From Hyphomicrobiales bacterium (GTDB taxonomy: Bacteria; Pseudomonadota; Alphaproteobacteria; Rhizobiales; NORP267): a DNA stretch of 64,000 nt. The notes beneath the pieces were generated by a model that was not told the origin of the DNA, did no database searches, and worked only from the letters and a program-made list of their open reading frames with translations. The position numbers and the translations under genes were made by a program. Positions 1 to 64,000 of this stretch are shown one piece after another (within the stretch, counting starts at the first letter, position 1; each line of letters begins with the position of its first letter). The stretch spans positions 1 through 64,000 of the forward strand of contig JAJFGZ010000040.1 of assembly GCA_021775855.1 (NCBI GenBank). The letters are read 5' to 3'.

Positions 1-1150
1 GTTTCAACATTTCCAACGTGCCACGGCCGCGCAGTTCAGGTTGCCGGCCGCCCGCGATCAGTTGCTGGGTCTGGACAAAAAATTCGATTTCACGGATACC
101 GCCGCGTCCAAGTTTTACGTTATGCCCGGCGACCGCGATGGTGCCATGTCCCTTGTGGGCATGGATCTGGCGCTTCATGGCATGAACGTCGCTGATCGAA
201 GCGAAATCCAGATAGCGGCGCCAGACGAAAGGACGCAGCTCTTTCAGGAAAGCTTCTCCGGCCTCGATATCTCCAGCGATGGCGCGGGCCTTGATCATCG
301 CCGCGCGCTCCCAGTTCTGACCGAGAGATTCGTAATATTGCAGCCCAGCGGCAACCGAAATCGCAATATTCGTGGCGCCCGGATCAGGGCGTAGTCGCAA
401 ATCGACCCGATACACATATCCGTCAGCGGTGCGCTCGTGTAGCAGCTTGACCAGGTCGCGGGTCAGTCGAACAAAAAATTTGGTGGCTTCGACGCCCTCG
501 TCCAGAGGGGCAATATCCGGATCGAAGAATACAATCAGATCGATATCGCTGGAATAATTCAGCTCAAACGCACCGTGCTTACCCATGCCGATCACGATAT
601 AGCCGGATTTAAGGCACGGCTGATCCGGGTCACCGGGCAGGAATTTGCCCTCTCTAGCGGCTTGACGCAAAAGGAAAGTCGCAGCCATATGGACCGCACG
701 ATCTGCCCCAAGCGTAAGGATCCGGGTCGCTTCATCTACTTCCCAGATACTGCCGATATCACACAGCGCAACGAGGAGCGCGAAGTCGGTCTTGAACTGC
801 CGCAATAGTTTCGACGCCGCCTCGAAATTCTCGGTTTCATCAATCGACCGAGCAAGTCCGGTCAACAGGCCTTCAACCCGCTGCTCCGGCACGTCGAGAA
901 GACAATCGGCGAACCCGGCAGGATCCCGTTCAACAATGTCGGTCAGAAACGGGGAAGCGTAAAAGAGAGTGTTGAGAAGCGATCGCAGCGCATCTGAACT
1001 TCCGCCGGATTGCAACGGAGACAGCGCCTCCTGGACGTTCCCGAGGGCGAGAAAGTCTCGCATCCGGGTGTCACCTTCCGGAAGCGTACAGAAAGGCAGG
1101 TCCTTGATGCGGCGTATCAGTGACTGCTGTTCGCGGCTGGAATTTTTCAC
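1..1150 (-). CDS. glnE: Glutamine synthetase adenylyltransferase/deadenylase, N-terminal part (cut by window edge)
   Basis: Bifunctional enzyme that adenylylates and deadenylylates glutamine synthetase in response to PII proteins, in the cytoplasm. About 383 codons are present, read from a GTG at 1150 (protein begins VKNSSREQQS). The rest of a roughly 950-residue protein lies beyond the left edge. Recognisable family stretches are VIGMGKHGAFELNYSSDIDL (the GlnE nucleotidyltransferase signature with its acidic metal ligands), VYRVDLRLRPDP, and KLGRGGIREIEFFVQTQQL near the edge. The deadenylylating half is N-terminal in this family, so that domain is what is visible. The gene starts 30 bp after the histidine kinase stop and is probably co-transcribed with it. 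The GTG start has only a weak upstream purine run, so the exact start is less sure than the identity. Confidence 0.93.
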   Translation of the reverse strand, partial: MKNSSREQQSLIRRIKDLPFCTLPEGDTRMRDFLALGNVQEALSPLQSGGSSDALRSLLNTLFYASPFLTDIVERDPAGFADCLLDVPEQRVEGLLTGLARSIDETENFEAASKLLRQFKTDFALLVALCDIGSIWEVDEATRILTLGADRAVHMAATFLLRQAAREGKFLPGDPDQPCLKSGYIVIGMGKHGAFELNYSSDIDLIVFFDPDIAPLDEGVEATKFFVRLTRDLVKLLHERTADGYVYRVDLRLRPDPGATNIAISVAAGLQYYESLGQNWERAAMIKARAIAGDIEAGEAFLKELRPFVWRRYLDFASISDVHAMKRQIHAHKGHGTIAVAGHNVKLGRGGIREIEFFVQTQQLIAGGRQPELRGRGTLEMLK

Positions 1151-1180
1151 AAATTGTCCGCTTTCAAACGCCCGCTATAT

Positions 1181-2602
1181 TCATTCAGCTGCGTTAATAA
1201 GCATTAAGGCCACAGAGAATCCAGTGGACAGGTCTTGACCGTCATCATTTGCTCCGACGTCTGAAATTTCCACTTTACCGTTATGGTAGCCGGCAACGGC
1301 CGCGACCAGGCTAAGTCCCAACCCGCTTCCGGGAGCGGAGCGGCTGGATTCCAGGCGCACGAAACGCTCAAGAACCCTCGCCCGCTCCCCAGGCGGGATA
1401 CCAGGGCCATTGTCAATTACAGACAGGCGAACATCGCGATCTATCTGTTCCGCCCGCAGGCGGATGACAAGTTTAACATCAGCGGCATCCTCATCCCGGC
1501 CGTATTTCAATGCGTTGTCAATGAGATTTGCAAGCGCCTGGCTGATCAATTCCCGATCACCCCTAAATGTCTCCGGACCGCCTTCTTCGACAACAATCGT
1601 TGCATCGATCTCATCGGCTGCTGGTTCATATAATTCAGCAATATCACCGAGCATGGACCTGGTTTCGATCTCGGTAAAATCCGCTTCTCCGGCACCTGCT
1701 TCGACCCGTGCGATCGCCAATAACGCGTTGAAAATCCGGATCAGGTGATCGGATTCCTCGATCGTCTGTTCGAGCGCACCGCGATAGGCCTTGGTGGAGG
1801 CCTTTGAGCGCAATGTTGTCTCGACCCGGTTGCGCAGCCGGGTGAGTGGGGTTTTCAGGTCGTGGGCGATATTGTCGGATACTTCGCGCATCCCGTGCAG
1901 CAACTCATTGATCCGCTCAAGCATGGCGTTCAGGCTGTGCGCCAGCCGATCCAGCTCATCACCCGAACCGGATTCCGGGATGCGCTCGGTCAGATCACCC
2001 GCCATGATGCGGTTGCTCGACTCAGTCATTCGGTCAACACGGATCAACATACGACGGCTGACAATTATGCCGGCCAACAGCCCGATCACGAGCGTCAATC
2101 CGATACTCCAATAGAGGGCGGACTTGATCACCTTTTCGAATCGGCGCAGTTCGGTTATGGCGCGCCCAACGAGGAGGATGTACCCGCCTGGCAACCTAAA
2201 AATGCGGGCACGCGCGAGCGAATCGTAACGAACGCCAGCATCAAACCGGTCGTAATAAAATTCTATCCATCTGGGCGGCCCGTCCAGCTCGGTCGGTACA
2301 TTGTAGAGATTTCCCGCCAGGGACTGCCCGCGAAAATCGAGCAATAGGTATATCATGTCTCCAGGTGCGCTCGAGCGCTGCTCGATAATGTTGACGAGCC
2401 GTACAATGCCTCCGGCCTCGTATTCATGCGAAAGGCTCTCAGCTTCCGACTGGACGATCTCCGTGACATTACGCTGGAGCAGTAAATTGGAATTCCAGTA
2501 GATGTAACCGATCAGTAATGCCATTGAGGACGCGAAAACCAGCGTGAACATGACAGCGAGCCGGAATGCCGTACTCGTGAATATTTTAGCGAGGCTCTTC
2601 AC
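1181..2602 (-). CDS. Sensor histidine kinase with HAMP domain (FeuQ-like position)
   Basis: Membrane-bound sensor kinase of 473 residues. TM1 lies at about 12-34, a periplasmic region of about 125 residues follows, then TM2 at about 163-181, HAMP to about 235, and the HisKA box DNIAHDLKTPLTRL with the phospho-acceptor His at 247. The ATPase domain shows the N box NLIDNALKYGR, the G1 box DNGPGIPPGE and the G2 box GSGLGLSLV. The GTG start overlaps the end of the response regulator gene by 17 bp, so the two are translationally coupled. The position between degP and glnE matches the rhizobial FeuPQ/Cyc regulators. The signal sensed cannot be read from the sequence, so no gene symbol is given. Confidence 0.9.
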   Translation of the reverse strand: MKSLAKIFTSTAFRLAVMFTLVFASSMALLIGYIYWNSNLLLQRNVTEIVQSEAESLSHEYEAGGIVRLVNIIEQRSSAPGDMIYLLLDFRGQSLAGNLYNVPTELDGPPRWIEFYYDRFDAGVRYDSLARARIFRLPGGYILLVGRAITELRRFEKVIKSALYWSIGLTLVIGLLAGIIVSRRMLIRVDRMTESSNRIMAGDLTERIPESGSGDELDRLAHSLNAMLERINELLHGMREVSDNIAHDLKTPLTRLRNRVETTLRSKASTKAYRGALEQTIEESDHLIRIFNALLAIARVEAGAGEADFTEIETRSMLGDIAELYEPAADEIDATIVVEEGGPETFRGDRELISQALANLIDNALKYGRDEDAADVKLVIRLRAEQIDRDVRLSVIDNGPGIPPGERARVLERFVRLESSRSAPGSGLGLSLVAAVAGYHNGKVEISDVGANDDGQDLSTGFSVALMLINAAE

Positions 2603-3266
2603 TGATCACATAACCTGCCCCGCGTACCGTATGGAGCAGCGGTGGGTTGAAATTCTTGTCGATTTTAGCACGGAGCCGTGAAATATGGACGTCGATCACA
2701 TTGGTCTGCGGATCAAAATGATAGTCCCAGACATTTTCCAGAAGCATGGTCCTGGTGACCACCTGTCCCACATGCTGCATCAGATATTCCAGCAACCGGA
2801 ACTCCCGGGGCTGCACGGGGATCGCTTGACCATCGCGGTACACCGTGTGCGCCATCCGGTCGAGTTTCAGATCGCCCACCACATATTCAGTCCGAGCCAT
2901 TTCGGCAGTACCGCGCCGGCCAAGCGCTTCGATCCGGGCCAACAATTCGCTGAATGCATAGGGCTTTGCAAGGTAATCGTCGCCGCCGGCGCGCAACCCC
3001 TTGACCCGATCGTCAACCTGGCCGAGCGCTGACAGGATCAGGATTGGCGTTGCGTCACCGCCCTGGCGGAGTTGTTCGATGACCGAAAGCCCGTCGATCT
3101 TCGGGATCAATCGGTCAACAACCAACACATCATATTGTTCTGAACCGGCAAGAGCGAGACCGTCCTCGCCATCCTGGGCGTGATCGGCCAGATGGCCCTG
3201 TTCTTTCAGCGCGCGCACCAGATAGCCCGCGGCTTCCATATCATCCTCGATCAGCAGTAACTTCAT
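2586..3266 (-). CDS. OmpR/PhoB-family response regulator
   Basis: DNA-binding response regulator of 226 residues and cognate partner of the kinase that overlaps its 3' end. The receiver domain begins MKLLLIEDD, the phospho-acceptor is Asp51 in LVVDRLIP, and the conserved Lys is in LAKPYAF. The C-terminal winged helix is typical (LEYLMQHVGQVVTR and VIDVHISRLRAKID, ending VRGAGYVI). The ATG at 3266 is chosen because it sits exactly at the start of the receiver fold and follows a GGGAACC ribosome-binding sequence; the upstream in-frame extension has no family match. It follows degP after a 155-bp gap holding a strong hairpin, so it may have its own promoter as well as read-through from degP. Confidence 0.92.
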   Translation of the reverse strand: MKLLLIEDDMEAAGYLVRALKEQGHLADHAQDGEDGLALAGSEQYDVLVVDRLIPKIDGLSVIEQLRQGGDATPILILSALGQVDDRVKGLRAGGDDYLAKPYAFSELLARIEALGRRGTAEMARTEYVVGDLKLDRMAHTVYRDGQAIPVQPREFRLLEYLMQHVGQVVTRTMLLENVWDYHFDPQTNVIDVHISRLRAKIDKNFNPPLLHTVRGAGYVISEEPR

Positions 3267-3319
3267 TGCGGTTCCCGGTGAAATTCGATTGTGACCCCAA
3301 GACCAAGTATATACGTCAA

Positions 3320-3349
3320 TGGCGGCGGGTGATTTTCCACCTGCCGCCA
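3320..3349. other. Strong stem-loop between degP and the response regulator gene
   Basis: Arms TGGCGGC-G-GGTG and CACC-T-GCCGCCA form a 12-position stem around a 6-base loop. The single non-Watson-Crick position is a G-T wobble on the plus strand and A-C on the minus strand. No T-tract follows on the minus strand. It is therefore more likely an mRNA-processing or stability hairpin, or a Rho-dependent site, than an intrinsic terminator. Confidence 0.45.
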
Positions 3350-3421
3350 CCAACTTCTATCATTCCCTGTTTCCAGAGGGCATTGCATCCAAACGATAAC
3401 CGCCCATTTGGCTGGAGCGCG

Positions 3422-5071
3422 CTAGCCCTGGCCAACGGGAAGCGCTACGAAGCGCTGTTGATCGCCGGAACGTATCTGGAGCAGAACGGATTTTCGGGAC
3501 TGCTCCTCGGCACTCCTCAGACCATCGATGACATCGCTCAACCCGCTGACCGGGACACCGCCAACCTCGACGATGATATCGCCTTCACGCAGGCCCTTGT
3601 CAAAGGCTTCGCTGTCTGCATCTATTTCCACGATCACCACACCCTCCTGATCGGTGCTTTCCTCCAGCTGCATGCCCATACGGTCGAGCTTGCTGCCCTG
3701 CTCGGTATCATCCTTGTCGCCGTTCAGGTTGTTGTTGGCGGAATCCTCCGGGGGGGATTCCAGGCTGCCAAGTGTTACCGTAATTTCGCGCTCATCACCT
3801 TCGCGGAGAACGCCCAGTACGGCATCGTCGTCTGGCTCCAGACTGGCGACGCGCCGGGCGAGGTCCTTGGAATTCTCAATGACTTCACCGTTGACTGTGA
3901 GGATCGTATCCCCTTCCTCGACGCCTGCTTCCTGCGCCGGGCTGTTGTCGGCAACACTGGTGACGATGGATCCGTCTGTGCTCTCTAGACCGAGACTTTC
4001 AGCGATATCTTCCGTCAGGTTCTGGATCCCGACACCCAGCCAACCGCGTGTCACGATACCATCCTGACGCAGTTCCCGGACGACTTCCTGGACGACGCTT
4101 GAAGGGATCGCAAATCCAATGCCAACAGAACCGCCAGTCGGTGAATAAATCGCCGTATTCACGCCAATGACCCGACCCTGGAGATTGAAAGCGGGACCAC
4201 CAGAATTGCCACGATTGATCGACGCATCGATCTGCAAGTAGTCGTCATAGGGTCCCGAACCAAGGTCGCGGCCACGGGCGGACACGATCCCGGCGGTTAC
4301 CGTACCACCAAGGCCAAAAGGATTGCCGACCGCGACAACCCAGTCGCCGATCCGCACATCCGAAACCGCGAATTCCACAAATTCGAACGTCTTATCGGAA
4401 TCAATTTTCAGGAGCGCTAAATCTGTCCGGCTATCTGTTCCGACTAGTTGCGCTTCGTGCTTCGAGCCATCGTCGAAGGAAATTTCGATTTTCGTGGCGT
4501 CTTCGATGACATGATTGTTGGTGACCACATACCCGTCCGCGGAAATCACGAAACCGGACCCCTGGGACGCGGAACGGGGCTGCTGTCCACGATCGCGCGG
4601 GTCTCTGAATTGCTGGCCGCCATTTTCGTTGTCGTCAAAAAATCGACGGAACAAATCATTGAACGATCCGCCCCGATCTGACTGCTGCTGGCCCGAACCG
4701 TTTTTGCCGCGGCCCCGATTCTCTTCACCACGGTTTTGATCGCGCTGATCTTCACCGTGCTGTTCGTTGTTGCGGCGATCGTCGTCGCGCGTGCTGACTT
4801 GCTCGGCGCCGGACTGTACGCGGATGCTTACTACTGCGGGGCTGACCTGCTCCACCAGGTCAGCAAAACTGAACGGTGCGTTATTTTCCAGCAACCCGGC
4901 CTCATGGGTACCGGCAACTGCGAACGGCGCAGTCGGAACAATGGACGGCGCCAATACGGGGATAGCCAGCATTGTCGACCCGAGAAGAGCTGCAACCAAC
5001 GCGCCACGCAGGCGCCGAGATTTTGGGCGCGCGGATGACTTGCCCTGCAGGTTTGAAGTATTTTCAGACAT
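3422..5071 (-). CDS. degP: Do-family periplasmic serine protease (DegP/HtrA)
   Basis: Periplasmic quality-control protease and chaperone of 549 residues. A basic, hydrophobic N-terminus (about 18-54) ending in AVAG acts as signal peptide or anchor. The trypsin-like catalytic triad is His187 (TNNHVIE), Asp217 (SRTDLALLKI) and Ser290 (RGNSGGPAF). Two PDZ domains follow (first around WLGVGIQNL to the ESP-rich linker, second around DSEAFDKGLREGDII). Between about 92 and 170, in the regulatory loop that precedes the protease core, is an unusually long Arg/Asn/Gln/Asp-rich low-complexity stretch. The ATG at 5071 is chosen because GGGAGA lies at the proper distance; the upstream extension has no signal-like features. 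The place after ccm genes and before the two-component pair is conserved in rhizobia. Confidence 0.95.
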   Translation of the reverse strand: MSENTSNLQGKSSARPKSRRLRGALVAALLGSTMLAIPVLAPSIVPTAPFAVAGTHEAGLLENNAPFSFADLVEQVSPAVVSIRVQSGAEQVSTRDDDRRNNEQHGEDQRDQNRGEENRGRGKNGSGQQQSDRGGSFNDLFRRFFDDNENGGQQFRDPRDRGQQPRSASQGSGFVISADGYVVTNNHVIEDATKIEISFDDGSKHEAQLVGTDSRTDLALLKIDSDKTFEFVEFAVSDVRIGDWVVAVGNPFGLGGTVTAGIVSARGRDLGSGPYDDYLQIDASINRGNSGGPAFNLQGRVIGVNTAIYSPTGGSVGIGFAIPSSVVQEVVRELRQDGIVTRGWLGVGIQNLTEDIAESLGLESTDGSIVTSVADNSPAQEAGVEEGDTILTVNGEVIENSKDLARRVASLEPDDDAVLGVLREGDEREITVTLGSLESPPEDSANNNLNGDKDDTEQGSKLDRMGMQLEESTDQEGVVIVEIDADSEAFDKGLREGDIIVEVGGVPVSGLSDVIDGLRSAEEQSRKSVLLQIRSGDQQRFVALPVGQG

Positions 5072-5192
5072 AGAAGATTCTCCCGGTGAGATTGCGGTAT
5101 TGAAGACGTGGGTAGCATATATGACAGCGATCCCATTACAGCATCCTGTAGGCAGCATTAAATTTTAGTAATGATTCAGAGGGTTCCGGGCC

Positions 5193-6410
5193 CTAAGCGC
5201 CCAACCGAGTCTCGATTTTGGATTTTCGCTCTAAGGTTTGATGCACCGGGCACCGGTCCGCGATTTCAAGCAAACGTTGCGTTGCCGTTTCATCAAGATC
5301 GCCTTTGAGACGAATAGTGCGCTCGAACCGGTCGAGCCGACCGGTTTTCTGCTCGCAATCCCTGCAATCCTCGGCGTGGATCTTTTTGTGATCCACATCG
5401 ACCGATACGTGCTCCAACGGCAGGCCTTTGCGGTCAGCATACATGCGCAGGGTCATTGCCGTGCAGGTGCCGAGTGCCATTGCCAGAAAATCATACGGCG
5501 ATGGACCGGAATCCAGGCCGCCGAAGGATTCCGGCTCATCAGCGATCAGCTGGTGGGTACCGGTCTGGATCGCCTGCTGGAACCGGCCATTGCCCGTTTC
5601 GCTCACACGAACAACATTTATTGCCTGGTCCAATTTTTGGTCCAGCCTGCTGACAAATCTTGAGGCCCATGCGGCGATGATATCGGCTGCGTATTTGGCG
5701 TCCGCGCGTTTTGTCAGCAAATGATCGGCGGTATCAAGGGACACATAACTTTTCGGGTGTTTGGCTTTTGTAAATATATGAACCGCGTTTTCTATACCGA
5801 CGGTCTGATCGGCTGGCGCGTGCATGACCAGCAGAGGCCGCTTCAGGTTGGCGACCGCGTCGTCGATGCTGGCCCCACGCACGTCGTCAAGGAACTGCTT
5901 GCGGATCGTGAATTCTCGACCGGCAAGGCTGACCGTGGCTTCACCATCCTGATCGATACGATTGATATCAGCGGTAAAGTTCTTGATCACATGGTCTGCT
6001 TCCGCCGGCGCGCCGATCGTCACAACCGCGCGCGCATCCGGGATCCGGGCCGCCGCCGCGAGCACCGCCGCACCACCAAGGGAATGACCAATAAGCAGTT
6101 CCGGTGCCCCAAAATTATCTCGCAGGTAGTTTGCCGCATGTACCAAATCGTCGACGTTTGACGAGAAATTCGTGGAGGCAAATTCACCTTCGCTGGAGCC
6201 AAGACCGGTAAAGTCGAACCTGAGGACGGCAATCCCCTGCCCGGCCAATCCGGCAGCAATGCGGGAAGCCGCAAAAATATCCTTGGAGCAGGTGAAGCAA
6301 TGGGCAAACAGGGCGTAAGCCTGAACCGGGCCAGCTGGCAGGTCCAGCCGGGCTGCCAGTTTGGCCCCGTCGCCGCCTGCAAATTCAAGTTTCCGGGTGA
6401 TGGTCGCCAT
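5193..6410 (-). CDS. Alpha/beta hydrolase fused to an OsmC-type peroxidase domain
   Basis: Bifunctional cytoplasmic protein of 405 residues. Residues about 1-255 are an alpha/beta hydrolase: the nucleophile elbow GHSLGGAA has Ser110, the Asp candidate is in [10 protein letters not shown] and the His in DTADHLLTK. Residues about 265-405 are an OsmC/Ohr fold with the two redox Cys residues of thiol peroxidases ([12 protein letters not shown] and DRCPVHQTL). The family is usually annotated as bifunctional alpha/beta hydrolase/OsmC. OsmC-like domains reduce organic hydroperoxides; the hydrolase substrate is unknown, and an esterified peroxide is only a guess. It starts 26 bp after the ccmH stop and so probably belongs to the ccm transcript. 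Confidence 0.9.
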
Positions 6411-6436
6411 GACGCCCCTCGATCTGGTTTTGATAT

Positions 6437-6889
6437 TCAGCCCTCGTGCAAGATATCGTCGAGGGCCTTTTGCTCATCTTCTGTCAGCCCGGCCGGGACA
6501 GACGCCGTTATGCGTCTGGACCGCCACCCCAGGATCAAAGCTCCGGCTGCAAACATGACGAGAGGAGCAGACCACAATATCCATGTCCGGGTATAAAAAC
6601 GCGGCTCAAGGAGAACAAATTCGCCGTAACGGTCCACCAGAAATTGAACCACCTGGTTATCGCTGTCGCCAGCCACTAGCCGCTCACGTACCAGGATGCG
6701 CAAATCGCGGGCCAGCGTTGCCTCCGAATCGTCGATCGACTGGTTCTGGCAAACCAGGCAGCGTACGCCAGCCGATATTTCTCGGGCGCGGGTCTCCAGC
6801 GCCGGGTCCGACAGGACTTCGTCGGGCAGGACCGCCCCGGCAACACCTGTTCCCAGGAGCAAAAAAATGGCTAGTAACAGGTTGCGCAT
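6437..6889 (-). CDS. ccmH: Cytochrome c maturation protein CcmH (CycL)
   Basis: Membrane-anchored thiol-disulfide protein of 150 residues that reduces apocytochrome c for heme ligation by CcmF. The N-terminal signal/TM is MRNLLLAIFLLLGTGVAGA. The diagnostic RCLVCQNQS motif has Cys44 and Cys47, and a second TM follows at about 103-122 (TWILWSAPLVMFAAGALIL). The length corresponds to the short CcmH; the TPR part of enteric CcmH is the separate ccmI here. It starts 4 bp after the ccmF stop. It acts in the periplasm with CcmF and CcmI in the heme lyase complex. Confidence 0.95.
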   Translation of the reverse strand: MRNLLLAIFLLLGTGVAGAVLPDEVLSDPALETRAREISAGVRCLVCQNQSIDDSEATLARDLRILVRERLVAGDSDNQVVQFLVDRYGEFVLLEPRFYTRTWILWSAPLVMFAAGALILGWRSRRITASVPAGLTEDEQKALDDILHEG

Positions 6890-6893
6890 GGGC

Positions 6894-8876
6894 TTATTCC
6901 GCCGGAGCCGGGTTTGCTACCACCCGGCGCCTGCGCGGTACGCCGATACGGAACCGCCGGTCGGACAGCGATACGGCACCCCCCAGCACCATGATATAGG
7001 TGCCGATCCAGATCAGGGTGACTAGCGGGTTGTCGTAGATGCGCACAACATAGCTGCCGTCTCCGGTTGGATCTCCCAGCACGACATAGAGATCGCCTCC
7101 GATGAAGGATTTGATGCCTGCCTCGGTCGTCGGCTGGCGGCGAACCGAATAGAAGCGCTTTGCGGGTTCCAGCCGGGCAACGACGAGGCCGTCGCGGCGC
7201 ACGGTAAATTGCCCGACATCTTCGGAATAATTCGGGCCCTGGCGTGGCGACACGCCTTCGAACGTTATATCGTTGCCGGCAACGGTCAGGGTTTCGCCCG
7301 GATTCATGGTCGTAATCACCTCGGTTCGCCAAGCGGTCGCGCTGACAATCCCGAGAAGGACAACGCCGATGCCCGCATGCGCCGTCATGGTGCCCCAGCT
7401 GGAGCGCGGCAACCCACCCGCGCGGCGCCAACTTTCGGCGACGGGTGCGCGCATGAATTTGACCCGCCACAAGATTTCAAATATCGCGCCGCCGATCAAC
7501 CAGACCGCCAGCCCGACACCGAGCGCCGCCAAAACCGGTCCACCATTGAAGCTCCAATAGACAGCCCCTGCGGTCACGAGCGCTAGCGCCGCTACGACCA
7601 TCAAACGCTGCGATGTGCCCAGCAAATCGCCGCGTTTCCAAGCCATCATCGGACCAAACGGTACCAACATCAGCAGTGGGATCATCGTAGGCCCGAAGGT
7701 CTTGTTGAAAAACGGTGCGCCGACCGAGATTTTCTCTCCTGTCAGTGCCTCCAGCACAAGCGGATAGAGGGTGCCTATCAGAACCGTACCGGCGGCGGTC
7801 GCCAGAAACAGGTTGTTGAGCACCAACGCACCCTCCCGGCTCACCGGCGCGAACAGCCCGCCTTGGCGCAACAACGGCGCCCGCCAGGCAAACAGCGCCA
7901 GCGCGCCGCCGATGAAGACCGCCATGATGGCGAGAATAAAGACCCCGCGCTCGGCATCGACCGCGAACGCATGGACCGAGGTGAGGACTCCGGAACGTAC
8001 CAGAAAGGTGCCCAGTAGGCTGAGTGAGAATGTCAGGATCGCCAGCAGGATCGTCCAGACCTTAAGCGCCGCACGGCGTTCCATCACCAATGCTGAATGG
8101 AGCAGTGCTGTTCCCGCCAGCCAGGGCATGAAGGAGGCGTTCTCGACCGGATCCCAGAACCACCAACCGCCCCAACCGAGTTCGTAGTAGGCCCACCACG
8201 ATCCCATCGAGATGCCGGCGGTCAGGAACATCCAGGCGATCAGCGTCCAAGGCCGCACCCAACGCGCCCAGGCAGCGTCAATTTTGCCTTCGATCAAAGC
8301 TGCAATGGCAAACGAAAATGCCATCGAGAAGCCCACATAGCCCGCGTAAAGCAAAGGCGGGTGGATGGCGAGTGAGATATCCTGCAGGATTGGATTGAGG
8401 TCCTGCCCGTCAAATGGAACCGGGCTTAAGCGGGCGAACGGGTTGGAGGTTGCCAGGATGAAAAACAGAAATGCGATACTGATCCAGCCCTGCACGCCGA
8501 GCGCGTTGGCGCGCAACCGCGCCGGCAGGTTGTTGCCGAACAGCGCGACCAACGCCCCGAAAAACGCGAGGATCACGACCCACAGGAGCATCGAACCCTC
8601 GTGGTTGCCCCATGATCCAGTGATCTTGAAAATCAGCGGTTTTGCCGAATGGGAATTCTGCCAGACATTGAGGACCGAAAAATCGGAGCGCACATAGACC
8701 GCCACCAGGCAGGCAAATGCAAAGGACACAAACAAAAACTGCCCGATAGCGAAAGCGCGCGCGGATTCCATGAGGCGAGTATCACCCTTATACGCGCCCC
8801 AGATCGGCAGGCTGCCCTGCATTAACGCGAAAGCGAGTGCCAGCAATGTGGCGAAATGGCCGATCTCAGCGATCAT
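6894..8876 (-). CDS. ccmF: Cytochrome c heme lyase subunit CcmF (CycK)
   Basis: Polytopic membrane protein of 660 residues that takes heme from holo-CcmE and attaches it to apocytochrome c. The tryptophan-rich WWD motif is present as [19 protein letters not shown]. Conserved His-containing loops are seen in [15 protein letters not shown] and [12 protein letters not shown]. About fifteen hydrophobic segments follow through the length, with a large periplasmic loop near the C-terminus. Its start overlaps the ccmE stop by 4 bp (ATGA). It is full length for the family. Confidence 0.97.
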
Positions 8877-9313
8877 TCTTCGTCCTCTCCCCCTTGCCAG
8901 TAGCCCTGTTCGCGCAATTTATCCGCGACCTCGGCGGGCATATAATTTTCGTCGTGCTTGGCAAGCACGGTATCAGCTACAAATATGCCATTTGACAAAG
9001 TACCCTCAGCGACGACCCCTTGGCCTTCGCGGAACAGGTCCGGAAGGATACCTTCAAAGGTCACTGGCAACTGGTTGGCGGTATCGGTCACGACAAATTC
9101 TACGTATTCACCCTTGCGATCAATCGAACCCTCGGCGACCAGGCCTCCCAAGCGGAACCGGGTGCCGACGTCCGGGTATTTATCGACGATATCTGACGGG
9201 CTATAAAAAAATACGATCGTGTCTTCAAGGGCGACAAATACCAGACTGGCTGCAACTGTAAGGGCACCCATCGCCAAACCAATCATTGTAAACCGGCGCT
9301 GCTTCCTGGTCAT
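8873..9313 (-). CDS. ccmE: Cytochrome c heme chaperone CcmE (CycJ)
   Basis: Periplasmic, membrane-anchored heme chaperone of 146 residues. A single N-terminal TM (about 10-30) precedes an OB-fold beta barrel. The covalent heme-binding His is His120 in the motif [10 protein letters not shown], with the conserved Tyr124. The C-terminus is acidic. The last 4 bp overlap ccmF. It receives heme from CcmC, which is not in this window; in Alphaproteobacteria ccmABCDG usually form a separate locus. Confidence 0.97.
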
Positions 9314-9410
9314 CTAATACCCGATACTGATCGCTTACAATGGCGGCACCTTAGCGCGGGTCGCGTGACGCGCCTATCACGGAGGATCACGCCTGTGTCA
9401 GAAGACAATA

Positions 9411-10526
9411 TCATTCTTCCAACCCAAGCGTTCGCGCCACATCCGCCAGGCGGGCCATTGCCCGGTCATCGTCTGAAAAAAGACCCCGGGCGGCTTCGAC
9501 CGCACCGCGTGCTGCATCGAATTGCTGTAACACGGCGTATGACCGGGCGAGACGCAGCCAGCCCTCCAGGTCGTCGCCATCGGTTTCAAGCCTTGCGGCA
9601 AGTTGCGCGACCATCGTCTCAACCATTTCGCGACGATCAGCTGGGGACATATCCTGAGCCGCCTCGACCTGCGCCTGGCTCGGTCGGGGGTCGTCACCGA
9701 TCCGCGCCTCGAGGGATTCGATCCGCCCCAAAAGCACGTCGCGCCAGGGGCCTTCCTCCGGATTTTCGGACAGCAGACCGCGCCACGCATCGCGGGCCTC
9801 CGCCAGCTTGCCGTCCTGTTCGAGTGCGATGGTCAGCAGGAAGCGCGGGCGCAACAGGGTTGGATCAAGTTCAATGGCCTCGACCAGGGCGTCGCGTGCT
9901 TCCTGAACAATCACCCCTGCATTTATCCCGGCCACGGCCTCGCCGTAGCCAGCCATCCGCATACCGGATGGTCCAAGTAGGCGTGCCGCATTGGCAAACG
10001 CCTCTGCGGCGTCGGCAAAACGATTCATGCGCATGTAAATCGGAGCGATCAGATCCCAGCCGCGGCCGTCCTCCGGGGTGTCCAGTAAATGGCTTTCCAC
10101 ACGCGCCAGCAGCTGGGGCACGGTCTCTTCTCCGGGATTGTCGGTGTTCCGGGTCTCGAAGGGGACGCCCGGCAAGTCCGGGTTGCCGTTCTGGATATAC
10201 GCAACCAATACAAATAGCATTCCGGCAGTTGCAATTGCGACGGCCCGGGCGGCGCTGGATTTTGCCTTTGGCCGGCTTAAAGGGTTACGGTCGGCTTCGC
10301 TCTGTGCAGCCAGCAACCGCCGCGAAATCTCGATCCTTGCAGAATCGGCCTCAGAGGCTTCGATCCGTCCGGATTCCAGTTCGTTGTCGAGGGCAGTTAA
10401 TTGATCTTTATAGACCATCAGGTCGGCATTTCCTTCAGGCATCGTCAAGGCGCCAGGGCGCAAAGCATACAGCACGATTGCGCCAGCGCCGGCCGCCATC
10501 AGAGCTAAGAAGATCCAGAGGGTCAT
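9411..10526 (-). CDS. ccmI: Cytochrome c biogenesis TPR protein CcmI (CycH)
   Basis: Apocytochrome c chaperone of the heme lyase complex, 371 residues. TM1 is at the extreme N-terminus (LWIFLALMAAGAGAIVLYAL) and TM2 at about 90-110 (AARAVAIATAGMLFVLVAYI). The cytoplasmic loop between them carries the usual coiled-coil-like acidic segment. The periplasmic half (about 125-371) is built of TPR-like helices (for example LIAPIYMRMNRFADAAEAFA and LARSYAVLQQFDAARGAV). It is the first gene of the minus-strand run, followed by ccmE after 97 bp. Transcription of the ccm genes presumably starts in the 168-bp gap shared with the divergent sox operon. Confidence 0.93.
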   Translation of the reverse strand: MTLWIFLALMAAGAGAIVLYALRPGALTMPEGNADLMVYKDQLTALDNELESGRIEASEADSARIEISRRLLAAQSEADRNPLSRPKAKSSAARAVAIATAGMLFVLVAYIQNGNPDLPGVPFETRNTDNPGEETVPQLLARVESHLLDTPEDGRGWDLIAPIYMRMNRFADAAEAFANAARLLGPSGMRMAGYGEAVAGINAGVIVQEARDALVEAIELDPTLLRPRFLLTIALEQDGKLAEARDAWRGLLSENPEEGPWRDVLLGRIESLEARIGDDPRPSQAQVEAAQDMSPADRREMVETMVAQLAARLETDGDDLEGWLRLARSYAVLQQFDAARGAVEAARGLFSDDDRAMARLADVARTLGLEE

Positions 10527-10694
10527 GAGCGGGTTATGCCGATTTTGGAAGCTTTACTCAAGCATCAAACGTTGAAATCAATGGGTAGATTGTCGCACCG
10601 GTCAAAAATTATGTCGAAAATAGTTTGAGACCTACGTGTCAGCAATGATAATAGCCAATCTGGCAACAATACGTCCCGTTCAAGATTGTCCAGA

Positions 10695-11945
10695 ATGCAA
10701 AGATTTTCGATATTCTCGCTCGTCCGAAATTCGCTTTCCTACCACAAGAACTGGCAGGAGCATTGGCGTAGCCCGGAACCCAAACCAGAGTACGATGTGG
10801 TGGTCATCGGTGCCGGCGGTCACGGATTGGCTACGGCCTATTATCTGGCCAAGGAACATGGCGTTAAAAACGTCTGCGTTCTCGACAAGGGCTGGCTCGG
10901 GGGCGGCAATACCGGCCGCAACACAACAATTATCCGATCCAACTACCTACAGGACGAAAGCACCGCGATATATGAACTGGCCCGCTCGCTTTACGAGGGT
11001 CTGAGCCATGAGCTGAACTACAATGTCATGTTCAGCCCGCGTGGATTGATCAATGTCTGCGTCACCGAGCACGAGATGCGCGCATTCCAGCGGATCGCGT
11101 TTGCCAACAAACTTGCAGGCATCGAATCACGGATGATCAGCCCTGGCGAAATCCAGAAACTCGTTCCGATCATCGATAGCAGTTCCAATGCCCGGTACCC
11201 GCTGCTAGGCGGCCTGTATCAACCGCGCGGCGGCACCGCCCGCCACGACGCGATTGCGTGGGGCTATGCCCGGGGTGCCGATAATCTTGGGGTGGATATA
11301 GTCCAGAATTGCGCCGTCACCGGGATCATGCGCAACCGCGGAAAGGTCGTCGGGGTGCAGACCCAGAAAGGCGAAATCCGAGCCAAGAAAGTCGCCTTCG
11401 TCGTTGCCGGCAACACGTCAGTTCTGACCGACATGGCTGGGTTCCGCGTACCCTTAGAAAGCGTCAGCCTTCAGGCGCTGGTGTCGGAACCCATCAAGCC
11501 GATTCTCGATGTCGTGGTGATGGCGGGGACTGTCCACGGCTATGTGAGCCAGTCGGACAAAGGGGAACTGGTGATTGGCGGCGGGGCGGATGGCTATAAT
11601 AATTACGCCCAGCGCGGTAGCATCACGCAGTGGGAACATACGGTGCGGGCGCTGGTTGAAATGTTTCCGGCCTTCGGGCGCCTCAAGATGATGCGGCATT
11701 GGGGCGGGATCGTCGACATGACAGGGGATCGAAGCCCGATCATCGGCATGACCCCGGTCAAGGACCTATATCTGAATTGCGGCTGGGGGACAGGCGGGTT
11801 CAAGTCGATCCCTGGATCGGGGTTCGTGTTCGCTGATACGATCGCCAATGGCCGGCCGCACCCGATCGCCGCGCCATTTGGCATGGACCGCTTCCGGGAA
11901 GGCCGGCTGATTGATGAATCGTCAGCCGCCGGCGTTGCACATTAG
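10695..11945 (+). CDS. soxB: Sarcosine oxidase subunit beta
   Basis: FAD/FMN-carrying subunit of heterotetrameric sarcosine oxidase (416 residues). The enzyme oxidatively demethylates sarcosine to glycine, passing the C1 unit to tetrahydrofolate and making H2O2. The dinucleotide-binding motif VVVIGAGGHGLATAYYLA lies near residue 35. The C-terminal signature CGWGTGGFKSIPGSG matches soxB enzymes. The ATG at 10695 (protein MQRFSIFSLVR) is preferred over the TTG three codons earlier, because SoxB proteins typically start at this position; the ribosome-binding site is weak. It is first in the soxBDAG operon and is transcribed divergently from ccmI. Confidence 0.95.
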   Translation: MQRFSIFSLVRNSLSYHKNWQEHWRSPEPKPEYDVVVIGAGGHGLATAYYLAKEHGVKNVCVLDKGWLGGGNTGRNTTIIRSNYLQDESTAIYELARSLYEGLSHELNYNVMFSPRGLINVCVTEHEMRAFQRIAFANKLAGIESRMISPGEIQKLVPIIDSSSNARYPLLGGLYQPRGGTARHDAIAWGYARGADNLGVDIVQNCAVTGIMRNRGKVVGVQTQKGEIRAKKVAFVVAGNTSVLTDMAGFRVPLESVSLQALVSEPIKPILDVVVMAGTVHGYVSQSDKGELVIGGGADGYNNYAQRGSITQWEHTVRALVEMFPAFGRLKMMRHWGGIVDMTGDRSPIIGMTPVKDLYLNCGWGTGGFKSIPGSGFVFADTIANGRPHPIAAPFGMDRFREGRLIDESSAAGVAH

Positions 11946-11954
11946 GGGGACCGG

Positions 11955-12269
11955 ATGCTTTTAATCACCTGCCCTGTTTGCAACGTGACCGCCGACGAGA
12001 CCGAGTTTCATTGCGGCGGCGAAGCCCATATCAAACGGCCCGCCAGTAGCGATCCCGCAAACGTTTCGGAAAGAGCGCAATACGAATATCTTTATGTGCG
12101 CAATAATCCGCGCGGGATGCACAGGGAAATGTGGCTTTGCTCTCGCGGATGCGGCAAGTGGTTCTACGCGATGCGCGATACCCTGACCCTGCAATTTCAT
12201 GCTTTTTACGGGATCACCGATTCGCCACCTCCTCTCCCGGATGGGAACGGAACGGGAAGTGGATCATGA
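11955..12269 (+). CDS. soxD: Sarcosine oxidase subunit delta
   Basis: Small zinc-binding subunit (104 residues) of the sarcosine oxidase heterotetramer. The zinc ligands characteristic of SoxD are visible: the CPVC pair near the N-terminus, His19 in EFHCGGEAH, and CSRGCGKWF further on. It starts 9 bp after soxB and its TGA overlaps the soxA ATG (ATGA), so translation of the subunits is coupled. Confidence 0.95.
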   Translation: MLLITCPVCNVTADETEFHCGGEAHIKRPASSDPANVSERAQYEYLYVRNNPRGMHREMWLCSRGCGKWFYAMRDTLTLQFHAFYGITDSPPPLPDGNGTGSGS

Positions 12270-15200
12270 CCAAGCCCTTCAGACTCGCGCTTGGCGCTGC
12301 GCCAGATGACAGCGCCCGCACCGGGCGGCGGATTGACCCCACATCCGCAATATCCTTTTCGTTCGACGGCAGAAATTACAAGGGGCTCGCCGGGGATACG
12401 CTTGCGTCAGCCCTTGTGGCGAACGGAATCCGGCTGGTCGGCCGCAGCTTCAAGTACCATCGCCCACGCGGGATCCTTGGCCTGGGCGCTGAAGAACCGA
12501 ATGGTCTCGTCACCCTTGGCACGGGAGATAGGCTCGAGCCCAACGTGCGCTGCACCCAGGTCGAATTGTACGACGGATTGGTCGCTCGTAGTCAGAACCG
12601 CTGGCCCGGCCTGTCGTTTGATATCGGCGCGATCAATAATAAATTCAGCCGGTTTTTACCGTCCGGATTCTACTACAAGACATTCAAGGGACCGGGTCGT
12701 TCGGGTTGGATGTTCTACGAGAATTTTATCCGCCGGTCTGCTGGTCTCGGGCCGGCTCCAACAAGGCCCGATCCTGACGGGTACGAGCATTTCAACGTTA
12801 GCTGCGATGTGCTTGTGGTCGGGTCCGGTGCCGCTGGGATTTCCGCTGCCCGGGCAGCCGCCGCAACGGGTGCCCGGGTAATCGTTGCGGACGAAAATGC
12901 TTATTTTGGCGGCCTGGCGGATTGCATGGGCGGGACGATCGAGGATCGCGCTCAGCTGGAATGGGTCAATCAAGAAGTCGGGGTGTTGGCGCAGGCGGAA
13001 AACGTCCACCTGCTCCCGCGTACCACCGTCGCCGGGCATTACGACCATAATTTTGTGTTGATGCTGGAGCGGGTCGCGGATCACGACCCGGCGCTGGTGG
13101 AAGAAGGTGCCCCGCGCCATAGGCTATGGCGGGTTCGGGCCAAGGAGATCATCCTGGCTTCCGGTGCGCTCGAGCGGCCGTTGACGTTCGCCAATAACGA
13201 CCGACCGGGCATCATGCTCGCCAGCGCCATTCGCGCCAATATCCATCGCTACGGGGTGGTGCCGGGTGAAGTCGGCGTTTTGTTTACAAACAACGACAAT
13301 GCCTACCAGACCGCGCTCGACCTGCAGGATATCGGGGTGTCGATTGCCCGGATCGTTGATGTGCGTGCCGACCCGTCCGGTTTGCCGGTCAATCTTGCGA
13401 AAGCCGCCGGGATGCCGTTGATGTTTGGCAGCGGGGTCCAGGATGTAGTGACCGAAAAGCGCGGCCAGCAGATCAAGGGCGTCAAGGTTGGCGGGCTGTT
13501 TGGCGCCGGTGGCGTGCACGCCAGCGAACTTGTCGCCTGCGATTTTGTTGCTGTTTCAGGCGGATGGAACCCAGCCGTTCACCTCTATTCCCACATTGGC
13601 GGGAAACCGGCATTTGATGCCGAGCGGCAGATTTTTGTCCCCGGTCCCGTGCAAGACCATCTAAGCGTCGTCGGTGCCGCCAACGGGACATTCGGCCTCG
13701 AGGAAATCGTACATGAGGCGGACCAGGCCGGCGATGTGGTTGCGAGGCGCGCGCTCGGGAAGCGTCCCATTCGGCGTCCGGCTTCCAAAATCCCATTTGC
13801 CAAAGGTGTCGCAGAGGACGACTGGGAATCCATTTGGTTGGTACCGGCACCCGGCGCGAAAAAGCGCCCGAACAAACATTTTGTTGATTTCCAGAATGAT
13901 GTTACTGCCGCGGATTTGCAGCTCGCCGTCCAGGAGGGCTACCGCTCGGTCGAGCATGTCAAACGCTATACGACCCTCGGGATGGCGACCGATCAGGGCA
14001 AGACCAGCAATATCAATGCGCTCGGGTTATTGTCCGACGCGCTCGGAAAAACAATCCCTGAAGTGGGCACAACAACTTTCCGCCCGCCATACACGCCGGT
14101 CTCTTTCGGAGCGATTGCCGGATTGCGGTCGAGGAACCTGTTTCAACCGGTGCGCCAAACCCCGGTTTCAAATTGGCAAGCAAAGAACGGCGCAGATTAT
14201 GAGCCGGTCGGGCAATGGCGGCGGCCCTTCTGTTACCCTCTCGCTGGCGAGGACCGCGAAGTCGCGATCAACCGGGAAGTCCTGGCAGTCCGGCACAGGG
14301 CCGGAATCATCGATCTGTCGACGCTTGGCAAGATCGAGGTCAAGGGAGCCGATGCAGGGAAATTCCTGGACCTGATGTATACAAACATCATCAGTACGTT
14401 GAAGGAAAACCGGTGCCGCTACGGTCTGATGATGGATGATCAGGGCCTGTTGTTTGACGACGGCGTTATTGTGCGGCTTGGGATCGACCGGTTCTTACTG
14501 CACACAACCAGCGGCAATGCTGACCGGACCGCGGGCTGGCTCGAATTGTGGTTGCAGACCGAATGGCCCGATCTCAAAGTTTTCGTCACCCCGGTGACTG
14601 AGCAATGGGCACAGTTCGCCGTGGGTGGGCCGCATGCCCGTGATGTTCTGAAAAAACTGCGCGGCACGATCAAATGGGGTGCCGATGTCTTCCCGCCACT
14701 CACCGCACAATTCGGCAAGCTACTGGGTGCCGAAGTGCGGGTTTACCGGATCAGCTATTCCGGGGAGTTGAGTTTTGAGATTGCGACGCCGGCTAATAAT
14801 GGACGCGCGTTGTGGGACGCCATTCTCGAAGCAGGTGAGGAATACGGGATCGCACCCTACGGAACCGAAGCGCTGCATGTATTGCGCGCCGAAAAGGGCT
14901 TTATCGCCATAGGCGACGAGACGGATGGAACCGTTACGCCTCTCGATCTGGGTCTAGGCTGGGCAGTTTCAAAGAAAAAAGCGGATTTTGTAGGCAAGCG
15001 TTCGCTGGAGCGGTCGTTCATGGTCCCCGGCCCCCACCGCAAACAACTGGTTGGCGTCTTTACCCATGACCCTGCCGAAGTGCTGCCGATTGGGTGTCAG
15101 GCACTGGATACGGATCAGATCCAGCCCCCGCCGCCAATGCTCGGGCATATTTCATCCAGCTACTGGAGCCCGACCCTGGATCGCTCGATCGCATTGGCAC

Positions 15201-15325
15201 TGATCAAAAACGGCCAGAACCGGATTGGCGATACGATGTACTTCCCGGTTGGCAACAAGGTCCTCTCGGGGACATTGGTCGATCCCATTTTCTACGACAG
15301 GGAAGGCTTACGGCAAAATGGCTGA
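12266..15325 (+). CDS. soxA: Sarcosine oxidase subunit alpha
   Basis: Large subunit (1019 residues) of sarcosine oxidase. The N-terminal ferredoxin-like fold (around FDGRNYKGLAGDTLASALVA) is followed by the NAD-binding domain (CDVLVVGSGAAGISAARAA). The C-terminal half is a GcvT-like tetrahydrofolate-binding domain (HRAGIIDLSTLGKIEVKGAD, RISYSGELSFEI) where the methylene group is transferred. The ATG at 12266, overlapping the soxD stop and preceded by GGGAAG, is taken as the start; the 45 upstream in-frame residues lie inside soxD and are not SoxA-like. Confidence 0.96.
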   Translation: MTKPFRLALGAAPDDSARTGRRIDPTSAISFSFDGRNYKGLAGDTLASALVANGIRLVGRSFKYHRPRGILGLGAEEPNGLVTLGTGDRLEPNVRCTQVELYDGLVARSQNRWPGLSFDIGAINNKFSRFLPSGFYYKTFKGPGRSGWMFYENFIRRSAGLGPAPTRPDPDGYEHFNVSCDVLVVGSGAAGISAARAAAATGARVIVADENAYFGGLADCMGGTIEDRAQLEWVNQEVGVLAQAENVHLLPRTTVAGHYDHNFVLMLERVADHDPALVEEGAPRHRLWRVRAKEIILASGALERPLTFANNDRPGIMLASAIRANIHRYGVVPGEVGVLFTNNDNAYQTALDLQDIGVSIARIVDVRADPSGLPVNLAKAAGMPLMFGSGVQDVVTEKRGQQIKGVKVGGLFGAGGVHASELVACDFVAVSGGWNPAVHLYSHIGGKPAFDAERQIFVPGPVQDHLSVVGAANGTFGLEEIVHEADQAGDVVARRALGKRPIRRPASKIPFAKGVAEDDWESIWLVPAPGAKKRPNKHFVDFQNDVTAADLQLAVQEGYRSVEHVKRYTTLGMATDQGKTSNINALGLLSDALGKTIPEVGTTTFRPPYTPVSFGAIAGLRSRNLFQPVRQTPVSNWQAKNGADYEPVGQWRRPFCYPLAGEDREVAINREVLAVRHRAGIIDLSTLGKIEVKGADAGKFLDLMYTNIISTLKENRCRYGLMMDDQGLLFDDGVIVRLGIDRFLLHTTSGNADRTAGWLELWLQTEWPDLKVFVTPVTEQWAQFAVGGPHARDVLKKLRGTIKWGADVFPPLTAQFGKLLGAEVRVYRISYSGELSFEIATPANNGRALWDAILEAGEEYGIAPYGTEALHVLRAEKGFIAIGDETDGTVTPLDLGLGWAVSKKKADFVGKRSLERSFMVPGPHRKQLVGVFTHDPAEVLPIGCQALDTDQIQPPPPMLGHISSSYWSPTLDRSIALALIKNGQNRIGDTMYFPVGNKVLSGTLVDPIFYDREGLRQNG

Positions 15326-15938
15326 AGTTGGATTTGATAGTGCCCTTGGCGGCCGCAATGTCGTCGCCTCACCGTCGGGCTCGGCAATCGATATCAGCGA
15401 ATTTCAGGATATTGGCCTGATCGACCTACGGGTTTTGCCGAAGTGGCGTACGACGCTGGCGGTCGCCGCGAATGAGTTGGGATTTGCGTTGCCGCAGGCA
15501 CCGAGAACAAGCAATTCCGGTCGGGGCCGTACGGCGCTTTGGTGGTCGATCGATCAATGGATTGTGACCGGCCCCCGATCCCGTACTCAACTTCTTGCGA
15601 AGAAACTGGAGACGGCCCTCGGGCAGGCCCATGCGATGGTCACCGATGTCAGCGATACACGCGCTATTATTCGTGTTTCCGGCGATCAAGCTCGCGAAGT
15701 TCTGATGAAAGGTTGCTGCGTTAACCTGTTGGCCCCGGACGTGACACCCGGCCATGTGCGGCGCACACAGATCGCTGAAATCCCCGCCGCTATCCACTTT
15801 GTAAGTACCGACCCGCTGACTTTCGATATTTATGTCTTCCGGTCGTATGCCGATTACATCTGGCAATGGCTAGCCGTTGCTGGACGGTCATCGGCCACAA
15901 TCCAGCTCTATGGGACACAGGCGGCACCACCTGTCTGA
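15318..15938 (+). CDS. soxG: Sarcosine oxidase subunit gamma
   Basis: Fourth subunit of sarcosine oxidase (206 residues), a small GcvT-fold protein. Family features are IDLRVLPKWRTTLA, TRAIIRVSGDQAREVLMKGC and YVFRSYADYIWQWL. The ATG at 15318 overlaps the end of soxA by 8 bp and gives a normal family length; a longer reading frame from 15225 lies within soxA. It ends the sox operon. The following 177 bp before the regulator gene show no clear terminator. Confidence 0.92.
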   Translation: MAEVGFDSALGGRNVVASPSGSAIDISEFQDIGLIDLRVLPKWRTTLAVAANELGFALPQAPRTSNSGRGRTALWWSIDQWIVTGPRSRTQLLAKKLETALGQAHAMVTDVSDTRAIIRVSGDQAREVLMKGCCVNLLAPDVTPGHVRRTQIAEIPAAIHFVSTDPLTFDIYVFRSYADYIWQWLAVAGRSSATIQLYGTQAAPPV

Positions 15939-16115
15939 TCCGGGCTAGATGCCTCATCCCGACGCCCACAAGCATATGGAGAGATAGAACGATAGATTGC
16001 GACTGTGATCCTGCCTAATTTCCAGATCGTCAATTCATCGCTGCTGGTATTGTCGTTCCTGCCCAGTAGGCATAATACTGGTTGGTGAGGTTCTACAATA
16101 TTAAACACCGGGGAA

Positions 16116-17111
16116 GTGGATTTGGAGACATTCGGCCTATTGTTGTTGCCTGAATTCTCAATGTTGCCTGTCACCGCGGCAATAGAACCCATGCGGCTTG
16201 CCAATCGTTACGCCAACAATGAACTTTACCGATGGCAAACCGTAACGCTCGACGGCAAGCCGGTCCAGGCATCGTGCGGTATAAAAATTCATCCGTCCCT
16301 GAGCGCCGAAGAATTACCGGCCAAAAGCTCCATCGTCGTGTGCGGCGGGGAGAATATCCAGGCCAACACCGATAAATCTGTTCTGAACTGGTTGCGGCGA
16401 CGGAGCAGGCTTGGCGACAAGATCGGATCGGTTTGCACCGGTTCGCATATACTGGCGATAGCAGGCCTGCTCAACGGGTATCGCTGCACCATCCATTGGG
16501 AAAATCAACCATCGTTTTCTGAGACATTTCCAGATATCGACGTGTCCGGCAATTTGTACGAAATCGATCGGGACCGGTTTACGTGCGCGGGCGGAACTGC
16601 GGCACTTGATATGATGCTTGCCTTCATGACGTCTCAACAGGGCGAGGAGGTTGCGGCAGCAGTTGCCGATATGATCATTCACGCACCGATCCGGCATCAT
16701 AGCGAACACCAGCGACGGTCCCTGCCAGCGCGGATTGGTACCCGGCACCCCAAACTGAACCTGATCATCCAGGAGATGGAATCGAATATCGAGGAACCAG
16801 TCAGCCCGGCGCAGTTGGCAAAACGCGTCGACTTATCGCCACGACAAATCGAGCGACTTTTCAAACGCTACCTGCAGCGCACGCCGAAACGCTATTACCT
16901 GGAATTGCGGCTACAGAAGGCGCGGTTGCTGTTACTACAAACAGAGATGTCGGTGATCAATGTTGCGCTCAGCTGCGGGTTTTCTTCGCCGTCACATTTC
17001 TCGAAATGCTATCGCGCATATTATGGCCGCACACCGTACCGGGAACGGGGCATTTCTTCCGCCGCTCCAACCATGGAAAAAGAAACTGCGGCTCCTGTGC
17101 CGGGCGACTAG
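16116..17111 (+). CDS. GlxA-family AraC-type transcriptional regulator (GbdR-like)
   Basis: Regulator of 331 residues. An N-terminal DJ-1/PfpI-like amidotransferase fold spans about 1-175, with Cys107 at the elbow position (IGSVCTGSHILA). A C-terminal double helix-turn-helix of AraC type spans about 225-320 (SPAQLAKRVDLSPRQIERLF and VALSCGFSSPSHFSKCYRAYYG). GbdR and related regulators of this architecture activate betaine, dimethylglycine and sarcosine catabolism, so its place directly after soxBDAG suggests it controls that operon (inference). The start is uncertain: GTG at 16116 overlaps its own GGGGA sequence, while TTG at 16122 has better spacing. Confidence 0.88.
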   Translation: MDLETFGLLLLPEFSMLPVTAAIEPMRLANRYANNELYRWQTVTLDGKPVQASCGIKIHPSLSAEELPAKSSIVVCGGENIQANTDKSVLNWLRRRSRLGDKIGSVCTGSHILAIAGLLNGYRCTIHWENQPSFSETFPDIDVSGNLYEIDRDRFTCAGGTAALDMMLAFMTSQQGEEVAAAVADMIIHAPIRHHSEHQRRSLPARIGTRHPKLNLIIQEMESNIEEPVSPAQLAKRVDLSPRQIERLFKRYLQRTPKRYYLELRLQKARLLLLQTEMSVINVALSCGFSSPSHFSKCYRAYYGRTPYRERGISSAAPTMEKETAAPVPGD

Positions 17112-17126
17112 AGCGATCAACAGGAT

Positions 17127-18545
17127 TCAGGCAGATTGTTTTTCGGGAGCCACGTCTTCGGTCTCGATGGATTGTTTTGCAAGCGTTGCGCTGCGATGCA
17201 GAAGATCGGCGATCTCGCTGCCGAGTGCAATTCTTGTCAATCGTTCCGCGATGTCCAGGCGTTCGATCAATGGGCCGCGCGAAACGGAATCGGAATGCCT
17301 TAACCTCTCGACGAGGGAGTCGCCCATCAGGTTCAGAAACTGCTCGGAATCCCTGCGGACCCGCGACAGCATTTCGTTGAGTGCCAATTCGCTCGATATC
17401 TTTCGGCATTGGATCATGAGTTTCAGGAGAAATTCCATGGACAGTATATCGCGCTCTGGGATTTCTTTGCTCTTCTCCTTGTCGTAGTTCAATAGCGCCT
17501 TGATCTGGCGCGGGGCGTCGCTAATGACTCCAGAAACTCTATCAGACAATCCGGAACGCATTTTGATGATTTTTTTAGACCATTTACTCGCTGATGAAAT
17601 TTCAACTTCAACATTCAGTCCGTGCGAAAGAGAATAATATTCGTTCAAGAGGTTCCAAATTTGCACGCTTCCATCCATTGCCCGCAAAGCGTCCTGGGCT
17701 TGGCGCGCCTTGGCATTGGCCTCGTACAGAACCAAGTCAATGGCGACGTGGTACGGATGTGATTCGAGTTTTATCGAAGAATCCGAATTCACGGCAGCTT
17801 TTGCAATACGGATAATTTCTGCTGGATTCTGTAATTTAGCCATGACCAGCACAAGGCCAAATGGTCGCAACCGCTGATCGCGATCGATCAGGTTACTTAG
17901 GGCTTCGGTGATGGATGACAGAATATTCCCGTCCAGCGAAGGGATTCGGGCAGGCAGTTTTGAATTTAACTGCTGCAACGCTACCGAATGCTCGAGAACA
18001 ACAACCATATCGCCTGCGTCGTCAAGCGTCTGCTCACTGCCAAGCTGACTGGCAAACCGCAACCTCTCGTCAGGGCGCTCCTGAAAGCTATCAAAAATAC
18101 CTGAAATCGCGGCCGCCGCTTTACCACGCAATTCAGAGGTTAATCTCTCGGCCATTGAGGCTTCGTCGTCTGAATCGCTTTCTGATATTCCTGCTTGCAG
18201 CTGCGCAATATCGTCGGAAAGGAGATCCCGCTCAAGCCAGGTCCAGATAATAGGCAACGACGCACGTTCGATACGAGCCGGCTGTTTTGGCCCGGCGGCA
18301 AAATCGATCAAAAAAGGCTCAAGGGGTCCAAACAGAAGGCGAGACGGGTCAATCAATCTCGGGATTTTCTTGCCGTGTTTCAGGGAAAGATTAAGAGCTG
18401 CCTGCAAAATTATTCTCGAAACTGGATCGTCTTCACCGTCTTGACGCGACTTTTCGGTTGCCCCGACAAGCATTGCAACTGCGTCAGGACTTAGTTTGAT
18501 CATGAATTCTTCAATCCGTTTGGCAACGGACGTTGAATTTGCCAT
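17127..18545 (-). CDS. Uncharacterised helical protein, 472 residues
   Basis: I do not recognise a family. The protein is hydrophilic and almost wholly alpha-helical in character, with no signal peptide or membrane segment, so probably cytoplasmic. The first 30 residues resemble the start of a scaffold (MANSTSVAKRIEEFMIKLSP). There is an acidic Ser/Asp stretch at about 120-128 (SESDSDDEAS), and the C-terminus has repeated Arg/Leu heptad-like segments. It was considered as a distant DUF2336 protein because one is found at 43.6 kb, but no shared motif stands out. The ATG at 18545 is taken as start; TTG or GTG starts up to 18566 are possible. It is convergent with the AraC gene (15 bp apart) and isolated from the kinase upstream by a terminator. 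Confidence 0.75.
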   Translation of the reverse strand: MANSTSVAKRIEEFMIKLSPDAVAMLVGATEKSRQDGEDDPVSRIILQAALNLSLKHGKKIPRLIDPSRLLFGPLEPFLIDFAAGPKQPARIERASLPIIWTWLERDLLSDDIAQLQAGISESDSDDEASMAERLTSELRGKAAAAISGIFDSFQERPDERLRFASQLGSEQTLDDAGDMVVVLEHSVALQQLNSKLPARIPSLDGNILSSITEALSNLIDRDQRLRPFGLVLVMAKLQNPAEIIRIAKAAVNSDSSIKLESHPYHVAIDLVLYEANAKARQAQDALRAMDGSVQIWNLLNEYYSLSHGLNVEVEISSASKWSKKIIKMRSGLSDRVSGVISDAPRQIKALLNYDKEKSKEIPERDILSMEFLLKLMIQCRKISSELALNEMLSRVRRDSEQFLNLMGDSLVERLRHSDSVSRGPLIERLDIAERLTRIALGSEIADLLHRSATLAKQSIETEDVAPEKQSA

Positions 18546-18570
18546 TTCGATATGCACCAATTCCAACTAA

Positions 18571-18612
18571 ATAAAAAATGCTTCCGGTCTTCCAGAATCT
18601 CAAAGAAGCATT
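18571..18612 (-). terminator. Intrinsic terminator of the PhoPQ-like operon
   Basis: Arms GAAGCATT (18577-18584 as read on the minus strand) and AATGCTTC (18605-18612) form a perfect 8-bp stem with a 20-base loop. On the minus strand the stem is followed by TTTTTTAT. It lies 50 bp after the histidine kinase stop and before the next minus-strand gene. Confidence 0.7.
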
Positions 18613-18664
18613 AAGATTGTCTTGAATTTGGAGATGCCGAAAGGTCGCGAAACCTGGCGTTTTT

Positions 18665-20035
18665 TTAGACCGATGGTAACTTCAATTCGACACGCAACCC
18701 ACCCAAGGGAGCACTCGCCAAAACCAAGTTTCCCTTATAAAGATCGATCAGCTCAGCAACGATCGACAGGCCAAGACCCGAACCGGGTTTGGTTTCGTCA
18801 AAACGGGTCCCACGGCGCAGCATTGCATCTCGCTCGACGGCACTTAAGCCAGACCCGTCATCGTCGACAATAATGTGCAGATATTCGGTCGGGGAAGGTT
18901 CCAGCGATGGCGCCAATTCGATGGAAATTTCGACCCTGTTGTTGGCCCATTTGCAGGCATTTTCGACCAAATTCCCAAGAATTTCTTCAAGGTCCTGTTT
19001 TTCCCCTGCAAACCGCGCGCTTTTTGGACACGACAGGGTCATGGTCAGGTTCTTTCCAATATGGAGTCGCTCCATTGTCCGCTTAATCGCTTCTGCAGTG
19101 GGCAAAACATCCGTGACGGCGCCGATGACATTTGCCTGGCCGGCCACACGGGCACGATCCAGATGGTGGGTAATCTGGGTCAGCATCAAATCCGCCTGCT
19201 CGACGATCTTGCTGCCGGCCTGGCTATTCAATTGACGGCCTTCGTTGGAAATAATGCTGAGCGGTGTCTTCAGCGCGTGCGCAAGGTTGCCTACGTGGGT
19301 CCGCGCCCGCTCGATAATCGACGTGTTTGACGAAATCAATTCATTCAATTCAGCGGCCAGCGGTTCGACTTCGGATGGAAAATCGCCGTCTAACCGGGAG
19401 GTTTGTCCTGCGCGGATAGACGATATCTGGCTGACCATATTGCGCAGCGGCTGTAGACCGTAGCGGACTTGAAAAAAGGTCGTAATCATCAGTGCGAGGC
19501 CAAGGATGGAGAGCGCGGAAATAACGCTGCGGCGGAACGATCCAGTTTCCTGCTCGATATCGCCAAGGTTGCCCGCGACGGCAAACAGGTAACTTGTATC
19601 CGCATCGCCGAGACGGATGATGTTCCAGGTCAATTGCAGGTTCTCACCCTTGGGTCCGGCCTGGATTGTTGTCCCACTCTCATGAAGGGTACTCTGGCGC
19701 AATGGGATTGCCAGCGTATCCATTGACAGCGATCGGGAAGCGAATTGTACGCCTTCTTCAGAATCCAGTTCCGTGATCTGCCAATACCAACCAGAGAGGA
19801 TAGTATCGAAACGCGGATCGGTCATTGGACTTACATCGAAGATCGTTCCGTCGTCCCGCCAATCGACCTTAGCGATCAAATTTTCCAGATAGAGCGTTAA
19901 AGTTTTCTCGAAACTGTTCTGGACCTTGTCACGATAAAGGTTGGAGAGAACCAGCGCTCCGATCAGCAGAAGCACGATGCTCCAGCCGGCCGACGCTAGA
20001 AAAAGCCGGAAAGCAAGGGATCTAACTTTGATCAT
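18665..20035 (-). CDS. Sensor histidine kinase, PhoQ-like
   Basis: Membrane sensor kinase of 456 residues. TM1 is at about 12-32 (WSIVLLLIGALVLSNLY), followed by a periplasmic sensor of about 130 residues, TM2 at about 170-190, and a HAMP-like linker. The kinase core has the H box LAHALKTPLSII, the N box NLVENACKWANN, the G1 box DDDGSGLSAVE and GSGLGLSIV. HALKTPL is characteristic of the PhoQ group. The ATG at 20035 overlaps the response regulator stop by 14 bp. PhoQ-type sensors often respond to divalent cations or envelope stress; the ligand here is unknown. Confidence 0.9.
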   Translation of the reverse strand: MIKVRSLAFRLFLASAGWSIVLLLIGALVLSNLYRDKVQNSFEKTLTLYLENLIAKVDWRDDGTIFDVSPMTDPRFDTILSGWYWQITELDSEEGVQFASRSLSMDTLAIPLRQSTLHESGTTIQAGPKGENLQLTWNIIRLGDADTSYLFAVAGNLGDIEQETGSFRRSVISALSILGLALMITTFFQVRYGLQPLRNMVSQISSIRAGQTSRLDGDFPSEVEPLAAELNELISSNTSIIERARTHVGNLAHALKTPLSIISNEGRQLNSQAGSKIVEQADLMLTQITHHLDRARVAGQANVIGAVTDVLPTAEAIKRTMERLHIGKNLTMTLSCPKSARFAGEKQDLEEILGNLVENACKWANNRVEISIELAPSLEPSPTEYLHIIVDDDGSGLSAVERDAMLRRGTRFDETKPGSGLGLSIVAELIDLYKGNLVLASAPLGGLRVELKLPSV

Positions 20036-20693
20036 CGGTGCCACCGACTTGATAGCCGAGGCCCCTGACAGTCTCGATAAATTCGGAACCAAGTTTCTTG
20101 CGAAGCCTGCCGATAAAAACCTCTACGGTATTTGAATCCCGGTCGAAGTCCTGTTCGTAAAGATGTTCGATCAATTCCATGCGCGGAACGAGACGTCCGC
20201 TATGGTGCATCAGATATGAGAGCAGGCGAAATTCCAGCGAAGTGAGCTTGACCTGGGTGCCGTTGCGGGTCACCCGGGCAGCTCGCGTGTCGAGGCGGAC
20301 CTCGCCGACTTCGATGTCGCTCGACGCGTGACCGGCTGCGCGGCGCAACAACGCCCTGACCCGTGCGAGAATTTCTTCCATATGGAATGGTTTGGAGACG
20401 TAATCATCGGCACCTGCGTCAATACCAGCCACCTTGTCGCTCCAGCGATCTCGCGCCGTCAACACCAAAACCGGCATGTTACGGTCGTTGCGTCGCCACT
20501 CTTCGAGGACGCTCAGCCCATCCATTTTCGGCAGGCCTATATCCAGAATGACGGCGTCATATGGTTCCGTATCGCCAAGAAAGTTGGCCTCCTCGCCGTC
20601 AAAGGCCTTGTCGACTGCGTAACCCGCGTCGGATAACGCTTCGCACAATTGGCGATTGAGATCGGGATCATCTTCGACGACTAGAAGGCGCAT
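20022..20693 (-). CDS. OmpR-family response regulator, PhoP-like
   Basis: Response regulator of 223 residues paired with the overlapping kinase gene. The receiver domain starts MRLLVVEDD, has phospho-acceptor Asp51 in VILDIGLPKMDG, and the conserved Lys in VSKPFHMEE. The winged-helix effector domain includes LTSLEFRLLSYLMHH, VEVFIGRLRKKL and TVRGLGYQVG. The ATG at 20693 is preferred over GTG at 20711 because the receiver fold begins there. Confidence 0.92.
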   Translation of the reverse strand: MRLLVVEDDPDLNRQLCEALSDAGYAVDKAFDGEEANFLGDTEPYDAVILDIGLPKMDGLSVLEEWRRNDRNMPVLVLTARDRWSDKVAGIDAGADDYVSKPFHMEEILARVRALLRRAAGHASSDIEVGEVRLDTRAARVTRNGTQVKLTSLEFRLLSYLMHHSGRLVPRMELIEHLYEQDFDRDSNTVEVFIGRLRKKLGSEFIETVRGLGYQVGGTDDQS

Positions 20694-20736
20694 TCGGTTA
20701 TTCGCTCCCACATCTCAACTTGTAACCCGGTTATGG

Positions 20737-21039
20737 CTAAGTTCGCGCACCCGTCCGGGCATCTATGGTCATTCTAACGACATTGCCACCGTTTCCACGA
20801 ACCATCAACTGATAGACATAACTGCCTCCGCGTTCACATAATTGAGCCGAATAGATCTGAATATTGTTCCGAGAGGCAATGGTTCCAAGGGACAACACCT
20901 GTCCGGAATTAACCAAACTGCGCGCCGCTGCTTCGCTCAGGCACGCAGCTGCGGCCGGGGAAGCTATCGATATCATCGTAGCCGCCAATACAGGACGGGC
21001 CGCACGCAATATCCAATTTGGCTTTCTAAAATTCGTCAT
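20737..21039 (-). CDS. Small periplasmic PepSY-like protein
   Basis: Secreted protein of 100 residues. The signal peptide runs to about residue 32 (VLAATMISIASPAAAACLSE, cleavage after AAA or at the Cys). The C-terminal part, VYQLMVRGNGGNVVRMTIDARTG, matches the PepSY fold. PepSY proteins beside PhoPQ-type genes are common in Alphaproteobacteria and may modulate the sensor or a periplasmic protease. It lies 43 bp upstream of the regulator gene in the same direction. The ATG at 21039 starts directly before the basic part of the signal peptide. Confidence 0.8.
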   Translation of the reverse strand: MTNFRKPNWILRAARPVLAATMISIASPAAAACLSEAAARSLVNSGQVLSLGTIASRNNIQIYSAQLCERGGSYVYQLMVRGNGGNVVRMTIDARTGART

Positions 21040-21096
21040 GGAGGCACTATACAAATTGTTCGCTGAATTTCAGATGAACGCTGCATATAGTTTAGG

Positions 21097-21525
21097 TTAG
21101 GGATAATAAAAGTGGCGCCCGATCAAGGCGCTGGGATCGCGTTGGTGTGACCAGCTCGGATTTTGGTCGTGTTCATGGAAATCAACGGCACCGTTGGTCG
21201 GGTCAGCCAAATCACCATTCCACACCCGACAAACAACCGCAAAGGTGCGGCAGAATTCAATATTCCCGAACATGGCTTCACCCAGGCTAAGCTGGTCTCC
21301 CAACGCCTTCTGATCGGTTAGAACTGATTTGCATGCCGCCGCCAGCGAACCATCCACATACCTGCCAGGACCAATACCGGACCCAGACTGTGCACCGGGC
21401 AGCGCCACGCGATTTAGGATGAGCCAGGCCATGGCCGTTTGCGCCTCGGAAGAATCCGAGCCAACAAGTGTCCACACAATACGCGCAAATTCTTGCATAT
21501 CTGTATTGGAAACCTGAAGGGTCAT
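21097..21525 (-). CDS. SleB-like cell wall hydrolase
   Basis: Protein of 142 residues of the Hydrolase_2/SleB family of peptidoglycan hydrolases. Conserved family features are an N-terminal helix pair ending in AMAWLILNRV, a central CKSVLTDQ segment, and the C-terminal core DPTNGAVDFHEHD...PSW followed by IGRHFYYP. No signal peptide is visible, which suits a phage-type lysis enzyme that leaves through a holin. It is the last minus-strand gene of the GTA-like/lysis region, separated from the spanin-like genes by 103 bp that contain a possible promoter (TTGCCA, 17 bp, TAGGAT). A role in host lysis or particle release is inferred. Confidence 0.8.
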   Translation of the reverse strand: MTLQVSNTDMQEFARIVWTLVGSDSSEAQTAMAWLILNRVALPGAQSGSGIGPGRYVDGSLAAACKSVLTDQKALGDQLSLGEAMFGNIEFCRTFAVVCRVWNGDLADPTNGAVDFHEHDQNPSWSHQRDPSALIGRHFYYP

Positions 21526-21628
21526 GGTCTAATCCGAATCTCTCGACTAGGTATTTAATCCTATTAATTCGATAAAGATATGGCAAGAATATGGAGAAGG
21601 TCGATGGTTGTGCCGGATCCTGACCTAT

Positions 21629-21850
21629 TCAACGCATCCCGATGCCCTGTTGAGTGGTTTGGGCATCAGCACAAAGTCCGTCAAAAACGGCGTTGTGCTC
21701 GCGGACCTGGACAATGGTCCGGGCGGTATCGTTGACCGACCATTCGATCGGTTTGTATGCCTGGCAGGAAGTATCAATGACTATCATTTCAGGGCGCGGG
21801 TCGCGGCATATTATTCCGGTGCCGAGCACCATCACCAGACAAATACTCAT
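21629..21850 (-). CDS. Small phage protein, possible outer spanin (Rz1-like)
   Basis: 73 residues. The hydrophobic N-terminus MSICLVMVLGTGIIC ends in a Cys that could be a lipidation site. The rest carries the pattern CQAYKPIEW...DT...QVREHNAVFDGLC, typical of short proteins found in phage lysis cassettes. Its start overlaps the stop of the upstream 77-residue gene (ATGA), the layout of Rz/Rz1 pairs. The spanin role is inferred from size, lipobox-like Cys and position, not from a strong motif. Confidence 0.6.
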   Translation of the reverse strand: MSICLVMVLGTGIICRDPRPEMIVIDTSCQAYKPIEWSVNDTARTIVQVREHNAVFDGLCADAQTTQQGIGMR

Positions 21851-22080
21851 TCGTCTCTCCTGTGCCCGTCATTGTCCCGGATAGAATCCGGGAACGCTTT
21901 TAGGGAATTGGCAATTTCCCGCCTGATTTTCAAAGCGCGCGATACTCGCCCGCGTTGTTCGGTAAGAGATGCGGACAAGGCTTTTGCCTCGCCTGCATCC
22001 ATTAGTCGTTTATCCCTGGCAATCTCAGTCAGTCCGGCTGCTATCTGCAAAACCAGTTTGAGAATTGCTAGCCAGTTCAT
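21847..22080 (-). CDS. Small phage protein, possible inner spanin (Rz-like)
   Basis: 77 residues. A short N-terminal hydrophobic helix (MNWLAILKLVLQIAAGL) is followed by a charged, helix-prone region (RDKRLMDAGEAKALSASLTE and onward). It overlaps the holin-like gene upstream and the Rz1-like gene downstream, each by 4 bp. The topology suits an inner-membrane spanin subunit; sequence alone does not prove it. Confidence 0.55.
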   Translation of the reverse strand: MNWLAILKLVLQIAAGLTEIARDKRLMDAGEAKALSASLTEQRGRVSRALKIRREIANSLKAFPDSIRDNDGHRRDE

Positions 22081-22259
22081 TCGGCCCGGCCGGCCGCTGT
22101 AGTTGTGACAAATCGCAACCCGATATTAATCGTTCCGGCAACAATGACGGCCATAGTCGGGCTGACATATTCCGTCCAGTCGATCCCGGCCAAGTATGGC
22201 AAGAGCGCTCCGGCGGCTACAATCAGTCCGTTGAAAATAAGTGTCTTGAAACCTTTCAT
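22077..22259 (-). CDS. Holin-like small membrane protein
   Basis: 60 residues with two predicted membrane helices (LIFNGLIVAAGALLPYLAGI and VSPTMAVIVAGTINIGLRF). The N-terminus is short and basic (MKGFK) and the C-terminal tail is charged, as in small phage holins. The ATG at 22259 has a good ribosome-binding site (AGGAACGAG). It would let the endolysin reach the cell wall. An intrinsic terminator lies between it and the endolysin gene, so its expression may depend on read-through. Confidence 0.7.
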   Translation of the reverse strand: MKGFKTLIFNGLIVAAGALLPYLAGIDWTEYVSPTMAVIVAGTINIGLRFVTTTAAGRAE

Positions 22260-22277
22260 GGTCTCGTTCCTTTCATG

Positions 22278-22298
22278 AAAAAACCGCCTCGCGGGCGG
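22278..22298 (-). terminator. Intrinsic terminator-like hairpin between endolysin and holin genes
   Basis: Read on the minus strand: CCGCC, loop CGCGA, GGCGG, then TTTTTT. A GC-only 5-bp stem followed by six T residues is a textbook intrinsic terminator. It lies 28 bp after the endolysin stop and 19 bp before the holin start. Confidence 0.75.
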
Positions 22299-22326
22299 CA
22301 GGGGAATTGGCTGGAGGTGTTTCGGG

Positions 22327-22962
22327 TTATTTGAAAAAATGCTTGAGCATCTCGAAGATCGCACGAAGGAGCTTGTAAGACGGCCCCGGTGTTGCATTTT
22401 TTGCAACGGACTGGCCATCTGTCGGATCGTCGGGTTGCGGCGCTTTGACGATGTTCACCAGCCCAACGGCGTCCCGTTTGACTTCATTGACCCGCCGGGT
22501 CCAGCCCCTGCCAAAAGTGGAAAATGTCCGCAAGCCCTCCAGCCATGCGAACCGATTGTCGCAAAGCCCGATGATGATCCTGTCCGGGCTCATGGAATGG
22601 ATTGCTGTCAGGGTATCCGGGCCGATCTTCCCGTCTACGGATACGCCCAGCAATCGCTGCAGGAATTTCGCGGCACGACTTGGCCCGCTATTTACTGCAA
22701 AATCGAATACGGCATAGTCCACTCCGGACGGCAGATCGTCACCACGAACCTTGTGCCAATATTGTTTTCTGTAGACCTCTGCGACCTGGGCATCGGTGAT
22801 GTTCCTGAGGTTTTCGACGGTGCCGTTCCGCTTTACGTATCGCCGAAACGTGGCGATGGTAATTCCCTTGTTTGTTGCCCCGCCTGGGTCGCGCGGGTGG
22901 TTGCTGAACCCGCCTTCGTGCGTCAGGACGCGGGATAACGATTGTTCGAAATTGGTTCTCAT
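22327..22962 (-). CDS. GH108-family endolysin (N-acetylmuramidase)
   Basis: 211 residues. The N-terminal glycoside hydrolase 108 domain contains the catalytic Glu16 in the signature THEGGFSNHPRDPGGATNKG. The second domain (about 95-165) is the peptidoglycan-binding domain that follows in this family (LGVSVDGKIGPDTL). The C-terminal 45 residues are a linker and an amphipathic helix (LLRAIFEMLKHFFK). There is no signal peptide, so export needs the nearby holin. It degrades the cell wall to release particles or cell contents. Confidence 0.92.
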   Translation of the reverse strand: MRTNFEQSLSRVLTHEGGFSNHPRDPGGATNKGITIATFRRYVKRNGTVENLRNITDAQVAEVYRKQYWHKVRGDDLPSGVDYAVFDFAVNSGPSRAAKFLQRLLGVSVDGKIGPDTLTAIHSMSPDRIIIGLCDNRFAWLEGLRTFSTFGRGWTRRVNEVKRDAVGLVNIVKAPQPDDPTDGQSVAKNATPGPSYKLLRAIFEMLKHFFK

Positions 22963-22981
22963 GATGACTCCAAAAAATTCC

Positions 22982-23338
22982 TTAACTTTGGCGACGGGCT
23001 AACTCGTTGAAGATGCGGAGGTGGGTTTCCGCCGGGACCGAAAAACGTTCGCATACAACACCATCAACCGAGAGCAGGACGACAACGCCGCCATTGCCCA
23101 TTCCCTGAAAGACTATTTTCTCGGCACGAAGATCGGTCGTTGGGGGTAGATTGTTGAAAATCTCGAGCCATTCTTCAGCGGCTCCGCCCGACAACCTGGT
23201 CTGAGGCCAGGGCGCCAGGACCAGTTGGTAAGCTTCGGCCAGAGTTTCCGTCTCAACACAGATTTCGGTTTCTGCATTTGCCGGAGTCAGCCACAAAAAA
23301 ACCGCCATAACGGCGGTTCGGACGATTGCATGTTTCAT
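22982..23338 (-). CDS. Small secreted protein of unknown function at the head of the lysis genes
   Basis: 118 residues. The signal peptide MKHAIVRTAVMAVFLWLTPANA is cleaved before ETE. The mature part has two Cys residues (EICVETET and GVVCERFSVP) that could pair. I do not recognise a family. The ATG at 23338 is chosen because it begins the signal peptide. It stands between the megatron gene (48 bp upstream) and the endolysin (19 bp downstream). Codons 7-15 form a perfect intrinsic-terminator hairpin (see separate entry), which is odd for a coding region. Confidence 0.7.
   Translation of the reverse strand: MKHAIVRTAVMAVFLWLTPANAETEICVETETLAEAYQLVLAPWPQTRLSGGAAEEWLEIFNNLPPTTDLRAEKIVFQGMGNGGVVVLLSVDGVVCERFSVPAETHLRIFNELARRQS
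23295..23318 (-). terminator. Intrinsic terminator-like hairpin inside the start of the first lysis gene
   Basis: Read on the minus strand: AACCGCC, loop GTTAT, GGCGGTT, continuing into a run of seven T residues. The 7-bp perfect stem plus T-tract is a strong intrinsic terminator. It lies 67 bp after the end of the structural operon but within codons 7-15 of the next reading frame. Confidence 0.7.
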
Positions 23339-23385
23339 CGGGTTATACCTCACGGGGTTCGGTCATATTTCGACACCAAAAACAA

Positions 23386-26300
23386 TCAAACATTGATGGT
23401 TGCATTGAGCGGGAAGCCCCGGCCGATCGTTTCGCCCAACTGATGCAAGGCAATATCAAATGTCACGGGCAAGGATCCCCAATCCAGGGTCTGGTCGGAT
23501 TCGCTATATACGGCTGCGGCTGAAGTCACAGAAATCGTACGGAGCACCGTGCCTGCATTGAGGACATCCAGCTCGTAGCGCTCGTTTACTTCGCCAAGGG
23601 GGATTTCGATCTGCTCCCAACCGTCGGCGGATATCCGTCCCCGCCGGATCCATGAAAACACGATATCGTTGCCATTGCGCCGGGCCTCTAGATGGACCGG
23701 GCTCAGCGGCATTTGCGCCGTTACTCCACCAGCAAAATCAACCTCACCGTAACTGGCGGCATCTGGGGACTGGCTTGCCGGGCCATAACGATATGTCAAA
23801 GACGTCCCAATATCGCCGGGATCGATCTCGAAATCTGATACCGCGCCGTCGAGCAAAATAAATCTCGCACCAGGCGCCAGCATCGCCTGCATGACGCCAT
23901 CCGAGCCATCGATTCCCCGCAGGAGATTCTTCAACTCGAAGGTATCGGTGCCGATCAATTCGGCGGCGGTGAACTGGATCAATTCAAAAGGTCCACCGTC
24001 CGGACCGACCGCCGCCAGATTGACGCCAGAAAGGACATCGATTTCGGTTGCCGGCGAGAGCCCGCCGTTGGACATGACGACCCGCAATGCGTTGCCGCGA
24101 TCCCACCTGTTGGATGGGCCGGACGGCAGGATATCCGCTGTAAGACCCATTGCTGCAGGCGCGCCAATGATATTCACGAGCTTTAGAGACGTCACCGAGC
24201 GGGAATTGTAGACCGCGATGCTCCCTGGCCATGGGTCAGCGGCACCCGCTATTTTGACCCCTTCGCCATCATTGGCTCCACTCAGAACTGATAGATCAAG
24301 GAACGCGATATCAGGGATCCCGAAAACCGGACTGGTTGTAGGAATTGCGGTCCTCTGTACAGCGGGTCCGGGCGCGTAGACCGCCGGCTCTACCGAACGC
24401 GCCTCAATTTCGAGAAATTCGCCGGTGCGAATTTCACCGATCCGCAACACCGTCGACCCGGTTCCGCTGGCGATCTGTATATTATCACCTACTTCGAATG
24501 CCAGGCGCGATGGCGGCAGGGAAAATTGCCCCTGCTCGCGGCCTGACCAGATATCCTGGAGCCAGATATCGGCCATCTGCTGGGCGCGCTCATACGGAAT
24601 AACGATTGGCACGGTCGCTGACGCATCGCGCCTGCTCAAACCCACGAGCCGTCGCGATTCAACTGCTGATTGGCGATAATCGGCCACCGAATCGATATGC
24701 GCGAGTTGAACTGAGACGGGCAACTCGCTTTCCTGGGCACGAACCAGACTGAGGCTCTTGCCGCTCTGCGAAGGGACCAGGTCATCATCCGTCAGGTTGG
24801 CCGCGATGTCGCCGTCGCGCTGGGCAAACCTGATTATTCCATCGCTTTCCAGCGCGTCAAAGAAATAGGCCAAGCTCAACGGTTCCAGCGCCTGGCGGGC
24901 GGACATCACCCGATCGATGACAAAACCGTCGGCGATGCCGAGCAACCCCTCAGAATTGAAATCGGTAAACCCGTAATCCATCAGGATGGCGGCGACCAGG
25001 CGGTCGAGCGGTGCCGAGCCCATCCGCCCGTTGATCCAGTGCCCACGCTCCCAATTTGGGCCGTCGGCCCAGACCGAAGTGAGTTGCGGGAAATACGGAA
25101 ACGGACGCGCGTCCCAAGTCCAGATATTGGTCGAATTGGTCTCGATCATCGTCGCGCCGTAAACCGACGAAACGGGGTTGCTGCCCGCCGCATGATCCGG
25201 GTCGGTTGTGTCCCAGAAAGAAAATAGCGCCTCGATATAGCGGCGCTGGATTAGATCATCCCGGATCGTCGAAGAATAATAGGGAAACGCGCTCGACGAC
25301 GATTTCGCGTCAAAAAAAACGTTCGGCTGGTTGGTGCCCTTGTCGATGGCCGGGCACCCGGCCTCAGTAAATACGATCGGCTTCGATTGGGGCGACCAGG
25401 CGGTCGGGGATGAAGATTCGACACCGCCGGGGCGATCATAGTGTGCGTTAAGCCACCAGGATTTTATATCCTTGTAGCGGAATACCCAGGGCTTCAGATA
25501 TGTGCCGTCTGTAATCGCGGTACGTGTCTGGTTGTCGCGATCGCTCAGGGACGCGTAGAACCAGTCGTACCCCTCGCCGCTGGCAACATTGGCGCGCAGG
25601 TAATCCAGATCGTAGATGTGGGGCACACCCGCAACCCGGTCGAGATGGCCCGACCCGTCGCGCCAGTCGGATTGCGGCATGTAATTGTCGATCCCGACAA
25701 AGTCGACATTTCCGCTCGACCAGAGCGGGTCGAGGTGAAAAAAGACGTCGCCGGTACCATCCTGGGGGTGGTGGCCGAAATATTCTGACCAATCGGCAGC
25801 GTATGAGACGCGTGTTGCGGAGCCGAGAATGGCCTTCACGTCGCCCGCCAGCGATACCATCTGGGACACGCCCGGATAGGTATTGGCGCTGCTGCGGACA
25901 GTCAACAATTCGCGGAGTTCCGACCCGATCAGGAACGTATCGACGCCGCTGGCCTGGGCGCAAAGATGGGCATAGTGCAGCACCAACCGCCGGAGCGACC
26001 ATTCTGTTGATCCGGTATAAGTTACGCTGCTGGATGTAACCGCGAAATCCGACGGTTGGGCATCGCCAAAGAATGCGTTGATCTGGCTCGTGGCCGTAGG
26101 TGTTTTGTCGACTGTTCCAGCAACCCCCGGCGCGGGGTCGCAGGTGATGGTCCCGCGCCACGGATAAACCGGCTGTCCGGTGGACCCCGTATATGGGTCG
26201 GAAAGGCTATTGCCGATCGGGATATCCATCATCAAGAACGGATAGAACATCACTTTCAGACCGCGCGCCTTGAGATTGGCGATCGCGGCCAAAACCGACG

Positions 26301-27312
26301 CATCGGAGGGTGTCCCGCCAAAGGCCGCCTTGCCAGCAAATTGACTGACCAGGTGCGCCCCGCCGCGACTGACGCCATCAACCAGCCAGGTGTCGCCGGT
26401 TGTGAATTTTGCTGGAGCATCGACGCCCGGTCTCAACTGGTTCTGCCCGCAGCGCAGATCGCTGCCGAACCAGGCGACCACCAGCGCTACGGTCTCCAGA
26501 TTGGGACAGGCCGCCTGTAAATCATCGATCGCGGCATTCCAATCGGTGACGCCGCGCCCGGAAATGGAATTTTCACTCTCGGACTTTCCAGGCCCGGTTG
26601 TGCGCAAAACCTCGGCGGTGTGGTAGCCGAATTCAGTTGTTCCCGGAATCACCGTGACTGCGCGGATGCGTTCTTCCAGATCGTCGACGGCACGAAAAAC
26701 CTCGATCGCCAATTGCGGGATCCGGTTGCCGAACGGTTCCAGCGGCATCCTGTCGAACACGATATAGGCGAGGCCTCGATAGGCAGGCGCGTTCCCGGAC
26801 CCCTCTTTGGCAGCGATCAGGGAATCCGGCTGCTGTGTTTCCGACCCGTTATGGACGCGGTATACGACATTGCGGATATCCAGCAACTTGCCATCTGCCC
26901 AGATCCGTCCGACCCTATTGATCCGGCCCTCGCACAACCCGACGGCAAAATTTGCGTAATAGAAATACGTAGTCGTCTCGGTGACCTGGCCGGACCTGCC
27001 TTTTGAACTTGAGCCAGTACGCGTAGTTTCGGTGCGGATTTCTTCCTCGAAGCGGGTCGCCCAGATGATTTCACCGGTTAGCCGGGCACGACCATATAGC
27101 TTCGGTATTGGCGAACCTTCGCTCGATGATTGAACACCCAGATCGGAGAGCCGTGGACCCTCGACTGAACGAGCTGACCCGAGCCGTGACAATAAGCTCT
27201 GATCGATCAGGTTGCCTGCGATTGCGCCAACTGCGCGACCAACAATACTGCCAACTGGACCGAGCAGCCCTCCGGCCGCCTGCCCGGCGGCTTGCAAGAT
27301 GAGTGTGGCCAT
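23386..27312 (-). CDS. GTA baseplate multidomain protein (megatron, TIM-barrel-like)
   Basis: 1308 residues, equivalent to gp15 of the Rhodobacter gene transfer agent. The N-terminal membrane-active-looking glycine/alanine region (AAGQAAGGLLGPVGSIVGRA) is followed by tail-protein domains. The glycoside-hydrolase TIM-barrel-like region includes FYPFLMMDIPIGNS, AADWSEYFGHHPQDG, VDFVGIDNYMPQSDWR and PIVFTEAGCPAIDKGTNQ. C-terminal phage-tail beta domains complete the protein. It forms the tail tip that contacts and penetrates the recipient envelope. Its stop is the end of the structural operon; the start is 3 bp after the NlpC/P60 gene. Length is usual for the family. Confidence 0.93.
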   Translation of the reverse strand: MATLILQAAGQAAGGLLGPVGSIVGRAVGAIAGNLIDQSLLSRLGSARSVEGPRLSDLGVQSSSEGSPIPKLYGRARLTGEIIWATRFEEEIRTETTRTGSSSKGRSGQVTETTTYFYYANFAVGLCEGRINRVGRIWADGKLLDIRNVVYRVHNGSETQQPDSLIAAKEGSGNAPAYRGLAYIVFDRMPLEPFGNRIPQLAIEVFRAVDDLEERIRAVTVIPGTTEFGYHTAEVLRTTGPGKSESENSISGRGVTDWNAAIDDLQAACPNLETVALVVAWFGSDLRCGQNQLRPGVDAPAKFTTGDTWLVDGVSRGGAHLVSQFAGKAAFGGTPSDASVLAAIANLKARGLKVMFYPFLMMDIPIGNSLSDPYTGSTGQPVYPWRGTITCDPAPGVAGTVDKTPTATSQINAFFGDAQPSDFAVTSSSVTYTGSTEWSLRRLVLHYAHLCAQASGVDTFLIGSELRELLTVRSSANTYPGVSQMVSLAGDVKAILGSATRVSYAADWSEYFGHHPQDGTGDVFFHLDPLWSSGNVDFVGIDNYMPQSDWRDGSGHLDRVAGVPHIYDLDYLRANVASGEGYDWFYASLSDRDNQTRTAITDGTYLKPWVFRYKDIKSWWLNAHYDRPGGVESSSPTAWSPQSKPIVFTEAGCPAIDKGTNQPNVFFDAKSSSSAFPYYSSTIRDDLIQRRYIEALFSFWDTTDPDHAAGSNPVSSVYGATMIETNSTNIWTWDARPFPYFPQLTSVWADGPNWERGHWINGRMGSAPLDRLVAAILMDYGFTDFNSEGLLGIADGFVIDRVMSARQALEPLSLAYFFDALESDGIIRFAQRDGDIAANLTDDDLVPSQSGKSLSLVRAQESELPVSVQLAHIDSVADYRQSAVESRRLVGLSRRDASATVPIVIPYERAQQMADIWLQDIWSGREQGQFSLPPSRLAFEVGDNIQIASGTGSTVLRIGEIRTGEFLEIEARSVEPAVYAPGPAVQRTAIPTTSPVFGIPDIAFLDLSVLSGANDGEGVKIAGAADPWPGSIAVYNSRSVTSLKLVNIIGAPAAMGLTADILPSGPSNRWDRGNALRVVMSNGGLSPATEIDVLSGVNLAAVGPDGGPFELIQFTAAELIGTDTFELKNLLRGIDGSDGVMQAMLAPGARFILLDGAVSDFEIDPGDIGTSLTYRYGPASQSPDAASYGEVDFAGGVTAQMPLSPVHLEARRNGNDIVFSWIRRGRISADGWEQIEIPLGEVNERYELDVLNAGTVLRTISVTSAAAVYSESDQTLDWGSLPVTFDIALHQLGETIGRGFPLNATINV

Positions 27313-27315
27313 GTG

Positions 27316-27747
27316 TCAATTGGTTCCCGGATAGGAAAAGGTGTTCGCCAGCCGCCCGCGCCAAAAGCGGTCGATGGCAACTTCACAGACAGGGGATCGT
27401 TCCCACGCATGGATCATGCAGTCGGGCCCGCTCCTGATCGCGGCGTGCCGCGCAAGGCCATCCGGTTTCAACCGAAACAGCAGGACATTGCCGGCGCAGA
27501 CGTCGGAGACCGGTTTCTCGATCAGATAGTCACGAAATCCCATCACCATCAGGTCCGTGCGGGTGGCTTCAGCCCAATCCGTCTGGTACGGCGGCAACGC
27601 ACAGGGCAACGCCCCGATTTGATCGCAATAGACCCCGCGAATCAGACCCAGGCAATCACACCCAACGCCCTTCAGGCTGGCGCCGTGGCGGTATGGAGTT
27701 CCGATCCATGATCGGGCAGCGGCCACAATTTGGGCGTTCGATGTCAC
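27316..27747 (-). CDS. GTA NlpC/P60 cell wall peptidase
   Basis: 143 residues, equivalent to RcGTA gp14. The papain-like NlpC/P60 fold has its catalytic Cys32 in VGCDCLGLIRG and the catalytic His in LARHAAIRSG, with a further polar residue expected in MIHAWE. It cuts peptidoglycan peptides during injection through the recipient wall. It overlaps the DUF2163 gene by 4 bp. Confidence 0.93.
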   Translation of the reverse strand: MTSNAQIVAAARSWIGTPYRHGASLKGVGCDCLGLIRGVYCDQIGALPCALPPYQTDWAEATRTDLMVMGFRDYLIEKPVSDVCAGNVLLFRLKPDGLARHAAIRSGPDCMIHAWERSPVCEVAIDRFWRGRLANTFSYPGTN

Positions 27748-28637
27748 GAATTCTGACTGCCGCCGTCGTTCCGGGTCTCGCCTCTATTCGGATACGAGAT
27801 GATGAAATCGTTGCCCGGCATATGAGGAAAGCCCCGGAAATTCACACCGTTCTGGAACTTCTCCAAGCAGGTTTTGAAGAGTTTATCGCACCCCGCCTGG
27901 ATCGAGAACGAGTCTCCGATGGTGACCGGTTTGCGCATCTGTTGCCCGAGTTCAACCGTTGCGGTTCCAGAAACCAGTCTGTGAGACTTGATCTCCATTT
28001 TAATCCCGGCATTTGCACCGCCGGTCCAGGTCACGGTTCCGCGTGTGAACCAATCGGTCACAAACCCGGTTAGGCCCGTGGTCTGCAACAATCGATTGTC
28101 GGTCACGTCGCTGATGATGGCGGACTCTGTGTAGAGCGAGCTGCCAAGGCTGATACCGCAACGGGCCTCACCCAGATCAGCGTCGCAAACGAATTGATAG
28201 ATCCGGCCCTGGTTCTGGTTCAGCTCATGGGCGTGCCCGCGAATTTCGGCGCTGAACGCATTTCCCGTGCGGGCCACTTCGCCAAGGTTGCCTTTGCGGA
28301 TCAACAGTCTTTGGCTGGTATCCTGCCAATTGACGATAAATATCTCGACTTGCGCATTGTCGAACACGCCGTCCCTCAGCGAGTCTTCATCGAGCCTGGA
28401 CGAGCGTAGCGCACCTGCGACGTCGAGATTATCTACGCCCAGACCAAGCCCGGAAACCATTTCGGTCTTCTCGAACCCGTCGGTCGCGACAAAGGCAGTT
28501 CCGTCGAAGTTCAGGTCCTGATCATGGTCGGTAAATCCCAGGACCAGGCCATCGTTGCGGGTCAGCCGCCAGCAGTGGCACAATGTTGTCGCGCCACCAT
28601 CCAGATGCGCCTGCATCCCAGACGGCAGGGTTCTCAT
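27744..28637 (-). CDS. GTA baseplate hub protein, DUF2163 family
   Basis: 297 residues, equivalent to RcGTA gp13 (TIGR02218 type). Family landmarks are the N-terminal CHCWRLTRNDGLVLGFTDHD, the Cys-rich VCDADLGEARCGISL, and the C-terminal CDKLFKTCLEKFQNGVNFRG. In RcGTA this protein forms part of the hub and carries an iron-sulfur cluster bound by conserved cysteines; the Cys positions here are compatible with that. It is coupled to both neighbours by 4-bp overlaps. Confidence 0.92.
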   Translation of the reverse strand: MRTLPSGMQAHLDGGATTLCHCWRLTRNDGLVLGFTDHDQDLNFDGTAFVATDGFEKTEMVSGLGLGVDNLDVAGALRSSRLDEDSLRDGVFDNAQVEIFIVNWQDTSQRLLIRKGNLGEVARTGNAFSAEIRGHAHELNQNQGRIYQFVCDADLGEARCGISLGSSLYTESAIISDVTDNRLLQTTGLTGFVTDWFTRGTVTWTGGANAGIKMEIKSHRLVSGTATVELGQQMRKPVTIGDSFSIQAGCDKLFKTCLEKFQNGVNFRGFPHMPGNDFIISYPNRGETRNDGGSQNS

Positions 28638-29272
28638 AGACGCACCTCTATGAGCGGGATGTTCGGGATATCACCAGCGTCAAACGCAGTGAGATTTATT
28701 TCCAGAAAATCGGTATCGAAACGCACCGGTACGTCGAACCGGAACCCTGCAGTGATGGCTATGCCGGGGGCCGGGATACTGCCTGATAAAAAAGTCACGA
28801 TACCTGTGGTTGTATCAACCGTAAAATCCGTCCCGTCGGTGCTCTCAACACCTCCAACGGCGACACGAACGCTGGACGCCTCGGGTTTCCCGATTATTCG
28901 CTCGAACGGTAAATAAACCTGGCCGTAGGTTTTCTTCAATGGGAAGTCGGCATTTGCCCCGTCACCCTGCCCGATAATCTGGTCAAGAATGTCTGGCGTA
29001 GATCCCGGCTCACCGGACAGATTGTCCATCCGGTCGTGCCAGCGGAAAGCATGCAGCCGGCCCCGGCGCTCCTCGAAAAAAGCGATCACACTGTTCAGGT
29101 CACTCATGGATTTTACGCCGTAGCCCGCATTGTAACGCCGGCGCGAAGACGCCCAGCGGCTGTTGCGCTCCTCGAATCCGGACCCGAGCGTCACGATCTC
29201 CGTGCGCCGCTCCGGCCCGCCGCTCGCACCGAGCGAGATGGCGGTTGGGAACCTGACTTCGTGGAATGCCAT
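28634..29272 (-). CDS. GTA distal tail protein, DUF2460 family
   Basis: 212 residues, equivalent to RcGTA gp12 (TIGR02217 type). Family landmarks are the N-terminal FHEVRFPTAISLGASGGPER, then SRRRYNAGYGVKSMSDLNSV, FFEERRGRLHAFRWHD, and the C-terminal PVRFDTDFLEINL. It forms the ring at the tail end to which the baseplate attaches. Confidence 0.93.
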   Translation of the reverse strand: MAFHEVRFPTAISLGASGGPERRTEIVTLGSGFEERNSRWASSRRRYNAGYGVKSMSDLNSVIAFFEERRGRLHAFRWHDRMDNLSGEPGSTPDILDQIIGQGDGANADFPLKKTYGQVYLPFERIIGKPEASSVRVAVGGVESTDGTDFTVDTTTGIVTFLSGSIPAPGIAITAGFRFDVPVRFDTDFLEINLTAFDAGDIPNIPLIEVRL

Positions 29273-29284
29273 TCGGCGGCCCTC

Positions 29285-29866
29285 TTATAAATTGCGCTGG
29301 CCGCGCGAGACGGCGCGGTTGACCATGGCGGCGATCTGGGTTTCCGAGCGGCGGAAACTGTCGGCGTCGGTCGCGGTTACGTTGAAATTTATGGTGGTGG
29401 CTCCACCCGCCTCAGCCGTGCGTACGCCGAGCCGCCCGTCGCGTCCCCGCGCCAACGGGAGGATGGCTTCGGGCCCGGCTTCGCCTGCCAGCCCGGTCGC
29501 GCGGCCGCCAAGTGGAAACAGAGTCGGGCTTGCGACAATCCCGCCGCGGGCAAACGGTGTTTGCATGGGGGCACCGATCACGCCGCCATTGGCGAAAGGC
29601 AGGATGCGCTGAAACAACGACCCGATGCCGCCGGACAGGCCATCCTGCAACGGTTTCAGCGCCGCATTCAGCGCCAGCCGGCTGAGGCTTTGGCCGAGCG
29701 ATTGCAGCACAGATTTGAAGCCGCGCCCGCTTGTCGCGGCAGACGTCAGTGCGCCGGTCATGGCGCGCCCGAAATCCTCGGCCAGGCCACCGATCTGGTT
29801 CAGTTCTGCACGAAACGACGACGCGTCAGCTGAAATGCTGACCTCAAGACTTTCATCAAATCGCAT
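29285..29866 (-). CDS. GTA tail tape measure protein (short)
   Basis: 193 residues, equivalent to RcGTA gp11. The N-terminal helical part (LNQIGGLAEDFGRAMTGAL, then a TSAATSGRGFKSVLQSLGQS segment) and the Gly-rich central stretch (FANGGVIGAPMQTPFARGG) are typical of tape measure proteins. The C-terminus carries GEAGPEAILPL, common in this family. The short length predicts a short tail, as in GTAs. It follows the frameshifted chaperone by 28 bp. Confidence 0.88.
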   Translation of the reverse strand: MRFDESLEVSISADASSFRAELNQIGGLAEDFGRAMTGALTSAATSGRGFKSVLQSLGQSLSRLALNAALKPLQDGLSGGIGSLFQRILPFANGGVIGAPMQTPFARGGIVASPTLFPLGGRATGLAGEAGPEAILPLARGRDGRLGVRTAEAGGATTINFNVTATDADSFRRSETQIAAMVNRAVSRGQRNL

Positions 29867-29894
29867 GGGTGTTTCCTGTTTCTGTCAAAACTGG

Positions 29895-30104
29895 TCAAAC
29901 CTGATCCGGAAACCGGGCCATCAAGGTGTGTAGTTTTAGGGCGTCCAGGGTCGTGCCGGCGTAGTTGCCAAATCCAGCAGCCGCAGAGAGTTCGCGGGGC
30001 GTCATGGCCCAAAGATCGCGTGGCGCAAGGCCAAGCTCGCCGATCCCGAAGGCCATGACCTCGGCCCAGGAAATGCCTGGCGCAGGTTCGGAATTGGAGG
30101 CTAC
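29895..30104 (-). CDS. Second GTA tail assembly chaperone (reached by predicted -1 frameshift)
   Basis: About 69 codons ending MARFPDQV. The family is the small GTA/phage tail chaperone that lies between gp10 and the tape measure gene (TIGR02216 type). Its landmarks are ISWAEVMAFGIGELGLAPRD and LWAMTPRELSAA. There is no ATG, GTG or TTG at a sensible place: the only in-frame ones are a TTG at 30257, deep inside gp10, and an ATG at 30056, which would cut off the conserved ISWAEV. The frame is entered naturally from gp10 by a -1 shift at GGGAAAG (30104-30110), so the coordinates given begin at the first codon (GTA) after the shift. An atypical start such as ATT at 30074 is the alternative. Confidence 0.8.
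   Translation of the reverse strand, partial: VASNSEPAPGISWAEVMAFGIGELGLAPRDLWAMTPRELSAAAGFGNYAGTTLDALKLHTLMARFPDQV
30066..30080 (-). other. Small hairpin downstream of the frameshift site
   Basis: Perfect 5-bp inverted repeat CCAGG/CCTGG with a 5-base loop, starting 23 bases after the slippery heptamer on the minus strand. It may stimulate the shift, but the spacing is longer than usual for -1 frameshift stimulators. Confidence 0.35.
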
Positions 30105-30475
30105 TTTCCCGGCAGACGGGCCTCCGGCGCGGTTGATGTGTCGCCGGCAGCCGAAAAAGTCGCGGTCAGCAACCGGGCGACGATGGCAACAAACCCTGCT
30201 GCCCCGCCTTCGACCCGCATCGCGGCGACATCTTCGTTGGCCACGTCGTGACCGCAAGCGCGCAACCCCGCCCCGAGCACCGCAATCGCCTCAGACGATT
30301 TCATCCGCCCATTCTCAAACCGCGTCGCCAGCGCCATCAGATCATCGGCAGCGAATACGCCTTCAAGCTCGGCCAACGCGCCCAGCGTCAGGCACAGGCA
30401 ATAAGGCTCGCCGTCCAGCGTGGCGGCAATCTCACCGCGCACGGGATTAGGGAGGACATGACTAATCGATCCCAT
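30101..30475 (-). CDS. GTA gp10-type tail chaperone
   Basis: 124 residues, the GTA-gp10 family (a phage tail assembly chaperone type). Landmarks: VRGEIAATLDGEPYCLCLTL, then LGALAELEGVFAADDLMALA and GAGLRACGHDV. In long-tailed phages the chaperone in this position binds the tape measure protein and is made in a short and a longer, frameshifted form. The last codons are CCG GGA AAG followed by TAG, which places the slippery heptamer G-GGA-AAG directly on the stop. The gene starts 2 bp after the tail tube gene stop. Confidence 0.9.
   Translation of the reverse strand: MGSISHVLPNPVRGEIAATLDGEPYCLCLTLGALAELEGVFAADDLMALATRFENGRMKSSEAIAVLGAGLRACGHDVANEDVAAMRVEGGAAGFVAIVARLLTATFSAAGDTSTAPEARLPGK
30104..30110 (-). 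promoter_or_regulatory. Slippery heptamer GGGAAAG for -1 ribosomal frameshifting
   Basis: In the gp10 frame the codons are CCG GGA AAG TAG. The last G of CCG plus GGA and AAG give X XXY YYZ = G GGA AAG. A simultaneous -1 slip pairs the two tRNAs with GGG and AAA, and the next codon is GTA in the frame of the second chaperone. GGGAAAG is the same heptamer used by the lambda G/GT tail genes, which encode chaperones at the same genome position. Confidence 0.8.
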
Positions 30476-30477
30476 CT

Positions 30478-30891
30478 CTAGGCCGCCACAAACGTAATCT
30501 CGCCCGCCGATTCCAAGCTCATATCGAACGTCACCTCGCCGTCATGCTCGCCGGAAAATTCTAACGCGGCTATCTGGAACAGGCCTTGGATGGCACCGAA
30601 ATCCGGGATGATGACCTGCCAGTCGCGGATGGTACCGTTGAAGAAATAACCGCGCACGGTCTCATCCGACGCCTGGTCGCGGAAGATGCCAGAACCTGAC
30701 AGGGCTGCGCGGCGCACGCCAGCGCCAGCCAGCAATTCGCGCCATTGACCAGCAGACTCAGCGTGGGTGATATCGACGCTCTCGGCGTTAAACGAAATCG
30801 CGCGGGCGCGCAGGCCCGCAATCGTGGTGAATGTCCCGACCCCGTCGGAATCGACCTTGAGGAGCAGGTCCTTGCCTTTTTGCGCTGCCAT
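30478..30891 (-). CDS. GTA major tail tube protein (gp9, TP901-1 family)
   Basis: 137 residues. Family landmarks are the N-terminal QKGKDLLLKVDSDGVGTFTT, VDITHAESAGQWRELL, and the C-terminal FDMSLESAGEITF. It polymerises into the tail tube. It lies directly before the chaperone genes and is encoded in the canonical GTA order. Confidence 0.93.
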   Translation of the reverse strand: MAAQKGKDLLLKVDSDGVGTFTTIAGLRARAISFNAESVDITHAESAGQWRELLAGAGVRRAALSGSGIFRDQASDETVRGYFFNGTIRDWQVIIPDFGAIQGLFQIAALEFSGEHDGEVTFDMSLESAGEITFVAA

Positions 30892-30960
30892 TGTTCAACC
30901 TCCATAGATGAACCGGACCGGCATGCGCCAGCCCGTCGGTTTGGTGTGATCAGGATAAAT

Positions 30961-31374
30961 TCAGACGGTCTGGAATTCGGTGACCGCGCGAAAGCGGACC
31001 AGGCCGTGATAGGTTTCGCCATCGGGATCGCGGCGGGTTTGGGAAAATTCGCGGCGGAGATTGACCAGCTGGTGGCCGTTGAGCGAGATCGGCGCATCGT
31101 GCAAGGCGTCGCTGACGGCGCCGGAGATTTCCAGCGCCTCCTTTTGCCCGCCGGCCCGCGACCAGACATGGAGCGTCACGATATGCTCGAACCCCTCTTC
31201 GGTGCCGGTGCTCCAGTCGCGCATGATAGTCTCACCGATGGTCAGGTACGGAAACCCGGCGCTGCCCGGCACGTGGTCGAAAATATTCGGGCCACCGAGA
31301 AGGTCCGTCACGGCGGTTGCACCTGTCAGGGTCTGGTAGATGCCCTGCTGCAATGACGATGCCGCTTCAGTCAT
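30961..31374 (-). CDS. GTA tail terminator, DUF3168 family (gp8)
   Basis: 137 residues. Landmarks of DUF3168: QQGIYQTLTGATAVTDLLGG, FPYLTIGETIMRDWSTG, and VTLHVWSRAGGQKEALEIS. In RcGTA the corresponding gp8 caps the tail tube at the neck. It is separated by about 70-100 bp from both neighbours, larger gaps than elsewhere in the cluster. Confidence 0.9.
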   Translation of the reverse strand: MTEAASSLQQGIYQTLTGATAVTDLLGGPNIFDHVPGSAGFPYLTIGETIMRDWSTGTEEGFEHIVTLHVWSRAGGQKEALEISGAVSDALHDAPISLNGHQLVNLRREFSQTRRDPDGETYHGLVRFRAVTEFQTV

Positions 31375-31472
31375 AAGTCGCTCTCATGATAATTCCCCAT
31401 AGTCTCGACATGGGATGCACTCAGTTTTATTGCCAGAAGGCTCAACCGGAATTGATGTGGCGTGATCGCGTT

Positions 31473-31829
31473 TCAGGATTTAATCAAAGCCCGAAAACGT
31501 TCGCGCGCAATCCGTTGCGTATCCATCAAAGCCGGCAACAACCATGGTCGTGCGCCTCTCCGCTGGGTGCCATCTTCGATTTGCACGGCGAGTGTGTCGC
31601 CCGCTGAAAGTATATAATTTTCATTGCCTTGAAAGCTTTCACGAATGCTTTTCTTCAAGCGAGCTGCGAGCCCTGGCGGCAGTCCCGACTGATCCAAATT
31701 TGCTTCGGCGCGGGTGCGGAGATCGGCACCGAGCGCTAATACCGTGGCACCCAGACCGGGCAACACGGCGCGGTTTTGCAAGGCCCGGCTCAGAGCTATC
31801 GTGCCACGCGATTTAATCTTTATCCTCAT
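31473..31829 (-). CDS. HK97 gp10-like head-tail protein
   Basis: 118 residues from the ATG at 31829, which overlaps the stop of the joining protein gene by 4 bp. The pattern AEANLDQSGLPPGLAARLKK followed by SIRES and GARPWLLPAL is that of the HK97-gp10 family of neck/tail-completion proteins. The best-known GTA cluster (RcGTA) has no gene of this family between gp7 and gp8, so this is either an addition or a gene retained from a prophage ancestor. Confidence 0.75.
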   Translation of the reverse strand: MRIKIKSRGTIALSRALQNRAVLPGLGATVLALGADLRTRAEANLDQSGLPPGLAARLKKSIRESFQGNENYILSAGDTLAVQIEDGTQRRGARPWLLPALMDTQRIARERFRALIKS

Positions 31830-32149
31830 TGGGGCCGTTCCTCGCACAGGCAGTCGAGCCATTTGCGGCGGCCGTCGGGGTCGTCTACCCGGCGGACTTC
31901 GAATACCCGAGCACCGACGCGAAACCGCATATCGGCTTTGATATCGTACCTAAAACGGATCCGGATCAGGTGATCCACGTTTGCATGTTCCCGGTCGAAA
32001 CGAAGTTGCTCGTTGCCGCCGGCAGGGCGGATATTGCCCCAGAGCGAAGCGACGGTCGCCCAAGTGAGCGTGACGCCGCCGCTATTGTCGCTGACCCCAC
32101 CGGGCTGTTCGAGGGTGAGGCGCGCGCGTAAACTCGCAACCCTCGTCAT
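31826..32149 (-). CDS. Phage head-tail joining protein (gp7-like stopper)
   Basis: 107 residues, SPP1 gp16/Phage_H_T_join type. Landmarks: LRARLTLEQPGG, TWATVASLWGNIRPAGG, and RIRFRYDIKADMRF. It closes the head-tail channel. It overlaps the connector gene upstream and the HK97 gp10-like gene downstream, each by 4 bp. Confidence 0.9.
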   Translation of the reverse strand: MTRVASLRARLTLEQPGGVSDNSGGVTLTWATVASLWGNIRPAGGNEQLRFDREHANVDHLIRIRFRYDIKADMRFRVGARVFEVRRVDDPDGRRKWLDCLCEERPQ

Positions 32150-32724
32150 ATCCGCGCCGTCTGGAAGGGCGCGATCAAGGCGGTCACTGCCGGTGGAACA
32201 GGAAGCTGTCCGCCGGTCGCCATCAGAGGCTCGCGGTTCTCGAACCAGTGCGCCGCCAGCATGAGGACCGAGTGCCGGAGTGCTTCGGGGACGTTGCTCG
32301 CGGCGTTGCCATAGCCTGCCGTGACATCGATCTCGATGCCGTTCAGGACGCGCGCCGGGTCCGGCCAGTTTTCGTGCCCGCGCATGGCGATCCGGGCCGG
32401 CACTGACCCCACATCGACCAGGTAGCGGGACGGGTCGATCGTCATGGTGATGTCGTCGTCATCAAAAATGCGGATAGCGTCGACCGACTGAACCGGTCCG
32501 ATTGGCAATTCCAGAATGTTCCGCGCCGGCCAATGGTCGAGCGCGATCCGCCAGGTCTGGGTAATCATCACGCGACCGGAAATGGTCTCCGCATGCAGCC
32601 GCGCTGCAGTCAGCAGGCTCTGGATGAGAATATCCTCGTCCACCGTGTCGACCCGGAGATGGGTCTTGGCTTCACTCAAACTCACCGGCTCGCTGGCGGG
32701 CGCTACTAGGATGATTGCCGTCAT
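32146..32724 (-). CDS. Phage head-tail connector (gp6-like adaptor)
   Basis: 192 residues. Family landmarks are EPVSLSEAKTHLRVDTVDED, LLTAARLHAETISGR, and LRHSVLMLAAHWFENREPL. It binds the portal and extends the DNA channel. The ATG at 32724 is taken because the family begins just there; the extra 31 residues possible upstream have no similarity and overlap the hairpin region after the capsid gene. Confidence 0.9.
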   Translation of the reverse strand: MTAIILVAPASEPVSLSEAKTHLRVDTVDEDILIQSLLTAARLHAETISGRVMITQTWRIALDHWPARNILELPIGPVQSVDAIRIFDDDDITMTIDPSRYLVDVGSVPARIAMRGHENWPDPARVLNGIEIDVTAGYGNAASNVPEALRHSVLMLAAHWFENREPLMATGGQLPVPPAVTALIAPFQTARI

Positions 32725-32781
32725 GATTCTGGTCCATGATTTAATTAGCAAAAGAGTGTCCAGCTGCGGCCCGATCACCGG

Positions 32782-32798
32782 CTGGTCGAGTTGACCAG
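32782..32798 (-). terminator. Hairpin after the capsid gene, possible attenuator
   Basis: Perfect 6-bp inverted repeat CTGGTC/GACCAG with a 5-base loop in the 112-bp gap following the capsid stop. There is no T-tract, so it is a weak or partial terminator at best. Many phages down-tune genes downstream of the capsid gene in this way. Confidence 0.35.
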
Positions 32799-32836
32799 TC
32801 AGCAACCAGGCCGCCACCGGGGAGGGAGTTCTGGGT

Positions 32837-34099
32837 TTAAGTCAGTCCGAATTTCATGAATTTGATGGCTTCAAAATCCTGGACCCCGCCGCCGACGCGT
32901 TTTGTCGTGTAGAACAAAATATAGGGCTTGGCGGTGAAGGGATCGCGCAGGACGCGGACGCCGAGGCGATCGACGATCAGGTAACCCCGACTGAAATCGC
33001 CAAACGCGATCGACAGGCTATCGGCCGCGATATTGGGCATATCCTCGGATTCAGCGATCGGGAAGTTCATCAACGTCGGCTTGCCGCCCGGCTGGTTGCC
33101 GGGGTGCCATATATAGTTGCCGTCGGCATCCTTGATCTTGCGGATTTCAGCCTGGGTCCGGCGGTTCATGACCCAATGGCCGTTGGAACGGTATCCGGCC
33201 CTGAGCGCGTAGATCGTATCGACCATGGCATCACCAGGCGCGGTGGCGTCAAACGCTCCCGATGTGCCGGTCGCGATATAGCCGATATTCCCCCAAGTCC
33301 AGGACCCGTCCGCGACACTTGTATAGTCGAGGAATCCGCGCGGCTTGTTGACGCCGTCACCGGCGACAAAGGCCTGGCCCTCCTGTTCGGCAAACACAGT
33401 CTGCACCTCTTCGGCGATCCACTGGTCGATATTGACCGCTGAATCGTCTAGCAGTGTGCTGGTCGCCGCCGGCATGGCGTACAATTCCATGGTCGGGAAC
33501 TGCAACTCGGCAAGCGTCGGCGATGAGGTTTGTGGCCGCACGTCGGTTTCGCCAACCCATCCGGTCGCCGCGCCGGTAATCGAGAACGGCTTTTTGTAGA
33601 GGGTCGAGGAGACCTGTCGGACACCGGAAATTTCGCGGATAGGCGAGATTTCGGCCAGACGGCGGCCGATTTCAACTTCGGTCTGTTCGGGTACCAGGTA
33701 CCCGCCATCCGGGTCGGACGAAACTGACAAAGCCTTGGCTTCGATCTGGCGCAGATTTCCAGTGTCGCCGGCACGCATATAGGCGTTCCAGGCCTGCTTG
33801 TGTTCGCCGGCAAACGCGGAAACGTTCGCAATGGCGCTGCCGGACAGTACCGGACGGCGCGCCTTGAGCAGCAATTCGTCCATGCGCTGCTTTTGCTGAT
33901 CGATGGAGGTGTTAATCCTTGCCATCTTTTCCTCGGTCACCACATCGACCGAAATCTGGCTTTCGAGTTGCGCCAGCCGATCGTCGTTGGTTTCCTTGAA
34001 AGCTTCGAAAGAGTGCATGAAGTCGTCGAAAGCTTCGACGACATCAAGGCTGGACGGTGTATTGGAAGCCGCCTTATGTTCAATTTTGGGGTGTTTCAC
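32837..34099 (-). CDS. HK97-family major capsid protein (gp5)
   Basis: 420 residues. The N-terminal 105 residues form the charged, coiled-coil delta/scaffold domain (AFKETNDDRLAQLESQ and onward) that the prohead protease removes. The rest is the HK97 fold, with landmarks PDGGYLVPEQTEVEIGRRL, WVGETDVRPQTSSPTL, EEVQTVFAEQEGQAFVAGDG and VNKPRGFLDY. It follows the protease gene by 3 bp, with AAAGTG before its start. Confidence 0.95.
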   Translation of the reverse strand: MKHPKIEHKAASNTPSSLDVVEAFDDFMHSFEAFKETNDDRLAQLESQISVDVVTEEKMARINTSIDQQKQRMDELLLKARRPVLSGSAIANVSAFAGEHKQAWNAYMRAGDTGNLRQIEAKALSVSSDPDGGYLVPEQTEVEIGRRLAEISPIREISGVRQVSSTLYKKPFSITGAATGWVGETDVRPQTSSPTLAELQFPTMELYAMPAATSTLLDDSAVNIDQWIAEEVQTVFAEQEGQAFVAGDGVNKPRGFLDYTSVADGSWTWGNIGYIATGTSGAFDATAPGDAMVDTIYALRAGYRSNGHWVMNRRTQAEIRKIKDADGNYIWHPGNQPGGKPTLMNFPIAESEDMPNIAADSLSIAFGDFSRGYLIVDRLGVRVLRDPFTAKPYILFYTTKRVGGGVQDFEAIKFMKFGLT

Positions 34100-34102
34100 T
34101 TT

Positions 34103-34801
34103 TTACCTCATGTTGCTGATGGTTTGTGCGGCCTTACGAATTGTTGCTGCAAGGTCGCGGTTCGCGGTGAATTGCCTACCGTCAGCGTCCTGCGTGCCGG
34201 ACAGGGTCTTGAAGCCGTCGCGGATGACCGCTCTAGCCTGGGAACGCGATAGCCCAGCGTCCTGCGTGAGCCAACGTTCGAATTCGCGTTGGGTTGGAAT
34301 GCCAGCGCGCCTTGCGACATTCTTGACCGCGCTTACCCGGGCTTCGGGTAGCATCGGGAATGTCACGATGGAGATTTCCCAGAGATCGAGTTTCTCGATT
34401 CTGCGGATCCCGGTTTTTGGATCGGTACGGCCTTTTTCGGTCCTGAAGCCGATGGAGAGACCATCAAGCGCCCCTGCACGCATCAGGCTGAGGATTTCCC
34501 GTGCCCGCGCCACATCCTGCATCAATTGTCCGCGGACAAAGAGGCCGGCATTGTCTTCGCGTATTTCACGCCAAAGGCCAATCGGTTCAGCCGGATCGTG
34601 CTGGAACAGCAGTTTGATTCCGGTCGGCCCGCGCTTTGTGATTGAGTCGCGAAATGCCCCCGGCATGATGATATCCCGACCGAGATCTTCTTTTCCGAAC
34701 AGGCTCGCATAGCCTTCGAAGGCACCATCGGCCTGGACCTTTTTCAGCTCCAGGTTGGAAAATATGGTCTCGCGTTCAAAAGGATCCTGCAGATCAGGCA
34801 T
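34103..34801 (-). CDS. HK97-family prohead protease (gp4)
   Basis: 232 residues. The herpesvirus-assemblin-like fold carries the catalytic His68 (LLFQHDPAEPIG) and Ser116 (LDGLSIGF), with the terminal LWEISIVTFPM element typical of the family. It matures the capsid by removing the delta domain. The C-terminal 70 residues are helical (IPTQREFERWLTQDAG and onward) and resemble the extension seen in GTA proteases. Its start overlaps the upstream small gene by 8 bp. Confidence 0.95.
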   Translation of the reverse strand: MPDLQDPFERETIFSNLELKKVQADGAFEGYASLFGKEDLGRDIIMPGAFRDSITKRGPTGIKLLFQHDPAEPIGLWREIREDNAGLFVRGQLMQDVARAREILSLMRAGALDGLSIGFRTEKGRTDPKTGIRRIEKLDLWEISIVTFPMLPEARVSAVKNVARRAGIPTQREFERWLTQDAGLSRSQARAVIRDGFKTLSGTQDADGRQFTANRDLAATIRKAAQTISNMR

Positions 34802-34991
34802 GTTTTGACCTCAATGATTGTTGCCGCGTGACTTTAGGTGACTGCCCGTGAAGCGGGTCCGGTGTCTGAGCCCACATTTTTCGTTCCAGATTGCGCGTGA
34901 ACTCGTGAACGACTTTTTTGTGATCCTGCATACAGGTGGCGCGGTGGCGGAACGGCAAGATCATTGTGCGGATAAAACTGAATATGTTCAT
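34794..34991 (-). CDS. Small GTA-cluster protein of unknown function
   Basis: 65 residues, basic (begins MNIFSFIRTMILPFRHRATC). It is not recognised. Support comes from coupling: its ATG overlaps the gp3.5-like stop by 4 bp and its stop overlaps the protease start by 8 bp, so the operon is gapless here. RcGTA has only one small gene between portal and protease. It could be a non-coding spacer with a chance frame, but the two tight overlaps argue otherwise. Confidence 0.55.
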   Translation of the reverse strand: MNIFSFIRTMILPFRHRATCMQDHKKVVHEFTRNLERKMWAQTPDPLHGQSPKVTRQQSLRSKHA

Positions 34992-35185
34992 TTGCTGTGC
35001 CGCCGCTGATCCATGAGCCGATTAAGCCTCGACAATTCGGTGACGAAATCATTGAAGCGTCGGTTAGAGCGAACCAGTTCGCGCAAGCTCCAGATCAGCA
35101 AGCCGCTGGCCCCGCTGGCCCAAAGAAACAGCGCCAAATGGGCAAGGTCGCCCCGCCCGGCAAATTCCCTGACTGCCTGGTCCAT
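34988..35185 (-). CDS. Small membrane protein, GTA gp3.5-like
   Basis: 65 residues from the ATG at 35185, one base after the portal stop. It has one membrane segment (LAHLALFLWASGASGLLIWSL) and a basic C-terminal helix (NRRFNDFVTELSRLNRLMDQ). A small membrane protein between portal and protease is a feature of GTA clusters. Its function is unknown. Confidence 0.7.
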   Translation of the reverse strand: MDQAVREFAGRGDLAHLALFLWASGASGLLIWSLRELVRSNRRFNDFVTELSRLNRLMDQRRHSK

Positions 35186-35186
35186 G

Positions 35187-36431
35187 TCAGCGGACCGTTC
35201 CTTGGGATCGTTTTTGGCGAACCGGAATCGGGGATCTATCCCCGCCCTTGATTGGTCCAAACCCGAGCGCTTCACGTTTTTCGTTTGCCGTGAGGAAATC
35301 CGCAGCACCTATCCGGGACCACTTTTTCTCCCGCTCGAGCGCCAGGGCGTCGACCTTGTCCAGGTCGAACCCGAGCCGCAATTCGTCACCATAAACGGGT
35401 GACAGCCAACAGCAGATTGCCTTGGCAACGCGCTCCGCCAACGGCATCACGGTTTGGCGCCAGAATGTGCGGTTGGCCTCGGCATAGTTGGAATAGGTAT
35501 TGTCGCCCGGGATTCCGAGCAGCATGGGGGGCACACCGAAGGCGAGCGCTATTTCGCGCGCCGCAGCGTGCTTGGCGTCGATAAAATCCATGTCGCGAGG
35601 GGTTAGCCCCATGGATTTCCAGTCGAGACCGCCTTCCAGCAACAAGGGTCGGCCAGCATTGGCAGACCCTTGAAAATTTGATTCTAACTCGGCCTTCAAC
35701 CGGTCATATTGATCACTTGTCAGCGTGGAGTTGCGGTCAGACGGCGCGTAGACAAGCGCGCCCGATGGTCTCGCAGCATTGTCGAGAAGGGATTTGTTCC
35801 AGGCCCCGGCGGCGTTGTGGATGTCGATCGGAATTTGCGCGGCTTCGAGCGGGCTCATGCCGTAGTGATCATCGACCGGATTGAACAAGGTCACGTGCAA
35901 AATCGGGCTGATCCCATGATCCGGGTGCCCGGCGAAACGCACAGATTGTCCACCTGCAGAATACTCGTAGGCTTCCGGCCAGCCGTCCCGCCCGGGGATT
36001 ATTTTCATTCGGTCGGGGCGCAGGGCGTGCAATTCGCGGAGATCGTCTTCAAGAATTATCGCCTCCAGATACCCGTTGCCGGCAAGAAGCATGTAGCCGA
36101 ACAAAGCCTCGAACAGATCGGGACCCGATTGCTTCGCGTTGGGCTTTGCGATCAACGCCAGCAGCGGATGATCGTCGAGTTCCCTTACACCCTCGTAAGC
36201 AAGCCAGTGCAGGCTAGCCGTTGCCTCCGCGATCATCCGGGTGCAGCGGTATACGATCGGGTTGCGGGCAAAACCCTCGCGCGCCAACGCTTCATAATCG
36301 CGCGGCGTCCAGACGGGTTGGCCTTGATTGTGAAGGGCAACCAGATGCCCTGTCGCGCTCGCTTTTTGTTTGGACGGACCGGTCAAGACCTGTCGCGCGC
36401 CGCCTGTCAGGCGGTTCCAAAATGAAGCCAT
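35187..36431 (-). CDS. HK97-family portal protein (gp3)
   Basis: 414 residues. Family landmarks: FARNPIVYRCTRMIAEATAS, LFEALFGYMLLAGNGYLEAI, and HPDHGISPILHVTLFNP; near the C-terminus GVPPMLLGIPGDNTYSNYAE and WRQTVMPLAERVAKAICCWL. It forms the dodecameric entry ring for DNA packaging and docks the terminase. The ATG at 36431 is preferred to the TTG just before it. Confidence 0.95.
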   Translation of the reverse strand: MASFWNRLTGGARQVLTGPSKQKASATGHLVALHNQGQPVWTPRDYEALAREGFARNPIVYRCTRMIAEATASLHWLAYEGVRELDDHPLLALIAKPNAKQSGPDLFEALFGYMLLAGNGYLEAIILEDDLRELHALRPDRMKIIPGRDGWPEAYEYSAGGQSVRFAGHPDHGISPILHVTLFNPVDDHYGMSPLEAAQIPIDIHNAAGAWNKSLLDNAARPSGALVYAPSDRNSTLTSDQYDRLKAELESNFQGSANAGRPLLLEGGLDWKSMGLTPRDMDFIDAKHAAAREIALAFGVPPMLLGIPGDNTYSNYAEANRTFWRQTVMPLAERVAKAICCWLSPVYGDELRLGFDLDKVDALALEREKKWSRIGAADFLTANEKREALGFGPIKGGDRSPIPVRQKRSQGTVR

Positions 36432-36449
36432 CAATATTTCTCCGTAGAG

Positions 36450-37790
36450 TCAGATAGCCCGCACGCGCGGGCTGTCGCCGAGGGGCGTGATCATCAGACT
36501 GGTCAACGCCCAGACCAGAGCATCGAGCCGGTCAGGGGAATGCCCACCAGTCAGTCCATCTGGTCCAAAGTCGCATAATTCGTCTTCCAGCTCCGGAAAC
36601 GACCCAGCGTGGGAGACGAGACCACGTTCGTAGAGCGCAGCAACAGGTTCGGCCCTGGTCCATTTTGAGCGGGTAGCCCGTACCGGTGTCACCGGCACTG
36701 TTTCATCGACCTGCCGAATGATCGCCTCGACCATGTCGCCGCCCTGGTTGGTCTCAACCACAATCCGGTCTGCTTGTAGCCGGTTGTAGAGGGCGACCGC
36801 TGCTGTTGCCCACCTGATCGGGGTCAACCCCTGGTTCGTGGCATCGGCCAGGATGTAGGCCCGATTGTGTTGGTCTTTCCCGGCGGCGATTATGCCGCAG
36901 GCGTCCGATTTTGCAGTTGCTGTAACTGGCGGATCAACCGCCACAACAATCCGCGCCAGTTCGGGGATTTGATCGACCCTGACTTGCTCAATGACGTCAC
37001 GGGACCAGAGGCCGTCTTCACGATCTTCGAGCAGAACAGCGTCCAGCTCCTGCCTGCCAAGGCGGGTGCCCTGGTATTGGTCGATAACCGCCGTAAAAAA
37101 CGCGCTCGACAGGTTTTGTCGGTTGTCGTTTGTGGTCATCCGCGAAACGGCAACAGCCGGATCACCCAGTAGCGATTTCAACAATTCCATCGGCCGGGGG
37201 GTCGTCGTCACAACCTGCCTCGGTCGAGCGCCCAGGCGAAGGGCGAATTGCAGCATGTCCCATGCCTGGCGGGGGTAACGCCATTTGCAGACTTCATCGC
37301 ACCAGGCGGCGGCGAATTGCCGGCCCCGCAGGGAATCAGGATTGTCCGCCGACAGCACTTCACCGATCGTCCCGCCGGGCCAAACGACCTGGCCGCGTGA
37401 AACCACAAATTCTGGCCTTTCGCACTCCCGGTGGATGGCCATGAGCCCGGATGATCCCTCGACCATGATATCGCGGGCTTCGTCCAGCGTGCGGCCGATG
37501 ATGGCAATGCGCCCCGGTACCCGCTGGTCGATGTCCGGTGGGCGCAGCGCCTGTGCGCGGACCCACTCGGCCCCGGCCCGGGTTTTTCCGGCACCTCGGC
37601 CACCCAGGATCAGCCAGGTCGTCCAGTCCATTCCTGGCGCCAGCTGTTCGGCCCGCGCCCATACCGGCCAGTCGAAGATGATCTGTTCAAGCTCTGCCGG
37701 GTCGAGACTGTTCAGAAAATTCGTGAGCCTGTTGTCATCCTTCAAATTCTTCAATGCGACGGATAATTTCGAGACGGAATCTATCGGCAT
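36450..37790 (-). CDS. Terminase large subunit (gp2)
   Basis: 446 residues; DNA-packaging ATPase and nuclease. The Walker A motif ILGGRGAGKTRAG has GGRGAGKT at 63-70. The Walker B region is AAAWCDEVCKW. The RNase H-like nuclease domain has its acidic residues in VAVDPPVTATAKSDACGI, RIVVETNQGGDM and DRLDALVWAL. In GTAs this enzyme packages random host DNA by a headful-like mechanism. The first 56 bp overlap the end of the small-subunit gene in another frame, a longer overlap than elsewhere in the cluster; an internal start is possible but less likely. Confidence 0.95.
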   Translation of the reverse strand: MPIDSVSKLSVALKNLKDDNRLTNFLNSLDPAELEQIIFDWPVWARAEQLAPGMDWTTWLILGGRGAGKTRAGAEWVRAQALRPPDIDQRVPGRIAIIGRTLDEARDIMVEGSSGLMAIHRECERPEFVVSRGQVVWPGGTIGEVLSADNPDSLRGRQFAAAWCDEVCKWRYPRQAWDMLQFALRLGARPRQVVTTTPRPMELLKSLLGDPAVAVSRMTTNDNRQNLSSAFFTAVIDQYQGTRLGRQELDAVLLEDREDGLWSRDVIEQVRVDQIPELARIVVAVDPPVTATAKSDACGIIAAGKDQHNRAYILADATNQGLTPIRWATAAVALYNRLQADRIVVETNQGGDMVEAIIRQVDETVPVTPVRATRSKWTRAEPVAALYERGLVSHAGSFPELEDELCDFGPDGLTGGHSPDRLDALVWALTSLMITPLGDSPRVRAI

Positions 37791-38217
37791 CTAAGTCCGT
37801 TCTGGTGTCATCCGCTGTTCGGGCCCCGGCTGCTGCGCCGGCCTGAAGCTCGATCAGCTTTTCCAGGGTTCGAACCAGCGTTGAAAGGGTCCGGGCATCT
37901 CGCTCAGCAGTCGCCGTAGTGTTATTGTCGTCAATGTCGGGCATTGATTGCAAGCGTACCTCGATGGCTTTCATTTGCTGGCACAATGTGTCGTAAAGTC
38001 GAGCAACCAGCATGTCATTCTGTACGTTTCCGGCGACAATGGTGGGTCTTGCCGTTCTTTTCGCACGCTGACGCCGGGGCCAATTTTCGACCCGGGCGCG
38101 GCTGTATAACGAACTGGTTGAAATACCGAAGCGGGTACAAATCGCCGATACCGGTTCACTAGATTCAATATAGGCACGGTGAATTTCAGGCCAGCGACCA
38201 GAACCAGCGTCCGTCAT
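37735..38217 (-). CDS. Terminase small subunit-like protein (gp1)
   Basis: 160 residues. An N-terminal helix-turn-helix (WPEIHRAYIESSEPVSAICT through FGISTSSLYSRARVENW) is followed by a helical, coiled-coil-like region with acidic C-terminus. Position directly before the large subunit and the HTH make it the small terminase. In GTAs this subunit has lost specific pac-site binding; the same may hold here but cannot be read from sequence. It is the first gene of the structural operon. Confidence 0.85.
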   Translation of the reverse strand: MTDAGSGRWPEIHRAYIESSEPVSAICTRFGISTSSLYSRARVENWPRRQRAKRTARPTIVAGNVQNDMLVARLYDTLCQQMKAIEVRLQSMPDIDDNNTTATAERDARTLSTLVRTLEKLIELQAGAAAGARTADDTRTDLDADRFRLEIIRRIEEFEG

Positions 38218-38297
38218 TCAGGCAAATCTTTGAATTTATTTTTGAAAACCGCCCGGCATCTTCAGAGGCATTTATCGGACAGTAACAGGAAGATACA

Positions 38298-38314
38298 CAT
38301 GTAGCGTTACAGTG
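38298..38314. promoter_or_regulatory. Dyad TGTA-GCGT-TACA upstream of the GTA-like operon
   Basis: TGTAGCGTTACA (38300-38311) has perfect TGTA/TACA arms around a 4-base centre, flanked by ACAC on the left and GTGT on the right with one base of asymmetry. It lies about 85 bp before the small terminase start, in the 127-bp gap that must hold the promoter. It may be an operator for a dimeric regulator; no regulator gene lies in the cluster. Confidence 0.4.
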
Positions 38315-38344
38315 TCAATATATTTTTACGCATTTCGTGATTTA

Positions 38345-38815
38345 TTATTCATCACCGTTGGTTTTCCCATTCTTTTCCATGATCGATCGTATATGGCCGG
38401 GCAAGTCCTTTTCAGTCACCTGCCCTTCCGGCACTGCCCAATCGCGGATCGAAACCCCCGCTCGATGGACGCTATCAGGATCACCGGTAATGAGGGGGTG
38501 CCAAGGGAGAAGTCCCTGGCCTTCGTCCAGCCGGCGGTATGCGCAGGTCACCGGTAACCAGCCAATTTCTTTAATATTCCGGGGATTGAGCGGGATGCAG
38601 GTCGGCACTTGTTTGTGGCGATTGGGATAATCGCTGCATTTGCAAATACCGATGTTGAGGAGCTCGCAGGCAACATCCGTATAGGCAATTTCTTCCGTGT
38701 CCTCATCCTCAAGCTTGATGAGGCAGCAAAGTCCGCACCCGTCGCATAAAGATTCCCATTCTTCCTCGGTCATTTCGTCCAGCGTTTTTTTTACCCAAAA
38801 GGCTTTTTCCGCCAT
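38345..38815 (-). CDS. YcgN/UPF0260-family cysteine cluster protein
   Basis: 156 residues. The CxxCxxCC-type N-terminal signature is visible as LCDGCGLCCLIKLED, followed by CKCSDYPNRHKQVPTCIPL and LPVTCAYR, a cysteine pattern suggesting metal or Fe-S binding. The C-terminus matches the family (GLLPWHPLITGDP and HRAGVSIRDW). Cytoplasmic function is unknown. The ATG at 38815 is chosen by family length. It sits just outside the GTA-like operon in the same direction. Confidence 0.92.
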   Translation of the reverse strand: MAEKAFWVKKTLDEMTEEEWESLCDGCGLCCLIKLEDEDTEEIAYTDVACELLNIGICKCSDYPNRHKQVPTCIPLNPRNIKEIGWLPVTCAYRRLDEGQGLLPWHPLITGDPDSVHRAGVSIRDWAVPEGQVTEKDLPGHIRSIMEKNGKTNGDE

Positions 38816-38961
38816 AGAAATTTCCAAGTGTTAGCATTAACTGAGAGACAGGCTAAACAAGCGTGCACGTTGTTGATAGAAGGTTGTCTCAACCGCCCCA
38901 AGGGTACATAACATGTGACGGGTGGCAAACGACAATTGATTGAATATAGCGGGGAACTACC

Positions 38962-41187
38962 TTGCGAGACCCGTTCTTGGGCAGAAAAAACAGGCGCGCC
39001 GGGCTACGGTTGGTTGAGGTCGATTCGTGGGTCGACAGCACCATGTTCGCCGCTGGCCGAGCATTGCGTCATGGATATCAGGCTTTCTCGACCTGGATGA
39101 ACCGATTCCAGGTTGGCGGGTTCAAACGCGTCGTAATCGAGATCGTTTCAGACGGCGCATCCTTCGGCGTAATGGGTGCCATGTTGATGCTGTTCCTTGC
39201 CCAACCGGCATTCGACGAGACGACCGACGACTGGTTGCGATCGAGCAATTACAGCGTCACCTTCACCGACCGATATGGCAACGAAATTGGCAACCGGGGC
39301 ATCATCACGAATGCAACTGTGCCTCTGGACGAATTTCCCGATCACATGATTCAAGCCATATTGGCGACCGAAGACCGCCGGTTTTTTGATCATTTTGGCA
39401 TCGATTTCCTTGGGTTGATTCGCGCCATATCCGAAAATGTTCAGGCCGACGGCGTTGTCCAGGGTGGCAGCACGATTACCCAACAGCTAGCCAAGAATAT
39501 TTTCCTGACTTCCGAGCGGACAATCCAGCGAAAAATCAAGGAAGCCTTCCTCGCTGTCTGGCTTGAGGCCCGCCTCACAAAACGGGAAATTCTGAAACTA
39601 TATCTTGACCGCGCTTATCTTGGAGGCGGAACAGTCGGCGCTGAGGCCGCTGCGGAATATTATTTTGGAAAATCGATCCGCGATGTAACAATTGCCGAAG
39701 CCGCAATGCTGGCAGGATTATTCAAGGCCCCCTCCAGATTTGCACCGCACGCCAATTTGCCCGCCGCGCGCGCGCGCGCAAATGTGGTCTTGAGCAACAT
39801 GGTGGAAGCGAATTTCCTGACCGAGGGCGAAGTTTTTGGCGCGCGGCAACATCCGGCGACACCGGTGGACCGTTCGAATAATTACGTCCCCAATTATTTT
39901 CTCGATTGGGCTTTTTCGGAAGCGCAACGATTGGGCAATGGCGAAGATTATGTACTTTACGTCCAGACGACGATTGATATTCGCCTTCAGCAGGCGGCCG
40001 AAAACGCTATCGACGCCTCTTTGCGCCAGTTCGGCACTCAATACGGGACGGAGCAAGCCGCGATGGTGGTCAACGAACTCGACGGCGCCGTCCGCGCTAT
40101 GGTGGGGGGGCGCGATTATGGACAGAGCCAGTTCAATCGTGCGGCAGACGCACTTCGCCAACCCGGCTCGGCGTTCAAACCGTTTGTTTACATGACCGCA
40201 ATGCTGAACGGTTTCACGCCAGAGAGTGTGGTGCTCGATGCGCCGATCACAATCGGCAACTGGTCACCACGCAATTACGGCCGTTCCTACCGCGGCCCGG
40301 TCACCTTGATGACAGCGCTGACGCGCTCGATCAATACAATCCCCGTTCGCCTTTCCCGGGTATTCGGAATCCAGAAGATTGTCGAGACGTCGCAACTTCT
40401 GGGACTTAGAAATAATTTCGTCATGACCAGATCGCTGCCGCTCGGGACAAACGAGGTCACTGTCCTCGACATGACAGGCGGCTACACCGTATTTGCCAAT
40501 GGCGGGCGCCGTGCAACTCCGTTTGGGATTCTCGAAATTCGCAATAGCGAAGGCATGGTTATTTACGATCACGAACGCGATGGCTCAAAAAATGATCAGA
40601 TCGTGGACCCCCAATATATTTCCTATATGAATTCCATGCTGACCAATGTAGTGGAATCAGGTACGGGCCGACGGGCACAGCTTGATTTCACCGTAGCAGG
40701 CGGGAAAACCGGAACCACCCAGGCCTATCGGGATGCGTGGTTTATGGGGTATACTGGGCGTTACGTTGCCGGGGTATGGTTCGGCAACGACAACTTCTCC
40801 TCGACGCGACGAATGACCGGCGGGTCGTTGCCGGCAATGACCTGGAAGCAGTTCATGATCATGGCCCATACAGACTACGATATTCCGCCCATCCTTGGTG
40901 CGACTGATCCGCGTGGATTGACCCGGAATCGTGATATGCTTCTCGCTTCTGACAGTAACGGCAACGGTCCGGCCGGGATTGGCGCACAAGTTGCAACGCT
41001 TTCAAGGCCGATGAAAGATACATTGACGGGACTTGAAAGCTTGTTCCGGAATGCGGCTGTCGTGAGTGAACCTGAGGGTCCTGATGTGCAAGGTCCGGTC
41101 TCGGTGCTTCAGCCAAATACTGGGACCCGCCTGGTGCAGGGCGTCCGCCTGCAATCTCCCGATAATTCGTCATCAGCAACCCAATAG
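38962..41187 (+). CDS. Class A penicillin-binding protein 1A
   Basis: 741 residues; bifunctional peptidoglycan glycosyltransferase/transpeptidase. After a cytoplasmic N-terminus comes one TM (about 64-82). The GT51 domain has catalytic Glu137 (ATEDRRFFDHFGID) and QGGSTITQQLAKN, then LYLDRAYLGGGTVGAEAAA. The transpeptidase domain carries SxxK as SAFK (RQPGSAFKPFVYM), SxN as SIN (TRSINTIPVRL) and KTG as GGKTGTTQ. Transcription is from a TTG start with a clear GGGGA sequence 7 bases upstream. It is shorter than the longest PBP1A types because it lacks an extended OB domain between the two enzymatic parts. Confidence 0.93.
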   Translation: MRDPFLGRKNRRAGLRLVEVDSWVDSTMFAAGRALRHGYQAFSTWMNRFQVGGFKRVVIEIVSDGASFGVMGAMLMLFLAQPAFDETTDDWLRSSNYSVTFTDRYGNEIGNRGIITNATVPLDEFPDHMIQAILATEDRRFFDHFGIDFLGLIRAISENVQADGVVQGGSTITQQLAKNIFLTSERTIQRKIKEAFLAVWLEARLTKREILKLYLDRAYLGGGTVGAEAAAEYYFGKSIRDVTIAEAAMLAGLFKAPSRFAPHANLPAARARANVVLSNMVEANFLTEGEVFGARQHPATPVDRSNNYVPNYFLDWAFSEAQRLGNGEDYVLYVQTTIDIRLQQAAENAIDASLRQFGTQYGTEQAAMVVNELDGAVRAMVGGRDYGQSQFNRAADALRQPGSAFKPFVYMTAMLNGFTPESVVLDAPITIGNWSPRNYGRSYRGPVTLMTALTRSINTIPVRLSRVFGIQKIVETSQLLGLRNNFVMTRSLPLGTNEVTVLDMTGGYTVFANGGRRATPFGILEIRNSEGMVIYDHERDGSKNDQIVDPQYISYMNSMLTNVVESGTGRRAQLDFTVAGGKTGTTQAYRDAWFMGYTGRYVAGVWFGNDNFSSTRRMTGGSLPAMTWKQFMIMAHTDYDIPPILGATDPRGLTRNRDMLLASDSNGNGPAGIGAQVATLSRPMKDTLTGLESLFRNAAVVSEPEGPDVQGPVSVLQPNTGTRLVQGVRLQSPDNSSSATQ

Positions 41188-41279
41188 AGCGCCGATCAAA
41201 TGATCGATCCGGCCGTCGCCATCAGCTTCGCAGCAGGTAAAAGCAGGTCTTCGATGGCAACGATAGTTGAGCAATCTCT

Positions 41280-41858
41280 GTGAAAATATTAGGAAACTTG
41301 ATCGTTGCCCTGGTGATTGCTGCGATTTTTGGCCTTGGGTCGGTATGGCTTACGATCCAGGGGAGTGCTGGAATCGAACAGGTGCGCAAAGGACCGTGGG
41401 TCTCCTGGATTGCCGCCGGCGATCCCAATGCCGACCCTTACACCCAGTCCATGCTGGCGCGGACAGGGCGTATTCCCCTGGCTGCGGCGGAGGCAATTTA
41501 TTTTCACGCAGCAACTGACAACGAAGGCAACACGCTAAGTAGTGACTGCACCTTCCGGATCCAAGGCCAACCACTTGATACACGGGTTTGGACATTGACC
41601 GCCACTACGGACGAAGGCACGCTGATCGACAATCCGGCGGCACGCTATGGCTTCAATAGTCTCAGCATTCTACGCGAGCCAGATGGCGGGTTTATCGTAC
41701 ATTTGGGACCGAAAGCACGAGCCGGAAACTGGATCCCGGCCGGGTCTAATAACGTTATTGTCCTGACTTTGCGACTTTACGACACCTCGATGAAGACAAA
41801 TGGTGGACTTGCCGACCCGATTTTACCGTCAATTGAGCGGGAGGATTGTCAGGGATGA
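41280..41858 (+). CDS. DUF1214-domain exported protein
   Basis: 192 residues. One N-terminal membrane segment (LIVALVIAAIFGLGSVWLTI) precedes a beta-rich periplasmic domain of the DUF1214 type (FHAATDNEGNTLSSDCTFRI, WTLTATTDEGTLI, and RAGNWIPAG). The GTG start at 41280 lacks a strong ribosome-binding site. It overlaps the DUF1254 gene by 4 bp; the two domains are often fused or adjacent and are thought to work together in the envelope, with unknown substrate. Confidence 0.85.
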   Translation: MKILGNLIVALVIAAIFGLGSVWLTIQGSAGIEQVRKGPWVSWIAAGDPNADPYTQSMLARTGRIPLAAAEAIYFHAATDNEGNTLSSDCTFRIQGQPLDTRVWTLTATTDEGTLIDNPAARYGFNSLSILREPDGGFIVHLGPKARAGNWIPAGSNNVIVLTLRLYDTSMKTNGGLADPILPSIEREDCQG

Positions 41859-42475
41859 GGACATTTGCCTGGATACTCGGTGGATTGTTCCTTGCGGGTA
41901 TCATTCACGTTGTTGCCGTTCTGGTATTGCCGATTTTTGCGACCGGCGATGCCTGGAACCGGCTTGCAAGATACGGCAGTTTTAATCATCTCAATATTCT
42001 ACCCGCAGCGACGCCGTTCGGTGAAGCCATCGCCGATATGGACCCCAATCTGGAATACGCGGTATGCCGGTTTGATCTTGCAGAAGGCCCGTTGAGGGTC
42101 GCAGTGGATATCCCACAGGGCTATTGGTCAGTCGGAATTTACGACCGCTACGCCGGCAATTATTATACTCTCAACAATCGCAGCGCCGGAACAAAAACTC
42201 TGACGCTCTGGGTGGCCGATCAGCAGCAGATCCTTGCGATGCTCCCGGAAGGGTTGGACGATGTTGGCAATGATGCAGCGGATCTGCTGCCGGTTAAATC
42301 TCCCGACCGGTACGGGCTGGTCATTTTGCGCGTACTGGTACACGAGGAAAGTTTTCGCGCAAACGCAATCGCTGCGCTGGAAAATTCCAGTTGTCAGATC
42401 GATTCATCTATCCTGGATGTTGAGGAAACCGAAAGTGTTTTCCCCGTACCAATCATTCGACCGTCAGGGGAATAA
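41855..42475 (+). CDS. DUF1254-domain exported protein
   Basis: 206 residues. One N-terminal TM (WILGGLFLAGIIHVVAVLVL) and a DUF1254 domain with AVCRFDLAEGPLRVAVDIPQ and YWSVGIYDRYAGNYYTLNNR. The ATG at 41855, overlapping the DUF1214 stop and preceded by GGGAGG and AGGG, is clear. It forms a translationally coupled pair with the gene before it. Function is unknown; the location after PBP1A suggests an envelope role. Confidence 0.85.
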   Translation: MRTFAWILGGLFLAGIIHVVAVLVLPIFATGDAWNRLARYGSFNHLNILPAATPFGEAIADMDPNLEYAVCRFDLAEGPLRVAVDIPQGYWSVGIYDRYAGNYYTLNNRSAGTKTLTLWVADQQQILAMLPEGLDDVGNDAADLLPVKSPDRYGLVILRVLVHEESFRANAIAALENSSCQIDSSILDVEETESVFPVPIIRPSGE

Positions 42476-42502
42476 GTCCAGTCCTGCCTCAGCGGAACAG
42501 GC

Positions 42503-43339
42503 CTACCCGCCGGATAAATCGACAATCGGCGGGTCTATAACTGAATAGACAGAATTCGCAGCCTCTTGCCCGGCCACCGCTCCATTCCTGTCGCCATCCA
42601 CCCAGACCAACTGCTGGTACTGATATGCAAGGTTTTCTATCTTTGAGCGCGCGGTGAATACCAGATCGGACGGGGACTCAAGCTCCGCCCGGTCTATTGC
42701 CTGGCGATAAGCGGAAATCCGATCCGCCAGCGAGTCGGTGACCAGCTTGATAAATTCGCTATTTTCCTCGACCCGCGCAATCAGATCGCGCTGATCCAGA
42801 CGTGTGTAGTTTCGTGCACTGAATATCTCAAGGCGACGAGCGTCTTGATCAAATACCTGTTCTGCAGCGGCGGTAAACCTCGGTGTGGAGTCAGCGTCAT
42901 CCTGAATATCGCGGATCAATTTGTTCCACAGAGCGTCTTCATAACGTTCATGATTTTGGCGCAGATACTCGTAATACGGATCACCGCTGCTGAATGGGCG
43001 CTCGGTAAACCCGGACTGCGTATAACGGAGCGATGTCATCACGTCACGGTATCGGGGCTCAATGCCAAGAGGCTGGATCAACCGATAGCCGAGGGATCGC
43101 ATGCGCTCTTCTTTGTATGTGAGGGAATAGTCCGAGTAAAACTGCTCCGCATAGGCGGAGGCGTCAGAGCTAACAGCTAAAATTGAAGCCGTATCACGAA
43201 TCGATATTTTGGGGCGGTCGAAATCACCAACTTCGGTGCAGGCCGAAAGTGCAACCGCAAAAATTGCGGGCGCTGCCAGGGTCCGCAGAACTGGGTATGA
43301 TTGAAATACGGAATTCCGAAGCGGGATTACGCGCTTCAT
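42503..43339 (-). CDS. Uncharacterised lipoprotein
   Basis: 278 residues. The signal peptide ends in a lipobox (FAVALSAC) with Cys34, giving a lipid-anchored periplasmic or outer-membrane protein. The mature part is helical and charged (SDASAYAEQFYSDYSLTYKE and onward; ISAYRQAIDRAELESPSDLV), with no domain I can name. It is coupled to the 66-residue gene upstream by a 4-bp overlap. It is convergent with the DUF1254 gene. Confidence 0.75.
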   Translation of the reverse strand: MKRVIPLRNSVFQSYPVLRTLAAPAIFAVALSACTEVGDFDRPKISIRDTASILAVSSDASAYAEQFYSDYSLTYKEERMRSLGYRLIQPLGIEPRYRDVMTSLRYTQSGFTERPFSSGDPYYEYLRQNHERYEDALWNKLIRDIQDDADSTPRFTAAAEQVFDQDARRLEIFSARNYTRLDQRDLIARVEENSEFIKLVTDSLADRISAYRQAIDRAELESPSDLVFTARSKIENLAYQYQQLVWVDGDRNGAVAGQEAANSVYSVIDPPIVDLSGG

Positions 43340-43536
43340 TTTCGGGTTTGTTTAGAGCGGCGTGCGCGTTTTGCAGATTTTTTTGGATCATCAAGACGGT
43401 CCGATAGTTTGAAAGCTTCCCGCTCAACCCGGACGCCAGGAAAAATCACTATATCGGCCGGTCCAGATGACCGGTTCAGTTGATCTGGTTCGTGACCCAA
43501 AGATTCTCTTGGTTCGAACTTCAGTATCTTCGCCAT
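43336..43536 (-). CDS. Small conserved protein of unknown function
   Basis: 66 residues, charged, with a strongly basic C-terminus (KKSAKRARRSKQTRK). The central motif ADIVIFPGVRVEREAF occurs in short conserved hypothetical proteins of Alphaproteobacteria. Its stop overlaps the lipoprotein start by 4 bp. It is divergent from the DUF2336 gene. Confidence 0.65.
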   Translation of the reverse strand: MAKILKFEPRESLGHEPDQLNRSSGPADIVIFPGVRVEREAFKLSDRLDDPKKSAKRARRSKQTRK

Positions 43537-43623
43537 CTTCCCCTCCTGGTGTCGGACGGCCGCTTGTGACCACGCCTATGCAATCCGCAATAGGCCCCTG
43601 AACAAAGTGATTAAGGCGCTGTC

Positions 43624-44916
43624 ATGGTTAAGAAAGCGCTAACGGTTTCGGGGCTAAATTTGTTCCTAGGACAAAGCACAGCACAACGGGCCATGAAAGC
43701 TAGACCAATGGAATCAGTATTGAAGGATAACCGGAGTAACCCGATTACGCGGCCGATCAGCGCTGAGCCATCAGCCGAAGCCGAACGGCGCCAAACCGTC
43801 ATAAGGGTTATGACTGATCTATTCATTCATGACGATGGGAACCTGAGTGACCGGGAGAGGTCGCTTCACGAGGATGTATTGGCGGGTCTCATTGGCGAAG
43901 CCGGGATGACCATGCGCATAGAAGTCGCAGAACGGTTTGCCAATCTTCGCTACGCGCCCAAAAAAGTTGTCCGGTTTCTTGCCCGCGATGACATCGCGGT
44001 CGCGCGAACAATCCTGACCCATTCGCCCGCGCTCAGCGACGCGGACCTTGTCGATGTGGTCAACAATGCAACGACCGAGCATAGGGTGGCAATCGCGTCA
44101 CGACCGCGCGTGGACCATGACCTTATCTCGGCGCTGATCATCGGCGGCGAAGACGACGTCTTTGAAGCAATCGCGCGAAATCCAGGCGCAAGAATAGATG
44201 AAGTTTCGCTCACACGGATTGCCGCACGGAGCCAGCACAATGCCGGGCTAGCCGAAGCGTTGACCACCCGCGAAGACTTAAATGCCGGCGCGCTTTCCGG
44301 CCTGTTCTGGTCTGTTAGTGCAACCATGCGCGAAAAGATTATCGACCTGGTATCTCCGGCGGCCGAGATTGCCGGTGGTCTTGAGCGGGCACCGATCCGG
44401 ATCGGCAGCGAAACCGAGCGAGAAACCGCGCTGGCGGGACTGGCCTCGCTTCTTACCGCACGCAAAAAAGATGCTTTCCAGCACATCATGGCGCAACTGC
44501 TGGGCATTTCGCCCGCGCTCATGGGACAAATAATGCGCGACACCGAAGGCGAACCTTTCGCGATTGCCTGCAAGGCAGCTGGATTTAGGAGCGAATCGTT
44601 CACAACCCTTTTGCTGCTTTACAATCCGACGGTATCCGAATCGATCAAGCGGGTATTCGCGCTCAGCGAGCTTTACGAGAGGATTTCGCCCGCGGCCGGG
44701 TGGCATTTCCTGCATATCTGGAACCGCAACGTGCCCGCAAGCGGCGCAACCGAAAACGTGAAACTGAAACCGGCCATTCACGATCAGGTCCTCGTACGGT
44801 CCAGTTCAGTTCAGCGCAAGGAATTCGAGCAGAAGGTTGCAGAACAGGTCGCAACGATTGGTGATTCTACCGCGCCAACTGCCCGACGGAAGGAATTTGG
44901 GCGCCGGGTCGGGTAA
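43624..44916 (+). CDS. DUF2336-domain protein
   Basis: 430 residues. The central region is built of HEAT-like helical repeats characteristic of DUF2336 (VVRFLARDDIAVARTILTHS then PALSDADLVDVV; HRVAIASRPRVDHDLISAL; VFEAIARNPGARIDEVSL). No membrane segment is present. DUF2336 proteins are alphaproteobacterial, of unknown function, and probably mediate protein contacts. The first 50 residues are less conserved, so a later start (for example Met24 or Met29) is possible. Confidence 0.85.
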   Translation: MVKKALTVSGLNLFLGQSTAQRAMKARPMESVLKDNRSNPITRPISAEPSAEAERRQTVIRVMTDLFIHDDGNLSDRERSLHEDVLAGLIGEAGMTMRIEVAERFANLRYAPKKVVRFLARDDIAVARTILTHSPALSDADLVDVVNNATTEHRVAIASRPRVDHDLISALIIGGEDDVFEAIARNPGARIDEVSLTRIAARSQHNAGLAEALTTREDLNAGALSGLFWSVSATMREKIIDLVSPAAEIAGGLERAPIRIGSETERETALAGLASLLTARKKDAFQHIMAQLLGISPALMGQIMRDTEGEPFAIACKAAGFRSESFTTLLLLYNPTVSESIKRVFALSELYERISPAAGWHFLHIWNRNVPASGATENVKLKPAIHDQVLVRSSSVQRKEFEQKVAEQVATIGDSTAPTARRKEFGRRVG

Positions 44917-44920
44917 CATT

Positions 44921-45271
44921 TCAGCCCTCGACCTTTTCGTCGTCCAGAAAATCCCGTCCCTGACGGTCTTCTATTTCGAGTATCCAAATATCGGGGTCGA
45001 AAGAGATTTCCCGTGTCAGAATATTATCCGCATCCGGTTCAGGCATCACCGATCCATCGCGGAGTGGCATCCATCGCCGACTTTCGGGATGATCGGATAA
45101 GGCCGTTTGCGGCGCCGGTGCCAGGATCGTCGCTGTACCATCCAGCCGGTTCACCTTGATATAAATCGCACCGGCCGCATCCTCGCCCCGGCGCACCACC
45201 ATGACGGGCGCGTGGGACTGCTCACAGCGGCGAATATAGGCTGATATCCATATTGACGATTTGAGCCGCAT
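44921..45271 (-). CDS. DUF1491 protein
   Basis: 116 residues. Landmarks: LKSSIWISAYIRRCEQ, VVRRGEDAAGAIYIKVNRLD, and FDPDIWILEIEDRQGRDFL. It is a small cytoplasmic protein conserved in Alphaproteobacteria and without known function. It is convergent with the DUF2336 gene (4 bp between stops) and in line with the peptidoglycan-binding protein and kinase genes upstream, which probably form one transcript with it. Confidence 0.88.
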   Translation of the reverse strand: MRLKSSIWISAYIRRCEQSHAPVMVVRRGEDAAGAIYIKVNRLDGTATILAPAPQTALSDHPESRRWMPLRDGSVMPEPDADNILTREISFDPDIWILEIEDRQGRDFLDDEKVEG

Positions 45272-45345
45272 TCAAGATCTCCTGCAGAAAACCAATCTAG
45301 CAGGACAGCCTAGTAAACGGGATTGGGAATTGGAGCAATTGTGGA

Positions 45346-46017
45346 TCAGGACTGGGGGTCGATCTGGACACCGGATACGGATGATAGCTCGCGCAGCACG
45401 ATATCTGATACCTGCCCGGTCTGCGGCATGCCACGATCGGCTTCAAATCGCCTGATCGCGTCTTCGGTTGTCCCCGATAGTTCGCCGTTCACCGGCCCCG
45501 GGCCATAGCCGAGATCCGCCAGTACGCGTTGCAGCGAAAGGATGGTTTGCTGGTCATCGGCAAGCGGCGCCGAGCCTCGATTTTGGGACTCTTGTTGGGC
45601 CGACTGGCGAATGTCTTGAAGAAGTTTATTGGTCGGCTGACCCGTTGCGGTCACGCCTTTGGCTACCTGGTAAGCCGAAATCGCGTTGCGGGTCATTGGT
45701 CCAACGATCCCGTCCACGTCCCCGGAATAATACCCGAGGGATTTCAGTGCGGCCTGTAGATCGTTATAAAACTGCTCGTCCAGTTGATCTCGAAGTTGGG
45801 GTATGGGGGCCAAGTGTTGGGGTCGCGATACGCTCAAGAATTCCAGGCTTCCGGTGGTCTGGGTCGGGGCAATACGGGTCTCGCTGAAAAGAGGTGCTGG
45901 GTGCGGCCCCGACTGCCACAACAGCGCGTTCGCCCACACAAACCCCATTCCGAGAAACCCCGAGACAAGCAAGAAATTTCGAACGTAGTGTCGGGGTCTC
46001 TCTTCTCGATCAGACAT
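45346..46017 (-). CDS. Membrane-anchored protein with two peptidoglycan-binding domains
   Basis: 223 residues. One N-terminal TM (NFLLVSGFLGMGFVWANALL) is followed by two PG_binding_1 repeats: DLQAALKSLGYYSGDVDGIV with GPMTRNAISAYQ, and LQRVLADLGYGPGPVNGELS with GTTEDAIRRFEADRGM. They should bind peptidoglycan in the periplasm. It starts 16 bp after the histidine kinase stop, hinting at a joint envelope or cell-cycle role. Confidence 0.88.
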   Translation of the reverse strand: MSDREERPRHYVRNFLLVSGFLGMGFVWANALLWQSGPHPAPLFSETRIAPTQTTGSLEFLSVSRPQHLAPIPQLRDQLDEQFYNDLQAALKSLGYYSGDVDGIVGPMTRNAISAYQVAKGVTATGQPTNKLLQDIRQSAQQESQNRGSAPLADDQQTILSLQRVLADLGYGPGPVNGELSGTTEDAIRRFEADRGMPQTGQVSDIVLRELSSVSGVQIDPQS

Positions 46018-46032
46018 ATTCCGCGTTCCCTG

Positions 46033-47820
46033 TCATGCTGATTTTAGAATGCGTACGGGGAGCCCCGTCGTCGCGACACCCATATCTGCTTCTTCTGCCC
46101 CGTTAACCGGCAGGCGTACCTTGACTGTGGTACCGATGCCTTCCTGGCTATCGATAGACATAGTGCCGCCATGCAAGGCGACCAATCCCTTGACGACGGA
46201 GAGACCGAGGCCGGTGCCCTCGTGCTTCCTGTTGTACGCAGCGTCGGCCTGAATAAATGGATTGCCTATGCGTGGGAGATCGTGCTCGGAAATTCCAACG
46301 CCGGTATCGCTGATCGCCATCACCATCGAACCGTCGATGATGGATGTATCGACAAAAACCTTGCCGCCAGGTTCAGAAAACTTGATGGCGTTTGAGAGAA
46401 GGTTGAGCAATATTTGCTTGCAGGCACGCTCATCCGCGAGGATTTCAGGCAGATCCGGGGCGACATTCTGTACGATTTCCAACTGGGCGCTCATGAGCTG
46501 TGGCTTGACCATCTGGCAACAGATATCGATCATGGGGCGCGGGTCGAAATGTTCGGTGAATATCTCAAACTTACCGGTTTCGATTCTGGACATGTCCAGA
46601 ATATCGTTCACAACATTCAGCAAATGTCGCCCGCTTTCGTGGATCAGGGAGGCGTATTCCCTGTTGTGCACGGCTTTATCGGCCCCGTCGGTGGAATCGG
46701 TCAGGATTTCGGAAAACCCGATAATCGCGTTGAGCGGGGTACGCAGTTCGTGGCTCATATTGGCCAGGAAATGGGTCTTGGCGAGGCTCGCTCGTTCAGC
46801 TTCTTCGCGCGATTGCGTCAGCGCGGTTTCCTGGGCTTTTCGCTCGGAAATATCACGTGTCACGGCAACGATCTCGTCGTTTTGCCCTGAATACCTGATT
46901 TTCCGGCATCTCATTTCGACCCAGAAAAATCCGATCTCTCGATCCGCATGGCCTTTACAATTGCCCTCCAGGCGGAATTCCACCGAGGTCTCGCCATTGC
47001 CCCGTGCGGCGCGGGCAATGGCGGTCAGGTATGCGGGGCGATCTGCCACCAGGATCCGGTCGAAGAACCCCTCGCCCATCAATGTCTCTGCTGTGCAACC
47101 GACAAAGCGCTCGGCGCCAAGGGAGGCGAACAATACGTGGCCGTTCGGGCGGTGGCGGGTAATCAGGTCCGTGGCATTTTCCGACATGAGCCGGTAACGG
47201 CGCTCAGAGTCCCGGACGGATTGTTCCGATTCCTTATGTATATTGTGCACCGACAGGGCCACACCTCCGGCATAAGCAATTGCCGAACCGGTTCCAAGCA
47301 CCAGTAACAGCCCGTCGCTAAGACCCAATTGGCGAGGCGCAGGGAGAATCGCAAGAAACTCCGCCCCCCAAAGACCGAACAAGGCCGCGATCGCGCAGGT
47401 CATGGCGACGACTATCACCCGTTTTGACGCAGACAAAGCCGCTTCGATCGGCACAACCAGCATCCAAGCGATTAGAAATGAGCTCAATCCGCCCGTCAGG
47501 GTCGCCGCAAAGGTAACCAGTCCAGACAGGTTTATTGCCGAAATGGTGTGCGCTGTCTTGTACCGCCCGGTCTTTGACAGAAGAACAGCGATGGTCACCG
47601 GCGACACGAACCAGGCAAATGCCAAGGCTTCGACCAGATCCGGCGGGCCGAATACGGCCAGATAGACCGGGATGACACACAGAGCCAACAAGCCGCCCAG
47701 GAAATGCGAAGATATAAATGACCGATGCCTAGCTCTAATTACCCTGTCCGTCTTGACTGACGGATGAACCAGGGTCTCGAACCAGCAATCCAGACTGGAA
47801 ATCCCGTTACGCAAACGCAC
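46033..47820 (-). CDS. PAS-domain sensor histidine kinase of the DivJ/PleC type
   Basis: 595 residues. The N-terminal half has about six membrane helices (residues 35-200), then a PAS domain with its C-terminal extension (about 210-335: YRLMSENATDLITRHRPNG, GFFWVEMRCRKIRYSG). The kinase core has the H box HFLANMSHELRTPLNAIIGF, N box QILLNLLSNAIKFSEPGG, G1 SDTGVGISEHDLP and GTGLGLSVVKGL. This H-box context and the six-TM + PAS architecture match DivJ/PleC-like kinases that act on DivK/PleD. It begins with GTG at 47820. There is no response regulator beside it, as is usual for this group. Confidence 0.88.
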   Translation of the reverse strand: MRLRNGISSLDCWFETLVHPSVKTDRVIRARHRSFISSHFLGGLLALCVIPVYLAVFGPPDLVEALAFAWFVSPVTIAVLLSKTGRYKTAHTISAINLSGLVTFAATLTGGLSSFLIAWMLVVPIEAALSASKRVIVVAMTCAIAALFGLWGAEFLAILPAPRQLGLSDGLLLVLGTGSAIAYAGGVALSVHNIHKESEQSVRDSERRYRLMSENATDLITRHRPNGHVLFASLGAERFVGCTAETLMGEGFFDRILVADRPAYLTAIARAARGNGETSVEFRLEGNCKGHADREIGFFWVEMRCRKIRYSGQNDEIVAVTRDISERKAQETALTQSREEAERASLAKTHFLANMSHELRTPLNAIIGFSEILTDSTDGADKAVHNREYASLIHESGRHLLNVVNDILDMSRIETGKFEIFTEHFDPRPMIDICCQMVKPQLMSAQLEIVQNVAPDLPEILADERACKQILLNLLSNAIKFSEPGGKVFVDTSIIDGSMVMAISDTGVGISEHDLPRIGNPFIQADAAYNRKHEGTGLGLSVVKGLVALHGGTMSIDSQEGIGTTVKVRLPVNGAEEADMGVATTGLPVRILKSA

Positions 47821-48365
47821 GCCACACTGAAGCGCCTTGGAAGCGCTTTCCTCTTAACTGTTACCAGATCATGGTCCCACCTGCGCTTTAATGAAGGGTG
47901 AAACGACGGATGCTTAAACATTTCAAAAAGCGCAGTTTTCCGCGGGTTTTTTATCTGGCCAGGATTTCAGGCACCTGAATGATATTGTTGGTAAATAGAC
48001 GCCTAAGAAAAATTGCAGCGAATGTGTTGAAGTATACTTGTTGTTTAAGTGAAAATCCGTTTTTGACCCTCGTCTTTCCCATCACACACCTGGGCTCAAG
48101 ACGGGATGACAGCGACAAAAACAGGATAAGATATTGATTTTATTCGATTTTAAATAGATAAAAATTGAATCAAATCTGTGTATAACTTGAATCAAATTTC
48201 TCTCAAATTGCTATAAAATCTTCTGAAAACTTGATTCAAAAATTAGTATTTAAAATTTTATACAAGATTTATTCCAATTTTACTCGAATATTACTGTGTA
48301 TTTTTCGAAAATATATATTTCACATTGCTATAACCGCCCCAATCGAAACGTGAAAGGGCAAAACA
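47821..48365. other. Long non-coding stretch with AT-rich island
   Basis: 545 bp between the divergent kinase and DUF5330 genes. From about 48121 to 48330 the composition falls to mostly A/T, unlike the rest of the window. It holds three TTGAWTCAA boxes (separate entry) and, at 48071-48110, an imperfect inverted repeat (CGTCTT...AAGACG) that looks like a degenerate copy of the GTCATCCCG-type palindromic repeats of Alphaproteobacteria. I see no gene in it. Confidence 0.7.
48165..48239. promoter_or_regulatory. Three TTGAWTCAA boxes at 22- and 44-bp spacing
   Basis: TTGAATCAA at 48165-48173 and 48187-48195 and its reverse complement TTGATTCAA at 48231-48239. The offsets are 22 and 44 bp, about two and four helical turns, so the boxes would face the same side of DNA. 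They lie 127-201 bp before the DUF5330 start in the AT-rich island. They are candidate sites for an AT-preferring regulator such as the MucR encoded 3 kb away. Confidence 0.45.
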
Positions 48366-48770
48366 ATGTTTCTAATTCGCACAGCCTTCTGGCTCTCTAT
48401 TGTAATTCTTCTTCTTCCCGCTGAACAAACTACCGAGGCCGGGGACGGTCAACAGTCCGGCAACCGAATCAGCGCGAGTGAGGTATTCGAGGCCGCCAAA
48501 GCCACCATCTCGGATGTCTCATCCATTTGTGAGCGTTCCCCCGACGTTTGCGATGCCGGCCGGGCCGCCGCCGAGACCTTTGGCAACAAAGCACGCTACG
48601 GCGCACAGCTCCTTATGGAATATGTCGCGGAGGAAGGCTCTACGACACCGACGACGCAACCCGCGCGGTCACTGAATGTGGAGGCTGCGCCAGCACCGGA
48701 TGGTCGGAATACGCTCAACCAGAGCGACCTTCAGCCACGTTGGGGCGGACCGTTTAACGACAACGCATAA
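48366..48770 (+). CDS. DUF5330-family small exported protein
   Basis: 134 residues. The N-terminal hydrophobic segment MFLIRTAFWLSIVILLLPAE and the helix pattern ISASEVFEAAKATISDVSSI then CERSPDVCDAGRAAAETFGN are typical of alphaproteobacterial DUF5330 proteins. The two Cys residues flanking RSPDV could form a disulfide in the periplasm. The C-terminal third is low-complexity. Function is unknown. It is preceded by GAAAGGGC as ribosome-binding site. Confidence 0.82.
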   Translation: MFLIRTAFWLSIVILLLPAEQTTEAGDGQQSGNRISASEVFEAAKATISDVSSICERSPDVCDAGRAAAETFGNKARYGAQLLMEYVAEEGSTTPTTQPARSLNVEAAPAPDGRNTLNQSDLQPRWGGPFNDNA

Positions 48771-48860
48771 ACCACTGATTTGGGCTTCGCGAGACTGAAA
48801 TACACCCAAGGGCCTCTCGCGTAATCAAGTCCAACACGTTTGGCAGTTCATACCTGCCAC

Positions 48861-48902
48861 GCGCCGCAAGCGATTTTCCCTGCCCTTTATTGCTTGCGGC
48901 GC
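48861..48902. other. Perfect 11-bp inverted repeat between DUF5330 and sufE
   Basis: GCGCCGCAAGC (48861-48871) and GCTTGCGGCGC (48892-48902) pair perfectly around a 20-base loop. ATTTCTTCC follows on the plus strand, a poor T-tract. It lies 91 bp after the DUF5330 stop, so it could end that transcript or act as a protein-binding dyad. Confidence 0.5.
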
Positions 48903-48997
48903 ATTTCTTCCCTAAAAAATTATGCCCGCCGAGTGGCCAGCCAGCCCGGCAGCTCCTATATTCGTCGCAGAAAACAAAATTCATGCGATGAAGCACC

Positions 48998-49423
48998 ATG
49001 TCAATCAACGGTATAATTGAAGATTTTGAATTCCTCGATGACTGGGAAGACCGCTACCGGTATGTCATCGAGCTTGGCAAGGCGCTGGAACCGCTGTCTG
49101 AATCTGAGCGGACCGACCTCAACAAGGTCAATGGTTGCGTCAGCCAGGTTTGGCTAAGTTCGAAAGTCGACAAAAGCGATCCGGATTTTCCGCACTTGAA
49201 ATTTGTTGGCGATAGTGACGCACATATCGTGCGCGGTCTGATTGCAATTTTATTTGCAATTTTTTCCAACCGATCCGCCGAGGAAATTATGAAAACCGAC
49301 CCGGTGACCACGTTCAGCCAACTCGGCCTCAAGGAACATTTAACGCCACAACGTTCGAACGGCCTGTTCTCCATGGTCGACCGCATCAAGCGCGATGCGC
49401 GGAACGCTCTGGAACCGGCCTAA
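48998..49423 (+). CDS. SufE-family sulfur transfer protein
   Basis: 141 residues. SufE accepts persulfide sulfur from the cysteine desulfurase SufS and passes it on for Fe-S cluster assembly. The acceptor is Cys47 in the signature LNKVNGCVSQVWL. Other family landmarks are DWEDRYRYVIELGKALEPL and RGLIAILFAIFSN. It is full length. It stands alone here; the suf operon is not in the window. It converges with the DUF6456 gene. Confidence 0.94.
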   Translation: MSINGIIEDFEFLDDWEDRYRYVIELGKALEPLSESERTDLNKVNGCVSQVWLSSKVDKSDPDFPHLKFVGDSDAHIVRGLIAILFAIFSNRSAEEIMKTDPVTTFSQLGLKEHLTPQRSNGLFSMVDRIKRDARNALEPA

Positions 49424-49433
49424 CGCCATCGCT

Positions 49434-50267
49434 TCAGACTTCCGGATCGATTTCCGGCCGGTATCCAGACTCTGCCCAATGACGCATCCGGGATCCGATC
49501 GGCCTATGACCTGCCTGGGTCGCAGTCAAACCATAGTGACGGGCTAGGCTCGACAACGCGATTTGCAGGACCAGTTTTGCTGAACGTTTTGGCCATTTGT
49601 TTTCCCGCTCGGCCGTCTCCAACCCTTTCAGGAAACAGCAGACATCGATCAGTGCCGGGGCTAATTCGGGGCCAACAGCCTGAATGGCACGGTTGAACCG
49701 CTGGCGTGCAGCGACTGTTGAATCAAGCATCTCCACCTGCCCGGCGCTGCCGCTGCTCCGCCGCGAACCAGACTGAGCCATTGCTGACCAATCGGCCGTC
49801 ACGCGGGGGGTCAACTGGGCCCGTGTAAAATCCATCCGCAGACGCTCTCCAGCGGAAAATTGCGCATCGTCCAACAATGATTTCCCGTCCTGTCCCTTTC
49901 GCTTGCGCAGCCATGCGAGTGGCGATTCGCTCAAGTTTACAGTTACGGACCGGCGCACGCCGTCGACTTCAACAGTTGCAACGCCGATATCCTGGTGCTG
50001 GGTGAGCCAGGGATCGGTGCCCGACAAAGCCCGGCGCAACCACGCCTTGCCGGTGCTGCTAATGGCCCAATTGCCGTCCTCAAGTTCGACAATCAAATCG
50101 TGGCGCCGGAGCACTTGCAGCAGCGGCTGGGTGTCCTTGCCCGGCGGCAGCCCCCCAGGCAGGCGTGTCAACTTTCGAAGCGCGCGCAGAATATCTTTGT
50201 TGTACGAGCCGCCGGATGCAGGGACTCCGTTTGGCCTCCCTCGAATTCCAGGTTTCTGCCGCGTCAT
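49434..50267 (-). CDS. DUF6456-domain protein
   Basis: 277 residues. The N-terminal part (about 25-110) resembles a winged-helix (PLLQVLRRHDLIVELEDGNW and onward). The C-terminal DUF6456 domain shows AARQRFNRAIQAVGPELAPA, LIDVCCFLKGLETAERENKW then PKRSAKLVLQIALSSLARHY. The family is alphaproteobacterial and probably binds DNA. The ATG at 50267 overlaps the DnaA-C-domain gene stop by 4 bp; the longer frame upstream has no similarity. Function is unknown. Confidence 0.8.
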   Translation of the reverse strand: MTRQKPGIRGRPNGVPASGGSYNKDILRALRKLTRLPGGLPPGKDTQPLLQVLRRHDLIVELEDGNWAISSTGKAWLRRALSGTDPWLTQHQDIGVATVEVDGVRRSVTVNLSESPLAWLRKRKGQDGKSLLDDAQFSAGERLRMDFTRAQLTPRVTADWSAMAQSGSRRSSGSAGQVEMLDSTVAARQRFNRAIQAVGPELAPALIDVCCFLKGLETAERENKWPKRSAKLVLQIALSSLARHYGLTATQAGHRPIGSRMRHWAESGYRPEIDPEV

Positions 50268-50725
50268 TTTCGTGGAACATCCAGGCGCGAACGCAGCGCG
50301 GCTTCCAAATAGTCGAGGCAGGCATCCAGACACGCATCATCGCGTCGTTCTTCCACTATTCGGCAGGCATGGGCGGCAGTGGTCCGATCCCGGCGAAAAA
50401 TTCGACCCGCTTCGGTATAGCTCAGGCCGAGCCCTACATGGGCCAGGTAAATGGCAGCCTGGCGCGCGAATGCGGCCGGGGCGCGACGTCTGCTGCGCGA
50501 CGTGATTTCGTGTTTGGGAATCCCGAACGCAGCGGCCACGGCGCCCGCCAATAATGACCCAAGACCATCCTCTGTTTTCAAATAGGAATTTGACGGTCGC
50601 TCAATCGTAAATTCGCGGCGTACAATCTTGTTGTTGAGACGTGGCGTTCCCGCCGGCACCAGTTGATTTGAAAATATTGTGGAAATTTGTGGACGAGTTG
50701 CCCCGTTAAAATGACTTTCCTGCAT
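50264..50725 (-). CDS. Stand-alone DnaA C-terminal-domain (domain IV) protein
   Basis: 153 residues. Residues about 78-132 match the DNA-binding domain IV of DnaA: RRAPAAFARQAAIYLAHVGL, LSYTEAGRIFRRDRTT and AAHACRIVEE, with the DRTTAAHA element in place of the DnaA-box signature DHTTVxHA. There is no AAA+ part, so it cannot load helicase; it may bind DnaA-box-like sites as a regulator. It is co-translated with DUF6456 and divergent from an XRE gene across a promoter region full of dyads. Confidence 0.85.
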   Translation of the reverse strand: MQESHFNGATRPQISTIFSNQLVPAGTPRLNNKIVRREFTIERPSNSYLKTEDGLGSLLAGAVAAAFGIPKHEITSRSRRRAPAAFARQAAIYLAHVGLGLSYTEAGRIFRRDRTTAAHACRIVEERRDDACLDACLDYLEAALRSRLDVPRK

Positions 50726-50738
50726 TATTGCACCTATC

Positions 50739-50865
50739 TATACGTGTATACAGTTGATGATTCATATTAAAGTGGTAGGAATATAACCCCATGTTTGTCA
50801 CTTTACGATATTTGTGACAAACGGGGATAAGTTTTTCGTATTGTGAAAGTTTGTATATACCACTA
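50739..50865. promoter_or_regulatory. Divergent promoter region with nested operator-like dyads
   Basis: In 152 bp between the DnaA-C-domain gene and the XRE gene: GTTTGTCAC (50793-50801) and GTGACAAAC (50814-50822) form perfect 9-bp arms with a 12-base spacer, flanked outward by CCCC and GGGG. AGTGGTA (50771-50777) and TACCACT (50858-50864) form an outer pair. TATAC-GT-GTATA (50739-50750) and the palindrome GTATATAC (50853-50860) sit next to the two start codons. They are likely operators for the XRE protein or the DnaA-C-domain protein. Confidence 0.55.
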
Positions 50866-50877
50866 CCGAGGTGCATT

Positions 50878-51444
50878 ATGGAAACGCGCATCAGAGAATT
50901 ACGCAAGGCGAAGGGTTGGACGCTACGGCAAGTCGCAGACCTTGTCGGTACAACAGCCCAGACTGTGCAGCGGCTTGAAACCGCAAACATGACGGTCTCA
51001 ACCGACTGGCTGGAGCGATTTGCCAGCGCGTTTTCCGTTCGTGCGGTGGATCTTATCCGGGACCAAAGCGTTGCAGGAATTCCCTTGTATGGCCACTTGG
51101 GGCCCGACGGAATCAAGCACAACGTATCGGGTCTAGATCAGGTGGAGTATCTCTCATTGACAGCACCAGCACAGGACCCAGTTGCTGTGCGATTATCGGA
51201 TGCAATCGGCTTGTACAGGGCCGGCTCGACACTGATTGGCAATCGGTTGGCGAATACCAACCAGATCGAAGCGCAGGGGAGAGATGCCCTGGTATTATCG
51301 AAAGAAGAGGCGCTTTTTCTGGGGCGAGTAGTCTTACTGGACCGACGTCTGATCATCGTTTCGGTTTCAGACACCGGTCCTGTAAAATTTGACGTCGACG
51401 CGATCTGGATAGCGCCGATAGTAATGGAAATTCGCTACCTTTAG
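50878..51444 (+). CDS. XRE-family transcriptional regulator with S24-like C-terminal part
   Basis: 188 residues from the ATG at 50878, preceded by GAGGTG. The N-terminal HTH (about 4-58) reads ELRKAKGWTLRQVADLVGTT then AQTVQRLETANMTVS. The C-terminal part (about 85-188) has the size and beta-rich pattern of LexA/CI-type domains (AIGLYRAGSTLIGNRLA, LGRVVLLDRRLIIVSVSD), but no Ser/Lys dyad in canonical context can be seen, so self-cleavage is doubtful. It probably regulates itself and the divergent DnaA-C/DUF6456 genes. Confidence 0.85.
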   Translation: METRIRELRKAKGWTLRQVADLVGTTAQTVQRLETANMTVSTDWLERFASAFSVRAVDLIRDQSVAGIPLYGHLGPDGIKHNVSGLDQVEYLSLTAPAQDPVAVRLSDAIGLYRAGSTLIGNRLANTNQIEAQGRDALVLSKEEALFLGRVVLLDRRLIIVSVSDTGPVKFDVDAIWIAPIVMEIRYL

Positions 51445-51467
51445 ACCCGCAAATTCAGTATACGGGG

Positions 51468-51893
51468 TCAGGAACCGGCGGACGTCCGCTTTCTACCCAA
51501 ACCCATCTGTTTTGCCAGTTCGGAACGGGCCTTGGCGTAGTTTGGCGCCACCATCGGATAGTCTACTGGCAGCCGCCAACGCTCGCGATAATCCTCAGGC
51601 GAAAGATCGTAATGGGTACGCAGATGCCGCTTCAGAGACTTGAACTTTTTGCCGTCTTCCAGACAGATAATATAGTCGTCTGTAATCGATTTGCGGATCG
51701 ACACGGCTGGTGTGGGTTTTTCCTTTTCAGGTTCGACACCACTTGAATTTACCTGCTGCAGCGCGGCGTAAACATTTACAATGACGCTAGGAAGCTCGGA
51801 AGCGACCACCGGGTTGTTGCTGACATAAGCGGAAACAATATCCGACGTCAATTCGATCAATACGCTGTCCTGTTCGACAACAATTTCAGACAT
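51468..51893 (-). CDS. MucR/Ros-family transcriptional regulator
   Basis: 141 residues from the ATG at 51893, preceded by AAAGGACGAAGAA. The C-terminal prokaryotic zinc-finger domain reads ICLEDGKKFKSLKRHLRTHY and LSPEDYRERWRLP, with Cys, Asp and two His as the probable zinc ligands, as in MucR types lacking the second Cys. The N-terminal part is helical and likely mediates oligomerisation. MucR proteins silence AT-rich promoters in an H-NS-like way and regulate cell-cycle, envelope and motility genes. It converges with the XRE gene. Confidence 0.93.
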   Translation of the reverse strand: MSEIVVEQDSVLIELTSDIVSAYVSNNPVVASELPSVIVNVYAALQQVNSSGVEPEKEKPTPAVSIRKSITDDYIICLEDGKKFKSLKRHLRTHYDLSPEDYRERWRLPVDYPMVAPNYAKARSELAKQMGLGRKRTSAGS

Positions 51894-52201
51894 TTCTTCG
51901 TCCTTTCCATTGAAATACGCGTTGGCGCCGATCTGTCCAGGACAGGACCGGCTGATGACTACTGCCTCAAAATCAGAAAATTGCCGATCCGGAGATAGCA
52001 ATTTCATTACTTGCAATCAATAATAATTTCGAAAAATATTTGCTTGGTCGCAATCAACCAATGTATTCAGCCATGCTTCCCATACGGCAACTTTGCTTAC
52101 GTTGGGACAGGCCTAATATTTCGTCATTTAATACACTTCGAACAAAGATTCACTCAATGTTTATATCCAATATCAGGATGCAGCGAATATTGCACTAAAA
52201 A
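51894..52201. other. Non-coding stretch upstream of mucR
   Basis: 308 bp between the mucR start and the stop of the last antiporter gene. The half away from mucR is AT-rich with several TA steps (for example around 52017-52045), which would suit MucR autoregulation. No hairpin with a T-tract for the antiporter operon and no gene are evident. Confidence 0.6.
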
Positions 52202-53887
52202 TCACAAAAAATAAATCAAAAGATACGCCGCCAGCAAAGCGGTTGTCCAAAACGCCATATTACCGGTTGGCCAAGTTCGCGCAAGAATGCCGTTCGGTCC
52301 ATAGTGGCGGTATATTGTCGCAATGAATTTTTCTACCGCACGATAACCGCTCGCTATAAGCGTCGACCAGGCTTTTATGGAGAAATTGTCGAACTCAAGC
52401 GCCAATTTCCTGCCAAACGCCCGGTAGAACCAGTCGAAATCAAGCGTGATCGTCAAAGTCCTTGTCAAAAGATTGAGTAATAGGAAGAAAGCCAAACCCG
52501 AGAATAACAGTAGTTGCAACTGGAATACGACATGGGATCCAGTATACGGCACGTAGTCAACCGGATAGGGCAACAGTGCGTATAACAAACCGGGGAAGAT
52601 GCCAAGTCCGATGCAAAAAATAGACAGGATATACATGGCCAATAACATGCTGCGGGGTGGCTCTGAGGGACGCATCCCGGAATCTTTCTGGAAGAAGACA
52701 AACCACGGGAACTTGATGCCGGCATGGAGGAATACGCCGGCGGAGGCAGCAGCCAGCAACATCCAGACAATCATCATGTTTTCGTCGGCCGCGCCCTGGC
52801 TTATCATCGATTTTGAGATGAACCCGGATGTCAGCGGGAAGGCGGATATCGAGAGCGCGCCGATGATCCCGCACAGGGCTGTTCTCGGCATAGTACGGAA
52901 CAGGCCGCCAAGGTCAGTACATTTGCGTTTTCCCGTCTGATACAGGACTGACCCCGCCGACATCAACAACAGGGCTTTATACAGGATATGCGCGAATGCA
53001 TGGGCGGCGGCGCCATTGAGCGCCATCTCCGTACCGATCCCGATGCCGGTCACCATAAACCCTACCTGGTTGACGATGGAATAGGCCAGGATACGCCGCA
53101 TATCGTTCTCAAGGATCGCGTATACGATCCCGTAGAACACCATATAGAGGCCGATATAGATCAGAATTTCGGCGCCCGGAAATCCCCGCAACAGGACAAA
53201 AACCGCCGTCTTTGTTGTAAAGGCCGACAGGAAGACCATGCCGGACCAAGACGATTCCGGATAGGCATCTGGAAGCCACGCGGCCAACGGCGGGGCGCCG
53301 GCATTGATCAAGAACCCCGCTAATATCAGCCAGCGCGGCCAAGTGTCTGCTTCCATTGCCTGAAAGGCGATCGAGTTGGTTGTGGCAATTTCACCCGCAA
53401 TCCCAGCCATCAGGATCACGCCGCCCAGTAAATGAATGACCGCATACCGTTGCCCGGCAGCCAGGGCTCCACCGCCGTTGGACCAGATCAACAGCGTTGA
53501 CGCAATCGCCATGACTTCCCAGAAAATAAACACGGTGATGAGATCGCCGGCAAAGACAACGCTAAGGGCGGCGCCGGCATAGACGAAGGCCGAGGCAAGT
53601 TCGAGGGTGCGCGCCTGCTTCAATGCGAACATCCCGCCCGCAAACGCCATGATCGCGAAGACGGTGCCGAACAAACGGCTCAGGGCATCCACCTTGAGCG
53701 GCACCAGTTCGTAGCCGAGATATTGCAACGTAAGAACTGGGCCCTCCGGCAGTAGCCAAACTAGCAGAAGGGCAATAATGGGCGCTACCAGAATTAGCGG
53801 CGTGCGATACGGATCCCGTACAAACGGCAACAGCAATCCTGCTACAATCAGGATCAGACCTGGCGGGAATACGATATCAATCATCAT
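52202..53887 (-). CDS. Third D-type cation/proton antiporter subunit (MrpD/NuoN-like)
   Basis: 561 residues, about 14-16 membrane helices, proton-conducting transporter family. The functional pair of this family is present: Glu in the TM5 motif FIFWEVMAIAS and Lys in the TM7 motif AFTTKTAVFVLLRG. The middle has the conserved HAFAHILYKALLLMSAG, with the His/Lys of TM8, and ISAFPLTSGFISKSMI. The C-terminal 130 residues add extra helices and an extended loop beyond the usual 500-residue MrpD. It is the last gene of the operon, overlapping the 79-residue gene upstream by 11 bp (8 bp if the second ATG is used). Confidence 0.92.
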   Translation of the reverse strand: MMIDIVFPPGLILIVAGLLLPFVRDPYRTPLILVAPIIALLLVWLLPEGPVLTLQYLGYELVPLKVDALSRLFGTVFAIMAFAGGMFALKQARTLELASAFVYAGAALSVVFAGDLITVFIFWEVMAIASTLLIWSNGGGALAAGQRYAVIHLLGGVILMAGIAGEIATTNSIAFQAMEADTWPRWLILAGFLINAGAPPLAAWLPDAYPESSWSGMVFLSAFTTKTAVFVLLRGFPGAEILIYIGLYMVFYGIVYAILENDMRRILAYSIVNQVGFMVTGIGIGTEMALNGAAAHAFAHILYKALLLMSAGSVLYQTGKRKCTDLGGLFRTMPRTALCGIIGALSISAFPLTSGFISKSMISQGAADENMMIVWMLLAAASAGVFLHAGIKFPWFVFFQKDSGMRPSEPPRSMLLAMYILSIFCIGLGIFPGLLYALLPYPVDYVPYTGSHVVFQLQLLLFSGLAFFLLLNLLTRTLTITLDFDWFYRAFGRKLALEFDNFSIKAWSTLIASGYRAVEKFIATIYRHYGPNGILARTWPTGNMAFWTTALLAAYLLIYFL

Positions 53888-54116
53888 AATAGGTATCCCG
53901 GCGCTTCAGGATTGCGCCAATCGCCTTGGACCCGGTAACCAGCAACAAGCAGGACGCAAAACCAAACCAGGCCCCAAATCCGAATGTCCCATCGATGCCA
54001 AATACAGGATGATGTTCGACTACAAAATCCGCCAACACTGTAAAGCCCAGCACGATAATCGAGCTGATCCAGATCATCCGGATGGTATCGGGTCTGACAA
54101 GCCAATGGTCATTCAT
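53877..54116 (-). CDS. Small membrane protein in the antiporter operon
   Basis: 79 residues from the ATG at 54116. Two membrane helices (TIRMIWISSIIVLGFTVLAD and FGAWFGFASCLLLVTGSKAI) and a short acidic tail (KRRDTYYDD). It overlaps the second D-type gene by 8 bp and the third by up to 11 bp. No family with known function is recognised; the coupling suggests a structural or accessory subunit. Confidence 0.75.
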   Translation of the reverse strand: MNDHWLVRPDTIRMIWISSIIVLGFTVLADFVVEHHPVFGIDGTFGFGAWFGFASCLLLVTGSKAIGAILKRRDTYYDD

Positions 54117-55653
54117 AACCGATCTCTCCTGCAGGCAAAGTGGACGGTTCCGGGACAATGTTTGTCACTTCGGTGCCAAGGTCGACCATGGCGGAGGCCA
54201 GATCAAAGAGCGCGCCCGGGAAAATAAACAATGCGATGGTCCCGGCCGCAGTCAGGGTCAAAGCGATTACAATGGGCAGCGGCGCCTCGCCATGGTTGTG
54301 GAAAATTGTGTCGTCCTTCGAGGTCTTTTCATCGATCGGTTTTAGAAAGGAAGAGACAATGACGGGCAAAAAATAGCCGGCATTCAAAATTGTCGAAAGG
54401 ACGATCACCGCGACCGCGAACCATTTTCCGCTATCGACCGCGCCTTGCAGTATAAACCATTTTCCGAGGAACCCTGCGGTTAGCGGGAGCCCGATCATGG
54501 ACAGGCCGCCAATCGCAAATGCGGTCATGGTCCATGGCATTTTGCGCCCGATGCCGCGCATCTGGCTCACTTCTGTCACGTGTGCTGCGGTGTAGACCGA
54601 TCCCGCTGCAAAAAAGAGCGTGATTTTGGATATCGCATGGGCGGCGATATGCATCGCGGCGCCGATCGCCGATATCGGAGTCAGGATGGCAGTTGCAAGG
54701 ACCACATAGGAGAGTTGGCTGATGGTCGAGAAGGCTAGCCGGCGTTTCAGATTATCCTGCCGCAGCGCGATAACCGATGCCATTATCACGGTAAACCCCG
54801 CGACATACAGCAACCAGTCGCCCGCGCCCGTCGCAGCCAGGTTTTCAATCCCGAAAATATATACCACTACCTTGAGCATCGTGAATACGCCCGCCTTCAC
54901 GACGGCGACGGCGTGCAGCAGGGCGGAGACTGGGGTTGGCGCCACCATCGCCGCCGGCAGCCAGGCGTGCACCGGCATCACCGCCGCCTTGCCGATGCCA
55001 AACACGTAGAGCGCGAGCAGAAGCCCAAGGGTCAGGTCGTCGACCTTGCCGCCAAGAATGCCCCCCGGGGTAAATTCCAGGGTACCGGTCAGGAACCAGG
55101 TCCAGATAATCGCGGGTAACAGCAGAACCGTTGAGGTGCCCAGAAGTAACACCAAATAGAGGCGTCCACCGGCCCTGGCCTCGTCGGTACCTTTGTGGGT
55201 CACCAGCGGATAGGTGGACAGCGTCAAGATTTCGTAGAACAGGAAGAGCGTGAACAGATTGTCGGCGAACGCAATTCCCATAGTGGCGGAGATCGCGAGT
55301 GCGAAGCACATGTAGAAAGGTGTCTGTCGTGGTTCGTTGTTGCCGCGCATGTAACCGATTGAATAGATCGAATTGACGATCCAGAGCGTGCCCGCGACGG
55401 CTGCGAAAATCATTCCCAACGGTTCTACCGCAAATGAGATCGGTAATTCCGGGACCACCTGAATCAACTCGACCTCAGGCCGCTCGCCCTCCAACACGCG
55501 GATCAACAGCGTGAAAATGGCCATGAACAAAAGGCCGGCAGCACTAAGCGTAATTGTTTCTCGAAGGTTCGGCTGGCTGTTGAATATCGGAATGATGCCG
55601 ACAGCCACGGCCGGAATGGCGAGTGCCAGAATGATGAGGGTTTCACTCGTCAT
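54109..55653 (-). CDS. Second D-type cation/proton antiporter subunit
   Basis: 514 residues from the ATG at 55653, with about 14 membrane helices. The TM5 Glu is in LFLFYEILTLSTYPLV and the TM7 Lys in HAVAVVKAGVFTMLKVV. Conserved middle parts are RRLAFSTISQLSYVVLA and HIAAHAISKITLFFAAGSVY. The ATG overlaps the preceding gene's stop (ATGA). It is one of three paralogous ion-translocating subunits of the complex. Confidence 0.92.
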   Translation of the reverse strand: MTSETLIILALAIPAVAVGIIPIFNSQPNLRETITLSAAGLLFMAIFTLLIRVLEGERPEVELIQVVPELPISFAVEPLGMIFAAVAGTLWIVNSIYSIGYMRGNNEPRQTPFYMCFALAISATMGIAFADNLFTLFLFYEILTLSTYPLVTHKGTDEARAGGRLYLVLLLGTSTVLLLPAIIWTWFLTGTLEFTPGGILGGKVDDLTLGLLLALYVFGIGKAAVMPVHAWLPAAMVAPTPVSALLHAVAVVKAGVFTMLKVVVYIFGIENLAATGAGDWLLYVAGFTVIMASVIALRQDNLKRRLAFSTISQLSYVVLATAILTPISAIGAAMHIAAHAISKITLFFAAGSVYTAAHVTEVSQMRGIGRKMPWTMTAFAIGGLSMIGLPLTAGFLGKWFILQGAVDSGKWFAVAVIVLSTILNAGYFLPVIVSSFLKPIDEKTSKDDTIFHNHGEAPLPIVIALTLTAAGTIALFIFPGALFDLASAMVDLGTEVTNIVPEPSTLPAGEIGYE

Positions 55654-57131
55654 TGGACCCCCGCCAGCAGATCGTTGGCAATCTGGGCCGCGATGCCCGC
55701 TGTCCAGCTTGTCTCGACGCCAAAATAAATTGTCCCCAAGATCATTACCCATGCCGGGATCATCATGGAGAGCGGCATATCACGCGCCTCAAGCGCCTTG
55801 CCCTCGGGCTCGCGGAAATACGCCATCTCCACGACCCGGCCGATATAGATTACCGAAATGAGCGACGAGAGGACCAGCAGGATTACAAGCCAACCCCAGC
55901 CCTGTTCAAGCGCCGCGATCGCCAGATACCATTTGGAAACGAACCCAGCGGTTCCCGGTACGCCGATAATGCTAAGCCCGGCGATCGTGAACCCAGCCAT
56001 GGTCAGCGGCATTTGTCGCCCGATCCCTTTGAAATCCTCAAGACGAGCGGCCCCCATCCGATAGACGATGCCGCCGACGGCCAGAAACAACGCGCCCTTG
56101 GTCACCGCATGGTTGGCGAGATGGACGATCGCGCCGGTTAGACCTTGCGCATTGGCGAGGCCGAACCCAAGCGTAATATAGCCGATTTGCGCGACCGACG
56201 AATAAGCAAGCATGCGTTTGATATTGTCCTGGAAAACCGCAACGATCGAGGCCGCGAACATGGCCAGGATCGAAAGCACGATCAGAATTTCCGAGACCGG
56301 GTGGATGCCGAATACAATTGCGACACCGTAGACCGCAAAGAAGAACCGCAGCATCAGATAGACGGCAGCCTTGGTGGCGGTTGCAGCCAGAAATGCAGTC
56401 GCGAATGTAGGGGCGTAGGCGTAGGCGTTGGGCAACCAGCTGTGAAGCGGAAATAGCGCGAATTTCAGGCTGATGCCGACCGTCAGAAATGCAAGAGCTG
56501 CGAACAGGGGTCGCACCGTCGCGACGTCGCCCAACCGATTGGACATATCCACCATATTCAGCGTGCCGGTCATGGAATAAAGAATGCCGATGGCGATCAC
56601 GTAAAACGTCGCGCCGATTGTTCCCATAATCAGATATTGGTACGCAGCGAGTAGCGCGCGGCGGTCTTTGCCAAGCGCGATCATAGCGTAGGTCGAGAGC
56701 GATGATACTTCGAGGAACACAAATGCGTTGAAGGCGTCGCCGGTAATCGCGATCCCCAGCATGCCAGTCAGGCAGAGCAAATAAAGGGCGTAGAACCAGG
56801 CCTGCTTGTCTTCGTCTATTTCAGATTGGACGCTCAGATTTGCATACGGCAACATCACAGCACCGACGGCAGAAATTAACAGCAAGACAAAAGCATTCAG
56901 AAGATCAACCCGGTATTCGATCCCGATCGGTGGTGTCCAGCCGCCCATCGCGTACGAAATCGGACCCGAATCCAGCACCTGCAGGATCATGCCAACGGCA
57001 ATGACCGGTACAATCCAGCTTACCACCAGCGCAATAAACCAGGCCAGCCAGCCGCGCCGCGCCAAGGCACAAAGGATCGCGCCAAACAGCGGCAGCACGA
57101 CCTGCAGGGCGGGAAGATTGCCCGAGATCAT
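55650..57131 (-). CDS. First D-type cation/proton antiporter subunit (MrpD/MbhH-like)
   Basis: 493 residues, about 14 membrane helices. The TM5 Glu is in FNAFVFLEVSSLSTYAMI and the TM7 Lys in FLAATATKAAVYLMLR. Further landmarks are KRMLAYSSVAQIGYITLGFG and HLANHAVTKGALFLAVGGIV. Of the three D-type proteins this one is closest in position to classical MrpD, following MrpC with a 4-bp overlap. Confidence 0.94.
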   Translation of the reverse strand: MISGNLPALQVVLPLFGAILCALARRGWLAWFIALVVSWIVPVIAVGMILQVLDSGPISYAMGGWTPPIGIEYRVDLLNAFVLLLISAVGAVMLPYANLSVQSEIDEDKQAWFYALYLLCLTGMLGIAITGDAFNAFVFLEVSSLSTYAMIALGKDRRALLAAYQYLIMGTIGATFYVIAIGILYSMTGTLNMVDMSNRLGDVATVRPLFAALAFLTVGISLKFALFPLHSWLPNAYAYAPTFATAFLAATATKAAVYLMLRFFFAVYGVAIVFGIHPVSEILIVLSILAMFAASIVAVFQDNIKRMLAYSSVAQIGYITLGFGLANAQGLTGAIVHLANHAVTKGALFLAVGGIVYRMGAARLEDFKGIGRQMPLTMAGFTIAGLSIIGVPGTAGFVSKWYLAIAALEQGWGWLVILLVLSSLISVIYIGRVVEMAYFREPEGKALEARDMPLSMMIPAWVMILGTIYFGVETSWTAGIAAQIANDLLAGVQ

Positions 57132-57493
57132 GCTTCAACATCCTTCTCAAAGATTTCATCTTCTTCGATTGAACCAAACGCTTCGTTGATCCGCACCACA
57201 AGCGCCAGACCGAGCGCGAGGGTCGCCACACCGACGACGATCGCGGTCAGGATGAGGACGTGGGGCAACGGATTGGAATAGACTGTGTATTGGTCGGACA
57301 GGATCGGCGGGGTGCCACCAATAATTTTACCGGGCGACAGGTAGATCAAATATACCGACGTCTGAAACAGGCCCAAGCCGACCAGTTTTTTGACCATGTT
57401 GCCGCGCGCCACCACAATATAGAGACCGGAGACCATCAGAAAAATGGCGATCCAGCTATTGTAGTGTTGGACCAGTTCCTGGAATGCCGCCAT
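57128..57493 (-). CDS. mrpC: Cation/proton antiporter subunit C (MrpC, NuoK-like)
   Basis: 121 residues, three membrane helices. Landmarks: NSWIAIFLMVSGLYIVVARG, LVGLGLFQTSVYLIYLS, and PLPHVLILTAIVVGVATLAL, which match NuoK/MrpC with the conserved ALVLTAIVVG-type TM3. Its ATG shares one base with the mrpB stop (TAATG). Confidence 0.93.
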   Translation of the reverse strand: MAAFQELVQHYNSWIAIFLMVSGLYIVVARGNMVKKLVGLGLFQTSVYLIYLSPGKIIGGTPPILSDQYTVYSNPLPHVLILTAIVVGVATLALGLALVVRINEAFGSIEEDEIFEKDVEA

Positions 57494-57909
57494 TACCGGC
57501 CCCTGCCTGCAAAACTGTAAAAGATGGCGGTCATTGTTGCAAAAACGGTAATGAGCACACCGAGCTCAACCAGCAGGATACCAATATGCTGACCGGCGAC
57601 CGGGTCGTGTTCCAGCACGGAATAATTCAGGAATTCGCCACCCTTGAGCATGCTGACAACACCAACCCCGGTGTACAACAAAACCCCCAGCCCGATCAGC
57701 GTTTCCACTAAAATCGGCGGCATGGCACGCTTTGCCGCGTCCAGCCCAAAAGTGATCGCGTAGAAAATAACCATGGCGGCCGCAATGACACCGGCCTGGA
57801 AACCGCCGCCCGGTCCATAGTCGCCGTGAAATTGAACATACAGCCCGAACACCAGAATGAATGGCAGCAGTAGTTTTGTGCCGACGCGTAGAATTGTGTC
57901 AAACTTCAT
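57493..57909 (-). CDS. mrpB: Cation/proton antiporter subunit B (MrpB, MbhF-like)
   Basis: 138 residues, four membrane helices. Landmarks are the PFILVFGLYVQFHGDYGPGG segment followed by GFQAGVIAAAMVIFYA, the signature of MrpB, and LVELGVLITVFATMTAIFYS near the C-terminus. It overlaps the DUF4040 gene upstream by 4 bp. Confidence 0.94.
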   Translation of the reverse strand: MKFDTILRVGTKLLLPFILVFGLYVQFHGDYGPGGGFQAGVIAAAMVIFYAITFGLDAAKRAMPPILVETLIGLGVLLYTGVGVVSMLKGGEFLNYSVLEHDPVAGQHIGILLVELGVLITVFATMTAIFYSFAGRGR

Positions 57910-58472
57910 TTTCTGCGCCTCCGTCTACGGGTTCTGGACTTCGCCTTTCCGTCACCGGATGCAGGCAACGGACGGCGGCCTTTCAGCAACAGCAACACGG
58001 CAATCCCAGCGGTGAAAATCACAACTGTCTCACCCAGCGTGTCAAAGCCCCGGTAACTCGCCAGAACGGCAGTCACGACATTGGGCGCCGATGTATCTGT
58101 GATTGAATTTTGCAAATAATACGGCGCAACATTCTGGTGAATAATGCCCGAGGGGTCGCCAAACGGCGGTAAATCGATGGTCCCATAGACCAGCCCACCC
58201 GCAGTCACAACTGCTACAAATAATGGCAACAAGGGGGTGTGCGCTGGTTTGATTTCTTCCATCTTGGTCAAGTGCAGGACGCCGAGCATCAACACGGTTG
58301 AAATACCAGCACCAACAGAAGCTTCGGTCATGGCGACGTCGACCGCGTCGAGCATGATCATGACGCTCGCCATCAAAAACGAATAGATTCCGCCAAGGAT
58401 GACTACTGCGAACAAGTTCCGCAGTCGGACCACACCGATCGTGACGACTGCCATCATCGTCAACAGCACCAT
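57906..58472 (-). CDS. DUF4040 antiporter subunit (MbhD-MbhE fusion; MrpA C-terminal equivalent)
   Basis: 188 residues. The N-terminal part is DUF4040 (LMASVMIMLDAVDVAMTEAS then VGAGISTVLMLG), NuoJ-like; the C-terminal part carries NVVTAVLASYRGFDTLGETV, as in the MbhE/MrpB N-terminal type. In classical Mrp operons both parts are the C-terminus of the large MrpA; here they form a separate gene, as in archaeal Mbh. It ends with a highly basic tail (KAKSRTRRRRRRK), unusual for the family. Confidence 0.88.
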   Translation of the reverse strand: MVLLTMMAVVTIGVVRLRNLFAVVILGGIYSFLMASVMIMLDAVDVAMTEASVGAGISTVLMLGVLHLTKMEEIKPAHTPLLPLFVAVVTAGGLVYGTIDLPPFGDPSGIIHQNVAPYYLQNSITDTSAPNVVTAVLASYRGFDTLGETVVIFTAGIAVLLLLKGRRPLPASGDGKAKSRTRRRRRRK

Positions 58473-58477
58473 ATTTA

Positions 58478-58942
58478 TCAGCGCTTCGATGGCCGTGCCC
58501 TCCCCTTGCCTGAAGAGGTTGACTTGGACTTTCGGGTGGTACGCTTACGGGTCCCCGTACCAGTAGTTGATTTATCCCGCCCGCCGCCCGCGGCCCGCCG
58601 GGTTGCGCTTATGCGCCGGGCCTTTTTCAATCGGTCGTCTGAGAGAGCCGGTTTGACACCGGCATGAAGCGCTGCCTGTGCCAGAGCATGGGTCGCGATG
58701 GGGCCACTGAAAAACAAGAATGCCAGGATGATCACCAGACGGGCGGTATTTAAGCTCCAGCCCGCATCGATGGCCATCCCGGTGATTAGAAAACCAACAC
58801 CGAGCGTATCCGATACGCTGGTCGCGTGCATGCGTGTAAACACGTCCGGCATGCGGAACAGGCCGAGAGCGCCGACCAGATAGAAAAAACTTCCCAGCGC
58901 CAGGAACATCCAACTGATGAGCGTGAGCAATTGATCCTGCAT
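58478..58942 (-). CDS. mrpG: Cation/proton antiporter subunit G (MrpG)
   Basis: 154 residues, of which about 100 are the MrpG family proper: three membrane helices with LALGSFFYLVGALGLFRMPD and VFTRMHATSVSDTLGVG. The remaining 50 residues are a Lys/Arg/Ser/Thr-rich cytoplasmic tail (KRTTRKSKSTSSGKGRARPS), an unusual extension also seen, shorter, in the next gene's product. The ATG shares one base with the mrpF stop. Confidence 0.92.
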   Translation of the reverse strand: MQDQLLTLISWMFLALGSFFYLVGALGLFRMPDVFTRMHATSVSDTLGVGFLITGMAIDAGWSLNTARLVIILAFLFFSGPIATHALAQAALHAGVKPALSDDRLKKARRISATRRAAGGGRDKSTTGTGTRKRTTRKSKSTSSGKGRARPSKR

Positions 58943-59235
58943 CAGTCGACCGGCTCCTCTCCGGCGTGACCAAGGTCGCCGTAGCGGAAGAATTTCAGGA
59001 CCGCCAATGTGGCGATAATATTGAGCAGCGCATAGAGGATACCGATGTCGAGAAATTCCGGGCGGCCAGCCAGGAACCCAACGACTGCCAGCAGCATGAT
59101 CGCGCCGTTGCCAACTGCGTTTGCCGCAAGCGCGCGGTCAAAGACCGTTGGTCCGGCAAGGGCCCGGAATACAGCTAACCCCAGCGAAGCCAGGATTGCG
59201 ATCGCGGCCACGGTATAAATGATTGTTGAATCCAT
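58942..59235 (-). CDS. mrpF: Cation/proton antiporter subunit F (MrpF)
   Basis: 97 residues, three membrane helices. The family signature LAVFRALAGPTVFDRALAAN is clear, followed by GILYALLNIIATLAVLKFFR. It shares one base with each neighbour's start or stop. Confidence 0.94.
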   Translation of the reverse strand: MDSTIIYTVAAIAILASLGLAVFRALAGPTVFDRALAANAVGNGAIMLLAVVGFLAGRPEFLDIGILYALLNIIATLAVLKFFRYGDLGHAGEEPVD

Positions 59236-59708
59236 TATCCCTCCCCCTCGAAATCTCGCACCTTGCGGTCCATACCGCCCTCGACCAGTTCGTCGGCATT
59301 TTCTCCGGTGATGGCGTGGACGGTGAGGTCGTGACCTTTTACGCCGACTGTGATGGTTCCGGGCGTAAGGGTTATGGAATTGGCGTAGATATTGATCCCG
59401 AGTGCTGATTTCTGACTGCCGCGCACTTTCAGCATTGTCGGGAAAATCGGCAGGCTGGGAGAGAGGAGAATACGTGTCACCGACAAAGCTGCCTTGAAAA
59501 TTTCAAGCAGGAGCCAGGGCCAATAAATAATCGCGCGAAAGATTAGCTGGATCGGGTGTCCTTCGGAATCGAGGATACCCATATGTCGCGCGTAAGCCGC
59601 CGCGCCAATCGTGGACAGAACCCCGAATGTCAAAAGAAGTGTCGTGTAATGCCCGGAAAGCAGAAGCCAGAACCCGAATAGGACAAGCGTTAAGCTGACA
59701 AATCGCAT
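59235..59708 (-). CDS. mrpE: Cation/proton antiporter subunit E (MrpE)
   Basis: 157 residues. Two N-terminal helices (LVLFGFWLLLSGHYTTLLLT and onward) precede the family landmark AIIYWPWLLLEIFKAALSVT and the cytoplasmic SALGINIYANSITLTPGTIT motif, which is diagnostic of MrpE. It is the first gene of the operon. The 252-bp gap shared with the divergent MaoC gene should hold the promoter. Confidence 0.94.
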   Translation of the reverse strand: MRFVSLTLVLFGFWLLLSGHYTTLLLTFGVLSTIGAAAYARHMGILDSEGHPIQLIFRAIIYWPWLLLEIFKAALSVTRILLSPSLPIFPTMLKVRGSQKSALGINIYANSITLTPGTITVGVKGHDLTVHAITGENADELVEGGMDRKVRDFEGEG

Positions 59709-59960
59709 TCCCTGCTCCAGCTGATTTACGTCTCAGATCGATTTGTAATTCACGCTACGTACAACTGTAAAAAACGCCAAATGCATGATTCGGAACCGGC
59801 GCAAAGAATACATATCGGTAACCCGATCCCCGGTTGATGTCCAACACGTATTTTGGAGCACAACTTTAAGCCCTCTGGACCTTGAAACCTTTCCGATATA
59901 GAGCAGCGGCCTGAGCGCTAGCCCCGAGATTCAGGCGCCGCATAAGCTGGAGCGGGATGA

Positions 59961-60413
59961 ATGAGAATTTTCGAATCTGTTGATGAATTTGCCACATGCG
60001 TCGGTGGCGAGATCGCCATCAGCGAATGGGTTGAGGTCACCCAGGACATGATTGACCGGTTTGCTGACATTACGGGCGACGATCAGTGGATCCATGTGGA
60101 CCCGGAGCGGTGCCGGGCAGAACTTGGGACCGATACCATCGCGCACGGGTATCTCGTCTTGTCGCTGATAACCGGCCTCTCCCCGAAGACCTATCGGATC
60201 GATGGGAAAAAACGGGTCATCAATTACGGCTCCAACAAAGTTCGTTTCATCAACCCGGTATCGCCCGGCGCGAAAGTCCGCGCACGCTATGAATTGAAGG
60301 AATTCGTCCAGGACAAAGATCGTTGGCGCTCCACCAGCCAAGTCACCATGGAGATCGAAGGGTCCGACCAGCCCGCGATTGTTGCTGAAACGATGATGCT
60401 TTTCTATGTTTAG
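59961..60413 (+). CDS. MaoC-family (R)-hydratase
   Basis: 150 residues, single hot-dog domain. The hydratase-2 motif with its catalytic Asp/His pair is DRFADITGDDQWIHVDPERC, followed by IAHGYLVLSLITGLSP and NYGSNKVRFINPVSPGAKVR. Such enzymes hydrate enoyl-CoA or act in related CoA-thioester metabolism. A weak GGAG (CTGGAGCGGGATGA) precedes the start. Confidence 0.92.
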   Translation: MRIFESVDEFATCVGGEIAISEWVEVTQDMIDRFADITGDDQWIHVDPERCRAELGTDTIAHGYLVLSLITGLSPKTYRIDGKKRVINYGSNKVRFINPVSPGAKVRARYELKEFVQDKDRWRSTSQVTMEIEGSDQPAIVAETMMLFYV

Positions 60414-60452
60414 CGCCTATATCGTGGGGACGATTGTAGAAAGGCGAACCGA

Positions 60453-60875
60453 ATGACTCGCAGCAAAACAAGATTTAATGTGGAAAAGACCGATGCCGAG
60501 TGGCGGGAGCTTTTAACGCCGGAGCAATTTCAGGTAACCCGCAAGCACGGGACGGAGCGCGCATTTTCGCACGATTATCACGATCGGAAAGATACCGGCA
60601 GCTACAATTGCCAGTGCTGCGGCGAGCCCCTTTTCGGATCCGACTCGAAGTTTGATTCAGGCACCGGATGGCCGAGCTTCTTCGCGCCTTTGGAAAAGGG
60701 CGCGGTCACCGAAACCGAAGACCGCAGCCTTTTCATGCGCCGCACAGAAGTGACTTGCGCCAATTGCGATGCGCATCTTGGTCACGTCTTTCCGGACGGC
60801 CCCGACCCGACGGGCTTGCGCTATTGCATGAACGGTGCAGCGCTTGATTTCAGCAAAGACAGCAAGGGTGAGTAA
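60453..60875 (+). CDS. msrB: Peptide-methionine (R)-S-oxide reductase MsrB
   Basis: 140 residues. It reduces the R form of methionine sulfoxide in proteins. The zinc site is formed by Cys53/Cys56 ([11 protein letters not shown]) and Cys102/Cys105 ([11 protein letters not shown]). The catalytic Cys125 lies in [21 protein letters not shown] is the family's substrate-binding motif. The stop overlaps the GTG of the peptidase gene by 8 bp. Confidence 0.96.
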
Positions 60876-62952
60876 ACCTGTCCCGGCCCCCATCACCGCC
60901 ACAAAAACATCCAACGTCACTCATCACGGGATCACCGTAACCGACGAATATTCATGGTTGCGGGCGGACAATTGGCAGGAGGTGATGCGCGACGCGACCG
61001 TGCTGGACCCCGAAATTCGCGCGCATCTGGATGCCGAGAATGCCTGGCTTGATCAGTGCATGGCGCCGACAGAAGGATTGCAGGACGTACTTTTCGGGGA
61101 AATCCGGAAGCGTATCAAGGAAGACGATTCCTCCCCACCTGTCCCCGACGGCTCGTACGCCTATGCAACAAAATTCCTAACCGGGGCCGAACATCCCCAG
61201 CTTGTTCGCACCCCGCGCGATGGTGGCATTGAGAAAGTGTTGATCGATGGCGACGCGATGGCTGAGGCCAAGGAATTTTTCAAGCTTGGCGGCGTTGCAC
61301 ACAGCCCGGACCATGCGCTGCTCGCCTATTCGTACGACGATGTGGGGTCTGAATATTTCTCAATCCGCGTGCGCGATACCGCCACCCTGAAAGACGCCGA
61401 TGATGTCATCAAAGATTCCGGCGGCAGTCCGGTTTGGGCGTTGGATAGCGGATCATTCTTCTATGTCGGGCTCGATGAAAACCACCGCCCTTCACGCGTC
61501 TTCAGGCATGTTTTGGGCCAGGACGCCGCCGCCGATCAGCTTGTATTTGAGGAAAAGAACAGCGGCTATTTTGTCGGAATCGGGGCAACGCTTGACCGGC
61601 GTTATGTCCAGATATCCTCGAACGATCACGAATCAAGCGAAGTCTGGTTGATCCCCACCGACCAGCCCGGAACAGCGCCCGCATTATTTATGGCGCGCGA
61701 GACCAACCACGAATACAGCGTCGAGCATGGCGGCAATCAGTTCTACATCCTGACCAACCGCGATGGCGCGGAGGATTTCCGGATCGTCGCGACGCCGGAC
61801 CACATGACGAACCCTGAACATTGGCACGAGGTTGTTCCCCACGTACCCGGGCGGCTGATCCTGAACTTTGCGATTCTAGCCAACCATCTTGTGCGGTTCG
61901 AGCGGCTCGATAGCCTACCGCGAATCGTGGTGCGCGAATTGGCGAGCGGAGAAGAACACGACATCGTGTTTGACGAGGAGGCCTATTCGCTCGGCCTTTC
62001 GGTCGGGCTCGAATTCGATACAACCATGATCCGGTTCTCCTATTCCTCGATGACCACGCCCGCACGAACCTACGACTACGACATGGTGACCCGGGAGCGG
62101 ATCCTGGTGAAAGAACAGGAAGTGCCGAGCGGGCACGATGCGGGTGATTACATCACCCGGCGGATCATGGCGAAAAGCCATGACGGCGAGGTGGTGCCGG
62201 TCTCCCTGCTGCATCACAGAGACACAAAAATCGACGGTAGCGCCCCGCTGCTCCTCTATGGCTACGGCGCTTATGGGATTGCAATACCCGCCGGGTTTTC
62301 GGTTGCCCGTCTGTCACTGGTTGATCGCGGTTTTGTCTACGCCATCGCCCATGTGCGCGGCGGCAAGGACAAGGGCTATGGCTGGTACAAGGCCGGCAAG
62401 ATGTTTGCCAAGGAAAATACGTTCCATGATTTTTTAAGCTCTGGCGAAGCTTTGATCGAAGCGGGCTATACATCGCGCGGGCGGATCGTCGCACAGGGAG
62501 GGTCGGCCGGCGGGTTGCTGGTCGGCGCCGTTGCCAACATGGACCCGGATATGTTTCTCGGCATTATCGGCGACGTGCCGTTTGTCGATGTACTGGCGAC
62601 CATGCTGGATGCCGACCTGCCGCTAACCCCGCCGGAATGGCCCGAATGGGGCAATCCGATCGAGAGCGAAGAAGCCTTTAAATACATCCACTCCTATTCA
62701 CCCTATGACAATGTTACCGAACAGGCCTACCCACACATTCTGATCACTGGCGGACTGGCGGACCCGCGCGTCACTTATTGGGAACCGGCCAAATGGGCAG
62801 CAAAATTGCGCAGCAAACGCACCGACAACCGGATGACGCTCCTCAAAATGAATATCCAGGCGGGTCACGGCGGCAAACCGGGACGATTTGACGCTCTCCA
62901 CGAGGTTGCGCTAACCCAGGCCTTTGCTCTTATGATTGCGGGAAAGACCTAG
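60868..62952 (+). CDS. ptrB: Oligopeptidase B (S9A prolyl oligopeptidase family)
   Basis: 694 residues from a GTG at 60868, which overlaps the msrB stop. An N-terminal beta-propeller (about 60-400) gates a C-terminal alpha/beta hydrolase domain. The catalytic triad is Ser546 ([12 protein letters not shown]), Asp632 ([12 protein letters not shown]) and His667 ([11 protein letters not shown]). [12 protein letters not shown] and [17 protein letters not shown] are oligopeptidase B landmarks. It cleaves short peptides after Arg/Lys. The reading frame extends 11 codons upstream inside msrB, but the family starts near the GTG. Confidence 0.93.
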
Positions 62953-63056
62953 TCGGCCTATCAATAGGCAAGGCAAGGGTTGGATCGAATTAACTTTATG
63001 TATAAAGTAGCTCTGATCCAGCAGGTGACGATTGAAAGTTGAGCAAAGGGACGGAC

Positions 63057-64000
63057 ATGGCCGAGGCAGCTTTGAAGGTCGACGTGGCAGAACGCATCGG
63101 CGAGTTTAACTGGGAAGACCCGCTCGGGCTTGAGAACCAACTTAACGAAGAAGAGCGGATGATCCGCGATTCGGTCCGGCAATTCTGCGCCGACAAGCTG
63201 GAGCCGCGGGTCCGCTCCGCATTCCAGGACGAGCGTTTCGACCGAGAGATCATGGATGAAGCCGGAGACCTGGGCCTGCTCGGCATCATGATCCCCGAGG
63301 AATATGGCGGGGCAGGGCTGGATTATGTGGCCTACGGCCTGATCGCCCGCGAGATCGAACGCGTCGATTCCGGTTATCGGTCTGCGATCAGCGTCCAGAA
63401 CAGCCTCGTCGCCCACCCGATTTATGCCTATGGGACCGAGGATCAGCGCAAGAAATACCTACCAAAACTTGCCAGCGGCAAATTTGTCGGTTGTTTCGGC
63501 CTGACCGAGCCGGATGCCGGGTCCGACCCCGGCTCCATGCGCACCCGCGCCAAACGGGTTGACGGCGGGTTCAAACTAAACGGCACCAAGATGTGGATCA
63601 CAAATTCGCCGATCGCGGACATCGCGGTGGTGTGGGCCAAGCTCGAAGACGACGGCATCCACGGCTTTGTGGTCGAGCGCGGCATGGACGGGTTTTCGAC
63701 CCCGAAGATCGAAGGCAAATTGTCACTGCGGGCTTCAATCACCGGCGAGATCGTTCTTGAAGACGTGTTCCTGCCCGAAGAAAACCTGCTGCCCAACGTC
63801 AAGGGATTGCGCGGGCCGTTCGGGTGTCTGAACAAGGCGCGCTACGGCATTTCATGGGGTGCAATGGGGGCAGCGGAAGCCTGTTGGCACGGTGCGCGGT
63901 CATACACGCTGGAGCGCAAACAGTTTGGCCGCCCGCTGGCCGCAACCCAGTTGATCCAAAAGAAACTTGCCGACATGCAGACTGAAATCGCGCTTGGTCT
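63057..64000 (+). CDS. gcdH: Glutaryl-CoA dehydrogenase, N-terminal part (cut by window edge)
   Basis: About 314 codons are present. Acyl-CoA dehydrogenase-family flavoenzyme converting glutaryl-CoA to crotonyl-CoA in lysine/tryptophan degradation. Landmarks: [54 protein letters not shown] with FAD-binding [10 protein letters not shown], and [20 protein letters not shown] followed by [20 protein letters not shown], which distinguish it from other acyl-CoA dehydrogenases. The catalytic Glu lies beyond the right edge. The ATG at 63057 follows AAAGGGACG. Confidence 0.93.

Follow-up and report, generated by a model that had tools for sequence, protein, structure and literature searches.

A head-tail gene cluster lies within the window, by which we mean the whole 64,000-nucleotide stretch analyzed here. 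The cluster is of the type of RcGTA, the gene transfer agent (GTA, a domesticated virus that transports DNA of its host from cell to cell) of Rhodobacter capsulatus, as judged by gene set and order: a megatron, a baseplate hub, an NlpC/P60 peptidase, a short tape measure, an HK97-type capsid, a portal and a prohead protease are found in the RcGTA order, and all neighboring head-tail genes with a family match look intact. Profile and structure matches place the pair of tail chaperones between the major tail protein and the tape measure (Table 1). Directly downstream of the megatron gene, and on the same strand, is a glycosyl hydrolase 108 / N-acetylmuramidase-like gene (22327-22962, minus strand; PF05838), for which an NCBIfam holin-associated muramidase match falls below its cut-off. 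A small ORF that includes a hydrophobic stretch (22077-22418) comes next, and the two possibly constitute a lysis module adjoining the GTA cluster.

Table 1. The chaperone junction and its neighbors in the GTA-like cluster (positions in the window)
Feature	Position	Strand	Evidence
gp10, tail assembly chaperone 1, short form, 124 aa + TAG	30101..30475	-	PF11836 Phage_TAC_11, 93.9 bits (cut-off 27.8)
Slippery heptamer G GGA AAG, touching the gp10 stop TAG (30103-30101)	30104..30110	-	sequence
Tail assembly chaperone 2 (gp10.1), -1 frame, C-terminal 69 residues of the predicted 193-aa fusion	29895..30104	-	PF09550 Phage_TAC_6, 66.2 bits (cut-off 23.4)
I-S-W motif, N-terminal, conserved (F-P-W in relatives), upstream of any usable start codon	30066..30074	-	
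GGAGG, inferred Shine-Dalgarno-like stimulator, 10 nt upstream of the heptamer	30121..30125	-	anti-SD duplex -9.5 kcal/mol
gp9, major tail protein	30478..30891	-	PF06199, TIGR02126; closest solved chain RcGTA Rcc01691, 6tba
gp11, short tape measure protein	29285..29866	-	NF058675 RcGTA_tape, 171.7 bits, below cut-off 220
gp15 "megatron", marks the cluster as RcGTA-like	23386..27312	-	NF048004, 1748.6 bits (cut-off 800); PF13547 GTA_TIM

The last codons of gp10 read CCG GGA AAG TAG on the minus strand, the heptamer abutting the stop codon as the initial annotation had described, and the 17 head-tail ORFs, with 4,772 in-phase codon positions, contain no other G_GGA_AAG. From the heptamer, the -1 frame remains open through to the TGA at 29897-29895, comprising 69 residues counted from GTA 30104. 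The earlier assignment of this stop-free frame to a second tail chaperone is confirmed by the Phage_TAC_6 match, and the protein also matches the TIGR02216 "rcc01693 family" (50.5 bits, slightly below the cut-off of 56.1). Between the heptamer and the I-S-W motif, which begins with ATT 30074, the window holds no ATG, GTG or TTG in this frame. The nearest candidates are ATG 30056, within ISWAEVM, and TTG 30257, upstream and inside gp10, and the claim that no such codon would preserve the ISWAEV segment stands. Likewise, the predicted products, a 124-residue short form and a 193-residue fusion, agree in length with our reading of the frames. The GGAGG exactly 10 nt before the heptamer had gone unmentioned. 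The AlphaFold2 model of gp10 exhibits a confident core up to residue ~108, followed by a low-confidence tail. Proteins bearing the name tail assembly chaperone are among its best matches in BFVD, with modest E-values (about 2.5e-3 to 2e-2). The fold search of the PDB with gp10 returned no significant match, and a plasmid search, as well as a first viral scan with gp10, returned none.

Comparison within the genus involved the window and two other genomes carrying the cluster (congeners), both of which keep GGGAAAG-TA and lack the start codon. The DNA of the gp10 3' end is variable in the genus, yet CCGCGCCGGAGGC and GCCGGGAAAGTA are its longest invariant blocks; conservation in this region peaks in two DNA blocks, the GGAGG, which is part of an invariant 13-nt block, and GGGAAAG-TA. 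In neither congener does the -1 frame stay open beyond 40 nt upstream of the gp10 stop; the internal TTG therefore has no counterpart there, which disposes of a start at TTG 30257. Downstream of the heptamer, the -1 frame is intact and conserved across the three species.

Very probably, as its initial annotation had proposed, the junction is read by a -1 frameshift at G_GGA_AAG that joins chaperone 1 to chaperone 2 in this GTA cluster; the comparative tests described below fit a -1 shift and fit the alternatives badly. Most ribosomes would end at TAG 30103 and release the 124-residue chaperone 1, while a minority, aided by pairing of the GGAGG with 16S rRNA, would slip back by one base at the heptamer, land on GGG AAA and continue in the -1 frame to produce the 193-residue chaperone 1-chaperone 2 fusion. 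If the roles established for lambda carry over, the short form would cover the tape measure protein, and the fusion would bring in the major tail protein through its additional domain. The occurrence of slippage, its efficiency and the roles of the two products in assembly are what we infer from this arrangement. Two other routes into chaperone 2 were set aside at once: stop-codon readthrough would stay in the gp10 frame, not that of chaperone 2, and transcriptional slippage needs long homopolymers, the site offering only GGG and AAA.

Junctions were collected from whole genomes of the order (with Hyphomicrobiales as its named members) and of the class, from named genomes, from IMG/VR and from one phage record, and 331 distinct gp10/chaperone 2 junctions were analyzed. 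Chaperone 2 lies in the -1 frame in 303 of them and in another frame in 28. Of the 303 -1-frame loci, 107 have no start codon anywhere from the gp10 core to F-P-W, as compared with 2 of the 28 other-frame loci (p=0.0014), and this tie of missing starts to the -1 frame disfavors odd start codons or poorly drawn boundaries, since the other frames should then lack starts too. The Trp of F-P-W is conserved in 106/107 no-start loci and in 186/193 start loci, so that the stretch preceding any start is evidently translated, whereas in conservation of the Met further downstream the former (76/107) exceed the latter (128/193) only slightly. Taken together, these two counts argue against reinitiation at the Met and for entry in the -1 frame from upstream. 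Reinitiation by ribosomes that have terminated at TAG, either at ATG 30056 or at another Met or Val of I-S-W-x-x-V-M, to give a shortened, free chaperone 2 is thus improbable. The ATG does lie 47 nt past the stop with a GAGG near it, the gp10 stop overlaps GTGATG in some relatives, and two annotated records begin chaperone 2 at the corresponding Met, but such a product would lose F/I-P/S-W, in which the Trp is preserved just as it is where a genuine start lies upstream, and the heptamers and SD-like elements would be left unexplained.

Initiation at a non-canonical codon, either ATT 30074 or one further upstream, guided by the GGAGG, could draw on a good SD-like sequence, ATT being a rare bacterial start codon. 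We hold it to be very improbable: 46 nt separate the GGAGG from ATT 30074, the codon at that position is ATA in both congeners and TTT or TTC (Phe) in most families, and starts are present in 26/28 other-frame loci, where common odd starts would predict their absence. Lastly, GTAs are domesticated and some clusters decay, but the chance that chaperone 2 is decayed or dispensable in the window and not made, with a heptamer arisen by accident, is very small given the intact, conserved -1 frame, its 66 bits to Phage_TAC_6 and the apparently intact neighboring head-tail genes with a family match.

Returning to the -1 frameshift, the distance between the cores of the two chaperones has a median of 71 nt in no-start loci vs 17 nt in loci with an ATGA overlap (ATGA loci), which is the expectation for a tethered fusion. 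In the 23 loci with TTG at the gp10 stop, the spacers are long as well (median 80 nt) and seven contain heptamers; many overlapping TTG starts are therefore probably due to chance, and the no-start count is conservative. The locus of Pseudochelatococcus lubricantis (L251) may represent a permanent gene fusion: no change of frame separates gp10 from chaperone 2, and a single open frame contains the chaperone 2 core.

In-phase heptamers before F-P-W in no-start loci were compared with codon-shuffled linkers. GGGAAAG occurs in 13 no-start loci (codon-shuffle mean 0.5, maximum 3), AAACCCN in 14 (mean 0.7, maximum 3) and CCCTTTN in 21 (mean 0.6, maximum 3), GGGAAAG alone having been predicted beforehand, and AAACCC and CCCTTT chosen after seeing the data. 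A strong in-phase heptamer (GGGAAAG, AAACCCT or CCCTTTC/G) is present in 53/107 no-start loci vs 0/108 ATGA loci, a further 24 no-start loci have C_CCT only, and the heptamers of most start-less relatives are other than that of lambda; the layout found in the window recurs, with other heptamers, in many families. CCCTTTC at F-P-W was set aside as independent evidence because CCC TTT CCC TGG encodes P-F-P-W in the -1 frame, and was used only for comparing loci with and without another site. Where gp10 overlaps F-P-W, CCC TTT is found there in 28/38 loci without another heptamer vs 3/17 loci with one (p=2.5e-4), as if every junction needed one slip site. On a FastTree phylogeny of 271 loci, the minimum numbers of changes are 10 for GGGAAAG, 15 for AAACCC and 9 for CCCTTT, and the no-start vs ATG-start states require 17 changes as compared with 54-60 for shuffled labels. 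The strictly supported branches yield five independent pairs, in all of which the heptamer is agreeing or neutral, too few for significance. The tree was used for lineage counts in place of single-linkage clustering, which had chained 304 loci into one cluster.

Several junctions display particular arrangements. In one locus (L045), the gp10 3' end contains three in-phase copies of GGGAAAG, placed at -76, -64 and -40 relative to the gp10 stop, which look like a short slip site in repeated form. In Ancylobacter polymorphus (L062 / L194), the inter-chaperone linker comprises repeated GGGAGGGCGTCCCGCCCTT units and several candidate slip sites. Six no-start loci of Xanthobacter, Ancylobacter and relatives (L195, L210, L214, L245, L259 and L268) are devoid of a full heptamer and have in common NNC CCT ahead of a Pro-rich run, in many cases preceded by GGGGAG, an arrangement that suggests slippage at a single Pro codon.

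Pairing with the anti-SD was assessed with one locus per family and motif (42 combinations), taking the best duplex 4-16 nt upstream of the slip site. Its mean is -8.6 kcal/mol vs -5.4 kcal/mol in codon shuffles, none of 200 shuffles being as low, and -6 kcal/mol is reached by 83% of loci vs 40% in shuffles. Downstream stimulatory folds or 3' stem-loops were no better than in shuffles (z of 0.06 and 0.21). Among the tRNAs of the genome, tRNA-Lys(CUU) is found besides tRNA-Lys(UUU), and tRNA-Gly(UCC) is not among the 30 tRNA loci read. Slippage at AAG may consequently be weaker than with tRNA-Lys(UUU) alone reading this codon, and its efficiency cannot be guessed from lambda.

The distribution of ordinary starts counts in part against frameshifting, as related GTAs manage without it. 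In the RcGTA family, the Rhodobacteraceae, all 29 readable loci provide chaperone 2 with an ordinary start, mostly an ATGA or GTGA overlapping the gp10 stop; R. capsulatus itself was not identified among these 29, the best tail protein identity being 92%. Overlapping ATGA or GTGA starts also predominate in Rhodopseudomonas, Nitrobacter and Afipia, and Xanthobacter and some Ancylobacter have no chaperone 2 start. Aligning the junction across GTA clusters, as the initial annotation had suggested, therefore gives a divided answer: the heptamer and the missing start are conserved in the genus and similar slip signals are found in many families, but not in the Rhodobacteraceae. As evidence against its prediction, that annotation had named homologues in which chaperone 2 starts normally and a slippery site is missing; these are found in many relatives and not in the lineage of the window. 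Frameshifted chaperones, as far as these junctions indicate, characterize certain lineages rather than GTAs as a whole. It seems fairly likely that alphaproteobacterial GTAs have switched many times between a frameshift fusion and a separate chaperone 2 expressed from an overlapping start, the fusion lineages using an SD-like element with a changing slip site (GGGAAAG, AAACCCT, CCCTTTC/G and perhaps C_CCT alone), including slippage of tRNA-Pro. If so, tail assembly could dispense with the covalent fusion that is regarded as central to it in lambda. The mosaic of fused and separate forms within one homologous gene pair offers a direct test of why tail assembly needs a fusion, and the recurrent cassette of SD-like element and heptamer, with unusual heptamers such as AAACCCT, a natural series for -1 frameshifting in high-GC bacteria.

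It had also been predicted that genome annotations would miss the second chaperone or give it a false start, and the latter is seen in both deposited records with a related junction, AAACCCTTGA (MW091529.1 and MW462191.1), where chaperone 2 is annotated from an internal Met and FPW is cut off. Both also contain an overlapping TTG and hence are not clean no-start cases. MW462191.1 (L414), deposited as a phage and 103 kb long, has its genes in an RcGTA-like order; it probably represents either a contig of bacterial origin or a prophage related to GTAs. If the frameshift is real, the second chaperone would be misannotated or missed in many GTA clusters, and GTA counts relying on complete gene sets may be affected. 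In the passages found, the RcGTA papers refer to g10 as tail chaperone 1 and to g10.1/g10.5 as tail chaperone 2 and make no mention of frameshifting. In the literature searched, we found no description of a frameshift or slippery site for GTA chaperone genes, in line with the initial annotation, which knew of none; that the model GTA family does without a frameshift may be the reason. Frameshifting of tail chaperones is well known in phages, and the window would thus present a known type of frameshift in a setting, the GTA, for which the literature searched has no description.

The slip heptamer of phage lambda, G GGA AAG, is identical to that of the window. As in the window, the lambda G / G-T pair combines a shift in the -1 direction, two chaperone domains encoded between the major tail protein and the tape measure, and a second frame without a start of its own. 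The window differs in its Pfam families (TAC_11/TAC_6), its GTA cluster with a short tape measure and its heptamer abutting the stop; its SD-like element, 10 nt upstream of the heptamer, may be a further difference. The lambda frameshift is proven, with a gpG:gpGT ratio of about 30:1, and a model of its tail chaperones has been described (PMC5009743), whereas the shift in the window is predicted from sequence. The E. coli dnaX signal also has an SD-like stimulator upstream of a -1 heptamer (PMC3711429), but belongs to another gene, with the heptamer A AAA AAG and a 3' hairpin, no unusual fold being found in the window. In the GeneTack survey, an HK97-like cluster groups tail chaperones of bacteria or prophages that undergo programmed frameshifting, at 6-7% in tests (PMC3711429); it is of HK97-type families, unlike the window, and the term gene transfer agent is absent from that paper. 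RcGTA g10 / g10.1 (tail chaperones 1 and 2) matches the window in gene pair, gene order and cluster type, and its family differs in the ordinary chaperone 2 start at every readable locus.
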